Part shown: positions 1-22,538 of the stretch, piece after piece
Position numbering within the stretch: position 1 is the stretch's first letter
How the letters are laid out: each line of letters begins with the position of its first letter
DNA from: a virus
DNA length: 22,538 nt
Direction: 5' to 3' (one strand)
IMG/VR virus record: IMGVR_UViG_3300034062_007749
Span: 1-22,538 of that record
Made by a program: the position numbers and the translations under genes
The notes under the pieces: model-generated
Databases searched by the model: none
The model's input: the letters and a program-made list of their open reading frames with translations, nothing else
What the model was told of the DNA's origin: nothing

Positions 1-441
1 TCCGACCTCGTCAACATGTTAGCACGTTTCTACCGCCGTGGTGGAACACCTGTATGGATTATCAATCAATCCGTGTTGCCTGACATCTACAAACTGAAAG
101 ATGAGAACAGCAACTACATTCTCACCCCTGGCTTTACTGGCGGAATCACAGGTGACCTCCCTGGAACAATCTACGGCGTACCCGTACTCGTAACTGAAAA
201 AGTACCTGCACGTGGTTCGATTGGCGACGTTTCTCTTGCTGATATGCGTTACTACCTCATCGGAGATCGCCAACGCCTGACTATTATGGAGTCGGAACAT
301 GTCAAATTTAAGTTTGATGAAAAAGCGTGGCGGTTTGTACAACGTGTTGACGGGCAACCATGGATCGACTCTCCCATCACACCACGTGCAGGCGGAGCGA
401 CAATCTCCCCATTCGTACAGCTAGGAAACTTTGGAACGTAG
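1..441 (+). CDS. Major capsid protein, HK97 fold (C-terminal part)
   Basis: The reading frame is open from base 1 and stops at 439-441, so the gene starts upstream of the window and only about the last 146 residues are seen. The fragment has the C-terminal layout of HK97-type capsid proteins: an IINQSVLPDIYKLKDENSNY stretch, a glycine-rich loop (GFTGGITGDLPGTIYGVPV), then LADMRYYLIGDRQRLTIMES followed by a beta-rich tail with FKFDEKAWRFVQRVDGQPW. In the family these segments form the A- and P-domains of the capsomer. It would build the icosahedral shell; any protease, portal and terminase genes would lie upstream, outside the window. The next gene begins 27 bases later, and the connector genes downstream fit a head operon. 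The family call is by pattern recognition and is quite secure. Confidence 0.88.
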   Translation, partial: SDLVNMLARFYRRGGTPVWIINQSVLPDIYKLKDENSNYILTPGFTGGITGDLPGTIYGVPVLVTEKVPARGSIGDVSLADMRYYLIGDRQRLTIMESEHVKFKFDEKAWRFVQRVDGQPWIDSPITPRAGGATISPFVQLGNFGT

Positions 442-468
442 TATAACTGAAAAGGAGGAGAACAACAC

Positions 469-864
469 ATGAATCGCATCAATGAAAAATTGACTTTTAC
501 CAACGCCATCAATCCTACAACCGCAGCAACTGTAACAGCATCGTCGTCCGAGCTTGTAGACATGTCTCAATTTACAGAGTACCTTGCCATCGTTGCACAA
601 GGAACAGCGACGACAGCAGGAGTTATCACCGTTACTGTTTGGGAATCCACTGCTCCAACATGGGGCGGGGCAGTTGCAACAATCGTTACTGCATCGCAGG
701 TTACTGGCGTATCCACAACCTCGCCACGTTTCATCAACATTAATCTACGTGACTCCCAGATCACGGATGGTCGCCGTTACCTTGGATTGTATGTGCAAAA
801 AGCCGATACTGCATCGGGTGTATGCGCTGTTATTGCGCGTGACGGAGACAGGTATTTAGGTTAA
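469..864 (+). CDS. Small structural protein next to the capsid gene, function unknown
   Basis: This 131-residue protein starts at ATG 469 behind a strong AAAGGAGGAG site. It is rich in Thr, Ser, Val and Ala with alternating hydrophobic residues, which suggests an all-beta fold. No signal peptide, membrane segment or catalytic motif is visible. Its place directly after the major capsid gene is where many siphophages encode a head decoration or auxiliary protein, so a capsid-surface role is a reasonable inference, but I do not recognise a named family. It is followed by a 104-base gap with a large inverted repeat rather than by another coupled start, which marks a break in the otherwise compact head operon. 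Confidence 0.7.
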   Translation: MNRINEKLTFTNAINPTTAATVTASSSELVDMSQFTEYLAIVAQGTATTAGVITVTVWESTAPTWGGAVATIVTASQVTGVSTTSPRFININLRDSQITDGRRYLGLYVQKADTASGVCAVIARDGDRYLG

Positions 865-876
865 CTTTTGAAGCTT

Positions 877-934
877 TACGGCATGGATAGCTTGCGCAGG
901 CGACAAGCGTACCCCTTGACGTTTCCATGCCGTA
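877..934. repeat. Perfect 11-bp inverted repeat with inner hairpin, between capsid and glycosyltransferase genes
   Basis: TACGGCATGGA at 877-887 is perfectly complementary to TCCATGCCGTA at 924-934. Inside the 36-base interval, GCTTG (890-894) can pair with CAAGC (904-908). No T-run follows, so this is not an ordinary intrinsic terminator. A TTGACG at 916-921 followed by TATATAAG (935-942) resembles a promoter with a short 15-bp spacer, and the right arm lies in that spacer. It could be an RNA structure, an RNA-processing site or an operator. Confidence 0.6.
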
Positions 935-968
935 TATATAAGGGAATAACATACTAGGGGTGTTATGT

Positions 969-1610
969 ATGACAAAAGTTATGATAGGACTTCCGATACA
1001 TCGACCCATTGAATTCAAAGTATTTGAGTCGTTCATCCGCATGACGAATCAACGGAATGACATCAAACTTGAATTCTCAATGGTATCAAACAGCTTAATC
1101 TATGACGCTCGTGAATACGTAGCAGAACAATTCATGAAGAGTGATAACGAGTATTTGATGTTCATCGACAGTGACATGACGTTTCACCCGCAAAGTCTGC
1201 AGTTTTTGCTACGGCACGACAAAGAGTTTGTCACCGCAAAAGCTTTCAAGCGTGTACATCCGTATCAACCGTGTTTTTATACAAAGGTACTGTATGAAAA
1301 TGGGTTGCCCAGCTTGGAAGTGCCTACTGGATACGGCGAAGGATTACTGCCGATTGAAGGTGCGGGGCTAGCATGTGCATTGATTAAGCGATCCGCTTTT
1401 GAAAAGCTAGAAAAGCCGTATTTTTTCCCGCTCCCCAACGTAGGGGAAGATTTATCTTTCTGCATCAAATTGAAAGCAGCAGGCGTTAAAATGTATTGCG
1501 ATACGACGTTGCAATTCGGACACCTTGCGCAGCAGGAGATATTCGAAAAGCATTTCGTTGATGCGTTTGCGAAGATGGAGCAGGATAAACAGCAGGAAAA
1601 AGCACAATGA
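969..1610 (+). CDS. Glycosyltransferase, GT-A fold (GT2-like), first of a pair
   Basis: The ATG at 969 (213 residues) is preferred over the ATG at 960, because AGGGGT at 955-960 then sits at normal spacing. The protein opens with a GT-A-like strand (VMIGLPIHRP). It has a DSD metal/nucleotide-sugar motif at D67-D69 (MFIDSDMTF), an acceptor-side ED pair at E160-D161 (VGEDLSFCIKLKAAG) and a C-terminal His at H185 (FGHL), the usual order in GT2 enzymes. There is no membrane anchor, so it would act in the cytoplasm. The substrate is unknown. It lies between capsid and connector genes and its stop overlaps the next glycosyltransferase start, so the two are probably translated together. Modification of a virion protein such as the capsid is an inference from position; cell-wall or DNA modification is possible. 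The GT-A fold is quite certain, the acceptor is not. Confidence 0.83.
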   Translation: MTKVMIGLPIHRPIEFKVFESFIRMTNQRNDIKLEFSMVSNSLIYDAREYVAEQFMKSDNEYLMFIDSDMTFHPQSLQFLLRHDKEFVTAKAFKRVHPYQPCFYTKVLYENGLPSLEVPTGYGEGLLPIEGAGLACALIKRSAFEKLEKPYFFPLPNVGEDLSFCIKLKAAGVKMYCDTTLQFGHLAQQEIFEKHFVDAFAKMEQDKQQEKAQ

Positions 1611-2323
1611 AAATCCTCATCGGCGCTCCTGTGAAACAAGATGAAACGACTTTCAAGTATTACCTTGAATCGCTAGCCAATCAACAGCACACGTGCAGCG
1701 TTGATTATTTTTTTATACTGCATAACTCACCGCAACTGAAACAACATTTGCATCGGCATCAGTACGAGGAGTATTCCAACAATACCACGTATCAAAAGGA
1801 TGACACGCATGTATGGAAGAATAACAATTTACGTGATGTAGCGAATATGAAAAATTATTTGCTTAAAAAGACGCTTGAAGAAGGCTATGACTATTTCTTC
1901 CTTGTTGATTCCGATGTCATGCTACACCCGAAAACATTGTCGCATCTCGTCGCTCAACAAAAACATATTTGCAGTGAAGTTTTTTGGACTCGTTGGCGTA
2001 GCGATGAAGAGGAAATGCCGAATGCGTGGGAACACGACTATTACAGCTACACCAAAATGGGCATGTGGAACAAGTGGAGAAAGAAAGGCTTGTATGAAGT
2101 AGGATACAGTGGAGCGTGTATTTTGATACACCGTGATGTCATCGCATCGGGCGTAACCTACTCACCACTGTATAATGTATCGTTCTCCAACTGGGAAGAC
2201 AGAGCTTTTTGCATTAGAGCAGCAGCGCACGGATACAAGATATACATGGATACCCACTATCCTGCTACTCACTTGTACAGGGAAGAGGATGTGAAGAGTT
2301 ATGGGCTACGTTGCAAAACATAA
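1607..2323 (+). CDS. Glycosyltransferase, GT-A fold, second of a pair
   Basis: This 238-residue protein starts at an ATG that overlaps the previous stop (ATGA), so it is translationally coupled. It repeats the GT-A order: an N-terminal KILIGAPVK strand, a DSD motif at D101-D103 (FLVDSDVMLHP), a WED motif at W196-D198 (NWEDRAFCIRAAAHG) and a late His at H222. Residues 128-162 form an aromatic and charged insertion (many W, Y, E) that is absent from the first enzyme and may contact donor or acceptor. The two enzymes share motif order but are clearly diverged, so they probably add different sugars or act on different acceptors in sequence. The gene's 3' end overlaps the start of the next small head gene by 23 bases, so the pair is embedded in the head operon rather than loosely inserted. 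The substrate is unknown. Confidence 0.83.
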   Translation: MKILIGAPVKQDETTFKYYLESLANQQHTCSVDYFFILHNSPQLKQHLHRHQYEEYSNNTTYQKDDTHVWKNNNLRDVANMKNYLLKKTLEEGYDYFFLVDSDVMLHPKTLSHLVAQQKHICSEVFWTRWRSDEEEMPNAWEHDYYSYTKMGMWNKWRKKGLYEVGYSGACILIHRDVIASGVTYSPLYNVSFSNWEDRAFCIRAAAHGYKIYMDTHYPATHLYREEDVKSYGLRCKT

Positions 2324-2525
2324 ATTTTATTGTGACGAGTCGAAACAACACTATGACATCGGTGAAGGTTACATCACAATTGACCGTGAAAAGGAACGAC
2401 GATTGTATAACCTTGGTTTCATTGAATACAGTGAGCACGATGCATACGAAGTAAAGGTGATAAAGACGAGGGGGAAGGTACATGCTAGACAACGCCCCGA
2501 TACCACAGCTAATCACAGTAACTGA
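2301..2525 (+). CDS. Small head-region protein of the connector cluster
   Basis: The gene encodes 74 residues and starts inside the end of the second glycosyltransferase gene, with GAAGAG upstream as a moderate binding site. The sequence (AKHKFYCDESKQHYDIGEGY, then DREKERRLYNLGFIEYSE) resembles short phage proteins with a 'Y..GD..., eR...L...G' pattern that often sit between capsid and connector genes. Its last 44 bases overlap the start of the next gene. The C-terminal tail beyond residue 60 is basic and low in structure-forming residues. The function is unknown; a small accessory head or connector protein is the best guess from position. Confidence 0.6.
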   Translation: MGYVAKHKFYCDESKQHYDIGEGYITIDREKERRLYNLGFIEYSEHDAYEVKVIKTRGKVHARQRPDTTANHSN

Positions 2526-3105
2526 AACAGAGCCAGTGTGGCATCCTGTTACGGATGTAGAATTTAAGCGTTACGCAAGAATCGATGACGCTGTTGATGA
2601 AAATCCTTCACTGATCAACGAAATTATTCACGCAGCGACGCAGATTGTTGAATCTTACATGGGTACCGTGTTTCATCGCAGGACTTTCGTGCAACGCCAA
2701 ACAGGTGGAGTAGAGTATATCCCTGCTATGAGAACGCCTGTAACGACAGTTTCATCTATCACGTATGCGGAGAGTTTCGAATCTTCCTATGTCACCGTCT
2801 CTACCTCTTCATACCGTGTCGGTGGCAACGACTTTTATCACAAAGACGGTTATTTCACAGCAGGCAGACCAGCCAATGGCTATGTCATCACGTATACGGC
2901 TGGCATGGTAGCAGACGCAACACCATCTACACTATCAACGGATATAAAAACGGCAGTGTTACGAGTCGCTGCGTTTCTTTATGAGAATCGGCAGGAGTAT
3001 GCGACTGGATGGAGCGAGCAAGGATTTAGCATAAGCTACGACATCTTGAAGGGTGTTATCGGCAGAATTGTGAATCATTCAGCGTCAGCACGAGGGGTGT
3101 TTTAA
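2482..3105 (+). CDS. Head-tail connector protein (gp6/gp8-like)
   Basis: The 207-residue protein starts at ATG 2482 after a strong GAGGGGGAAGG site. It has the pattern of the phage head-tail connector family: a mostly helical N-terminal half in which acidic residues precede a helix (DDAVDENPSLINEIIHAATQIVESYMG), then a beta part with RTPVTTVSSITY and a YTAGM segment, then a final helix (IKTAVLRVAAFLYENRQEY). In this family the protein forms a ring below the portal that closes the filled head. Its position after the capsid and directly before an SPP1 gp16-like adaptor fits exactly. The stop overlaps the next start by one base (TAATG). Confidence 0.82.
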   Translation: MLDNAPIPQLITVTETEPVWHPVTDVEFKRYARIDDAVDENPSLINEIIHAATQIVESYMGTVFHRRTFVQRQTGGVEYIPAMRTPVTTVSSITYAESFESSYVTVSTSSYRVGGNDFYHKDGYFTAGRPANGYVITYTAGMVADATPSTLSTDIKTAVLRVAAFLYENRQEYATGWSEQGFSISYDILKGVIGRIVNHSASARGVF

Positions 3106-3413
3106 TGCTTACCTGCTTACGCAACACCATCACTATTCAATCGCTCACCGTTACACCAAGTGGCGGAGGAACGTTTTCCGAAGCATGGACGACTACATCG
3201 ACAGCTTGGGCGCGTGTTGAAGGCGTTGCGGTGGAGGAGACACGGTTTGACAAGATACAACAAGTGGAACAGTATACGATACGCATGCGAAAACAGCCAT
3301 TAAGCAACACGCAACGAATCGTTTATCTTGGCAAAGTGCTAGACATTGAATCCGTGTTGGATGAGACCCAATTGTCAAGGATGATGACGGTAAAAGCTAG
3401 GTGCGAAATATGA
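3105..3413 (+). CDS. Head-tail adaptor (SPP1 gp16-like, head-tail joining family)
   Basis: This 102-residue protein is mainly beta. It begins with LRNTITIQSLTVTPSGGGTFSEAW, continues with a WARVEGV strand and a TIRMRKQPL strand, and ends in a VYLGKVLDIESVLD segment, the usual order for small adaptor proteins of the phage head-tail joining family. The length matches the family. In SPP1-type phages it docks under the connector ring and acts as a stopper for packaged DNA. The start overlaps the preceding stop, and the stop overlaps the next ATG (ATGA at 3410), which indicates coupled translation of the connector proteins. Confidence 0.8.
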   Translation: MLTCLRNTITIQSLTVTPSGGGTFSEAWTTTSTAWARVEGVAVEETRFDKIQQVEQYTIRMRKQPLSNTQRIVYLGKVLDIESVLDETQLSRMMTVKARCEI

Positions 3414-3874
3414 TTAAATTCAGTATTCTCAACATAAATGCGTTGCGTGAAGAAATGAAACGGCTCAACGAACGCATCCAAGAAGAGGTTGACGAAACTA
3501 TTTTGGCGATGTCACGAGTCGAGATCGAGACAGTAGCAAAAAGGAATGTACCCGTGGATAGCGGGCGTTTGCGTGCAAGTATCATCACGGTAACGAGAAA
3601 CACAACCACGTTTAACTACACCGACCGTGAAGGCGGTAGCTACGATGGCATGTTGCGGACGGTACGAGCAAGACAAGGCGAGGTTATCGTCGGCACCAAT
3701 GTAAAGTATGCGGAGAAAATACACGAGCGTGGTGGTGGCGGACCGAATTCCAGGCGTAGCAGTGGAGGACAAAAGAAACCAAAAGGTTACGGCAAGCATT
3801 TTTTGAAAAAAGCGTATGACAGAGCCGTTCCACGCATCATTGTAGCAGTGAAGCGCATAAAGGGGGTGCAGTGA
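3410..3874 (+). CDS. HK97 gp10-like head-tail joining / tail terminator-associated protein
   Basis: ATG 3410 overlaps the previous TGA and is preferred over the GTG at 3401, giving 154 residues. The protein has the HK97 gp10 pattern: an N-terminal amphipathic helix rich in Glu and Arg (LREEMKRLNERIQEEVDETI), then AKRNVPVDSGRLRASI, VIVGTNVKYAEKIHERGGG, and a basic C-terminal helix with HFLKKAYDRAVPRI. The 'VDSGrLraSI' and 'YA..heRG' segments are the family's hallmarks. It belongs to the neck of the virion. The loop GGGGPNSRRSSGGQKKPKG is very basic and glycine-rich and is probably flexible. Confidence 0.83.
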   Translation: MIKFSILNINALREEMKRLNERIQEEVDETILAMSRVEIETVAKRNVPVDSGRLRASIITVTRNTTTFNYTDREGGSYDGMLRTVRARQGEVIVGTNVKYAEKIHERGGGGPNSRRSSGGQKKPKGYGKHFLKKAYDRAVPRIIVAVKRIKGVQ

Positions 3875-3875
3875 T

Positions 3876-4271
3876 ATGTCAGCTATGTGGAGCGTACAAA
3901 AATCACTGTTCACTGCACTAAGCGCAAACGCCACATTGATGACTAAGATAGGAAACGCACTATACGACGAGCCTCCCACAAACTCGACGTATCCGTACAT
4001 CACGATTGGGAGCATGACGGAAACGAATGCGAATCGTTTAAGTAAAGATGGTTTCTATGTCACGCTTGAGATGAGAATCTTCACTAAAAACGGACGTGGT
4101 GGTTTCAAGTTAGCAAAGGAAATTATGGAACTTGTGAATCAAACAATAAATCTAAAAAAATTCACCATGGACACTTATACTATGGTGCAGTGCTTTTACC
4201 GTTATAGCTCCACGGAGCGTGACGAGGACAAAAACATCATCAATGCAAATTATGATGTCATTTGTCACTAA
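3876..4271 (+). CDS. Tail completion / terminator protein (DUF3168)
   Basis: This 131-residue protein starts at ATG 3876 behind AAAGGGGGTG. It shows the DUF3168 pattern: an N-terminal helix with LFTALSANATLMTKIGNALYDEPP, the NSTYPYITIGSMTE strand, the FYVTLEMRIFTKNGRGG strand-turn and a helix KLAKEIMELVNQTI. Members of the family cap the tail tube and make the tail ready to join the head. The place between the gp10-like gene and the tail tube gene is the normal one. The 21-base gap after it holds a ribosome site for the tube protein. Confidence 0.83.
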   Translation: MSAMWSVQKSLFTALSANATLMTKIGNALYDEPPTNSTYPYITIGSMTETNANRLSKDGFYVTLEMRIFTKNGRGGFKLAKEIMELVNQTINLKKFTMDTYTMVQCFYRYSSTERDEDKNIINANYDVICH

Positions 4272-4292
4272 CATTTGAGGAGTGATTGAATC

Positions 4293-4694
4293 ATGGCAGG
4301 CACTTTTGCATTTGGTGCAATATTCAAAATTGGAACAACAACCATTTCAGAAATCACAAGCATCTCCGCTCCAAACTTGTCGGCAGAAACGATCGATGTC
4401 ACGACGCATTCTAGCGCAGACCGTTACCGTGAATTCATCAAAGGTTTGCGTGATGGTGGAGAAATCAGCATCGAAGGAAACTATACAACCGCATCAGCGT
4501 CCGCTACGATTATTGCGCTAGAAACAAACTCTACGCAAACGGTCACAGTCGATTATCCAACATCTCCATCAGTAACACGGTTCACCGCAACAGTGTTGAC
4601 GACTGGGTTCACAATGGAGGCGCCTGTTGATGGCACAATCCCATTCAGCGCATCTTTCAAAGTAACAGGGCGACCAACACTAGGGCAAATCTAG
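4293..4694 (+). CDS. Major tail tube protein
   Basis: This is a 133-residue all-beta protein with ATG 4293 behind GAGGAGTGA. It begins with a hydrophobic beta hairpin (FAFGAIFKIGTTTISEITSI) followed by TIDVTTHSSADRYREFIKGL, which matches the 'id.T.h.s....y.e.i.gl' stretch common in siphophage tube proteins. The middle has DGGEISIEGNY and the end TMEAPVDGTIPFSASFKVTG, the conserved closing beta strands. It would polymerise as hexameric rings around the tape measure. Its own strong ribosome site fits the need for high expression. No Ig-like C-terminal extension is present, so the tube is probably smooth. Confidence 0.85.
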   Translation: MAGTFAFGAIFKIGTTTISEITSISAPNLSAETIDVTTHSSADRYREFIKGLRDGGEISIEGNYTTASASATIIALETNSTQTVTVDYPTSPSVTRFTATVLTTGFTMEAPVDGTIPFSASFKVTGRPTLGQI

Positions 4695-4724
4695 TAAACT
4701 ATTTTCAAGGGGGAGCATTATATT

Positions 4725-5030
4725 ATGACAAGGGACATAATCAATTTAGACAAACCACGTAAACTTTTGTACGACTTAAATGCGATGCAAGCATACGAGA
4801 AAGTCACTGGAAAATCAGCGTTTGATCCGATTGAAAAAGTCGACGCTACTGTTTTAGGAGCGATGCTGTGGGCGTGTCTAATCCACGAGGATGACGCAAT
4901 CACACTAAAAGAAGTTGGAAAACTCGTTACAATGAAAAACTTAAACTACGTTGCAAGCAAACTCAACAAAGTTATTGAGGAATCTATAAAAACCGATGAT
5001 GAAGAGTCGGGCGAATCCTCAAAAAACTGA
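4725..5030 (+). CDS. Tail assembly chaperone, short form (gpG-like)
   Basis: This 101-residue, mostly helical protein (LLYDLNAMQAYEKVTGKSAF, then AMLWACLIHEDD) has the look of gpG-type chaperones: a short beta start, a helical core and an acidic Ser-rich tail (TDDEESGESSKN). It lies directly between tube and tape-measure genes, as expected. Its last sense codons form the slippery heptamer A AAA AAC at 5021-5027, just before its TGA, and the -1 frame continues as the T domain. In known siphophages the short form is made in excess and a minority of ribosomes shift to make the longer form; both coat the tape measure during tail assembly and are absent from the mature virion. The start ATG 4725 follows AAGGGGGAG. 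Confidence 0.83.
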   Translation: MTRDIINLDKPRKLLYDLNAMQAYEKVTGKSAFDPIEKVDATVLGAMLWACLIHEDDAITLKEVGKLVTMKNLNYVASKLNKVIEESIKTDDEESGESSKN

Positions 5031-5112
5031 AACCGCCACGCATCATCGAATTGTGGGCAAACGCCGTCACAGCGTTCGGACTCGCCCCACGTGATGCGTG
5101 GCGTTTAACGCT
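5021..5112 (+). promoter_or_regulatory. Programmed -1 ribosomal frameshift signal with 12-bp stem and possible pseudoknot
   Basis: The heptamer A AAA AAC (5021-5027) is in the correct phase for tandem -1 slippage and is followed at once by the zero-frame TGA. After six bases, CGCCACGCATCA (5034-5045) is perfectly complementary to TGATGCGTGGCG (5092-5103), a 12-bp stem with 46 bases between the arms. The loop can fold further: GTGGG 5053-5057 with CCCAC 5086-5090, and AACGC 5060-5064 with GCGTT 5072-5076. Alternatively loop bases AGCGTT (5071-5076) match AACGCT at 5107-5112, three bases past the stem, which would make an H-type pseudoknot. Confidence 0.88.
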
Positions 5113-5353
5113 AAGAGAGTATCACTATTTAAGCAAATCACATGAAGCAGGGGCGAAACGGGAACACTATCGTTTTGCCCTTGTGTGCAGCGTGATAGCA
5201 AATGCCCATCGGAGTAAAGGCAAACCGTTTAAGCCCGATGACTTTATGCCACGAGAAAGACGAAAGAAACAGACATGGCAAGAGCAGCTACAAGTATTAC
5301 AACAGTTTGTAGCGTCTTACGGAGATAAGAAAAGTGGTGGTGACGAAACATGA
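5027..5353 (+). CDS. Tail assembly chaperone, frameshift extension (T domain of gpGT-like protein)
   Basis: The -1 frame entered at the slippery site is open to the TGA at 5351-5353 and adds 108 residues (LKPPRIIELWANAVTAFG...), giving a fusion of about 209 residues. The segment is helical (LAPRDAWRLTLREYHYLSKS) and basic towards the end, like the T half that recruits tail tube subunits in lambda. A separate start is unlikely: the nearest candidate is TTG 5051, without a good binding site and inside the predicted RNA stem-loop. Its stop overlaps the tape-measure ATG (ATGA), so tape-measure translation may depend on ribosomes that have shifted frame or on reinitiation. It should be annotated as a frameshifted product of the gene at 4725, not as an independent gene. 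Confidence 0.83.
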   Translation: MKPPRIIELWANAVTAFGLAPRDAWRLTLREYHYLSKSHEAGAKREHYRFALVCSVIANAHRSKGKPFKPDDFMPRERRKKQTWQEQLQVLQQFVASYGDKKSGGDET

Positions 5354-8184
5354 TACAAGAATTATTTGTGAAGATATCGTCTGACTTCAAAGAGTTAAAC
5401 AGAGGTTTCACCGAAGCATTTCGAAATGCAAAGACTTTCAGCAGCAAAATGGAAGGCTTGACATCGCTAGGGGACAGCATGAAAAACTTTGGAGCGTCGA
5501 TGACTGGGTTTGTCACGCTACCCCTCGCTCTTGCGGGTGGAGCAGCGATAAAGCTAGCGAGCGACATGGAAGAAACGCAGAACAAAGTTAGCGTTGCATT
5601 CGGCGACTCGGCGCAAGCGGTGAAGGATTGGTCAAAAACATCCATTGAATCAATGGGACTAGCGCAACAGTCAGCACTTGACGCTGCTGCTTTATTCGGC
5701 GACATGGGCACATCGATGGGGATAGCACGAGACGATGCAGCAGAAATGTCAATGGGGCTCACGCAACTTGGCGCAGATTTAGCGTCTTTCAAAAACGTGG
5801 GCATCGACCAAGCGATGGGCGCATTAAAAGGAGTTTTCACAGGAGAAACGGACTCGCTGACGCAATTAGGATACGTGATGACGGAAACAAATCTCAAAGC
5901 GTTTGCGATGAGTAAGGGTATCACCAAAAATGTCGAAGATATGACGCAGGCAGAGAAGGTTAATCTAAGGTTTGCATTCGTTATGGAAGCTACAAAAAAT
6001 GCGCAAGGAGATTTTTCACGCACAAGCGAAGGCGCAGCGAATCAGATGCGTATGTTCGGGGAATCGCTAAAAGAATTGGGAGCGATTTTAGGCGCTACGA
6101 TTTTACCCTTGTTCACGAAAGTTATAAAATTTACCAACGGAATACTGCAAGAGTTTATGGGATTATCGGAAGGAACGAAAAAAGTCATCATTGGTGTAGG
6201 AGCGTTTGCGCTTGCATTGGGTCCAGTGATTGTAGGAATCGGGGCTGTTTTAGCAGCATTGCCACTGATGACAACTGGATTCATGATGGTGATCCCTGCT
6301 GTAAAAGCCCTTGGAGTAGCACTAAGTTTTCTTGCGTTAAATCCGATAGGAATGGTTATAACAGCAATTGGCGCGCTTATTGCAGCAGGGGTTTATTTAT
6401 CGAAAGGCTGGGGCGAAACGCATGCTAAAATGTTAAAAATCAGCACAGCAATTTCATATGCGGTAGAAAAGGCATTGTCTCACGCTAAGTCAGCAGCGTT
6501 GTTTGCAATCGATAAGATTTTAGCAGGGCTAAACTTAATCCTAAAATTCGTTCCGGGGTTTGAAGATAAGGTTGATACATTGCGAAAGTCTTTGTCCACC
6601 ATGATGGGTGACGAATCAATAAAGCGTCAAAGTGAAGCGGTGAAGTATGCGTCTGATCAAGCTGGATTGTCGATGATTGCAGCATCTTATGCCGCCGAAG
6701 AGGCACGACAAAAAACAAAAGCGTTGGCAAATGAACTAAAAAACTCAAAAGATGCATCCGTGAAATACGATGACGGTATGAAAAAGCTTATGGAGAGCAT
6801 CGCAAAAGCAACACCTATAAAAGACAAAGCAACCACTTCCGAAAAGAGCAACAAAAAAGCAGTCGACGCAACAACTGAATCGCTGAAAAAAGCTACAGAG
6901 GCAGAAAATGAACGTGCCAAGGAACAGTACGAAAACACCGTTACACAGCTTGACAAACTCGGCGCAGCGATAACAGAAGCATTGAAAAAACGGTACGCAG
7001 CGCAGGAAAAAATAGAACTTGCAGCGTGGGAAAATAGAAAGAAAAAGGATAAAGCAGGTTTGGAAGAATCTTTCTCTGCTTATAAAAAAGCGTATGATAA
7101 TGATGTAAAACTATTAAAGGATAAGCACAAAAACGAATTAAAATCGTTCAACGATGCGCAAAGTAAAAAGCTTGCAATTATCAACGCCGAAACACTTCAA
7201 GAGTTGGACAAGGTGCAAAAGCAAATCGATGACATACAAAATCTCACCAAAACAGAAGAAAAGCAGTTAGAAGAGCAAGCGTATAACACCAAAATCGCAG
7301 AATTGCAAAAAGAGGTACTCACCGCTAAATCAGCGGAGGAACGCTTAAAAGCGCAAGCTAAACTTGATGAAGAAATGCAAAAACGTCAACGAGAGTTACT
7401 TTTAGAATCAAGAAAAATAGAGATTGAATCGTTGGAAAAACGTATGAACGACATACGAATTGACGGCGAAGAAAGGAAAAAACAACACGAGTTTGATACA
7501 GCCACTGCATTGACAGCTTTAGAAACTCGGTTAGAAAACGAGCGCATCGCTAGTGAAGAATCCTACACGCAAAAAGAAGAGACGTATCAAAGAAATCTTC
7601 AGCAACTAGACGGATACATCGAAGATGAGGTTTCAAAGGTTAGGTCAAAATTCGAAACATTGACAAGCGATGAAAAGTTGTTTGAGGAGTCACGGCGACT
7701 AGCACTAAGAGAGAATCAAGACGAATTGATAAAATTGCTCAACGAGTATAATCCGAAGTGGCAGGATGCAGGACAAAGTTTCGGGCAGAGCATGCTAAAC
7801 GGATTGAACTCGATGAAGTCAAGCATCCAGCAAACGGTCAACGAGATACTGGGCATGGTTGGCAAGATTGAAAACGAGAAACGCTATTTGCAGGGATTAA
7901 TCGAACAGGGTAAACAAACAGGAAATACAGGGTTGGTGAATTGGGCAAAACAGCAAGGCAGTTTATTAGGCGTGCCGTTTCTAGCGGACGGCGGAATCAT
8001 CACGTCACCAACGCTAGCAATGGTCGGCGAGGCAGGAACGGAAGCGGTTATTCCACTCAATCGACTGAACGACTTTGGCGGAGCAAAGGAAACGAATATA
8101 TACTTGGATGGACGAAAAATAACAGGGGTCCTCGCTCCAACGATGGTGGACATGATACGTGGTCGTGTAGGGAGTGCATACTGA
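5350..8184 (+). CDS. Tail tape measure protein
   Basis: This is the longest protein (944 residues), starting at an ATG that overlaps the chaperone stop. The N-terminal third is a TP901-type tape-measure core with a hydrophobic segment near residues 48-71 and FGDSAQAVKDWSKTSIESMG and ALFGDMGTSMG stretches. Residues about 280-353 hold several hydrophobic segments (LGPVIVGIGAVLAAL, LNPIGMVITAIGALIAAGV) that could enter the host membrane during DNA ejection. Residues about 500-785 are a long charged coiled coil rich in Lys, Glu and Gln. The C-terminus has the conserved ADGGIITSPTLAMVGEAG..AVIPL motif near 880-905. No peptidase or lysozyme motif was seen. By the usual rule of about 1.5 angstrom per residue, the tail would be near 140 nm; that figure is an inference. 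Confidence 0.92.
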   Translation: MIQELFVKISSDFKELNRGFTEAFRNAKTFSSKMEGLTSLGDSMKNFGASMTGFVTLPLALAGGAAIKLASDMEETQNKVSVAFGDSAQAVKDWSKTSIESMGLAQQSALDAAALFGDMGTSMGIARDDAAEMSMGLTQLGADLASFKNVGIDQAMGALKGVFTGETDSLTQLGYVMTETNLKAFAMSKGITKNVEDMTQAEKVNLRFAFVMEATKNAQGDFSRTSEGAANQMRMFGESLKELGAILGATILPLFTKVIKFTNGILQEFMGLSEGTKKVIIGVGAFALALGPVIVGIGAVLAALPLMTTGFMMVIPAVKALGVALSFLALNPIGMVITAIGALIAAGVYLSKGWGETHAKMLKISTAISYAVEKALSHAKSAALFAIDKILAGLNLILKFVPGFEDKVDTLRKSLSTMMGDESIKRQSEAVKYASDQAGLSMIAASYAAEEARQKTKALANELKNSKDASVKYDDGMKKLMESIAKATPIKDKATTSEKSNKKAVDATTESLKKATEAENERAKEQYENTVTQLDKLGAAITEALKKRYAAQEKIELAAWENRKKKDKAGLEESFSAYKKAYDNDVKLLKDKHKNELKSFNDAQSKKLAIINAETLQELDKVQKQIDDIQNLTKTEEKQLEEQAYNTKIAELQKEVLTAKSAEERLKAQAKLDEEMQKRQRELLLESRKIEIESLEKRMNDIRIDGEERKKQHEFDTATALTALETRLENERIASEESYTQKEETYQRNLQQLDGYIEDEVSKVRSKFETLTSDEKLFEESRRLALRENQDELIKLLNEYNPKWQDAGQSFGQSMLNGLNSMKSSIQQTVNEILGMVGKIENEKRYLQGLIEQGKQTGNTGLVNWAKQQGSLLGVPFLADGGIITSPTLAMVGEAGTEAVIPLNRLNDFGGAKETNIYLDGRKITGVLAPTMVDMIRGRVGSAY

Positions 8185-10592
8185 TGCAGATCATCATATC
8201 GGGGATTGACAGAACAAATCGGTTCCGCTCGGGTTCGCTGGAAATCGAAGACACAATCAACGAGCGCTCCATGGCACGTCTGCAACTTGTAGACGTGTCC
8301 ATGACGATGGATTTACAGGATGGGCAACAGATACAGATATACGATGACTATTCTACGCTTATATTTGCTGGGTTTCTCCTGTATCCGAAGAAGCATGTTC
8401 CGCTAGCTAAAAATGCGTGGTATTACGACGTAGAGTGCGTCGATAATCACCAAATTGCAGACAGATGGCTTGTAGCAAAAACATATACGAACACTGCCGT
8501 TCACACGATTGTAAATGACCTGTATACTACGTATCTCGTGCCAGATGGTATAACGCTAGGCAACATCGCTACAACGTCTGTAACGCTTGATAAAGCGTCT
8601 TTCCCAAGGGTTGGCACGGTGTCCGATGCGCTAAACGAGTTATGCGATATAACGGGTTTCAATTGGTACATTGATTATGACAAGAAATTTTATTTTACCC
8701 CTCGTAGCTTTTTTGTTGCTCCATTCGGAATCACCACTACGTCAAGTATAAACAATGTTCAAGTGCGACAAGACCGTTCGCAGTATCGGAATAGACAGTA
8801 CATCCGTGGTGGTCAGATACAGACGGATGAAATCGCATTAGAAAAGCCGACACCAAATCCCGATGGCGTATCTCGTGTTTTCATTACACGGTTTCCGATA
8901 TCGGATAAACCTAGAATATTTATAAACAGTGTTGAAATAACAGCTACGGATATAGGGGTAAACGGTGTAGACAAAAACAAAAAGTATTACTATGATGTGG
9001 GGAAGAACACGATTGTTCAGGACGGAACGCAGACTGTTTTATCAACAGCAGACGTGATACAGGTAACATATAAAGGCTTAATTTCCCTTGCCGTTGTATC
9101 GGAAGATCCCATTTCCATCGCAAACCGTGCATCGCTAGAAGGTAACACAGGCGTATACGAGCGTATCGATGTCGACACATCCATTGTGTCACGTGGTGAG
9201 GCGATATCGATTGCGACAGGAAAGCTTGAAAAATACACAAAAGTAGCGCGACAAATCACGTATGATACGTACACAGCAGGACTCGCCGCGGGGCAATTGC
9301 AAACCATCACGCTACCCGAATACAATATAAGCTCTACTGATTTTCTGATTGACAAGGTTACTATATCGGAGCTCGATGGAGCGGGGCGACTCGTATACAC
9401 GGTGCACGCTATCGACGGCGATCCACTTGGAGGATGGCAAAAATTCTACAACGACTTACTCAAACAAGACCTAAAAGCGAGTATCAGGGAAAACGAATTA
9501 CTGGTCATCCTCACCGCTACATCGGAAACGGAGGGCTGGACGGAGGCGGTAACACAGACAACACAAGCGTGTTTTGTTCCGTCTGAATTTTTGTATCCGT
9601 CAGATACTCTTATACCGTGCGGATTGCCTACTGGAACACTTTCGATATCACCGACGTCTTGGTCACCAACTGCAACTACCGCATCGACAACGATCAGTGT
9701 TACATCAAATGTTGCGTGGAATGTTTTCAGCAACCAACCTTGGCTTACGTTTACTCCTGTAAGCGGTTCTAACAACGGTTCTGTTGTGGCGACGGTGGCG
9801 CAAAACACATCTTCAACTCGAACTGGAGCTATCACCATCATTGGCGGAGGAGTGACGCAAACGGCGTCAGTGACGCAGGCAAGTATTCCGCAGTCAGTTT
9901 ACGCAAGTGTTACAAACGGAGATATTTACAAACAAACTGGTGGTACAGGGAATTTTGTTGCGTTAAGTCAAACGTCTAGGCAGTGGAGCGCAATGACTTC
10001 TGCTAATGGCAATGTATATTCTGCGGTTGTTTTTGGAGACATTTACATGCAAAGTGGTGGTACAGGGAATTTTGTTGCACTCGGGCAAACTTCAAGAGGG
10101 TGGCGTGGTATGACAAAACTCGGTAGCGATGTATATGCTTGTGTAAATGGTGGCGACATTTACAAGCAAACTGGAGGTACAGGGAATTTTGTTGGGCTTG
10201 GGCAAACAGTAAGGGGTTGGATGGCTATGGCAACCGCAAATGGAAACGTATACGCTTTTGTTCAAAATGGTGACATTTATATGCAGACTGGCGGTACAGG
10301 GAATTTTGTCGCACTCGGTCAAACAAATAGGAACTGGGTTGACGCAACATCTAATAACGGAAATGTTTATGCAGCAGTGAACAACGGCGACATTTACATG
10401 CAAAGTGGTGGTACAGGGAATTTTGTTGCACTCGGGCAAACTTCACGGACATGGACTGGAATGGCGTCCGCCAATAATGATGTATACGCGGCAACATTTA
10501 CTGGCGACATTTACAAGCAAACTGGAGGTACAGGGAATTTTGTTGGGCTTGGGCAAACGTCTAGACAGTGGTCGAAGATGACATCTTTGTAA
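8184..10592 (+). CDS. Baseplate / tail-associated protein with BACON-like domain and six-unit C-terminal repeat
   Basis: ATG 8184 overlaps the tape-measure stop and gives 802 residues; the frame is open further upstream to 7941 but that part lies inside the tape-measure gene. The N-terminal ~470 residues look like a baseplate hub or tail-associated protein (SGSLEIEDTINERSMARLQL, DGQQIQIYDD, YYDVECVDNHQIADRW, DALNELCDITGFNWYID). No separate distal-tail gene lies between this and the tape measure, so it may combine both roles. Residues about 482-568 resemble a BACON domain (LSISPTSWSP, ISVTSNVAWNV, GAITIIGGGVTQTASVTQA), a fold often tied to carbohydrate or cell-surface binding. Residues about 572-802 are six 39-residue repeats. 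The likely role is tail-tip binding to a host glycan. Domain calls are by eye; the repeats are certain, the BACON call is good, the hub call moderate. Confidence 0.8.
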   Translation: MQIIISGIDRTNRFRSGSLEIEDTINERSMARLQLVDVSMTMDLQDGQQIQIYDDYSTLIFAGFLLYPKKHVPLAKNAWYYDVECVDNHQIADRWLVAKTYTNTAVHTIVNDLYTTYLVPDGITLGNIATTSVTLDKASFPRVGTVSDALNELCDITGFNWYIDYDKKFYFTPRSFFVAPFGITTTSSINNVQVRQDRSQYRNRQYIRGGQIQTDEIALEKPTPNPDGVSRVFITRFPISDKPRIFINSVEITATDIGVNGVDKNKKYYYDVGKNTIVQDGTQTVLSTADVIQVTYKGLISLAVVSEDPISIANRASLEGNTGVYERIDVDTSIVSRGEAISIATGKLEKYTKVARQITYDTYTAGLAAGQLQTITLPEYNISSTDFLIDKVTISELDGAGRLVYTVHAIDGDPLGGWQKFYNDLLKQDLKASIRENELLVILTATSETEGWTEAVTQTTQACFVPSEFLYPSDTLIPCGLPTGTLSISPTSWSPTATTASTTISVTSNVAWNVFSNQPWLTFTPVSGSNNGSVVATVAQNTSSTRTGAITIIGGGVTQTASVTQASIPQSVYASVTNGDIYKQTGGTGNFVALSQTSRQWSAMTSANGNVYSAVVFGDIYMQSGGTGNFVALGQTSRGWRGMTKLGSDVYACVNGGDIYKQTGGTGNFVGLGQTVRGWMAMATANGNVYAFVQNGDIYMQTGGTGNFVALGQTNRNWVDATSNNGNVYAAVNNGDIYMQSGGTGNFVALGQTSRTWTGMASANNDVYAATFTGDIYKQTGGTGNFVGLGQTSRQWSKMTSL
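9897..10592 (+). repeat. Six tandem 117-bp coding repeats (propeller-like blades)
   Basis: Units start at 9897, 10014, 10131, 10248, 10365 and 10482; the last is 36 residues. The consensus reads VYA...NGDIY.Q.GGTGNF, then VALGQTSR.W..M. The core GGTACAGGGAATTTTGT recurs exactly 117 bases apart at 9942, 10059, 10176, 10293, 10410 and 10527. Units 2 and 5 share about 57 identical bases, and so do units 3 and 6, so a three-unit block seems to have been duplicated or converted. Six blades would suit a tectonin-like beta-propeller, a common lectin fold. Confidence 0.9.
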
Positions 10593-10840
10593 ACAGCTTT
10601 TCGGCTACAAGCTACACTCAGGCTACAAAAAAGCTGCAACACGTTTAAGGTTGAAAAGTTAGTATATATATAGCTTTTCTACCTCTATATATATAAAATG
10701 TAGTCTTGTAGTCTAAAATATATATAAATATATATAAAAAAATATGCGTTACTGCACGCAAGCACAGTAGCGTTTTAGAATGTATCAAATGTTCAGACTA
10801 CACGGCTACAAGACTACAAAAAGCTACGGAGGTGTGACGC
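10593..10840. other. Non-coding AT-rich spacer with repeated (A/G)(A/G)CTACA motifs
   Basis: No gene is visible in these 248 bases. The motif RRCTACA or a close form occurs in a left cluster (10603-10627), a right cluster (10795-10827) and twice inverted in the middle (TGTAGTCT at 10699-10706 and 10707-10714). Between them lie long TATATA runs (10663-10740). The inverted pair and the right cluster share 13 complementary bases (CTACAAGACTACA at 10806-10818). GAAAAGTTA (10653-10661) can pair with TAGCTTTTC (10671-10679). A weak promoter-like TTGTAG-17-TATATA lies at 10706-10734. The spacer probably controls the fibre genes downstream; an origin or recombination site is also possible. Confidence 0.65.
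10746..10776 (+). terminator. Possible intrinsic terminator in the fibre spacer
   Basis: GCGTTACTG (10746-10754) pairs with CAGTAGCGT (10765-10773), with two G-T wobbles, around a 10-base loop, and four T residues follow. The T-run is short, so termination on the + strand may be partial. On the opposite strand the same stem would be followed by a run of seven T residues, so it may work better in that direction. Confidence 0.4.
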
Positions 10841-11287
10841 ATGGAAGATAAAAAAGGATGGCTTGGACAATATGAAATTAGCGTGGGAGACGAGCGATTT
10901 ATCATCAACAACCTCATCACCGATGCGGGGTTGGACATGGTGCGCAACGCATTTAACGGCGAGCTCACATCAACAGAAATACGCTACTTGGCGGTGGGAA
11001 CGTCTGCTACAACGCCAAGTACGACGCAGACGCAGTTAGGGGCAGAGATATTCCGCACGCCGTTCATAGCGTCAACCAAGCCCGCTACGGGGCAACTAGA
11101 AAAAACGGCTGTTGTTCTTGAAACGGAAGCCGTGGCGAATATCCGTGAGATTGGAATTTTTGCAGGAAGCACGGCGACAACAACGTCAAATAGTGGTATA
11201 ATGGTATCGAGGGTACTATACTCACGCAACAAGACGAATCTAGAAACGATTCAGATTGTCCGTAGGGATACGATACAAAGGGGGTAA
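10841..11287 (+). CDS. Tail fibre / tail-tip structural protein, function not established
   Basis: This 148-residue protein starts at ATG 10841 behind a strong GGAGGTG site. It resembles small fibre-associated proteins of Bacillota phages: FIINNLITDAGLDMVRNAFNGE, then EIRYLAVGTSATTPSTTQTQLG, then an alternating-beta part with VANIREIGIFAG and a final VLYSRNKTNLETIQIVRRD. The 'itdaGld.i...l...i.ylavGtg...p' arrangement is common where a fibre joins the baseplate. It is the first gene after the non-coding spacer and starts a run of small fibre genes. No receptor-binding domain is visible, so it is more likely a base or adaptor piece than the tip itself. Confidence 0.65.
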   Translation: MEDKKGWLGQYEISVGDERFIINNLITDAGLDMVRNAFNGELTSTEIRYLAVGTSATTPSTTQTQLGAEIFRTPFIASTKPATGQLEKTAVVLETEAVANIREIGIFAGSTATTTSNSGIMVSRVLYSRNKTNLETIQIVRRDTIQRG

Positions 11288-11291
11288 CATC

Positions 11292-11651
11292 GTGCCAACG
11301 TATACCAAAACAACATGGGTGAACGGATCGTCGCCTGCGGTGAGTGCTACAAACCTAAACAAAATTGAAACAGGCATTGAAACAGCAACGCCTCTTACTG
11401 GGCAAACGTCCACCACGAATACTGGATGGACGGCTACGACTGATGCAGGTTTTGCGGTGAAGAAAGACGTTGCGATAACGGGGGTATTGGCTACAATGTA
11501 TGCGGATATCCTTTTCACAACAGCGTCTTTCACGATTGCGCAAGACGCAAACATTGGATACGCCGTGACATACAACGGCGGTGTCACGTTATACGCCGAT
11601 AATGCGCCGAGTGGAACAGTTACATTTGATTATGTCATATCCAAAGGGTGA
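11292..11651 (+). CDS. Small fibre-base protein with 'NLNKIE' motif
   Basis: GTG 11292, with AAAGGGGG eight bases upstream, is the best start and gives 119 residues; the TTG at 11256 lies inside the previous gene. The N-terminus (YTKTTWVNGSSPAVSATNLN then KIETGI) is a motif seen at the N-terminal end of many Bacillota phage tail fibres, where it attaches the protein to the baseplate. The rest (GWTATTDAGFAVKKDVAITG, then YADILFTTASFTIAQDANIG) is beta-rich and low in charged residues. Here the attachment motif and the large propeller protein are separate adjacent genes, not one chain, which suggests a modular fibre assembled from subunits. Confidence 0.68.
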   Translation: MPTYTKTTWVNGSSPAVSATNLNKIETGIETATPLTGQTSTTNTGWTATTDAGFAVKKDVAITGVLATMYADILFTTASFTIAQDANIGYAVTYNGGVTLYADNAPSGTVTFDYVISKG

Positions 11652-11657
11652 GGCGAT

Positions 11658-12848
11658 ATGGGAAGTGGACGAACGAATCTAGGTGGCGGATACGTCAAAG
11701 TGAGCTATAACATCACGAGCATCACAGGGTTGCCATTGACACGTATCAATCCAACGCCACTAAGTGTTGCGCGCTATAATTTAGCAGGCGCAACGGTGGG
11801 GAATTATGCTGTTTTTGCAGGGGGATACACAGGCGCTGTGTCGTCTACTGTCGACGCATACGATAGGTCGCTCGTGCGGACTACACCAACAGCATTAAGC
11901 GAGGCGCGTTATAATTTAGTGGGCGCATCAGTAGGAAACTACGCCGTTTTTGCAGGTGGAATCGGAGCAGCGACAAGCTCCACAGTCGACGCATACAATA
12001 CCTCGCTTGTGAGGACAACGCCCACGGCATTAAGTGTTGCGCGCGCGCACCTTGCTGGCGCATCAGTAGGAAACTACGCGCTTTTTGCAGGTGGAGTCGG
12101 AGCAACGTACAGTTCCACGGTAGATGCGTATGATGCATCGCTTGTGAGAACAACACCTACGGTTTTAGGCGTTCAACGTAGCGACCTTGCAGGCGCATCA
12201 GTAGGAAACTACGCGCTGTTTGCAGGCGGAAAGAATGCTTCTGTTGCTTCATCAAACTTTGTAGACGCTTATAATACGTCACTTGTAAGGAGTTCGCCGC
12301 CAGTACTGACTCTGCCCCGATATGGCATTGCAGGAGCATCGGTTGGAAGCTATGCTGTTTTTGCAGGAGGAAGAGAGTCATTATCAATTCCAACAAGTAT
12401 TATCGATGCGTATGATACGTCACTTACTAGAATCGCAGCAACACTTAATGTTGCTAGAGGAGACTTTATTTTAGGAGGTTCGAGCGTTGCAAATTACGCA
12501 ATTATTGGTGGAGGAACTCAAACACCTGGTCAGGCATCGCCTGTGGCGGAGTCGATTAATGCATCGCTGATTGCGGTTGTTGAAACAGGGTTCACTACAC
12601 AGAGATACGTTCACGCATCCGCTAGCATAGGTGGATATGTGCTTTTTGCGGGAGGTTTCAACGGAACGACTTTATCATCCGTAGAAGCCTATGCTCCTGC
12701 AATAAAAATAAACTTACCAGCAGGCTCAAAACACCTATTCTCCCCTGCTACAAGCGAAACAACGGTTGTATCACAAACCACACTAACACTATCTTCTCCT
12801 GTATCAGGATACGTAAAATTCAAAAAAGGAACGGTGACGAGTGCATGA
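11658..12848 (+). CDS. Kelch-like beta-propeller tail protein (probable receptor-binding fibre)
   Basis: This 396-residue protein has about seven Kelch-like blades. The blade consensus is TPTALS.AR..LAGASVGNY followed by A.FAGG, then SSTVDAYD.SLVR; the double glycine after a hydrophobic strand and the 'VDAYD' closing strand are Kelch features. The first four blades repeat every 135 bases (45 residues), and later ones are longer and more diverged. A non-repeat end (INLPAGSKHLFSPATSETTV) probably packs as a beta sandwich. Kelch propellers usually bind proteins or sugars; here the place among fibre genes points to binding of the host surface. No enzyme motif such as galactose-oxidase copper ligands was found. 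The start is ATG 11658 after GGGTGAGG; the stop overlaps the next ATG. Confidence 0.75.
   Translation: MGSGRTNLGGGYVKVSYNITSITGLPLTRINPTPLSVARYNLAGATVGNYAVFAGGYTGAVSSTVDAYDRSLVRTTPTALSEARYNLVGASVGNYAVFAGGIGAATSSTVDAYNTSLVRTTPTALSVARAHLAGASVGNYALFAGGVGATYSSTVDAYDASLVRTTPTVLGVQRSDLAGASVGNYALFAGGKNASVASSNFVDAYNTSLVRSSPPVLTLPRYGIAGASVGSYAVFAGGRESLSIPTSIIDAYDTSLTRIAATLNVARGDFILGGSSVANYAIIGGGTQTPGQASPVAESINASLIAVVETGFTTQRYVHASASIGGYVLFAGGFNGTTLSSVEAYAPAIKINLPAGSKHLFSPATSETTVVSQTTLTLSSPVSGYVKFKKGTVTSA
11742..12700 (+). repeat. Kelch-like coding repeats, 135-bp period in the first four units
   Basis: GGCGCATCAGTAGGAAACTA is found at 11922, 12057 and 12192, exactly 135 bases apart, with a diverged copy at 11787. 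Units 5 to 7 keep the protein pattern (SYAVFAGG, NYAIIGGG, GYVLFAGG) but not the DNA identity or exact spacing. Recent duplication or gene conversion of the first blades is likely. Confidence 0.82.
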
Positions 12849-13183
12849 TTAAGTATACGATATGGGATAAAAAAAGAACACTATATCCGCCAGTCGGCGA
12901 AAAGCTTACCACTGAAAAGGTGTTTGAGAAGTGGGGATGGGCGGAGAATCCTGCTTGTACAGTTGTTATTTCAGAAATCGATGGTGTACTGCAATCTTTC
13001 GACAACCTCGGAATCCTGAAACAAAATTACTCCATTACCGAAAGCGACCCTGTAAAAGCTGTTACACTGATTGAAGAAATTCTCAACGCTCCACCGCCTC
13101 CACCCGCTCCACCGCAACCTGATACAAACGAAGCTATTGTTGCACGGCTTGACTACATGATTATGATGCAGGAGGGGCTATGA
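12845..13183 (+). CDS. Small tail-region protein with polyproline linker
   Basis: The 112-residue protein starts at an ATG overlapping the propeller stop (ATGA). Residues 1-80 contain YTIWDKKRTLYPPVGEKLT and a compact alpha/beta region. They are followed by a proline-rich linker near residues 83-92 (PPPPPAPPQP) and a final helix ending in MIMMQEGL. Proteins of this size often precede XkdX genes in Bacillota phages, but I do not recognise a named family. The polyproline stretch suggests two parts held apart, perhaps a fibre-bound head and a free helix. The function is unknown. Confidence 0.65.
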   Translation: MIKYTIWDKKRTLYPPVGEKLTTEKVFEKWGWAENPACTVVISEIDGVLQSFDNLGILKQNYSITESDPVKAVTLIEEILNAPPPPPAPPQPDTNEAIVARLDYMIMMQEGL

Positions 13184-13184
13184 G

Positions 13185-13319
13185 ATGAACTTCGAAACGA
13201 TAAAGAAATACTTCACACTTGGGATGTGGAGCAAAAAAATGGTTGGCAACGCTGTGAAAAAAGGAATCATCACAGCAGCGGAATATACAGCAATAACAAA
13301 CGAAAAGTGGGAGGGCTAA
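13185..13319 (+). CDS. xkdX: XkdX family protein
   Basis: This short gene encodes 44 residues from ATG 13185 and follows GGAGGGG at 13171-13177. The sequence reads MNFETIKKYFTLGMW, then VGNAVKKGIITAAEYTAI and NEKWEG. This is the XkdX layout: an aromatic N-terminal helix, 'v...V..G.IT..eY..ITg..y'. XkdX proteins are very small Bacillota phage and prophage proteins next to tail fibre genes; their exact function is not established. The stop lies three bases before the next ATG. Confidence 0.82.
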   Translation: MNFETIKKYFTLGMWSKKMVGNAVKKGIITAAEYTAITNEKWEG

Positions 13320-13322
13320 GCA

Positions 13323-13676
13323 ATGGTACAAGTTTCTGGATTAGCAGAGAAATCGGGAAGATACTTGCGTGAAAACAGCACATCTTATAATCACGCAGAC
13401 GCAGAACACGGTGCATACGGGTTCGACGGTTTCGAATACATTAGTGATACGGTAGCGCACACCCCTCCTGCTGGGCAGGTGTTTTTCGCTTTACAATTCA
13501 TCGACGCATCCGTGGTGCTCTCTTTGGCTGGAACGGGAATCACAGGTAACACCATCGGCGGTGCCGCTTTCCCTGCGGGCTTTACACTGTACGGACGTTT
13601 CACTAGTGTACAATTAACCTCTGGACGTTGTGTCGCACAGAAAGTAGCCTACAACACAATTACGGTGTTGCCATGA
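13323..13676 (+). CDS. Small beta-rich virion-associated protein, function unknown
   Basis: This 117-residue protein starts at ATG 13323 behind GGGAGGG. It has no charged helices and many short hydrophobic strands: VFFALQFIDASVVLSLAG, TGITGNTIGGAAFPAGFTLY, then GRFTSVQLTSGRCVAQKVAY. The 'fpaG.tlyG.Ft.i.LtsG...Ay' ending occurs in small structural proteins of many tailed phages, which suggests a small virion decoration or tail protein. The HADAEHGAYGFDGFEYI stretch is rich in aromatic residues. It is coupled to the next gene by an ATGA overlap. I cannot assign a molecular function. Confidence 0.6.
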   Translation: MVQVSGLAEKSGRYLRENSTSYNHADAEHGAYGFDGFEYISDTVAHTPPAGQVFFALQFIDASVVLSLAGTGITGNTIGGAAFPAGFTLYGRFTSVQLTSGRCVAQKVAYNTITVLP

Positions 13677-14137
13677 TAATTTATACCTTGGAGCAGTTTA
13701 CAGCCGATACACGTCATTTGTATGCGTCTGATGCGACATTGAAAAGTATACATGACGCATGCAACCAACAAGAGATATACGACGCATGTGAATCAGGGTA
13801 TACGGCGGTGTGCTTTAACCGTGAGGAAACGTTCCTCACGCAAACGCCCGATATCATTGTTCAGTCGTATCAACTGCAAGATGGACAATCACTATATGCG
13901 ATTTTGAAAAGCGAAGTTATACACAGCATCGTTGTAACAGATGGCGATCCCGCTCCACACAGCCAAAATGTTATAGGCGACTTGGCTAAAAGCGATGCAA
14001 TTGAAAAGATTAAATCAACACTTGTTTCACAGGTACGGCTAAACCACGATGCACATACATCTACCGTTCGACAACAAGCAGAAGAGTCTGCACATGAAAC
14101 ACTAGTTTTGGAATTAATCGAAAGGGGTGTTTTGTAG
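13673..14137 (+). CDS. Hypothetical protein of the tail-fibre cluster
   Basis: ATG 13673 overlaps the previous stop and gives 154 residues; the in-frame GTG at 13628 lies inside that gene and is less likely. The N-terminal half is mixed alpha/beta with several Cys residues (HDACNQQEIYDACESGYTAV), the middle has ILKSEVIHSIVVTDGD, and the C-terminal third is a charged helix with His and Gln (LNHDAHTSTVRQQAEESAHE). No family is recognised. The position between two XkdX-like genes suggests a fibre accessory or assembly protein. A chaperone role for the large lectin-like fibre downstream is possible but unsupported by motifs. Confidence 0.6.
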   Translation: MIIYTLEQFTADTRHLYASDATLKSIHDACNQQEIYDACESGYTAVCFNREETFLTQTPDIIVQSYQLQDGQSLYAILKSEVIHSIVVTDGDPAPHSQNVIGDLAKSDAIEKIKSTLVSQVRLNHDAHTSTVRQQAEESAHETLVLELIERGVL

Positions 14138-14325
14138 TGCCGATTGTAAATATTCTTAGAAAATTATACATTAAAAACTTGTTTTCATTGGAAAAGTTAG
14201 AAAAATTTTATGAGGAAGGTCACATTACAGCATCAGAAAAAAAATACATTTTAACGGGAAGTTACGAGGAAGAGGGTGATTCCGTTGAATCCGATGCTGG
14301 GACTGGGGAAAAGTCTAATCCGTAA
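14137..14325 (+). CDS. Second XkdX-like small protein
   Basis: GTG 14137 overlaps the previous TAG, behind AAAGGGG, and encodes 62 residues. ILRKLYIKNLFSLEKLEKFY then EEGHITASEKKYILTG has the same plan as XkdX: a hydrophobic-aromatic helix, a short gap and an 'ItasE...il.G' ending. It is followed by an acidic tail (SYEEEGDSVESDAGTGEKSN) that overlaps the start of the fibre gene in another frame. The coding sequence is very AT-rich (one 60-base stretch, 14161-14220, is about 22% GC), in sharp contrast with the following gene. The family call is moderate. Confidence 0.6.
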   Translation: MPIVNILRKLYIKNLFSLEKLEKFYEEGHITASEKKYILTGSYEEEGDSVESDAGTGEKSNP

Positions 14326-15901
14326 CGGAGGTTTTGGCGGCGCACCTGCTGTTCCGTGGACACCTGTACAACTTTCAACAGCGTTGTGGCTTGACGCTGC
14401 TGACGCATCAACGCTTACGCTGAACGGTTCAACGGTTAGTCAGTGGAGGGATAAAAGCGGAAACGCTCGACACGTGGCGCAGGCGACAGCTGCAAACCAA
14501 CCTACACGCACGCTAAACGGTTTGGCTGGGCGCACCGTGCTAACGTTTGACGGCGCTGATTGGTTGTTTAATGCTACCCCTGGTGCGCTGATCCGAAATG
14601 TGGCTGGTGGCACCATGGCGGCAGTTATCAGCTATTCCGTCATTCCCGCAGTGGCTGGAGTTCCCGTCGGTGTGGTAAACCCTACGCCAAACGCCCGGTT
14701 CAATCTCAACCTACAAGTCCCGAGTGCATTTCTAAGCACCGGAGCGCGGCGACTGGACACCGATACATCGGCAAGTTCAAGCTCGTCTGTGGCGCAGGCA
14801 ATCAACACCCCAGTCATTCAAGTCGGCGTAGCAGATTTTGCAGGAAATTCGCTTCAACTGTTTGCAAATGGCACGGGGGCGACGGCTGGTAGTTATTCCT
14901 CTGGTGCGGGAAACAGCAGCAATACAGACGCAAACACTCTGGTAGTGGGAGGCTCGTCGCCGGATGATGGCGTCACCGTAAACAACCCACACAGCGGCTT
15001 TGTCGGTGAAGTCGTCATCACCAACACCGCCATGTCCACCGATGACCGTCAACGTCTTGAAGGTTACCTCGCATGGAAATGGGGGCTAGTAGCAAGTCTA
15101 CCAGTGACGCATCCGTACCGCCTGTCGCCGCCTTTCGTTGGCACTGCGCCATTCGATGCAGACGCACAAGCTTACATCATTGCGGTCGAAGCTGCTGATG
15201 GGCAAACGCTGGAACCTGCTGTTCGCACTGCAATAAACGATTTTGTTGTGGGCTGCAAGAATGACGGCATATGGACTGCCATTGGCTCATCGTGCATTTT
15301 GGCTGGCGCACGCACGCTGGCGGGCGCTTTGGTTCCGTTGCGTGGAACTGCCCCGACCAACTTCAACTTCGTGTCTGGCGATTACAACCGCAAAACAGGG
15401 CTAATCGGAAACGGCACAACGAAATATTTGGACAGTAACCGCAACAACAACACCTCCCCGCAAAACAATTTTCATGCAGCAGTTCATGTCACGCAACCGC
15501 ATACAGCAGTTACCAACACCACATACTTGGGCGTAGCATTCGGCGTGCCTGGCATTAGTCACTTAGGAGTGGCAAAATCCGGCGTAAACGACTTGTTTTT
15601 TAGAGTGCAAACCATTGTTGCGTCAAGCAGCGTAGGCGCTGGAAATACAACAGGTTTTATAGGGGCGAGTAGGCTAGAAGCATCGTCTTACAACATTCGC
15701 TTTGGGAACTCAAACACAAATGTGGTTGAGGCATCGGAAATACCTCACAATGGAAATCTCCTAGTTTTCGGCAGAGTCGCAGGACAACCATATGTTGACG
15801 GTCGCATCGCCTTTTATTCTATCGGTCAGTCTTTGAACCTTGCGCAGTTTGATAGCCGTGTGACGGCACTCATCAACGCATACGGGGTTGCAATACCGTG
15901 A
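14276..15901 (+). CDS. Lectin-like tail fibre / adhesin with LamG-type domain
   Basis: GTG 14276 (541 residues) has GAGGA upstream at good spacing; TTG 14285 is an alternative. Residues about 24-275 look like a concanavalin/LamG-type jelly roll: STALWLDAADASTL, VSQWRDKSGNARH, GLAGRTVLTFDGADWL, FAGNSLQLFANGTG, GFVGEVVITNTAMS, RQRLEGYLAWKWGL. Such domains bind sugars. Residues about 285-541 form a second module (DADAQAYIIAVEAADGQTLE, AINDFVVGCKNDGIW, CILAGARTLAGAL, RKTGLIGNGTTKYLDSNRN) that occurs in phage tail proteins and also looks beta-sandwich at its end. The probable role is binding of a host surface glycan. The first two thirds are about 52-70% GC in sampled lines, well above the neighbours, so the gene was probably acquired or exchanged. 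Confidence 0.75.
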   Translation: MIPLNPMLGLGKSLIRNGGFGGAPAVPWTPVQLSTALWLDAADASTLTLNGSTVSQWRDKSGNARHVAQATAANQPTRTLNGLAGRTVLTFDGADWLFNATPGALIRNVAGGTMAAVISYSVIPAVAGVPVGVVNPTPNARFNLNLQVPSAFLSTGARRLDTDTSASSSSSVAQAINTPVIQVGVADFAGNSLQLFANGTGATAGSYSSGAGNSSNTDANTLVVGGSSPDDGVTVNNPHSGFVGEVVITNTAMSTDDRQRLEGYLAWKWGLVASLPVTHPYRLSPPFVGTAPFDADAQAYIIAVEAADGQTLEPAVRTAINDFVVGCKNDGIWTAIGSSCILAGARTLAGALVPLRGTAPTNFNFVSGDYNRKTGLIGNGTTKYLDSNRNNNTSPQNNFHAAVHVTQPHTAVTNTTYLGVAFGVPGISHLGVAKSGVNDLFFRVQTIVASSSVGAGNTTGFIGASRLEASSYNIRFGNSNTNVVEASEIPHNGNLLVFGRVAGQPYVDGRIAFYSIGQSLNLAQFDSRVTALINAYGVAIP

Positions 15902-15923
15902 TTTTTTTGTCCGTATAAGAACT

Positions 15924-15949
15924 TTTTACCAACAGTGTAAAACTTTTTT
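15924..15949 (+). terminator. Weak AT-rich terminator candidate before the lysis genes
   Basis: TTTTAC (15924-15929) can pair with GTAAAA (15937-15942) around a seven-base loop, followed by six T residues (15944-15949). The stem is short and AT-only apart from one pair, so it would terminate poorly at best. The AGGAGGGG site of the holin follows at once. This is the only candidate between fibre and lysis genes, so they may share a transcript. Confidence 0.3.
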
Positions 15950-15963
15950 AAGGAGGGGCACGT

Positions 15964-16389
15964 GTGGAACACATTTTAACAAAAGTAAACGTTAATCGTG
16001 TGGGGGTGAGCATTGCTATGGCATCGATTTTCGCCACTGTGACGGCAATTTTTGGAGAAATAACACAGATTCATAAGCTACTTTTTGCGGTTATGTTGCT
16101 GGATTATGTCAGCGGTGTATCGGCTGCCATTGTAAATAAAAGTGTATCATCTAAAAAAGCACACATTGGCGTTATTAAGAAAATTTCTATTATAGCACTA
16201 GTAGCGTTCAGCCATCAAGTCGACATATACCTTGGGACGAATGTGGTGTGCACAGGCGTTATCGCTTTTTTCATAGCAAACGAGTTTATGAGCGTGATGG
16301 AAAATTACAGAAATATCGGCTTACCCATCCCTGACAAACTTGTAAAAGTGATGGATGTATTCGCTAAAACGGAAAGCAAAAATGGATAG
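15964..16389 (+). CDS. Holin, four-segment phage holin family (Bacillota type)
   Basis: GTG 15964, six bases after AGGAGGGG, gives 141 residues. Four hydrophobic segments are visible at about residues 13-33, 36-57, 68-88 and 92-112. The segment MLLDYVSGVSAAIVNKSVSS followed by KKAHIGVIKKISI is the family hallmark: an Asp in the second segment, small residues, 'sS..g..G..kK'. Holins of this family collect in the host membrane and open it at a set time so that the endolysin reaches the wall. The charged C-terminus (DKLVKVMDVFAKTESKNG) is expected inside the cell. It is the first gene of a three-gene lysis cassette ending in a strong terminator. Confidence 0.88.
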   Translation: MEHILTKVNVNRVGVSIAMASIFATVTAIFGEITQIHKLLFAVMLLDYVSGVSAAIVNKSVSSKKAHIGVIKKISIIALVAFSHQVDIYLGTNVVCTGVIAFFIANEFMSVMENYRNIGLPIPDKLVKVMDVFAKTESKNG

Positions 16390-16624
16390 CCCTTTTGGTG
16401 GGCTATTCGAGGCGCTGGCGTTTCTTACCTGCGCCATCAGCTTTTTTGTTTTGGGGTTGTGCGTGAAAAATGACGGAACGTTGCATCGGATGAAGCGTTC
16501 TATCAACCGCATTGAAAGGCAATTGGGGTTGAGGGAGACGCATGAAATAACGTTTCGCGAGTTTCGCGAGATAGTTAAAAATTTTGAAGAAGAGGAGGAC
16601 AAAGACGATGTTGATAGCTATTGA
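16382..16624 (+). CDS. Small one-segment membrane protein of the lysis cassette
   Basis: ATG 16382, overlapping the end of the holin gene, gives 80 residues; an in-frame ATG at 16355 is possible but lies deeper in the holin gene. Residues about 6-29 form one membrane segment (GLFEALAFLTCAISFFVLGL), followed by a basic stretch (MKRSINRIERQ) and an acidic helical tail (FREFREIVKNFEEEEDKDDV). The overlapping position between holin and endolysin suggests a lysis accessory role: a second holin, an antiholin, or a membrane tether like XhlA-type proteins. No family match is certain. Its 3' end overlaps the amidase start by 17 bases. Confidence 0.65.
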   Translation: MDSPFGGLFEALAFLTCAISFFVLGLCVKNDGTLHRMKRSINRIERQLGLRETHEITFREFREIVKNFEEEEDKDDVDSY

Positions 16625-17180
16625 CGCTGGACACGGTCCCGAAACAGCAGGGAAACGTTCGCCCGATGGAACACTACGAGAGTATCAGTTTAACAGTGCA
16701 GTGGCGGACGAGATGGAAAAACTGTTAAGCGCATACAAGTGTACTTTTTTTCGAACTGATGAAAAAAATAAAGACGTTTCCCTCACCGCACGCACAACGG
16801 AAGCCAACACAAAAAAAGCGACTCTATTCATTAGTATACACGCCAACGCCGTGGGCAATGATTGGAACGCATCGGGGGGCATTGAAACACTGATACGTGA
16901 CGGCGATCCAACAAGCGAGCGGTACCGTGAAGATTTTGCAATTGCAACGGCAGTACAGCGTCGCCTCGTGCAGGGCACGAAGCTACGAGATAGACAAGTG
17001 AAGCAACGCAAAGACCTTCACATTCTCAACGCATCACGTTGCCCCACGATACTCGTAGAGGCAGGGTTTATGACGAATCGCACGGAGTGCAACCTCCTGA
17101 AAAGCCCTGCATATAGGAAACTCGTAGCGGACTGCATCGCAAAAGGAATCGTGGACGTGTACAAGCTCGCCAAAAAGTGA
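16608..17180 (+). CDS. Endolysin: N-acetylmuramoyl-L-alanine amidase (Amidase_3)
   Basis: ATG 16608 after GAGGAGG gives 190 residues. All Amidase_3 marks are present: AIDAGHG with zinc ligand H9, the second ligand E25 (REYQFN), SIHANA with H78, and the catalytic Glu E151 in LVEAGFMTN. The enzyme cuts the bond between N-acetylmuramic acid and L-alanine in the host cell wall. The protein is only a catalytic domain: no SH3, LysM, SPOR or other wall-binding domain follows, and no signal peptide precedes it, so it needs the holin for access. It ends the lysis cassette, 23 bases before a strong terminator. Confidence 0.92.
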   Translation: MLIAIDAGHGPETAGKRSPDGTLREYQFNSAVADEMEKLLSAYKCTFFRTDEKNKDVSLTARTTEANTKKATLFISIHANAVGNDWNASGGIETLIRDGDPTSERYREDFAIATAVQRRLVQGTKLRDRQVKQRKDLHILNASRCPTILVEAGFMTNRTECNLLKSPAYRKLVADCIAKGIVDVYKLAKK

Positions 17181-17203
17181 AACGATTGTTGCGCCAAACA
17201 TAT

Positions 17204-17232
17204 GCCCCGCTCCAGAGGAGGGGCTTTTTTTT
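17204..17232 (+). terminator. Strong intrinsic terminator after the lysis genes
   Basis: GCCC (17204-17207) pairs with GGGC (17221-17224) and CTCC (17210-17213) with GGAG (17217-17220), with a two-base bulge and an AGA loop, followed by eight T residues (17225-17232). It separates late genes from the early region. Confidence 0.92.
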
Positions 17233-17235
17233 GCG

Positions 17236-17251
17236 TCAAAAAAAATTTTGA
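17236..17251. promoter_or_regulatory. A/T palindromic element upstream of promoter P1
   Basis: TCAAAA and TTTTGA arms surround four A residues. It ends 18 bases before the -35 box at 17270. A similar palindrome lies at the same distance from promoter P2. It could act as an UP element for RNA polymerase or as a protein site. Confidence 0.5.
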
Positions 17252-17269
17252 AAAAAGTTCATTTTACTG

Positions 17270-17298
17270 TTGACGGCGTTATTATCATATTGTATACT
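17270..17298 (+). promoter_or_regulatory. Sigma-A-type promoter P1 for the gene at 17347
   Basis: TTGACG (17270-17275) and TATACT (17293-17298) are 17 bases apart. The spacer ends in ATCATATTG, a diverged form of the ATCATATGA found at the same position in P2 and P3. It comes directly after the late terminator and drives a single-gene unit closed by the terminator at 17796. Confidence 0.85.
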
Positions 17299-17346
17299 GT
17301 TCTTAGGTGATACGGAAACGGTCACACTAAAACCAAAAGGCGGATG

Positions 17347-17784
17347 ATGAAAATGAAAATTTACGACAACGGAATTCTTTACAGCTTTTATGGATTAAAA
17401 ACTTTACTCCTTCGTTGTGATGGCGAACCAGTACCAAAAACTTTATTTCGCAATCCCGTCAGTTATGACCACGTCGTTTTGGAAAAAGAAGGCATCGACT
17501 ACGACGTTGTAGTTGACCACGAGGGGCAAAAAATCCCCGTTACGATGAATGGGATTGTTTTTAGCAGACATACATTAATTGACGATCTTGAAAAAGACTT
17601 AGTTTCTGGAAACTACGTGTTCTTTTATAAAGTTGATGACGCAATTTTGTATACGGAAAACAAATTCTTAAACGCATTGCAGTACGCATATAAATACACC
17701 CATCTAAAAAGCGTTGGCGATGCGCACTTTTTTGAAGCAGAAATCGATTTTGCCCTGCAAGAATCAGAAATTTTTGCAGGATGA
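17347..17784 (+). CDS. Hypothetical early protein in its own transcription unit
   Basis: ATG 17347 is chosen because AAAGG (17336-17340) is six bases upstream; ATG 17344 and 17353 are also in frame. The protein has about 145 residues and looks like mixed alpha/beta, beginning KIYDNGILYSFYGLKTLLLR, with VSYDHVVLEKEGIDYDVVVD in the middle and a Phe- and Tyr-rich end (VFFYKVDDAILYTENKFLNA). No membrane segment, zinc site or DNA-binding motif is seen, and I recognise no family. Having its own promoter with a shared regulatory palindrome and its own terminator, it behaves like an independently expressed early gene, possibly a host-takeover factor; that is inference only. Confidence 0.75.
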   Translation: MKMKIYDNGILYSFYGLKTLLLRCDGEPVPKTLFRNPVSYDHVVLEKEGIDYDVVVDHEGQKIPVTMNGIVFSRHTLIDDLEKDLVSGNYVFFYKVDDAILYTENKFLNALQYAYKYTHLKSVGDAHFFEAEIDFALQESEIFAG

Positions 17785-17795
17785 CTAAAAACATC

Positions 17796-17818
17796 ACCGC
17801 CCCACGGCGGTTTTTTTT
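17796..17818 (+). terminator. Intrinsic terminator after the gene at 17347
   Basis: ACCGCC (17796-17801) pairs with GGCGGT (17806-17811) around a four-base loop, and the T-run reaches 17818. It closes a one-gene unit. Confidence 0.9.
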
Positions 17819-17843
17819 GTATCAATTTCGCATCGTCAAGAAA

Positions 17844-17860
17844 TTGAAAAAATTTTTCAA
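17844..17860. promoter_or_regulatory. A/T palindromic element upstream of promoter P2
   Basis: TTGAAAAA and TTTTTCAA are perfect inverted arms around one A. It ends 18 bases before the -35 box of P2, the same distance as the element before P1. Confidence 0.55.
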
Positions 17861-17878
17861 AAAAGTTTATATATGCGC

Positions 17879-17907
17879 TTGACGCTATCGCAATCATATG
17901 ATATACT
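17879..17907 (+). promoter_or_regulatory. Sigma-A-type promoter P2 for the regulator-DUF2800 operon
   Basis: TTGACG (17879-17884) and TATACT (17902-17907) are 17 bases apart, with a TG extended -10. The perfect palindrome ATCATATGAT (17893-17902) overlaps spacer and -10, a natural operator position. The regulator encoded just downstream may bind here, but this is untested. Confidence 0.85.
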
Positions 17908-17963
17908 CTTATCAAGTCGCAAGGGAAACACGAGGCGACAAAATAAAAGGGGGAACACGCATT

Positions 17964-18293
17964 ATGGGTATTCTTATTGCAGAAAAGCGGCGTGATATGG
18001 GGATGACGCAACTGGAACTTGCGGAGCGCATCGGGGTACGACAGGAGACGATGTCACGCATCGAACGAGGGGCGCAGGTACCAAGCTACGTTGTCGCCAA
18101 AAGCATTGCAGAGGTATTAGGAGAGTCGAAAGCTTTCGAGCCTAGCGAGGGTAGCCATGAGCGATTTTTCCGCAACGCAAATCAGAGTCGAGCTTTCCGT
18201 TTCTTCAACATTGACGCTGTGAAAACGTTCCTAAGTGGTTCAGGCGTTGAGATTGACACAAGCAATATCTTTGGAGGAGGTGACAAGAGATGA
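17964..18293 (+). CDS. XRE-family helix-turn-helix transcriptional regulator
   Basis: ATG 17964 follows AAAGGGGG and gives 109 residues; the in-frame ATG at 17898 lies within promoter P2 and cannot be used from that transcript. Residues about 3-53 are a classic XRE helix-turn-helix: LIAEKRRDMGMTQLELAERI, then GVRQETMSRIERGAQVPSYV and AKSIAEVLG. The remaining ~55 residues (FRNANQSRAFRFFNIDAVKT) may serve dimerisation or ligand binding and match no domain I know. It is the first gene of an early operon, overlapping the DUF2800 start, so it may set the level of its own operon and of the other promoters with the ATCATATGAT palindrome. A lysogeny repressor role is possible but no integrase or divergent promoter is seen. 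Confidence 0.88.
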   Translation: MGILIAEKRRDMGMTQLELAERIGVRQETMSRIERGAQVPSYVVAKSIAEVLGESKAFEPSEGSHERFFRNANQSRAFRFFNIDAVKTFLSGSGVEIDTSNIFGGGDKR

Positions 18294-19318
18294 CGCAGAA
18301 ACACGCATTACTATCGCCAAGTGCAGCGTATCGGTGGATGGCTTGCCCCGCATCGATACAAGAGTGTCAAGAAGTGCCGTATAAAATGCCACGTGACACG
18401 AGCGCAGCAGAGTTAGGATCTAAGGTTCATGCAGCGGTTGAAAAAAAGTTTTCAGGGAAGGACGCAGAAGATGTTGAGGTGATTGAAAGCGCAGCGGACG
18501 ACTTTGTGGAGTATGTGAAGAGTTTCGATTTTGACACGGTGTACAGTGAAAAAACTCTATACATCAAGGAGCAACCCGATTGTTGGGGAACGGCGGATAT
18601 CGTAGGAGTAAAAGGCGACACGCTTTACATCATCGACTTGAAATATGGCATGTATCCCGTATCGGCGTTATGGAATCCACAATTGATGATATACGCTTGC
18701 GCCGCCTTGGATACACTGGATGGCTTGGAGCACGTGAAGGCGGTCACTATGATTATCTATCAACCACGATTAAAAAACATCGATGAATTCACGTTGTCAC
18801 GCAAATCGCTGGAAAACTGGAAGACAACAAAACTACTCCCATCCGCACAAATCGCACTAGGAAACTACGGAGAGTATGCGCTCGGAACGCATTGCCGATA
18901 CTGCCCCGCCAAAAGTGCATGCGTAGCACGAAACGGCGAAATTTTTGAAAGAGTCGTCGAGGCGTGTGGGCAGTATCGTGAGGTCACGGAAGATACGAAA
19001 TTGCAAATGATTGACAATATCATGAAACGTCACGATGAGTTATCGAAGTTTCTTAAAGAAGTTAAGGAATACGCACATTATGCGATGACGCAGGGTCATG
19101 AGTTTGAGAGCGTCAAGCTCGCAGACGGAAACAAAACAAGGTTTATCACAGACGTTGATGGATTAATTGAAAAGCTGAAAGAATTGGGAATTGATGAATC
19201 AGATTATAAAGATATGAAAAGCGTCGCATCGCTTGAAAAGATCGTCGGCAAAGACGTGCTACAGTTTTTCGTTGGCGAGCGAGCAGGTGCTCCTGTGGTG
19301 AAGAGGAGGATAAAATGA
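18290..19318 (+). CDS. DUF2800 protein, PD-(D/E)XK nuclease-like with iron-sulfur cysteines
   Basis: ATG 18290 overlaps the regulator stop and follows GGAGGAGG; 342 residues. The protein begins LLSPSAAYRWMACPASIQ and shows the RecB/Cas4-type layout: E41 and H47 (AELGSKVHAAVE), D103 in GTADIV, D116-L-K118 in YIIDLKYG, then NPQLMIYACA (Q131, Y135). C19 together with C202, C205 and C211 (HCRYCPAKSAC) could hold an iron-sulfur cluster as in Cas4 and AddB. DUF2800 genes commonly accompany DUF2815 genes in phage replication regions. The probable role is nuclease or strand processing in phage DNA replication or recombination; activity has not been shown for this protein. The C-terminal third (residues 220-340) is helical and charged. 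Confidence 0.85.
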   Translation: MTQKHALLSPSAAYRWMACPASIQECQEVPYKMPRDTSAAELGSKVHAAVEKKFSGKDAEDVEVIESAADDFVEYVKSFDFDTVYSEKTLYIKEQPDCWGTADIVGVKGDTLYIIDLKYGMYPVSALWNPQLMIYACAALDTLDGLEHVKAVTMIIYQPRLKNIDEFTLSRKSLENWKTTKLLPSAQIALGNYGEYALGTHCRYCPAKSACVARNGEIFERVVEACGQYREVTEDTKLQMIDNIMKRHDELSKFLKEVKEYAHYAMTQGHEFESVKLADGNKTRFITDVDGLIEKLKELGIDESDYKDMKSVASLEKIVGKDVLQFFVGERAGAPVVKRRIK

Positions 19319-19611
19319 ATCGCAAGGAGGTGTATGACATTTTGGTGAGCATAGACGCCGTGTTGAGCGGCGTTTATTCCCCACAAGAAAAACTTGACGC
19401 TGTGAAGGGGGTGGTGGATAGCTTTACAGGAGCATGGATCGAGTCGACGACTTATGAAGCCGTTTATGCGTTGGCTAAACAAAAGGTAAGCACTGGGAAG
19501 ATGATGCAGGTGAAGGCACTTGTTAAACTGTGCGGAGTGGATCGCTTGGAGGAGTTGAGAGATGACGCAACAAAGATGGCAGCGTTCCACGACTTTCTGA
19601 AAATTTTATAA
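19315..19611 (+). CDS. Hypothetical small protein coupled to DUF2800
   Basis: ATG 19315 overlaps the previous stop; 98 residues. The protein is mainly helical: VYDILVSIDAVLSGVYSPQE, KLDAVKGVVDSFTGAW, then KMMQVKALVKLCGVDRLEEL. No motif or family is recognised. It is the last gene of the operon from promoter P2 and its end lies 19 bases before the next -35 box, so no strong terminator fits between them. A helper of the DUF2800 protein is a guess based only on coupled translation. Confidence 0.65.
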   Translation: MNRKEVYDILVSIDAVLSGVYSPQEKLDAVKGVVDSFTGAWIESTTYEAVYALAKQKVSTGKMMQVKALVKLCGVDRLEELRDDATKMAAFHDFLKIL

Positions 19612-19630
19612 AAAAAAGTCGTTTCTACTG

Positions 19631-19659
19631 TTGCAATGGTTGCGCCGATGTGTTAATAT
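19631..19659 (+). promoter_or_regulatory. Sigma-A-type promoter P4 for the DUF2815 operon
   Basis: TTGCAA (19631-19636) and TAATAT (19654-19659) are 17 bases apart. The 18 bases before it match those before P1 at 14 positions (AAAAAGT...TACTG). Unlike P1-P3 it lacks the ATCATATGAT palindrome, so it is probably controlled differently. Confidence 0.72.
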
Positions 19660-19720
19660 GAAGTATAACGCTTTTGAGGGGGGCGATGCGTATGATTGTG
19701 TAAAGCCGTTGACGACACAC

Positions 19721-19780
19721 GAAACCGCATGAAACTGAACGAAACCGAACGAAACCGTATGAAACCGTATGAAACCAAAC
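19721..19780. repeat. Six iteron-like 10-bp tandem repeats (GAAACCGNAY)
   Basis: Exact 10-base periodicity: GAAACCGCAT, GAAACTGAAC, GAAACCGAAC, GAAACCGTAT, GAAACCGTAT and GAAACCAAAC, with another GAAACC at 19794-19799. They lie in the leader between promoter P4 and the DUF2815 start. Ten bases is close to one helical turn, so a protein could bind each unit on one face of the DNA. Options are an origin-type iteron array, a regulator site, or a structured leader RNA. Confidence 0.85.
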
Positions 19781-19799
19781 AAGGGGAGCAGATGAAACC

Positions 19800-20342
19800 A
19801 TGAAAACAACACTTAAAACAGTACGTTTCAGCTATGCGCATGTTTTTGAGCCACGAGGGTTTGACGGAAACACGCCGAAATACAGCGCATCGCTGTTGAT
19901 TGACAAAAGCGATGAAGCACTTGTAAAGCGAATCAAAGAGGCGTTACAGGTTGCGATTGACGAGGGTATCCCAAAAAAGTGGGGAGGGAAGAAGCCTGCA
20001 AAGCTTGACATTTGCTTGCGAGACGGCGACACGGAGCGACCAGAAGATCCAAACTATGCAGGGAAATACTACATCAACGCTAGCAATGTAAAGCAACCTA
20101 CGGTACTCAATCAATACGCTAAGCCAGCGACACAAGACGAGTTTTATAGCGGATGCTACGGCGTAGCGGTGGTGGACTTCTACCCGCACAGCCACAAAAA
20201 TATGAAACACGGCGTTTATGCGCAGTTGCTTGCGGTGATGAAAACGGAAGATGGCGAATCGTTCGGAGCGTCGGGGATCGACTTGTCGGAGCTAGCACAA
20301 TTCGCAGTGAAGCCAAGCGATACGGCGTTGGACTTCTTATGA
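19800..20342 (+). CDS. DUF2815 family single-stranded DNA-binding protein
   Basis: ATG 19800 follows AGGGGAG; 180 residues. The sequence fits DUF2815: VRFSYAHVFEPRGFDGNTPK, YSASLLIDKSDEALVKRIKE, then KYYINASNVKQPTVLNQYAK, EFYSGCYGVAVVDFYPHSHK and a Gly-Val-Tyr-Ala strand. The phage Enc34 member of this family is a known ssDNA-binding protein with an OB-type fold. The protein would coat single strands during phage replication. The expected acidic C-terminal end is mild here (LAQFAVKPSDTALDFL). The neighbouring DUF2800 gene supports a replication module. The long leader with six 10-bp repeats before this gene is unusual. Confidence 0.87.
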   Translation: MKTTLKTVRFSYAHVFEPRGFDGNTPKYSASLLIDKSDEALVKRIKEALQVAIDEGIPKKWGGKKPAKLDICLRDGDTERPEDPNYAGKYYINASNVKQPTVLNQYAKPATQDEFYSGCYGVAVVDFYPHSHKNMKHGVYAQLLAVMKTEDGESFGASGIDLSELAQFAVKPSDTALDFL

Positions 20343-20713
20343 TGAAGGTTATAATCAACGACACAATTGAAACGTTTTGGGAGTCGCTATTAATTAAAGG
20401 GATGCAGTCTCCCGAGCGGCAACTGATAAACCAATGCGCCGTTCCACAGTACGTTGTCCTCGGGGAAGGCAAAAACAAATGCGCCATCCGAAGAGATGGA
20501 GAAATCGAATATATTGAAGGCGACGCAGGTGTTTTAGAAGCGACGATTTACGGTGAAAATGAAGACCTCGTAAAGCTATTGCTGTTTCATGTAGGCGAAA
20601 TTATTTGTAAGTGCGACAATGGGATGATTTTTAAGGGGGTCATAAAAGAGTTTTCAGCAACAGAGGGCGTTTCGGGAGCGGTGAAAGTCACGATGCAGTT
20701 GTATCGTCTGTAG
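20339..20713 (+). CDS. Hypothetical protein coupled to DUF2815
   Basis: ATG 20339 overlaps the DUF2815 stop (ATGA); the next codon is also ATG (20342), so the protein has 123 or 124 residues. It is alpha/beta with a helix FWESLLIKGMQSPERQLI near the start, then CAIRRDGEIEYIEGDAGVLE, ICKCDNGMIFKGVIKEF and a closing strand VKVTMQLYRL. Three to four Cys residues are spread without a zinc-finger pattern. No family is recognised. It ends the operon from P4 and is followed by a strong terminator. A DNA-replication partner of DUF2815 is possible by position alone. Confidence 0.68.
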   Translation: MMKVIINDTIETFWESLLIKGMQSPERQLINQCAVPQYVVLGEGKNKCAIRRDGEIEYIEGDAGVLEATIYGENEDLVKLLLFHVGEIICKCDNGMIFKGVIKEFSATEGVSGAVKVTMQLYRL

Positions 20714-20724
20714 AAAGGCAACAC

Positions 20725-20753
20725 GGGAAAGTGAAAAAAACTTTCCCTTTTTT
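20725..20753 (+). terminator. Intrinsic terminator after the DUF2815 operon
   Basis: GGGAAAGT (20725-20732) and ACTTTCCC (20740-20747) form a perfect 8-bp stem followed by six T residues. The stem ends 18 bases before the -35 box of the next promoter, the same distance at which P1 and P2 have their A/T palindromes. Confidence 0.93.
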
Positions 20754-20765
20754 CTTAAAATGCGG

Positions 20766-20794
20766 TTGACATCGTCGCTATCATATGATACAAT
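20766..20794 (+). promoter_or_regulatory. Sigma-A-type promoter P3 for the downstream early genes
   Basis: TTGACA (20766-20771, consensus) and TACAAT (20789-20794) are 17 bases apart, with TG extended -10. The 12-base palindrome TATCATATGATA (20779-20790) overlaps the spacer and -10, matching P2. Confidence 0.88.
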
Positions 20795-20828
20795 GAACTT
20801 GTAAGATAAAACAAGGGAGGTTGTACCG

Positions 20829-21131
20829 ATGCAAAATTACATTTGGAATCCCACGCTACGGCTCGGGGCGGTTCGGACGATTGAGGGCTATGAAAAGATT
20901 GTTGACCTCGAGGAATTAATCGCCCACGCCAAAAGCGAAAGCAATCCGAAGCTACACGACTTTGTCAACCGCACAATACACGAAGATATCCTACTACAAG
21001 AGGATGACAAGGACGAAGACGACGGCGAAGAGTTTGAAGTAAGCATGGAAGACCTAAAAAACATTGTCGATGAGTTATTGAAAAACAAAAAATTTAGGGA
21101 GGACGTGGGGTTGGATGGTAGTAAAGATTAA
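20829..21131 (+). CDS. Hypothetical acidic early protein
   Basis: ATG 20829 follows AGGGAGG; 100 residues. The N-terminus (NYIWNPTLRLGAVRTIEGYE) looks folded, while residues 54-70 are strongly acidic (EDILLQEDDKDEDDGEEFE), followed by a helix (EDLKNIVDELLKNKKFREDV). The acidic stretch suggests binding to a basic partner or mimicry of DNA, as in some phage anti-restriction or host-shutoff proteins, but charge alone does not show this. It is the first gene from promoter P3 and its end overlaps the next gene by 17 bases. Confidence 0.7.
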   Translation: MQNYIWNPTLRLGAVRTIEGYEKIVDLEELIAHAKSESNPKLHDFVNRTIHEDILLQEDDKDEDDGEEFEVSMEDLKNIVDELLKNKKFREDVGLDGSKD

Positions 21132-21309
21132 TGCAACGGAAGTCATTGACAGGGCGTATAGACAACGGCTTTATCAACAATATGCAGAGTACTACGGTGT
21201 AGACGAGGCGGAATTAGAAACGATTATAACGGAGCATGAAGATGAGCTACAAAAATTGATTGACAAAATGTATGTGAAGATTGACAAGCTAGAAAAAGAA
21301 ACAGACTAA
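21115..21309 (+). CDS. Hypothetical small helical protein
   Basis: ATG 21115, overlapping the preceding gene and following AGGGAGG, gives 64 residues. The sequence is almost wholly helical and charged: VIDRAYRQRLYQQYAEYYGV, then EAELETIITEHEDELQKLID and KMYVKIDKLEKE. It looks like two helices forming a coiled coil, perhaps dimeric. No family is recognised. It shares the transcript of the acidic protein before it, so the two could act together. A hairpin lies just after its stop. Confidence 0.65.
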   Translation: MVVKINATEVIDRAYRQRLYQQYAEYYGVDEAELETIITEHEDELQKLIDKMYVKIDKLEKETD

Positions 21310-21311
21310 AC

Positions 21312-21330
21312 AGAGGGGGTTCCCCCCTCT
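21312..21330 (+). other. Very stable GC hairpin without T-run, before the ThyX-like gene
   Basis: AGAGGGGG (21312-21319) and CCCCCTCT (21323-21330) form a perfect 8-bp stem around TTC. It is followed by TTCACACGG, not a T-run, then by the AAGGAG site of the next gene at 21341. It may slow transcription or protect or process the mRNA rather than end it. Confidence 0.65.
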
Positions 21331-21353
21331 TCACACGGCAAAGGAGTAAAAAA

Positions 21354-22049
21354 ATGGACATACGAATCGTACGATACAGTGATCCACTAAGAATAAACTT
21401 GGCGAGGAATGCAGCGATTTACTTGGGAAAAGAAGATCGGGATAACATCCGCCGCCCTCTAAACATCTTACGGATGGGGCACACGCTGGAGATCTTCCGT
21501 GGTGAATCCGTAGAGTTTTCATTCACAGGCGTATCGAAAGAGGTATACGACCACCTCACCACATACACGACGAGGAACATGCGTGTAACGTGCGGGAATC
21601 GTGCAAAACTAAGCGACGGATGGGTGATGCCAACGGATAAGATGAAAAATTCTTCATTCGTCGGTACCGTGATACAGGAGGTGCACAAGTGGTATCGTGA
21701 GCTGGCGCATAAAGAGTCACCGCAGGTGGCACGTTCGGCGATGCCGTGTGGAGCGACGATGAATGAGTTCGTGATACAATTTAATTTTGCAACGTTGATG
21801 CAGGCTGTTTTTCCGCAACGCATATGGACACATGGAGCACAAGGCAACACGAAGATTGTGGTGCAACGCATGTATGAATTATTGTTGGAGCATGATACAG
21901 AGTTATGGGAGGTTGCCCGTGATTGTTTTGGCGAAGGCGCAAACGAGTGGATGCAGGCGTATCGGAAACTGAAAAAAACGGATAGAGGGCAACTGTTGAT
22001 TGATGAAATCGTCGGAGAATTTGGGAAAACGAAAAATATGTGGGAGTGA
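21354..22049 (+). CDS. ThyX-like protein (flavin-dependent thymidylate synthase fold), signature motif lost
   Basis: ATG 21354 follows AAGGAG; 231 residues. The overall plan fits ThyX: LRMGHTLEIFRGESVEFSFT then GVSKEVYDHL, which lines up with the 'GH.s.lEh..ftf.ieGvSR....QL' region, and a second half with MPCGATMNEF, N144 and R156 (FNFATLMQAVFPQR) and GAQGNTK in place of AQ.EIR. But where ThyX enzymes have the RHR-x7-S motif for flavin and dUMP, this protein reads T70-Y71-T72, seven residues, then C80. So it may have another substrate, need a partner, or be inactive as a thymidylate synthase. Nucleotide modification for phage DNA is one idea. The homology is good but based on alignment by eye. 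Confidence 0.66.
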   Translation: MDIRIVRYSDPLRINLARNAAIYLGKEDRDNIRRPLNILRMGHTLEIFRGESVEFSFTGVSKEVYDHLTTYTTRNMRVTCGNRAKLSDGWVMPTDKMKNSSFVGTVIQEVHKWYRELAHKESPQVARSAMPCGATMNEFVIQFNFATLMQAVFPQRIWTHGAQGNTKIVVQRMYELLLEHDTELWEVARDCFGEGANEWMQAYRKLKKTDRGQLLIDEIVGEFGKTKNMWE

Positions 22050-22054
22050 AGAAG

Positions 22055-22177
22055 ATGAAAAGGAAACGGTTGCTTTACTACATCGCCGTGGCGTTGAATT
22101 TTTTAGCGGTGAGACTAGCAAGACGAAGACTGACGCAAGAACAGTTTGACAAAATGAACGGAGGGGAAAAAAGGTGA
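22055..22177 (+). CDS. Very small basic protein with a short hydrophobic segment
   Basis: ATG 22055, behind GGAGTGAAG, gives 40 residues. The order is a basic start (MKRKRL), a hydrophobic stretch (LYYIAVALNFLAV), then a basic part with VRLARRRLTQEQFDKM. It could be membrane-associated or an amphipathic helix. The tight spacing after the ThyX-like stop and the GTGA overlap with the next gene support a real gene, although it is short. Confidence 0.6.
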   Translation: MKRKRLLYYIAVALNFLAVRLARRRLTQEQFDKMNGGEKR

Positions 22178-22538
22178 CAAAGTTTTTTATAACGAGCTTC
22201 ACAAGAGAAGAGTTTGAAAAGTATAAAGAAATGCATGAAAATTGCGGAACAAAAGTTTATGAAGTGCTGGTTGAATTTGACTTGAAAGGCAACGGCTTTT
22301 TTACACTGCTGACAGCAGCGTTAAGTGGAGACAATGCGATAGACGAAATTGTTAAAAAGTGCAAAACCGAAGAAATAGTCAAATACGAAATTATAGGGGA
22401 AGAAAAAAAAGTATCAGTTGAATCATACGATGAATCATACGATATAAAACTTCAATTTAAAACTTTTTACTTCAAACAATTAATCAAAGGTGTTTTCAAA
22501 AGTTTTGAATTTAATAAAGATGACGAGTCGTATGCAAT
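22174..22538 (+). CDS. Hypothetical protein, cut by the window end
   Basis: GTG 22174 overlaps the previous stop (GTGA) and follows GGAGGGG; the frame stays open to the last base, so the C-terminus is missing. About 121 residues are seen: FITSFTREEFEKYKEMHENC, then VYEVLVEFDLKGNGFFTLLT, AALSGDNAIDEIVKKCKTEE and a Lys-, Phe-rich part (IKLQFKTFYFKQLIKGVFKS). A 12-base tandem repeat (GAATCATACGAT twice, 22422-22445) encodes ESYDESYD. The gene is noticeably AT-rich. No family is recognised. Confidence 0.68.
   Translation, partial: MTKFFITSFTREEFEKYKEMHENCGTKVYEVLVEFDLKGNGFFTLLTAALSGDNAIDEIVKKCKTEEIVKYEIIGEEKKVSVESYDESYDIKLQFKTFYFKQLIKGVFKSFEFNKDDESYA

Follow-up and report, generated by a model that had tools for sequence, protein, structure and literature searches.

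Do the two small overlapping ORFs that lie between the tail tube and tape measure genes of this phage yield a fusion protein by ribosomal frameshifting, and is the long RNA stem that follows the end of the first ORF a selected part of the signal? We addressed these questions in the window (the whole stretch of DNA analysed, a record of 22,538 bases) and in related loci. We consider it very probable (roughly 93%) that G yields a major product of 101 aa and, through programmed -1 ribosomal frameshifting with the downstream stem as stimulator, also a minor 209-aa G-T fusion.

The G-T overlap and its slip site

The gene order of the window is typical of a long-tailed phage, running from the capsid end through head-tail connectors, tail terminator and tail tube to the two small ORFs, G and T, and the tape measure gene (Table 1). 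The two small ORFs overlap, an X_XXY_YYZ heptamer lies in phase inside the overlap, and T is homologous to lambda T, with a match to PF06223, "Minor tail protein T", of 44.8 bits against a cut-off of 25.9. These are the features of the lambda-type arrangement, and we regard G and T as probable tail assembly chaperone genes of that type. G comprises 101 codons plus TGA, and its 3' end reads TCA AAA AAC TGA. An initial annotation had proposed a -1 frameshift signal with a stem in these two genes, and all the coordinates it gave hold: A AAA AAC in the right phase, the TGA directly after it and the six-base spacer read at 5021-5033 as it claimed, and its predicted products of 101 and 209 residues match the ORF and the -1 fusion translation. 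The proposal is further supported by the protein families, by conservation of heptamer, spacer and stem, and by covariation in the stem.

Table 1. Features of the G-T region of the window
Feature	Position	Strand	Basis and remarks
Major tail (tube) protein gene, 5' of G	4293..4694	+	PHROG 158 major tail protein, E 2.4e-16; Pfam TTP families just under cut-off
G, putative zero-frame tail assembly chaperone, 101 aa	4725..5030	+	ORF; PHROG 2115 tail protein, E 6.5e-16; flanked by tube and tape measure genes
Slippery heptamer A_AAA_AAC	5021..5027	+	In phase with G; aligned clade: AAAAAAC 11/16, CCCAAAC 5/16
T, putative tail chaperone extension in the -1 frame; 209 aa as G-T fusion	5027..5353	+	Pfam Phage_tail_T PF06223, E 1.7e-11; fusion translation
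G stop codon TGA, directly 3' of heptamer	5028..5030	+	Clade: same place in 13/16, 15 nt later in 3/16
6-nt spacer, heptamer to stem	5028..5033	+	Identical length in 16/16 clade members
5' arm of 12-bp candidate stimulator stem	5034..5045	+	Codons for P-P-R-I-I; letters, fold, clade pairing
Inner hairpin AACGC/GCGUU in stem loop (5060-5064/5072-5076)	5060..5076	+	MFE structure; varies among relatives
Pseudoknot of the initial annotation (5071-5076/5107-5112)	5071..5112	+	Pairs in letters; not conserved
3' arm of 12-bp candidate stimulator stem	5092..5103	+	Codons for R-D-A-W-R; letters, fold, clade pairing
Tape measure protein gene, downstream neighbour	5350..8184	+	PHROG 1535, E 8.5e-40

Relatives were collected by searches with T, G and the tube protein in IMG/VR, plus further queries, and in genome_contigs. 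These returned 227 loci with a T match, of which 137 were distinct after removal of 89 repeats of the same region and one locus without G; 13 loci from a later query are left out of all counts. As no T relative was found in the annotated phage collection, where tube and capsid relatives have <60% identity, no annotated relative entered the comparison. A close clade comprises the window and 15 further distinct loci with T identity of about 58-97%; its sequences align gap-free from the heptamer on. The heptamer is in register across 16/16 members. It switches as a whole between the forms AAAAAAC and CCCAAAC, with the 6-nt spacer and the stem retained.

The clade also bears on whether T might be translated alone from an internal start, with the stem controlling that start. 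There is an in-frame TTG at 5051, the first T-frame start codon of the window, but it has no Shine-Dalgarno sequence, and the conserved T residues P-P-R-(I/V)-(I/V)-E lie upstream of it. This start is absent in 9/16 clade loci: in seven, no ATG, GTG or TTG occurs in frame between the opening of the T frame and 60 nt past the heptamer, and two have another start further on. Since T thus lacks a good start of its own, we rejected an independent T start, and a reading in which the stem serves one is scarcely credible.

Several features lie elsewhere in the window. Rfam families at gathering score gave no match over 5021-5112; the sole match in the window was to the int-alpA RNA (RF02996) at 880-944 (42.9 bits, cut-off 35.8), flanked by a head gene on one side and glycosyltransferase-like genes on the other and ending just 5' of the ORF at 960. 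This family, named for its int-alpA setting, is here found within a phage head gene cluster, and it also scores over the cut-off in 4 of the 10 relative records searched; in these, as here, the tail tube gene lies about 3.3-3.4 kb further downstream. Two ORFs are inserted between head genes at 960-2323, one (1607-2323) with weak Pfam glycosyltransferase matches and one (960-1610) with no Pfam match. Tail-region proteins at 8181-12848 carry a BACON domain with short sequence repeats after it, and one with Kelch-like repeats is also encoded there. An ORF at 21354-22049 is ThyX-like (Pfam Thy1, E 1.9e-8).

The downstream stem and its conservation

The perfect 12-bp stem with inner pairings that the initial annotation had described was recovered both in the letters and in the predicted RNA fold. 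All 12 pairs are Watson-Crick, the loop is 46 nt, and the fold (-35.5 kcal/mol) includes the inner hairpin. The stem starts 6 nt past the heptamer, within the 5-8 nt range for stem stimulators given in a section of PMC4066793. No upstream Shine-Dalgarno stimulator was found 5' of the window heptamer; scattered 4-mers occur in some relatives.

Because the stem sits in T coding sequence and its arms encode the conserved peptides PPRII and RDAWR, plain shuffles are too lenient a test, and synonymous controls were used. Protein coding alone rarely yields the stem: synonymous draws with the window's codon usage formed a mean of 8.1 of the 12 in-register pairs with G-U allowed, reaching 12/12 in 0.24% of draws and a Watson-Crick-only 12/12 in 0.023%. 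Against synonymous codon shuffles within T, the window had an MFE z of -2.30 (p = 0.023) and a helix-length p of 0.009. (Coding of the G overlap was kept in the within-T MFE and helix shuffles and in the outer-pair shuffles, and ignored in those of the 101 loci described below.)

The stem at 5034-5045/5092-5103 is preserved in the relatives. Standard pairs fill 94.3% of the 192 pair cells of the clade, and covariation, which the initial annotation had proposed as a check on its signal, was found at 4 of the 12 stem pairs, where both sides have changed with pairing retained; 0/500 shuffles matched either the pairing or the covariation score. Sliding the 3' arm by 1-3 columns lowered pairing to 15-52%. 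Compensatory change of this kind is one mark of a stem-type -1 stimulator. In-register pairing is 12/12 in 11 members, 11/12 in two and 9/12 in three, namely L008, L026 and L030, the last two of which have a longer stem interrupted by a single-base bulge. Synonymous shuffling within T gave an MFE p <0.05 in 12/16 members; L008, L026, L030 and L056 do not go beyond the synonymous null in MFE or helix length.

The slip site is AAAAAAG, GGGAAAG or nine A in a sister clade of 13 loci, which aligns gap-free as well; 10/13 of these loci form the same outer stem. Overall the sister clade extends the stem beyond a one-base bulge, with 87.6% of cells paired and a count of double changes no higher than in shuffles. 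A covariance model (R1) recovers this clade, with a score that may be mostly conserved sequence, and gives weak minus-strand matches to the palindromic stem; we give it no weight for these reasons. By partition function, the four outer pairs form at a probability of 0.92-1.00 in 26/29 loci of both clades, against means of 0.37 and 0.36 in synonymous shuffles of the two clades. Among those 26 loci, the observed value is equalled by 0.3-48% of shuffles (12% in the window, in part a result of the pairing bias of the peptides P-P-R and D-A-W-R), so that this evidence rests on the locus set and not on single loci.

Together these data bear on whether the stem could be a functionless by-product of its two conserved peptides. 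Such an origin would fit the average of 8.1 pairs in synonymous draws and the members that are not significant singly, but we judge it quite unlikely given how few draws reach 12/12, the double changes, the formation of the stem at >0.9 in 26/29 loci and the attainment of the stem by the sister clade through another register with a bulge.

The initial annotation had further suggested a possible pseudoknot, in which AGCGTT of the loop (5071-5076) pairs with AACGCT past the stem (5107-5112), and loop pairings whose mutual exclusion may tune the shift rate; on this reading the pseudoknot would be the stimulator, in competition with the inner hairpin. The letters do pair 6/6 in the window, and also in L003, with 5/6 pairs in L002, L004 and L057, but the remaining 11/16 members have 2-4/6. 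The pseudoknot is thus complete in 2/16 and its cells are paired close to shuffle level (61.5% vs 57.1%), with double-change pairs no more frequent than in shuffles. Among the 16 clade sequences, no loop-to-3'-flank helix in any register exceeded 80% mean pairing, so the conserved pairing of loop with 3' flank that marks an H-type pseudoknot was not found. The alternative loop pairings are indeed mutually exclusive, as 5071-5076 overlaps the 3' strand of the inner hairpin; the idea that they tune the rate finds no comparative support, as the inner pairings differ between members and a search for conserved helices returned the main stem only. A pseudoknot stimulator therefore appears improbable, and we take the simple stem as the putative stimulator.

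Slip sites and stems across related loci

The three exceptions among the 29 loci of the two clades, with outer-pair probabilities of 0.32 (L069), 0.50 (L070) and 0.00 (L155), are the three nine-A loci. They are still partly structured; L069 has a shifted fold (z98 -2.9). With a nine-A slip site and a weak or absent stem, L069 (from 3708), L070 and L155 are candidates for transcriptional slippage, and this post hoc observation suggests either compensation or a switch to that mechanism. RNA polymerase slippage on an A run, in place of ribosome slippage, is plausible for these loci as the source of the fusion. For the window we think it very unlikely: such slippage calls for a run of about nine A or T, but the run in the window has six A, and in five clade members the site is CCCAAAC, where the run is of 3-4 A.

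To place the stem of the window among related chaperone loci more broadly, we used 101 of the 137 distinct loci. Of the rest, 35 had none of the listed heptamers up to 60 nt from the stop codon of G, and in one the T frame was shorter than 50 codons; where several heptamers occurred in a locus, a fixed list set which was used, the earliest entry taking precedence. In 47/101 loci, a helix begins 4-8 nt past the heptamer and is at least 8 bp long, compared with 10.7% in synonymous shuffles. With the two clades set aside, 28/72 loci have a helix of this length (vs 8.6%) and 20/72 one of at least 10 bp (vs 3.7%). The distance from heptamer to helix peaks at 6 and 7 nt. The 3' arm ends ~45 nt past the heptamer in many distant loci and ~76 nt past it in the window clade and its sister. 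So long a stem had been called unusual, a view that these counts do not bear out, because a stem commonly follows the G-T slip site in related chaperone loci: 16/16 clade members keep the stem (9-12/12 pairs), and distant loci often have a stem of their own at the same distance. In the sections consulted of a study of Enterobacteriaceae, a hairpin is considered likely relevant in just one phage cluster (PMC4066793).

A_AAA_AAC is described as a poor slip site in E. coli in parts of PMC5009743 and PMC4066793, which counts against the frameshift reading. In a post hoc comparison that we offer as a lead, stems are stronger at A_AAA_AAC loci than at A_AAA_AAG loci. Counted by lineage, with lineages that are cut by T identity and not fully independent, AAAAAAC loci are more strongly structured at 8 vs 4 lineages (60% T identity; one-sided p 0.004), and the p value depends on the cut, being 0.006-0.009 at 14 vs 4 lineages (70%) and 0.17 at 2 vs 2 (50%). 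On one measure GGGAAAG runs counter to this pattern: its single lineage, of 3 loci, shows a dinucleotide z of -3.0, which is strong. We can therefore propose only tentatively that slip site and stem strength coevolve, with AAC, weak on bacterial ribosomes, accompanied by strong stems and AAG by weaker ones; the ancestral stem of the nine-A lineage may have decayed as RNA polymerase slippage came to supply the fusion, and the 3' arm of the stem may have been rewired between ~45 and ~76 nt.

Proposed mechanism and comparison with known systems

Under the preferred reading of programmed -1 frameshifting, the majority of ribosomes would terminate at the TGA after A_AAA_AAC. The 12-bp stem 6 nt downstream would hold some ribosomes with Lys and Asn tRNAs on AAA AAC, raising the rate of slippage, and in these the tRNAs would re-pair on AAA AAA so that reading goes on into T. 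Roles in tail assembly would be as in lambda, with G coating the tape measure protein and G-T recruiting the tail tube protein by way of its T part.

The locus has in common with lambda G / G-T the gene order, the T family (PF06223), a -1 shift near the end of G and two products, here predicted. The slip site of phage lambda is G_GGA_AAG; the window differs in having A_AAA_AAC, a strong conserved downstream stem and a stop directly after the slip site. Frameshifting of 6-7% is given for two phage chaperone genes in part of a study of reading-frame transitions (PMC3711429). The -1 frameshift of E. coli dnaX likewise has an A-rich heptamer, a short spacer and a stem of about 11-12 bp; as described in a portion of PMC5009743, it combines A_AAA_AAG and an 11-base-pair stimulator stem with an upstream Shine-Dalgarno stimulator. 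The window, in contrast, has no upstream Shine-Dalgarno sequence, a 46-nt loop and a shift that yields the longer product. Transposase genes of the IS3 family, including IS911, share a -1 heptamer and a downstream structure in bacteria, whereas their stimulators are a three-way junction (IS911) or a pseudoknot (IS3), according to sections of PMC5009743 and PMC4066793. The g-t genes of haloarchaeal tailed virus HCTV-2, whose host is archaeal, have an A_AAA_AAC slip site like that of the window, as listed in part of PMC5009743.

Tailed phages are known to use frameshifting at this position, and the signal in the window appears to be a well-conserved case with a simple stem. Through covariation and coding controls, the present comparison adds evidence that selection in this phage group has acted on the downstream stem as part of the G-T signal. 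The natural series of AAAAAAC, CCCAAAC, AAAAAAG, GGGAAAG and nine-A slip sites with their matching stems would make the trade-off between slip site and stimulator measurable in one gene.

Follow-up and report, generated by a model that had tools for sequence, protein, structure and literature searches.

The 248-nt spacer between the baseplate and tail-fibre genes of the window (the whole stretch of viral DNA analysed, 22,538 nt) was an iteron array with the core CTACA, and we consider it probable (about 0.6) that this array duplicates, at an ectopic site, the phage's own probable replication-origin type and serves, in all likelihood, as another origin or as a helper site like crr of P4. This reading was adopted because homologous arrays follow vapE in relatives, as in SaPI/PICI origins, and the element was classed as an ectopic copy and not as a standard rep-side origin because it is sited between baseplate and fibre genes. 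The spacer, its parts and the relevant genes of the window are as follows.

8181–10592, plus strand: 5′ neighbour, baseplate/tail-tip protein with a BACON domain and C-terminal repeats
10593–10840, no strand: complete element, tail-region (ectopic) version of the iteron/AT-rich origin-type array, from alignment with the rep-module copies
10603–10638, plus strand: left iteron cluster, GGCTACA at 10603, AGCTACA at 10610, GGCTACA at 10621 and degenerate AGCTGCA at 10632
10640–10661, no strand: non-iteron segment (..TTTAAGGTTGAAAAGYTA), common to tail and rep copies of the RRCTACA type (type 1)
10663–10698, no strand: first TATATA-rich stretch, candidate unwinding element
10699–10713, minus strand: central inverted iteron pair TGTAGTC-T-TGTAGTC, in every intact copy
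10714–10744, no strand: second TATATA-rich stretch
10745–10795, no strand: non-iteron segment GCGTTACWGCAMGCAAGCA..TTTTAGAA, common to type-1 tail and rep copies
10796–10828, plus strand: right iteron cluster, GACTACA at 10796, GGCTACA at 10804, GACTACA at 10812 and truncated AGCTACG at 10822, which merges with the ribosome-binding site
10841–11287, plus strand: 3′ neighbour, tail-fibre-type protein (phrog_3737, phrog_4176)
18290–19318, plus strand: DUF2800 (PD-(D/E)XK) protein of the replication module
19800–20342, plus strand: Enc34-type ssDNA-binding protein of the replication module

The baseplate reading frame stopped at 10592 and the next ATG lay at 10841, leaving exactly 10593–10840 between the genes and bearing out the 248-base gap described in the initial annotation. 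About nine RRCTACA copies had been proposed there; the strong clustering stood, whereas the exact count was eight (10603, 10610 and 10621 on the plus strand; 10699 and 10707 on the minus strand; 10796, 10804 and 10812 on the plus strand), plus two near copies, AGCTGCA (10632–10638) and AGCTACG (10822–10828), the latter running into the ribosome-binding site. The arrangement was as originally described; the two outer clusters comprised three direct copies each, and the inverted central pair was flanked on both sides by TATATA runs. RRCTACA occurred 21 times in the whole window against 9.7 expected, a number reached in none of 100 shuffles. The maximum per 248-nt scan was eight in the window and at most three in 300 whole-window shuffles, and shuffling of the spacer itself gave a mean of 0.37 sites, with eight reached in none of 2000 shuffles. 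An Rfam search of the spacer returned no RNA family, and a DNA search with it among named phages gave no match. Single-strand folding yielded z = −3.1, which was not counted as RNA evidence because the inverted iterons would by themselves lead one to expect such folding.

Scanning of public viral contigs for the central inverted pair located the rep-side copy, which came right after the 3′ end of a 784-codon gene and ahead of a SNF2 helicase gene. Identity with the homologous array in close relatives was 78–91%, and the window element aligned with rep-module copies over ~240 nt at 78–87%, the rep-module array being longer by an extra outer inverted site at each end. In G001, G005, G003, L035, L037 and L058 the homologous copy directly followed the initiator gene. 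The 784-aa product contained a VapE domain (PF05272, 1e-69; phrog_256, 3e-198) and matched the SaPI initiator PriRep1 with dsDNA (PDB 7pds) in sequence (4e-63) and in fold (TM 0.79 on the target); its predicted secondary structure, judged by eye, suggests a winged helix at the C-terminus (about residues 680–784). vapE lies beyond the window end, so that neither the initiator nor the rep-side array of this phage falls within the analysed stretch; the window does contain the DUF2800 and ssDNA-binding genes, which place this phage in the same replication module as its relatives. An unwinding element with flanking protein sites and a secondary origin, both among the original suggestions, fit a spacer homologous to an iteron/AT-rich array 3′ of the VapE primase-helicase gene. 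The initial annotation had also named a background motif frequency and an unrelated spacer in relatives as findings that would speak against it; the motif proved enriched, and relatives carried a related array.

Scans with TTACTACA and TGTAGTCTTGTAGTC hit many unrelated contigs; any contig lacking either a clustered array or a vapE gene was set aside. The conserved non-iteron segment of each type, used as query, gave no new members; among genome contigs, a scan with the G005 VapE gave no match and a scan with the VapE alignment only ~30% identical relatives. Unrelated viral contigs (L076 at 2860–3310, L034 and L040) contained TGACTACA arrays in both orientations, which in L076 surrounded a TATATA run not far from a terminase gene. 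No vapE gene was found near these arrays, which possibly belong to other initiators using a similar repeat.

The repeat type changed together with the VapE C-terminus. The close phages G005 and L058 had different repeats beside vapE, TTACTACA (type 2) and RRCTACA (type 1), respectively. Their DNA identity was ~0.9 at the start of vapE, 0.52–0.60 across its C-terminal end and the array, and at least 0.8 in the next gene, and the identity of the VapE proteins dropped to 0.58–0.59 in the last 100 residues only. A third repeat type, TGTTCCA, was present in G003 and paired with a VapE of 41% identity. These comparisons, made at the sequence level, give indirect support, short of proof, to a role of the VapE C-terminus in reading the repeats. 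In the mechanism we propose, this domain would bind the iterons of both tail and rep copies, VapE hexamers would load at the iteron clusters, and the TATATA runs would melt before replication starts. Because VapE would bind both copies, the tail copy would be a second VapE-loading site, and a puzzling phage spacer becomes a direct, testable prediction.

In published SaPI/PICI systems the origin follows rep directly and consists of an AT-rich region bordered by two sets of iterons (PMC6092414), and the C-terminal domain of SaPI Rep recognizes the origin iterons (PMC7581432). The relatives resembled these systems in having a homologous initiator (the PriRep1 match above), an array directly 3′ of its gene, an AT-rich region with an iteron set on each side, and a repeat specific to each initiator. 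In contrast to SaPI/PICI, the present arrays belong to full-size tailed phages and not to satellites, contain an additional central inverted pair, and have a second complete copy far off in the tail region, which the part of the PICI paper used here does not describe.

We surveyed 20 named phages with VapE relatives for the most repeated 7-mer in the 700 nt around the vapE 3′ end. A clustered array stood directly after vapE in 14 of them (12 clear; 2 weak, with 4 copies in the Dorea case and 3 in the Ruminococcus case), each with its own repeat. In surveyed phages such as phiFL4A, LWP01, phiCDKH02, JS02, FutureBee and Fontainebleau, the array after vapE comprised 5–12 copies of a 7–9 nt repeat in both orientations within ~150–300 nt. 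The survey repeats, present in both orientations, included GTATCCA, GTCAACA, CGTTACC, GTTGCAT, GTTGCAG, TTGTCCC, TTGGTTG and TGTTCCT, and several ended in ..ACA. For nine phages the repeat count at vapE was equalled in no other window of the genome, a ranking that rests on the 7-mer count and misses degenerate repeats. Many prophages in bacterial genomes had arrays directly 3′ of vapE too. The survey indicates that the unit of vapE and array is widespread in VapE phages, with differing repeats, and yields initiator/iteron pairs for working out origin recognition by the VapE helicase family. It would extend the SaPI/PICI origin layout to VapE phages, whereas the PICI paper, in the part used here, describes this iteron/AT-rich organization as common to no other known replicon (PMC6092414).

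Six surveyed phages, all with Bacteroidota hosts (L167, L168, L171, BT34, PM708P4 and BV283P2 from INPHARED), had no recognizable array 3′ of vapE, and their origin therefore looks or lies different. A second cluster of the phage's own repeat occurred in none of the 14 array-bearing phages; unlike the phages described here, the surveyed ones had one array per genome wherever an array was present, and the two-array layout was seen in none of them.

The fibre protein was encoded on seven IMG/VR contigs, and the array was kept in register at the tail locus of three (G001, G004 and G005). The L003/G002 tail locus had the same architecture with all copies of another repeat, TTACTACA; G003 retained the last few repeats only, having lost most of the array; and the tail array was absent from two more distant contigs. 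Since G003, with its type-3 VapE, lost most of the array, the tail array is not essential in every lineage. This loss, along with the mismatch between tail and rep types in G005, would fit a passive relic, namely an origin array copied by chance into the tail region and drifting there, but we judge such a relic improbable from the pattern of conservation. Among the four type-1 tail copies, the CTACA cores were variable at 1 of 45 positions, compared with 39 of 162 positions elsewhere (p = 2.5e-4), and the five rep copies behaved alike (2 of 57 in the cores versus 34 of 186 elsewhere). Between the window and G001 on one side and G004 and G005 on the other, the element was 0.88–0.90 identical and thus better conserved than the flanking genes (0.71 and 0.75–0.76), and third codon positions of the fibre gene were 0.51–0.53 identical. 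Judged from these alignments, the tail copy is evidently constrained, keeping its iteron cores while the remainder drifts. Over 212 nt the L003 tail copy shared 85% identity with the rep copy in G005, and it hardly aligned with other tail copies, and the L003 flanking genes were 0.80 and 0.84 identical to those of the window. Because the array is foreign and the flanks are window-like, the unit from stop codon to ribosome-binding site was replaced whole in L003, at the same place and in the same orientation, an exchange for another type that also argues against a relic.

The geometry of the two arrays bears on the preferred reading of an ectopic origin copy. G001, of 33,549 bp, was circularly complete, its two ends sharing 87 identical nt. 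It contained exactly two RRCTACA clusters, a tail-locus one of 9 sites and one of 12 sites following vapE; their centres were separated by 17,318 nt on one arc of the circle and by 16,231 nt on the other. For G005 the corresponding distance was 17,214 nt, and the other arc was about 17.36 kb, estimated from a total length in which 2.1 kb missing from the contig was filled in from L037. Tail and rep copies were mutually inverted relative to gene direction. Roughly diametric arrays would suit two origins sharing the circle; if the tail array works, there would be two origin-type sites nearly opposite on a ~34 kb circle, or a long-range helper site. The near-opposite placement could be coincidence; by our own estimate a random site would fall this near the opposite pole about 1 time in 10, and both loci were visible in three contigs only. 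The GC skew of the complete relative peaked at the rep array, which is also a module boundary, and did not change at the tail array (third-position skew of 0.081 and 0.082 on its two sides). This flat skew counts against the preferred reading, as do the lack of the outermost inverted iterons in the tail copy, the loss in G003, the type mismatch in G005 and the end of the window before vapE.

The satellite phage P4 starts replication with a primase-helicase and requires a pair of iteron sites, which are separated by a few kb; its crr is essential. A helper or control site of this kind, or one resembling plasmid iteron handcuffing, is an unlikely but credible alternative, in which tail-bound VapE would contact the rep array and activate or limit it. 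Besides the P4 precedent, it would suit a tail copy that keeps its iteron cores and sits far from the rep copy, and ori1 and crr of P4 are alike in forming two separate iteron arrays per replicon with one primase-helicase (alpha in P4). Two arrays of the same iteron, as in P4, were present in G001 (9 + 12 sites). However, the tail copy retains the AT runs and non-iteron segments of the origin, beyond the needs of a binding-only site, and the arrays are ~16–17 kb apart here; unlike in P4, moreover, the tail array was lost in G003 and differed in repeat type from the rep array in G005, a mismatch that also speaks against a helper. The PICI paper also mentions the alpha protein of P4 together with its cis-acting site (PMC6092414).

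In G005 the tail array was type 1, and the rep array and VapE were type 2 (TTACTACA). Since the CTACA core is common to types 1 and 2, a single VapE may recognize both; failing that, G005 would be a recent hybrid, or its tail array would be meant for another phage's VapE. In the origin-derived resistance known from dairy phages, origin DNA supplied in trans interferes with the phage, and a tail array could in the same way be a decoy or piggy-back origin that titrates the VapE of a co-infecting relative or lets the genome be copied by it. The full preservation of the type-1 tail array in G005, whose own origin is type 2, would agree with this, but G001 has the same type at both loci, only three genomes have both loci, and the shared core makes cross-recognition by the phage's own VapE equally possible. 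We therefore regard a decoy as a long shot, and it is just as doubtful that the phage deliberately maintains, at the tail locus, the origin type of a rival while keeping its own in the replication module.

A role in regulating or recombining the tail-fibre operon (as a late promoter, an attenuator or a fibre-switching site), as first proposed, would agree with the position between baseplate and fibre genes, and we consider it very improbable, the homologous copy belonging to the replication module and not to a tail operon. The spacer contained no sigma-70-like promoter (1.3 expected), the coding strand had no terminator, and a single weak terminator-like site lay on the minus strand, leaving the promoter/attenuator proposal unsupported. 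Fibre switching at the spacer was likewise unsupported: relatedness between phages was about equal on both of its sides, with similar flank identities in all pairs, and the fibre genes changed downstream, at ~11.7 kb. The sole change, and the one point that agreed with a recombination site, was the edge of a variable baseplate extension (9587/10597), present in the window and missing from G001, which ends at the left edge of the element.

This extension of the baseplate gene (9587–10592, plus strand) comprised the BACON domain and ~7 near-identical repeats (GDIYMQTGGTGNFVALGQTSR..). It was present in the window and L003 and absent from G001, G003, G004 and G005, in which the baseplate gene ends earlier. 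Elsewhere in the window, an Rfam int-alpA RNA (RF02996) was detected at 880–944 on the plus strand (42.9 bits; cut-off 35.8), with head genes on one side and a glycosyltransferase-like gene on the other. Going by its name, this family would be located between int and alpA, and neither gene was seen beside the window copy; the RNA also occurred in the complete relative G001 (41.6 bits; L268 2087–2152, minus strand). Two adjoining genes at 960–2323 (plus strand) lay within the head cluster. The upstream gene of the pair had no such matches, and the gene at 1607–2323 had weak glycosyltransferase matches (Anp1, 1e-6; Glycos_transf_2, 3e-4), so that the pair possibly encodes virion-glycosylating enzymes.

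Follow-up and report, generated by a model that had tools for sequence, protein, structure and literature searches.

The window analyzed here, a 22,538-base fragment of an uncultured bacterial virus, contains three promoter-like sites, P1, P2 and P3, that follow a common layout: TTGAC(A/G), a 17-bp spacer, and ATCATAT(T/G)(G/A) adjoining the −10 box (Table 1). They are three of the top-scoring plus-strand promoters between 14000 and 22538, their −35 and −10 boxes are near consensus and spaced within the 16–18 bp range, and a terminator-like site lies directly upstream of each. P2 drives a unit of XRE and DUF2800-exonuclease genes, the first of which encodes a single-domain HTH_3 protein. The gene content of the units suggests that all three promoters act early. 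A fourth promoter in the interval, ahead of the SSAP gene, carries CCGA where the others have ATCA and is kept in two close relatives.

Table 1. Features of the window discussed in the text, with their coordinates.
Feature	Position	Strand	Description
P1	17270–17298	+	TTGACG (17270)-GCGTTATTATCATATTG-TATACT (17293–17298); 17-bp spacer; ATCATATTG at 17284–17292; behind terminator 17209–17231
P2	17879–17907	+	TTGACG (17879)-CTATCGCAATCATATGA-TATACT (17902–17907); 17-bp spacer; ATCATATGAT at 17893–17902; TRTG (TATG) at 17897–17900; behind terminator 17796–17818
TGATA-N6-TATCA inverted repeat	17899–17914	+	spans the extended −10 and reaches the probable start site of P2; candidate operator for the promoter of the XRE gene
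GTCGC...GCGAC hairpin	17916–17939	+	5' end of P2 transcript; −8.8 kcal/mol, z −6.0 (−5 to −6 across shuffles); G1 keeps the stem, with a shorter loop
XRE (Cro/CI-type HTH_3) protein	17964–18293	+	109 aa; PF01381, 4.9e-12; 434-repressor-like
SSAP promoter	19631–19659	+	TTGCAA (19631), 17-bp spacer, TAATAT (19654); TGTG extended −10
P3	20766–20794	+	TTGACA (20766)-TCGTCGCTATCATATGA-TACAAT (20789–20794); 17-bp spacer; 12-bp palindrome TATCATATGATA at 20779–20790; behind terminator 20725–20757

The close relatives that hold P1–P3 or parts of them are G1 (33.6 kb) and G2 (32.5 kb). G1 has a terminal repeat of 87 bases and is therefore probably complete, as is G13 (32.6 kb), given its terminal repeat of 127 bases. 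G13 is more distant than G1 and G2, with amino-acid identities of 81% for the capsid, 73% for the terminase and 42% for SSAP. Five further fragments (G14–G18) all contain a related promoter, P0, and most also contain the helicase promoter, Pa, and the terminase promoter. These genomes encode terminase, portal, capsid, tail, helicase, primase-like, RNR and exonuclease/SSAP proteins; the exonuclease, SSAP, XRE and methyltransferase were named by family-model matches and the other genes from our reading of their sequences. No tyrosine integrase was present in the five phage records searched, and we found no lysogeny module. The best match of the terminase (53%) is in Sporomusa and that of the capsid (36%) in the same class. 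A search of a phage DNA collection returned nothing matching the region, and a first scan of genomes yielded no relative. No host was found.

The leader of the SSAP gene contains tandem repeats, (C)GAAACCG(T/A)AT, at 19715–19800. The SSAP leader of G13 (about 23030–23120, minus strand) also has tandem repeats, GTCGGTAA, of a sequence unlike the window's. It is possible that these repeats are replication iterons or an RNA element.

A palindrome at the extended −10

A sequence-only reading of this DNA had proposed that P1–P3 share an identically placed palindrome, explained only in part by an extended −10 motif, that would serve as an operator for one regulator, perhaps the XRE protein, and make the three units a small regulon. 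Its description of the letters is accurate, including the boxes, the 17-base spacers, the block ending at the −10 box, and the perfect palindromes of 10 bases at P2 and 12 bases at P3. A search of the window for exact ATCATATGAT found two copies, at P2 and at 20780–20789 in P3. Dinucleotide shuffles of the window gave a mean of 0.02 copies, and 0 of 400 held two, so the palindrome occurs at more promoters than chance predicts, and at a fixed position. P1 has no palindrome: TTG adjoins its −10 box in place of the TG motif, and all that it has in common with P2 and P3 there is the left block, ATCATAT. The copy of P1 in G1 carries ATCATACAG, while the P2 element is the same in G1 and G2. The literature matches listed for the exact ATCATATGAT look unrelated by title and abstract.

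TRTG is found just upstream of the −10 box in many Gram-positive promoters (PMC10773906, citing Voskuil and Chambliss 1998, 2002). In the palindrome, TATG together with the first base of the −10 box forms this extended −10 motif and covers 5 of the 10 letters, the right half. Like the Gram-positive promoters, P2, P3, P0 and Pa have TATG one base before the −10 box, the SSAP promoter has TGTG, and the spacers are 17 bp behind TTGAC-type −35 boxes. Unlike them, P0, P2 and P3 have an extra (A/G)TCA upstream of TRTG, and P1, in both the window and G1, has the (A/G)TCA block without TRTG. The TG motif is thus part of the shared element at P2 and P3 but not, as had been proposed, at P1.

To judge how much of the palindrome this motif explains, we examined promoters elsewhere. 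The pattern TTGACR-N12-TATGATAYAMT has 44 matches in 398 Bacillota genomes, and its reverse has 0; in these bacteria TATGATA promoters are genuine and frequent. ATCA occupies the corresponding place in 0 of the 39 distinct extended −10 promoter sequences from these genomes. The extended −10 therefore does not account for the ATCAT half, just as the earlier reading held, and this half, which is not a generic sigma motif, needs explaining. In a viral collection, ATCA precedes TATGATA in 26 stretches, of which this phage group contributes six. A first control, ATGATATCAT, had 0 matches but removes the TG motif, so we replaced it with the fairer ACTATATGAT, in which ATCA is scrambled to ACTA. That control also matched 26 stretches, indicating that, beyond this phage group, extended −10 promoters carry the palindrome no more often than chance predicts.

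Conservation of the left block

We compared the P0–P3 block at 16 sites in nine related contigs (P0 in 8 contigs, P1 in 2, P2 in 3 and P3 in 3). All 16 carry the left block, (A/G)TCATA, without variation; the three bases that follow it read TGA, TGG, TGT, TTG or CAG. Dyad pairs are lost at P0 of four contigs (G2, G13, G14 and G15), at both copies of P1, at P3 of G1 and G2 (cATCATATGTTA), and at every Pa, and at no lost pair in the nine contigs did we find a compensating change on the other arm. In orthologous promoters, then, the half-sites are neither both conserved nor co-changing: the left half has been preserved, but the full palindrome has not.

The constraint can also be seen within P0. 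In seven close relatives, the neighboring spacer columns are variable in 8 of 8 cases, compared to 1 of 4 ATCA columns (Fisher p = 0.018). P1 has lost the TG motif and kept ATCATA. Because neither this retention nor the invariance of the left block is predicted by descent and sigma contacts alone, something may read the left block; both observations count against the account that we favor below.

Two other leads were set aside. In G2 and G15, a match to ATGATATGAT at the helicase promoter lies one register off; the boxes there, TTGCAA-17-TATGAT, are preceded by GAGTTATGA and lack the ATCA block. Counts of CATATG, considered as a methylation or restriction signal, are near expectation (7 against 6.5 in the window).

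A family of related promoters

P0, P1 and P2 are paralogous beyond their boxes. P1 of the window matches P0 of G1 at 78% over 120 bases, and P2 of the window matches P1 of G1 at 83% over 64 bases. Of 40 positions compared outside the sigma boxes, P0 and P1 agree at 31, P1 of G1 and P2 at 31, and the terminase promoter of G1 (P0late) and P2 at 20, where about 10–12.5 are expected. Upstream parts have been exchanged: P1 of G1 has a P2-like upstream element and P1 of the window a P0-like one. The spacer gcgttgca, common to P0 of G17 and P1 of G1, reads as a further sign of exchange. From these alignments, P0, P1 and P2 appear to derive from a single promoter cassette by mosaic duplication, which would explain much of the sharing of the block without a regulator. 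P3 is similar in the bases around its boxes, and its flanks have no clear homology.

P0late of G1 matches P2 almost throughout, from the start of the spacer to the likely start site, except for a block of nine bases: TTATCGCA-TTTTGCGTT-TACAATGGTATCA in the terminase promoter against CTATCGCA-ATCATATGA-TACAATGGTATCA in P2.

The gene between P1 and P2 (17344–17784) is replaced in G1 by an unrelated-looking ORF and is gone in G2, which retains a single promoter region. It is as if the homologous promoters on either side served as recombination points for cargo genes. Phage "moron"-type units consist of a promoter, a gene and a terminator. The series P1, gene, terminator, P2 resembles such a unit, including its different gene in G1 and missing gene in G2, but in this case the promoters on either side are duplicates too and appear to be where recombination took place.

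Possible regulators and the origin of the shared element

Could the palindrome nevertheless bind the XRE protein? A regulon controlled by an XRE dimer at ATCATATGAT would fit the exact placement of the element at three promoters and the position of the XRE gene behind P2, where the protein is 98–99% identical in G1 and G2. However, P1 and the P3 copies of G1 and G2 have lost the dyad with no compensating change, and G13, which like G3 has no HTH_3 match, keeps GTCATATGA at P0. In Cro/CI operators the arms lie about one helical turn apart, and the gapless five-base half-sites of ATCATATGAT, at best a putative site, would be closely spaced for such a dimer. A palindromic XRE operator at P1–P3 is unlikely, and we give the regulon built on it very little credence. 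What stands of the proposed regulon is a common promoter block, and duplication would explain much of its sharing.

A better operator candidate for the XRE protein, judging by its sequence, is TGATA-N6-TATCA. This repeat has 9 copies in the nine contigs, all at promoters, compared to 0.07 expected: at P2 of the window, G1 and G2, at Pa of G1, G14, G16, G17 and G18, and at one G13 promoter (18167–18152, minus strand). Around P2, the window and G1 differ at four positions in 86 bases, all four within the six inner bases, so that both arms are fixed. The arms are about one helical turn apart, and, as in the operator-promoter overlaps of 434 and lambda, a 434-repressor-like HTH_3 gene directly follows a promoter with the repeat over its −10 box. 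Against this, one G13 promoter carries the repeat although that phage has no HTH_3 protein, so operator and regulator do not co-occur across the relatives; Pa of G2, which does encode XRE, lacks the repeat; the TGATA arm coincides with TGn plus TA in the extended −10; and P0late has the GTATCA arm by itself. Unlike the 434 and lambda systems, these phages have no lysogeny module or tyrosine integrase that we could find. Autoregulation of XRE through this repeat, with control of Pa as well and ATCATATGAT not its site, is a tentative proposal, compatible with the explanation we favor below. An asymmetric operator is about equally doubtful. The stoperators of mycobacteriophage L5 are short asymmetric sequences that recur, always in one orientation, at a number of phage promoters. 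By analogy, (A/G)TCATA beside the −10 box might be recognized at several promoters by a regulator encoded by the phage or the host. The left block is invariant at all 16 P0–P3 sites and, at P0, tighter than the adjacent spacer; it is no general feature of extended −10 promoters, and it is absent from the terminase promoter, otherwise a copy of P2. Yet there are only 4–5 copies, all at a fixed position beside the −10 box, and their regulator is putative: none was identified, and searches of G1 and G13 turned up neither an integrase nor a second HTH_3 protein. The Pa and SSAP promoters of the same phages also lack the block, and shared ancestry accounts for part of the sharing. The more specific idea that these non-integrating phages mark promoters for a regulator by (A/G)TCATA, from which the terminase promoter escapes through its replaced nine-base block, seems to us somewhat more doubtful still.

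Two further observations concern transcript ends and G13. Small hairpins, weaker than that of P2, also lie in the first ~25 bases after P1 and P0. Three minus-strand promoters of G13 with unlike flanks (24987, 23188 and 15124) share TTGACA-NN-CATTGTC(C/G)GATATGATATGAT; their block, CATTGTC(C/G)GATATGA, differs from that of P0–P3. Within the shared stretch, GACA-N5-TGTC forms an inverted repeat that covers the −35 box, possibly an operator in this XRE-less phage.

The comparison with relatives suggests that the shared element was copied as part of a promoter module and is not a palindromic switch for the neighboring repressor-like gene. The account we think probable is that a promoter cassette for host RNA polymerase, with an extended −10, was duplicated and carried with it a constrained (A/G)TCA block. 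P1–P3 would be sigma-70/sigmaA-type promoters, with a predicted strength and timing, each behind a terminator and driving one small or replication-gene unit. The family of Pa, P0, P0late, P1, P2 and P3 would have arisen as a cassette consisting of an A-tract upstream element, TTGAC, the spacer and the −10 box was duplicated and exchanged. The TRTGn motif would then account for the palindrome's right half together with the first base of the −10 box, the left (A/G)TCA would be inherited with the cassette and kept perhaps for promoter tuning or as an asymmetric contact site, and the dyad symmetry would be incidental.

A palindrome shared by phage promoters can thus arise from a copied cassette and a TRTGn motif rather than from a repressor site. 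For the XRE protein, TGATA-N6-TATCA is the better candidate operator to look at, and P2 and the terminase promoter form a natural swap experiment on the role of the nine spacer bases.

Follow-up and report, generated by a model that had tools for sequence, protein, structure and literature searches.

A phased repeat array in the leader of an SSB gene

What are six short direct repeats doing immediately ahead of a phage gene for a single-stranded DNA-binding protein (SSB)? They lie in a 22,538-base virus record (hereafter the window, meaning the whole of the stretch analysed), whose called genes are all on one strand. The protein belongs to the Enc34 family, with a Pfam PF10991 match of 164 bits against a curated cut-off of 26, and its solved relatives in the PDB are 4jg2, 4klk and 5odj/5odk/5odl (5odj, E 3.9e-18). 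The neighbours of the array are a DUF2800 gene, small ORFs and the SSB gene itself, and an XRE-type protein is encoded nearby (17898–18293). A DUF2800-like gene followed by the SSB gene is an order common to the window, Chi, Enc34, Stilesk and many others.

The array units, in order GAAACCGCAT, GAAACTGAAC, GAAACCGAAC, GAAACCGTAT, GAAACCGTAT and GAAACCAAAC, keep an exact 10-base register (Table 1). TRF recovers them at 19719–19780 with a period of 10, and the self-match at lag 10 is 42/50; of 200 first-order Markov randomisations of the complete window, none scored above 33. An initial annotation had described the array as GAAACCGNAY repeats lying between a promoter, P4, and the start of the DUF2815 gene. 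The six units, their exact spacing and their position all hold, with P4 being a predicted promoter, but units 2 and 6 depart from that consensus. The promoter was read from the sequence, and a consensus promoter scan did not return it. Transcription from it is predicted to start near 19666–19668, so that the array would begin about 55 nt downstream.

Table 1. Features of the array, its leader and the flanking genes in the window.
Feature	Position	Strand	Basis or remark
DUF2800 / PD-(D/E)XK exonuclease-like gene, usually found next upstream of SSB	18290–19318	+	
Sigma-A-type promoter TTGCAA-17-TAATAT (prediction)	19631–19659	+	Read from sequence; kept in L004 and L005
32-nt block identical in all three phages	19663–19694	+	Longest invariant run, three-way alignment
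Possible leader mini-ORF ATGCGTATGATTGTGTAA (MRMIV*)	19686–19703	+	Sequence
AAGCC, a degenerate copy outside the register, 19 nt upstream of unit 1	19703–19707	+	Sequence
Six-unit array, 10-nt GAAACCRNAY repeats; putative operator in the SSB mRNA	19721–19780	+	Sequence, TRF, shuffles, relatives
SSB Shine–Dalgarno GGGGAG, separated from the array by 2 nt	19783–19788	+	
Extra out-of-register GAAACC directly before the SSB start codon	19794–19799	+	GAACCC in L005, so not kept
Enc34-family SSB (PF10991, DUF2815), 180 aa	19800–20342	+	Pfam E 3.7e-48

Conservation and folding of the leader

IMG/VR contains two relatives with the window's layout, G001 (33.6 kb; array locus L004) and G002 (32.5 kb; L005). 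G001 is probably a complete circular genome, since its terminal 30 bases are found again close to its start. The genomes of the three phages are approximately 81–89 per cent identical, and the SSBs of G001 and G002 are 97 and 94 per cent identical to that of the window. A scan of GTDB genomes for close relatives returned only distant Erysipelotrichaceae loci, all lacking the array.

The search for the same array in close relatives had been set beforehand as a refutation test, and the array survived it. Between promoter and SSB gene, G001 carries five units and G002 carries six, the first of which reads GAAGCC. There are no AAACC pairs at 10-nt spacing elsewhere in either genome. Across the seventeen units of the three phages, positions A2, A3 and C5 are invariant and the other positions of the GAAACC core vary little (entropy 0–0.52 bits), whereas the spacer varies, with G-N-A-Y giving way to GTAG or AAAC (up to 1.55 bits). 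The two closest phages are one whole unit apart, with the register kept. A difference of one unit between close relatives is what neutral slippage, duplicating units in tandem within an A-rich leader, might produce, but the near-invariance of the core while the spacer varies from unit to unit, and the recurrence of the same core in distant SSB leaders (described below), make slippage a highly improbable explanation. We also considered a coding repeat, as in the window a reading frame stays open from an ATG at 19729 as far as a TGA that overlaps the start of the SSB gene. This reading was dropped: the frame is closed in L004, the L005 array has no ATGs, and the peptide is not conserved.

Upstream of the array, the promoter reads TTGCAA/TAGTAT in L004 and TTGCAG/TAGTAT in L005. 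The invariant 32-nt block includes a strong Shine–Dalgarno sequence (SD), GAGGGGGG, at 19676–19683, and a G-U-rich hairpin (CGCTTT..GGGGCG, 19669–19685) that appears in the centroid folds of the window and L004. This possible 5' hairpin is short, and no pseudoknot was shown. The start of the mini-ORF and its SD are kept in the relatives, while its end varies (MRMIVRNR*, MRMLV*). The block may be a 5' mRNA stabiliser, a leader peptide or a nucleation site for SSB. The AAGCC copy that is out of register in the window stands in register in L005 (GAAGCCGTAG).

A structured mRNA had been among the possibilities raised initially. Relative to shuffled sequences, however, the leader folds worse in the window (z = +2.06, where positive values indicate worse folding), in L004 (+2.27) and in the other relative (+0.96). 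By this computed measure the array leader does not look like a structured RNA, and an Rfam scan of the window gave no match there.

Repeat leaders of distant SSB genes

We collected seventy-three Enc34/Chi-type SSB loci with 24–100 per cent identity to the Chi SSB. The SSB leader of phage Chi reads GTAAACCCGTAAAACCGTAGAAAGTAAACCCGTAAAACAGTAAACCGAGG, and very many of these loci have iterated GTAAAMCC, GTAAATCG, GAAACCC or GTAGACC words, spaced 7–9 nt apart, directly before the SD (examples are L233/L204, with nine 8-nt GTAAAMCM-type units, L248, L251, L262, L266 and L278). Leaders of the AAACC type occur in Chi, in Enc34-like, Providencia, Klebsiella and Proteus phages, and in many uncultured phages, and many of the Enc34/Chi-type (Casjensviridae-like) SSBs that have them are only 25–40 per cent identical in protein. 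Like the window, these loci combine a PF10991 SSB, iterated AAACC/AAATC words abutting the SD and a DUF2800-like gene upstream. They differ in their GTAAAMCC words, in their 7–9-nt period (self-match is highest at lag 8–9 for the Enc34 group, as against lag 10 for the window clade) and in that no dedicated promoter was seen.

The density of AAACC is 15.0/kb in the Enc34/Chi-type leaders and 1.4/kb in the other intergenics of the same loci (a modest control set of seventy-one). The reverse complement, GGTTT, reaches only 1.2/kb in these leaders, so the motif is confined to the sense strand. When the window is left out, no 5-mer is more enriched in SSB leaders than AAACC (23 occurrences, 1.9 expected). 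At least two motifs are present in 20/69 SSB leaders when proteins are clustered at 70 per cent, compared with 2/129 other starts, also a modest control (Fisher, P = 1e-8), and at least three in 5/29 leaders from 45 per cent-identity clusters, compared with 0.25 per cent of background windows (P = 4e-8), although both P-values overstate independence, as the clusters share ancestry that clustering does not fully remove. In Chi, in two further genomes of this type (G397, G400) and in the window, G001 and G002, no other 60-nt stretch of the genome, on either strand, has as many AAACC words as the SSB leader; the leader is not unique in this respect in G398, G401 and G402.

These repeats are not a property of the whole family. 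No such array turned up when PF10991 genes were surveyed in genomes and phages of Firmicutes and Bacteroidota, and the SSB gene there mostly comes straight after DUF2800. We therefore rejected a family-wide claim, as most of these relatives lack repeats or have no leader at all. In a tree of seventy-two SSBs, the window clade falls among the Firmicutes/Bacteroidota sequences and away from the Enc34 group. This placement suggests that the repeats either arose by convergence or are ancient and have been lost many times. The initial statement that no family explanation was evident has nevertheless been superseded, as the motif recurs in the leaders of T7-type SSB genes. A literature search, from which subscription papers were largely out of reach, found no description of these repeats, and those of the Enc34/Chi SSB leaders apparently have not been described before.

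Phage T7 itself has GAAACCAAACGAAACC before gene 2.5, nearly the L005 sequence, with 10-nt spacing and just before the SD. The T7 leader contains GAAACCAAACGAAACCTAAAGGAG, which matches G002 (GAAACCAAACGAAACCAAGGAG) in word, spacing and place. As in the window, phased AAACC-type words precede the SD of a T7-type SSB gene, but T7 has two units only. Among fifty-five distinct T7-like leaders the motif pair was found in three, belonging only to T7 and its close kin. Generality across the T7 family was therefore rejected, since most T7 relatives lack the pair, and the parallel with gene 2.5 is suggestive only. We know of no operator role for the gene 2.5 leader, and found none.

Origin, DNA operator or passive leader

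The initial annotation had raised the possibility of origin iterons. Like the iterons of plasmid and phage origins, the array consists of short direct repeats of about one helical turn beside replication genes, and two loci from other phages (L023, L035) do have GAAACC repeats at 10-bp spacing within putative replication genes. However, the array has neither an initiator gene nor an AT-rich unwinding element next to it, across lineages the motif keeps a fixed place and strand relative to the SD of a single gene, and in Chi-like phages the motif stands between two genes of one operon. A better origin candidate lies at 10592–10840, where TGTAGTCT/AGACTACA repeats in both orientations surround a long AT-rich stretch; the flanks of the array are less AT-rich. 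Iterons bound by an initiator are thus a very improbable account of the array. In G001, where the orientation is reversed, elements resembling the one at 10592–10840 are found at about 8204–8430 and 25496–25738, in opposite orientation to each other, one of them after a 784-aa gene.

The exact 10-bp phase, equal to one helical turn, and the position just downstream of a promoter are also what might be expected if a phage or host protein bound the duplex and controlled promoter P4, by roadblock or repression; the nearby XRE-type protein would be a candidate. Against this DNA-level operator, which we think quite unlikely, the Chi-like repeats are spaced 7–9 bp, occupy an intergenic position within a single operon and continue into the SD. 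The motif is also invariably in sense orientation, and the other early promoters have a different palindrome, ATCATATGAT. This palindrome, or a close variant, overlaps the spacer and –10 element of early promoters (17270–17298, 17879–17907 and 20766–20794 in the window; about 27220 and 25775 in G001, reversed), and the array promoter lacks it. The palindrome is probably a repressor operator in its own right, perhaps of the XRE protein.

A third possibility involves RNA but no repressor: the repeats might hold the ribosome-binding site in single-stranded form, or serve as a standby site to which the 30S subunit binds, allowing fast synthesis of SSB as an abundant replication protein. The array does abut the SD, and its leader is less structured than shuffles. 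SSB leaders are also less structured than leaders of other genes in the same loci (mean MFE –8.4 compared with –14.9 kcal/mol; n = 20 and 14). A passive leader of this kind would not explain why a specific word, AAACC, appears in distant lineages, why the spacing is near-exact or why the repeats are absent before other genes of the same genomes. We consider it unlikely, though it deserves to be kept in mind.

A proposed autogenous operator in the SSB mRNA

For T4 gp32, control of an SSB's translation by the SSB itself is textbook knowledge. This protein nucleates on a 5' pseudoknot and from there spreads along an unstructured leader, which bears repeats and takes in the ribosome-binding site, and in this way it represses its own translation (PMC535899, PMC3014915). 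The leader in the window follows the same plan, with a 5' block, unstructured phased repeats and an SD, and on this likeness we propose autogenous repression here too. Both the window and the T4/RB69 gene 32 operator concern an SSB gene, with short repeats in unstructured RNA that includes the ribosome-binding site (UUAAA/UAAA in gene 32) and a structured element (in the window, a possible one) 5' of the repeats, and binding is proposed to be cooperative (PMC535899, PMC3014915). They differ in that gp32 is of another SSB family from the T7/Enc34 type considered here, that the T4 pseudoknot was shown by experiment and our short hairpin is predicted only, and that the window has the word AAACC in a regular 8–10-nt phase and is known from sequence alone.

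We consider it probable, if some way from secure, that the array serves as an operator at the level of RNA, within the SSB mRNA leader, through which SSB represses its own translation. The array lies in the SSB gene's own mRNA leader and abuts its ribosome-binding site, and its short words are iterated in little-structured RNA. The initial annotation had listed an autoregulatory site for the DUF2815 protein among its options; a site at the level of RNA is the form favoured by the recurrence of the same motif, on the same strand and in the same place before the SD, in distant SSB genes. As the hosts differ and the SSB family is shared, SSB would be the natural common ligand, a single trans-acting factor for all of these leaders. 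We infer that SSB binds the leader RNA and does so in register. The leader would offer unstructured, iterated AAACC-type words running into the SD. When free SSB exceeds the available ssDNA, protomers would line up on these repeats, perhaps one per 8–10-nt unit, and would cover the ribosome-binding site, so that translation of SSB would be repressed. In the window clade, the conserved 5' hairpin and SD block could nucleate binding or stabilise the mRNA. Among the points against the operator are the lack of repeats in most Firmicutes and Bacteroidota relatives of the window's SSB and the restriction of the T7 pair to the T7 group; in addition, the repeat period differs between the window clade (10) and the Enc34 group (7–9), and any unstructured A-rich leader would favour translation too.

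T7-type SSBs are usually treated as sequence-independent. In the crystal structure of the Enc34 SSB there are nine nucleotides per protomer, and its acidic tail discriminates against dsDNA; only DNA was tested in that study, which states that sequence preference was not measured (PMC5686142). A broader proposal, which we hold tentatively and rate at slightly less than even chances, is that T7-type SSBs (Enc34, the window clade and perhaps T7 gp2.5) recognise, in the RNA of their own leaders, an operator made of AAACC repeats. Autogenous control through repeat leaders would then have evolved, or been retained, in several lineages of phages separately from T4 gp32, and the footprint of a protomer would determine the unit length. 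If so, a plain sequence signature would allow autoregulation of SSB to be predicted for many phages, laboratory phages among them (Chi, and possibly T7), and a sequence preference would be implied in an SSB family where preference has not been measured. Our literature search found no known regulation for this widespread T7-type/DUF2815 class of phage SSBs.

Other GAAACC arrays and further observations

Arrays of three GAAACC words were found at forty-one loci in IMG/VR, mostly in unrelated contexts (tRNA-end-like sequence, putative replication genes and others), and the array without its SSB context is therefore not diagnostic. Six loci (L031, L032, L037, L044, L050 and L061) have three related GAAACC words at 10-bp spacing, in several cases followed by GTATCAA-like sequence. 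We suspect that these triples are integrase arm-type sites common to several viral contigs, because L044 adjoins tRNA-end-like sequence, as an attP would. The array in the window, unlike them, is not in such a place.

Two further elements were observed away from the SSB locus. The sole Rfam match in the window is an int-alpA RNA (RF02996, 42.9 bits, above the gathering score) at 880–944 (+), between structural genes; no integrase was noticed in the phage. In G002, a strong 9-bp tandem repeat (lag-9 self-match 51/51) occupies 25074–25180, near a tail-region gene.

What the first reader, a model, noticed from the sequence alone, without database searches (positions are those of the whole stretch)
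21354..22049. ThyX-like protein with the RHR-x7-S motif replaced by TYT-x7-C
Flanking ThyX landmarks align without gaps (GVSK...L before, N144, R156, AQ after), yet the flavin/dUMP signature is fully replaced and the final EIR reads NTK. It could be a repurposed enzyme for another pyrimidine modification, a regulatory subunit, or a dead copy kept for binding. A Cys at the signature Ser position is notable.
Basis: partly seen in the sequence, partly recalled or inferred. Interest (0 to 1): 0.75.

Follow-up and report, generated by a model that had tools for sequence, protein, structure and literature searches.

The report
Hidden thymidylate synthase without ThyX signature
A phage gene that looked like a broken copy of the DNA-building-block enzyme ThyX belongs to an unrecognised enzyme family that many bacteria, having no other known thymidylate synthase, appear to use to make the thymine of their DNA.

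Summary
Window 21354-22049 encodes a 231-aa ThyX-fold protein (Pfam Thy1 34.8 bits, cut-off 24.8; predicted structure matches only ThyX entries, Z 16) in which RHR-x7-S is gone. It is not a lone degenerate copy: none of 77 relatives has RHR-x7-8S, and they share their own residues (RGE, K..YDHL.TY[TS], R77, QR, mostly GAQ). The clade (99/96 support) occurs in phages, prophages and chromosomes.

The decisive clue is who carries it. Of all 41 held Alicyclobacillaceae genomes 31 have it, and exactly the other 10 have intact ThyA. Of 398 Bacilli 43 have it and 301 have ThyA, with no overlap; 41 of the 43 lack any other ThyX. Of 53 carriers, 43 lack intact dihydrofolate reductase and 13 lack thymidine kinase. 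Mobile copies sit beside ribonucleotide reductases, dUTPase, dCMP deaminase and dNMP kinases, and these can coexist with host ThyA.

Best reading: a working ThyX-type thymidylate synthase with a rebuilt active site, carried by this phage. Activity, flavin use and substrate are inferred, not shown.

The parts
21354..22049 (+). Gene for the signature-less ThyX-fold protein (231 aa), proposed thymidylate synthase of the 'TYT' family
   Evidence: relatives
21340..21346 (+). Probable ribosome-binding site AAAGGAG
   Evidence: sequence
21498..21506 (+). Codons of R49-G50-E51, invariant in 76 of 76 family members
21561..21569 (+). Codons of T70-Y71-T72, at the place of ThyX Arg-His-Arg in the ungapped alignment (T 75, Y 74, T/S 74 of 76)
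21582..21584 (+). Codon of R77, invariant (76 of 76)
21591..21593 (+). Codon of C80, near the ThyX signature Ser; not conserved (G in 66 of 76)
21816..21821 (+). Codons of Q155-R156, invariant; R156 aligns with the conserved ThyX Arg (R174 of T. maritima)
18290..19318 (+). Exonuclease of the phage's DNA-metabolism region (PHROG 69)
19800..20342 (+). Gp2.5-like ssDNA-binding/annealing protein (PHROG 112)

Best explanation
The gene encodes a thymidylate synthase of the ThyX superfamily with a re-made active site. It belongs to a clade (here 'TYT family') that stands in for ThyA and canonical ThyX in many Bacilli and that phages carry beside ribonucleotide reductase to make dTMP for phage DNA. 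Shown: fold; clade; conserved new residue set; absence of intact ThyA and of other ThyX in most chromosomal carriers; frequent absence of DHFR and, in 13 of 53, of thymidine kinase; gene neighbours in dNTP synthesis. Inferred: that it methylates dUMP; that the carbon comes from methylene-THF with THF rather than DHF as by-product; that reduced flavin is the electron or carbon carrier; that R77, R83, R127, R156 and RGE/YDH take over from R78/R80/S88/R90.
For: Fold: (two models, P0001 and L032). Profile link. Clade: 99/96, one origin in 98% of bootstrap trees. New signature in 76 members of 200 aa or more. Mutual exclusion: 41 Alicyclobacillaceae: TYT 31, intact ThyA the other 10; 398 Bacilli: TYT 43, ThyA 301, overlap 0 (Fisher 7e-31, not corrected for kinship); 41 of the 43 have no other PF02511 protein. 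Decay seen: complete genome G015 (A. mengziensis) has TYT plus a thyA remnant lacking the catalytic-Cys region, followed by a folA remnant. DHFR: 17 of 17 ThyA genomes tested, 10 of 53 TYT, 1 of 10 genomes with only other ThyX-superfamily hits. Thymidine kinase absent in 13 of 53 TYT genomes. Neighbours: class I RNR, flavodoxin (NrdI-like), TMP kinase and dCMP deaminase in L009; class II RNR downstream in L003/L004; NrdD, NrdG-like, dUTPase and dNMP kinase in heliobacterial elements. Purifying selection.
Against: No biochemical or genetic test. The residues said to bind dUMP and reduced flavin in ThyX (R78, R80, S88; PMC3498832 passages, PMC11940539 passages) are missing. Six of 16 bacterial genomes tested carry both a TYT locus and a ThyA match (G004-G007, G014; G019 a weak one), so exclusion does not hold for (pro)phage-type copies. 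Heliobacteria carry canonical ThyX plus several TYT copies. Ten of 53 TYT genomes keep DHFR and 40 of 53 keep thymidine kinase. Exclusion is clustered on the tree, so the number of independent events is small (at least the long and the short chromosomal groups).
Confidence: 0.8

Rival explanations
1. It is a ThyX-derived enzyme repurposed to make another modified pyrimidine (for example 5-hydroxymethyl-dUMP) for phage DNA.
For: Active-site signature replaced; present in phages; a DNA N6/N4 methylase is nearby in 16 of 17 heliobacterial loci.
Against: The same clade is chromosomal, near mnmA (9 of 10 Alicyclobacillus loci examined) or an AdoMet decarboxylase gene (11 of 14 short-type loci), in genomes without another thymidylate synthase. 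A bacterium needs dTMP, not a rare base.
Confidence: 0.07
2. It is a catalytically dead ThyX kept for binding dUMP or as a regulatory subunit of RNR or of host ThyX.
For: Loss of residues that bind flavin and dUMP in ThyX; near RNR genes in mobile copies.
Against: 41 of 43 carriers in the Bacilli sample have neither ThyA nor another ThyX to regulate; invariant polar residues over wide divergence; dN/dS about 0.05-0.09.
Confidence: 0.03
3. Carrier bacteria make dTMP by another, still unknown, enzyme or live on thymidine salvage, and the TYT family does something else in dNTP metabolism.
For: 40 of 53 TYT genomes have thymidine kinase; a 2018 review holds that species without ThyA and ThyX all carry tdk (PMC5954106 section 6).
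Against: 13 of 53 TYT genomes have no thymidine kinase match, no intact ThyA and no other ThyX; an unknown enzyme would have to be lost and gained in step with ThyA against TYT.
Confidence: 0.08

Closest known systems
ThyX, flavin-dependent thymidylate synthase (PF02511, TIGR02170; T. maritima 1o26)
   Same: Fold over 185-190 residues at 2.3-2.7 A; GH, AR..LP, R and AQ landmarks; chromosomal carriers mostly lack ThyA and DHFR.
   Different: No RHR-x7-8S (0 of 77); about 13% identity; new invariants RGE, K62, Y65, R77; long members have an N-terminal extension and mostly no Pfam Thy1 match.
ThyA, classical thymidylate synthase (PF00303)
   Same: Apparently the same cellular job; the two are mutually exclusive in the chromosomal surveys.
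   Different: Unrelated protein; no PF00303 match in the family members scanned; ThyA genomes tested all keep DHFR (17 of 17).
PolB, UMP/dUMP methylase of Streptomyces cacaoi (4p5a/4p5b)
   Same: ThyX-fold relative named as UMP/dUMP methylase; Z 15.8 to the window model.
   Different: Substrate of the TYT family unknown; PolB residues not compared here.
Atypical ThyX of Corynebacterium glutamicum (3fnn, 3ge9)
   Same: ThyX fold, Z 14.6 to the window model.
   Different: By its PDB title not required for thymidylate biosynthesis; it still carries RHR (alignment).
Other ThyX-superfamily groups of Bacilli without RHR-x7-8S (L066/L123-L125/L127-L129/L131-L133; L126/L130/L134; tandem L084)
   Same: Also lack the literal signature.
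   Different: Recognised by PF02511; those scanned match TIGR02170, L066, L130 and L134 over its cut-off and the tandem L084 under it; outside the TYT clade in the tree (tandem halves on very long branches, placement unsure).

Membership tests
ThyX (PF02511 / TIGR02170) | ThyX fold | tested here: met
   Z 16.2 (window) and 14.6 (L032), next unrelated row Z 3.0 and 3.3
ThyX (PF02511 / TIGR02170) | Pfam Thy1 gathering score | tested here: met
   window 34.8 bits against 24.8; but of 10 relatives scanned only L012 passes, L017 is at 21.3 and 8 have no Thy1 match
ThyX (PF02511 / TIGR02170) | TIGR02170 thyX equivalog cut-off (87.9 bits) | tested here: not met
   window no match; best of 14 other members scanned is 23.9 bits
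ThyX (PF02511 / TIGR02170) | Signature RHR-x7-8S | tested here: not met
   0 of 77 proteins
ThyX (PF02511 / TIGR02170) | dUMP-binding residues R78, R80, S88, R90 (PMC3498832) | tested here: not met
   R78, R80 and S88 replaced in the ungapped register; R83 (75 of 76) may stand in for R90; register uncertain
ThyX (PF02511 / TIGR02170) | Carrier genomes lack ThyA | tested here: met
   0 of 53 carriers in the two surveys have intact ThyA; but 6 of 16 genomes with TYT loci have a ThyA match, at least four of them with (pro)phage-type copies
ThyX (PF02511 / TIGR02170) | Dihydrofolate not produced (DHFR dispensable) | tested here: inconclusive
   genomic proxy only: intact DHFR in 10 of 53 carriers against 17 of 17 ThyA genomes
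ThyX (PF02511 / TIGR02170) | FAD bound; dUMP to dTMP with methylene-THF; homotetramer | not testable with these tools
   needs purified protein
ThyA (PF00303) | PF00303 domain with catalytic Cys | tested here: not met
   no PF00303 match in the window protein or in 10 relatives
PolB-type UMP/dUMP methylase | Substrate UMP/dUMP for antibiotic synthesis | not tested
   fold match only

The most novel reading that the evidence does not exclude
The TYT family is a mechanistically third thymidylate synthase: with the arginine that holds anionic reduced flavin (R78 in ThyX) and the dUMP arginines gone, it makes dTMP with a different cofactor, a differently bound flavin or another carbon donor, on the old ThyX scaffold.
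Probability: 0.25. Interest if true: 0.95.

Novelty: new variant of a known kind. Interest (0 to 1): 0.85.

Why it matters
Thymidylate synthase is essential, and only two classes are recognised. A 2018 review (PMC5954106, section 6) explains genomes without ThyA and ThyX by thymidine salvage through tdk. Here a family that profile libraries mostly miss accounts for such genomes, including 13 without tdk, and suggests that the 'universal' ThyX signature can be dispensed with. It would name a hypothetical protein in many Alicyclobacillus, Brevibacillus, Hydrogenibacillus and other genomes, give a new active site to compare with a drug target, and show phages and chromosomes exchanging an essential enzyme. 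A single complementation assay can test it.

Tried and rejected
Lone degenerate copy: rejected, 77 relatives share a new signature. Catalytic Cys in place of Ser: rejected, Cys in 4 of 76. Database names: NCBIfam gave none for the window protein and PHROGs only one weak hit to a family of unknown function. Sequence search of the PDB with P0001 or the family profile found no ThyX; only fold comparison did. Plasmids: no match. Phages: one record, annotated hypothetical protein.

Chromosomal neighbours (mnmA-like, AdoMet decarboxylase) gave no functional hint, only evidence of a stable chromosomal place; the mnmA name is by sequence appearance, no profile was run on it. PF02511 over whole genomes missed the window gene itself and the long members, so its absence means no canonical ThyX, not no ThyX-fold protein. 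hhalign and spacing disagree on the register at the signature; no residue-level structural alignment was available. Ligand modelling was not possible.

Literature: searches. No paper in that library holds both thyX and Alicyclobacillus. Read: passages of PMC3498832, PMC9931769, PMC4913046, PMC10297869, PMC11940539; passages plus all of section 6 of PMC5954106. Two papers on ThyX motifs were not held. Subscription papers and preprints were not searched, so novelty is not proven.

Full report
WHAT IS THERE. The window is a 22,538-base virus record; the gene in question lies near its right end, 21354-22049 on the plus strand, behind AAAGGAG. Its 231-aa product hits Pfam Thy1 at 1.9e-8 and nothing in NCBIfam. 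AlphaFold2 with 31 rows gives pLDDT 86.5. Foldseek's 50 listed best PDB matches are all ThyX-fold entries, the first being 1o26, and VIA gives Z 16.2 to 13.8 for 47 ThyX-fold entries and then drops to 3.0. A long chromosomal relative, L032, behaves the same: pLDDT 88.2, Z 14.6 at best, and 3.3 for the first unrelated row.

THE SIGNATURE. Residues 70-72 are TYT where ungapped alignment puts RHR, and residue 80 is Cys. Profile comparison with nine ThyX sequences (probability 96, E 3e-9) aligns the C-terminal half well but slides the signature by four residues, so the exact counterpart of RHR is unsettled. In no register is there Arg-His-Arg, and no family member has RHR-x7-8S (0 of 77). The flanking landmarks need two one-residue insertions.

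THE FAMILY. Scans found 8 viral loci, one phage record and 52 genome loci; 15 more chromosomal genes were fetched. Some are one contig seen in two collections (L007/L020, L008/L030), and a few heliobacterial copies are cut short. Over 76 members of 200 aa or more (L060 dropped), R7, D10, N31, R34, R49-G50-E51, K62, Y65, R77, G81, P93, P131, L148, F153 and Q155-R156 are invariant, and D66, H67, T70, Y71, R83, A162 and Q163 nearly so. Position 80 is G in 66. In a tree of 66 rows the 39 TYT rows form one side of a branch (99/96; 98% of bootstrap trees), with two main groups, each holding phage and chromosomal members. Selection on the window gene is strongly purifying (dN 0.051, dS 1.01 to L002; 0.053 and 0.62 to L003).

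WHO CARRIES IT. In the family of Alicyclobacillus ALC3 (G013), all 41 held genomes were searched. The TYT profile matches 31. ThyA matches 11: the 10 others, plus a remnant in G015, a TYT carrier. Canonical ThyX is in one TYT genome (G024); the only other PF02511 genome, G040, holds ThyA and an atypical tandem ThyX. The G015 remnant is a 201-aa frame lacking profile positions 131-213 and any PCH motif, followed by a cut-off folA frame: a decayed thyA-folA pair in a complete genome that carries TYT. In an even draw of 398 Bacilli, TYT is in 43, ThyA in 301, overlap 0. Of the 43, 15 show PF02511 hits: 13 are the TYT gene itself (overlapping coordinates) and 2 (G024, G366) have another ThyX. Of 54 genomes with neither TYT nor ThyA, 49 have PF02511 proteins and 5 have none. 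Fisher values (9e-10; 7e-31) ignore kinship. Against this, six of 16 bacterial genomes tested have a ThyA match and a TYT locus (G004-G007, G014; G019 weakly). L012 lies beside an integrase-like gene, and L010, L011 and L037 have RNR genes nearby; I read these four as (pro)phage copies. Heliobacteria have canonical ThyX and several TYT copies in element-like loci.

WHAT GOES WITH IT. DHFR (80 genomes): ThyA genomes 17 of 17; TYT 10 of 53 intact plus one remnant; genomes with only other ThyX-superfamily hits 1 of 10. This is the pattern expected if the enzyme yields THF, as ThyX does, and not DHF, as ThyA does (general knowledge of the two enzymes). Thymidine kinase: missing in 13 of 53 TYT genomes (G012, G017, G044, G045, G047, G049, G055, G105, G280, G288, G313, G346, G389), all without intact ThyA and without another ThyX; salvage by this route cannot feed them. 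One of them, G017, is Hydrogenibacillus schlegelii (L048), which I recall as an autotroph. Mobile copies: class II RNR follows TYT in L003 and L004, and its start is seen in L002; class I RNR lies near it in L001, L009, L010, L011 and L037. In L009 the order is TMP kinase (score at the cut-off), RNR large chain, RNR small chain, flavodoxin, TYT, dCMP deaminase. In 17 heliobacterial loci, gene clusters that I read as NrdD (16), N6/N4 methylase (16), dNMP kinase (15), NrdG (13) and dUTPase (12) recur; Pfam confirms NrdD, a radical-SAM NrdG-like protein, dUTPase, the methylase and dNMP kinase for the representatives scanned from L014, L017 and L021. All three RNR classes, and enzymes that make dUMP and use dTMP, thus surround it.

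MECHANISM. Most likely: dUMP plus methylene-THF plus reductant gives dTMP plus THF on a ThyX scaffold. Lost are R78, which faces N1 and C2=O of reduced flavin (PMC11940539 passages), and R78, R80, S88 as dUMP contacts (PMC3498832 passages). The serine is not essential in ThyX (serine-to-alanine enzyme still active, PMC4913046 passage). Kept or replaced: H43 (67 of 76), R127 (75), R83 (75), R156 (76), Q163 (74), with RGE, YDH and R77 as candidates for the new pocket. These assignments are inference.

COMPARISON AND VERDICT. It works like ThyX (inferred) and has its fold (predicted structures), but fails ThyX's own signature and the equivalog cut-off, so I file it as a new variant, not as ThyX proper. 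A 2018 review explains genomes without ThyA and ThyX by tdk (PMC5954106 section 6); no paper in the searched library joins thyX and Alicyclobacillus. For the window phage itself the case is by family: its gene is in the short group, with phage relatives followed by class II RNR; the window ends 489 bases after the gene, so its own further downstream neighbour is not seen.

Noticed in passing
L151 (G036:C6:1-6500), 2247-2475 minus: The thyA of this Alicyclobacillaceae genome is split by a group I intron (Rfam RF00028, 71.2 bits).
   Followed up: partly
L084 (G040) and many Bacilli genomes: A ~500-aa tandem ThyX-ThyX fusion without RHR-x7-8S in L084, strong first half and weak second half, in many genomes that lack ThyA; possibly another unusual thymidylate synthase.
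   Followed up: partly
L066, L123-L125, L127-L129, L131-L133 and L126, L130, L134: Two further ThyX groups of Bacilli with altered signatures (QWWKYV...SSRRY and RQDMRARHA..ERSLRY), over the TIGR02170 cut-off where scanned.
   Followed up: partly
L014-L018, L021, L024, L026-L029, L036, L043, L046, L054, L058, L060: Heliobacteria carry many copies of a phage-like element with anaerobic RNR, dUTPase, TYT, DNA methylase and dNMP kinase, some TYT copies truncated.
   Followed up: partly
G075, G108, G124, G141, G213: Five Bacilli genomes matched neither ThyA, PF02511 nor the TYT profile; incomplete genomes, salvage or yet another enzyme.
   Followed up: no
window 21313-21329: GAGGGGG TT CCCCCCTC inverted repeat just upstream of the gene, a possible terminator or attenuator.
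   Followed up: no
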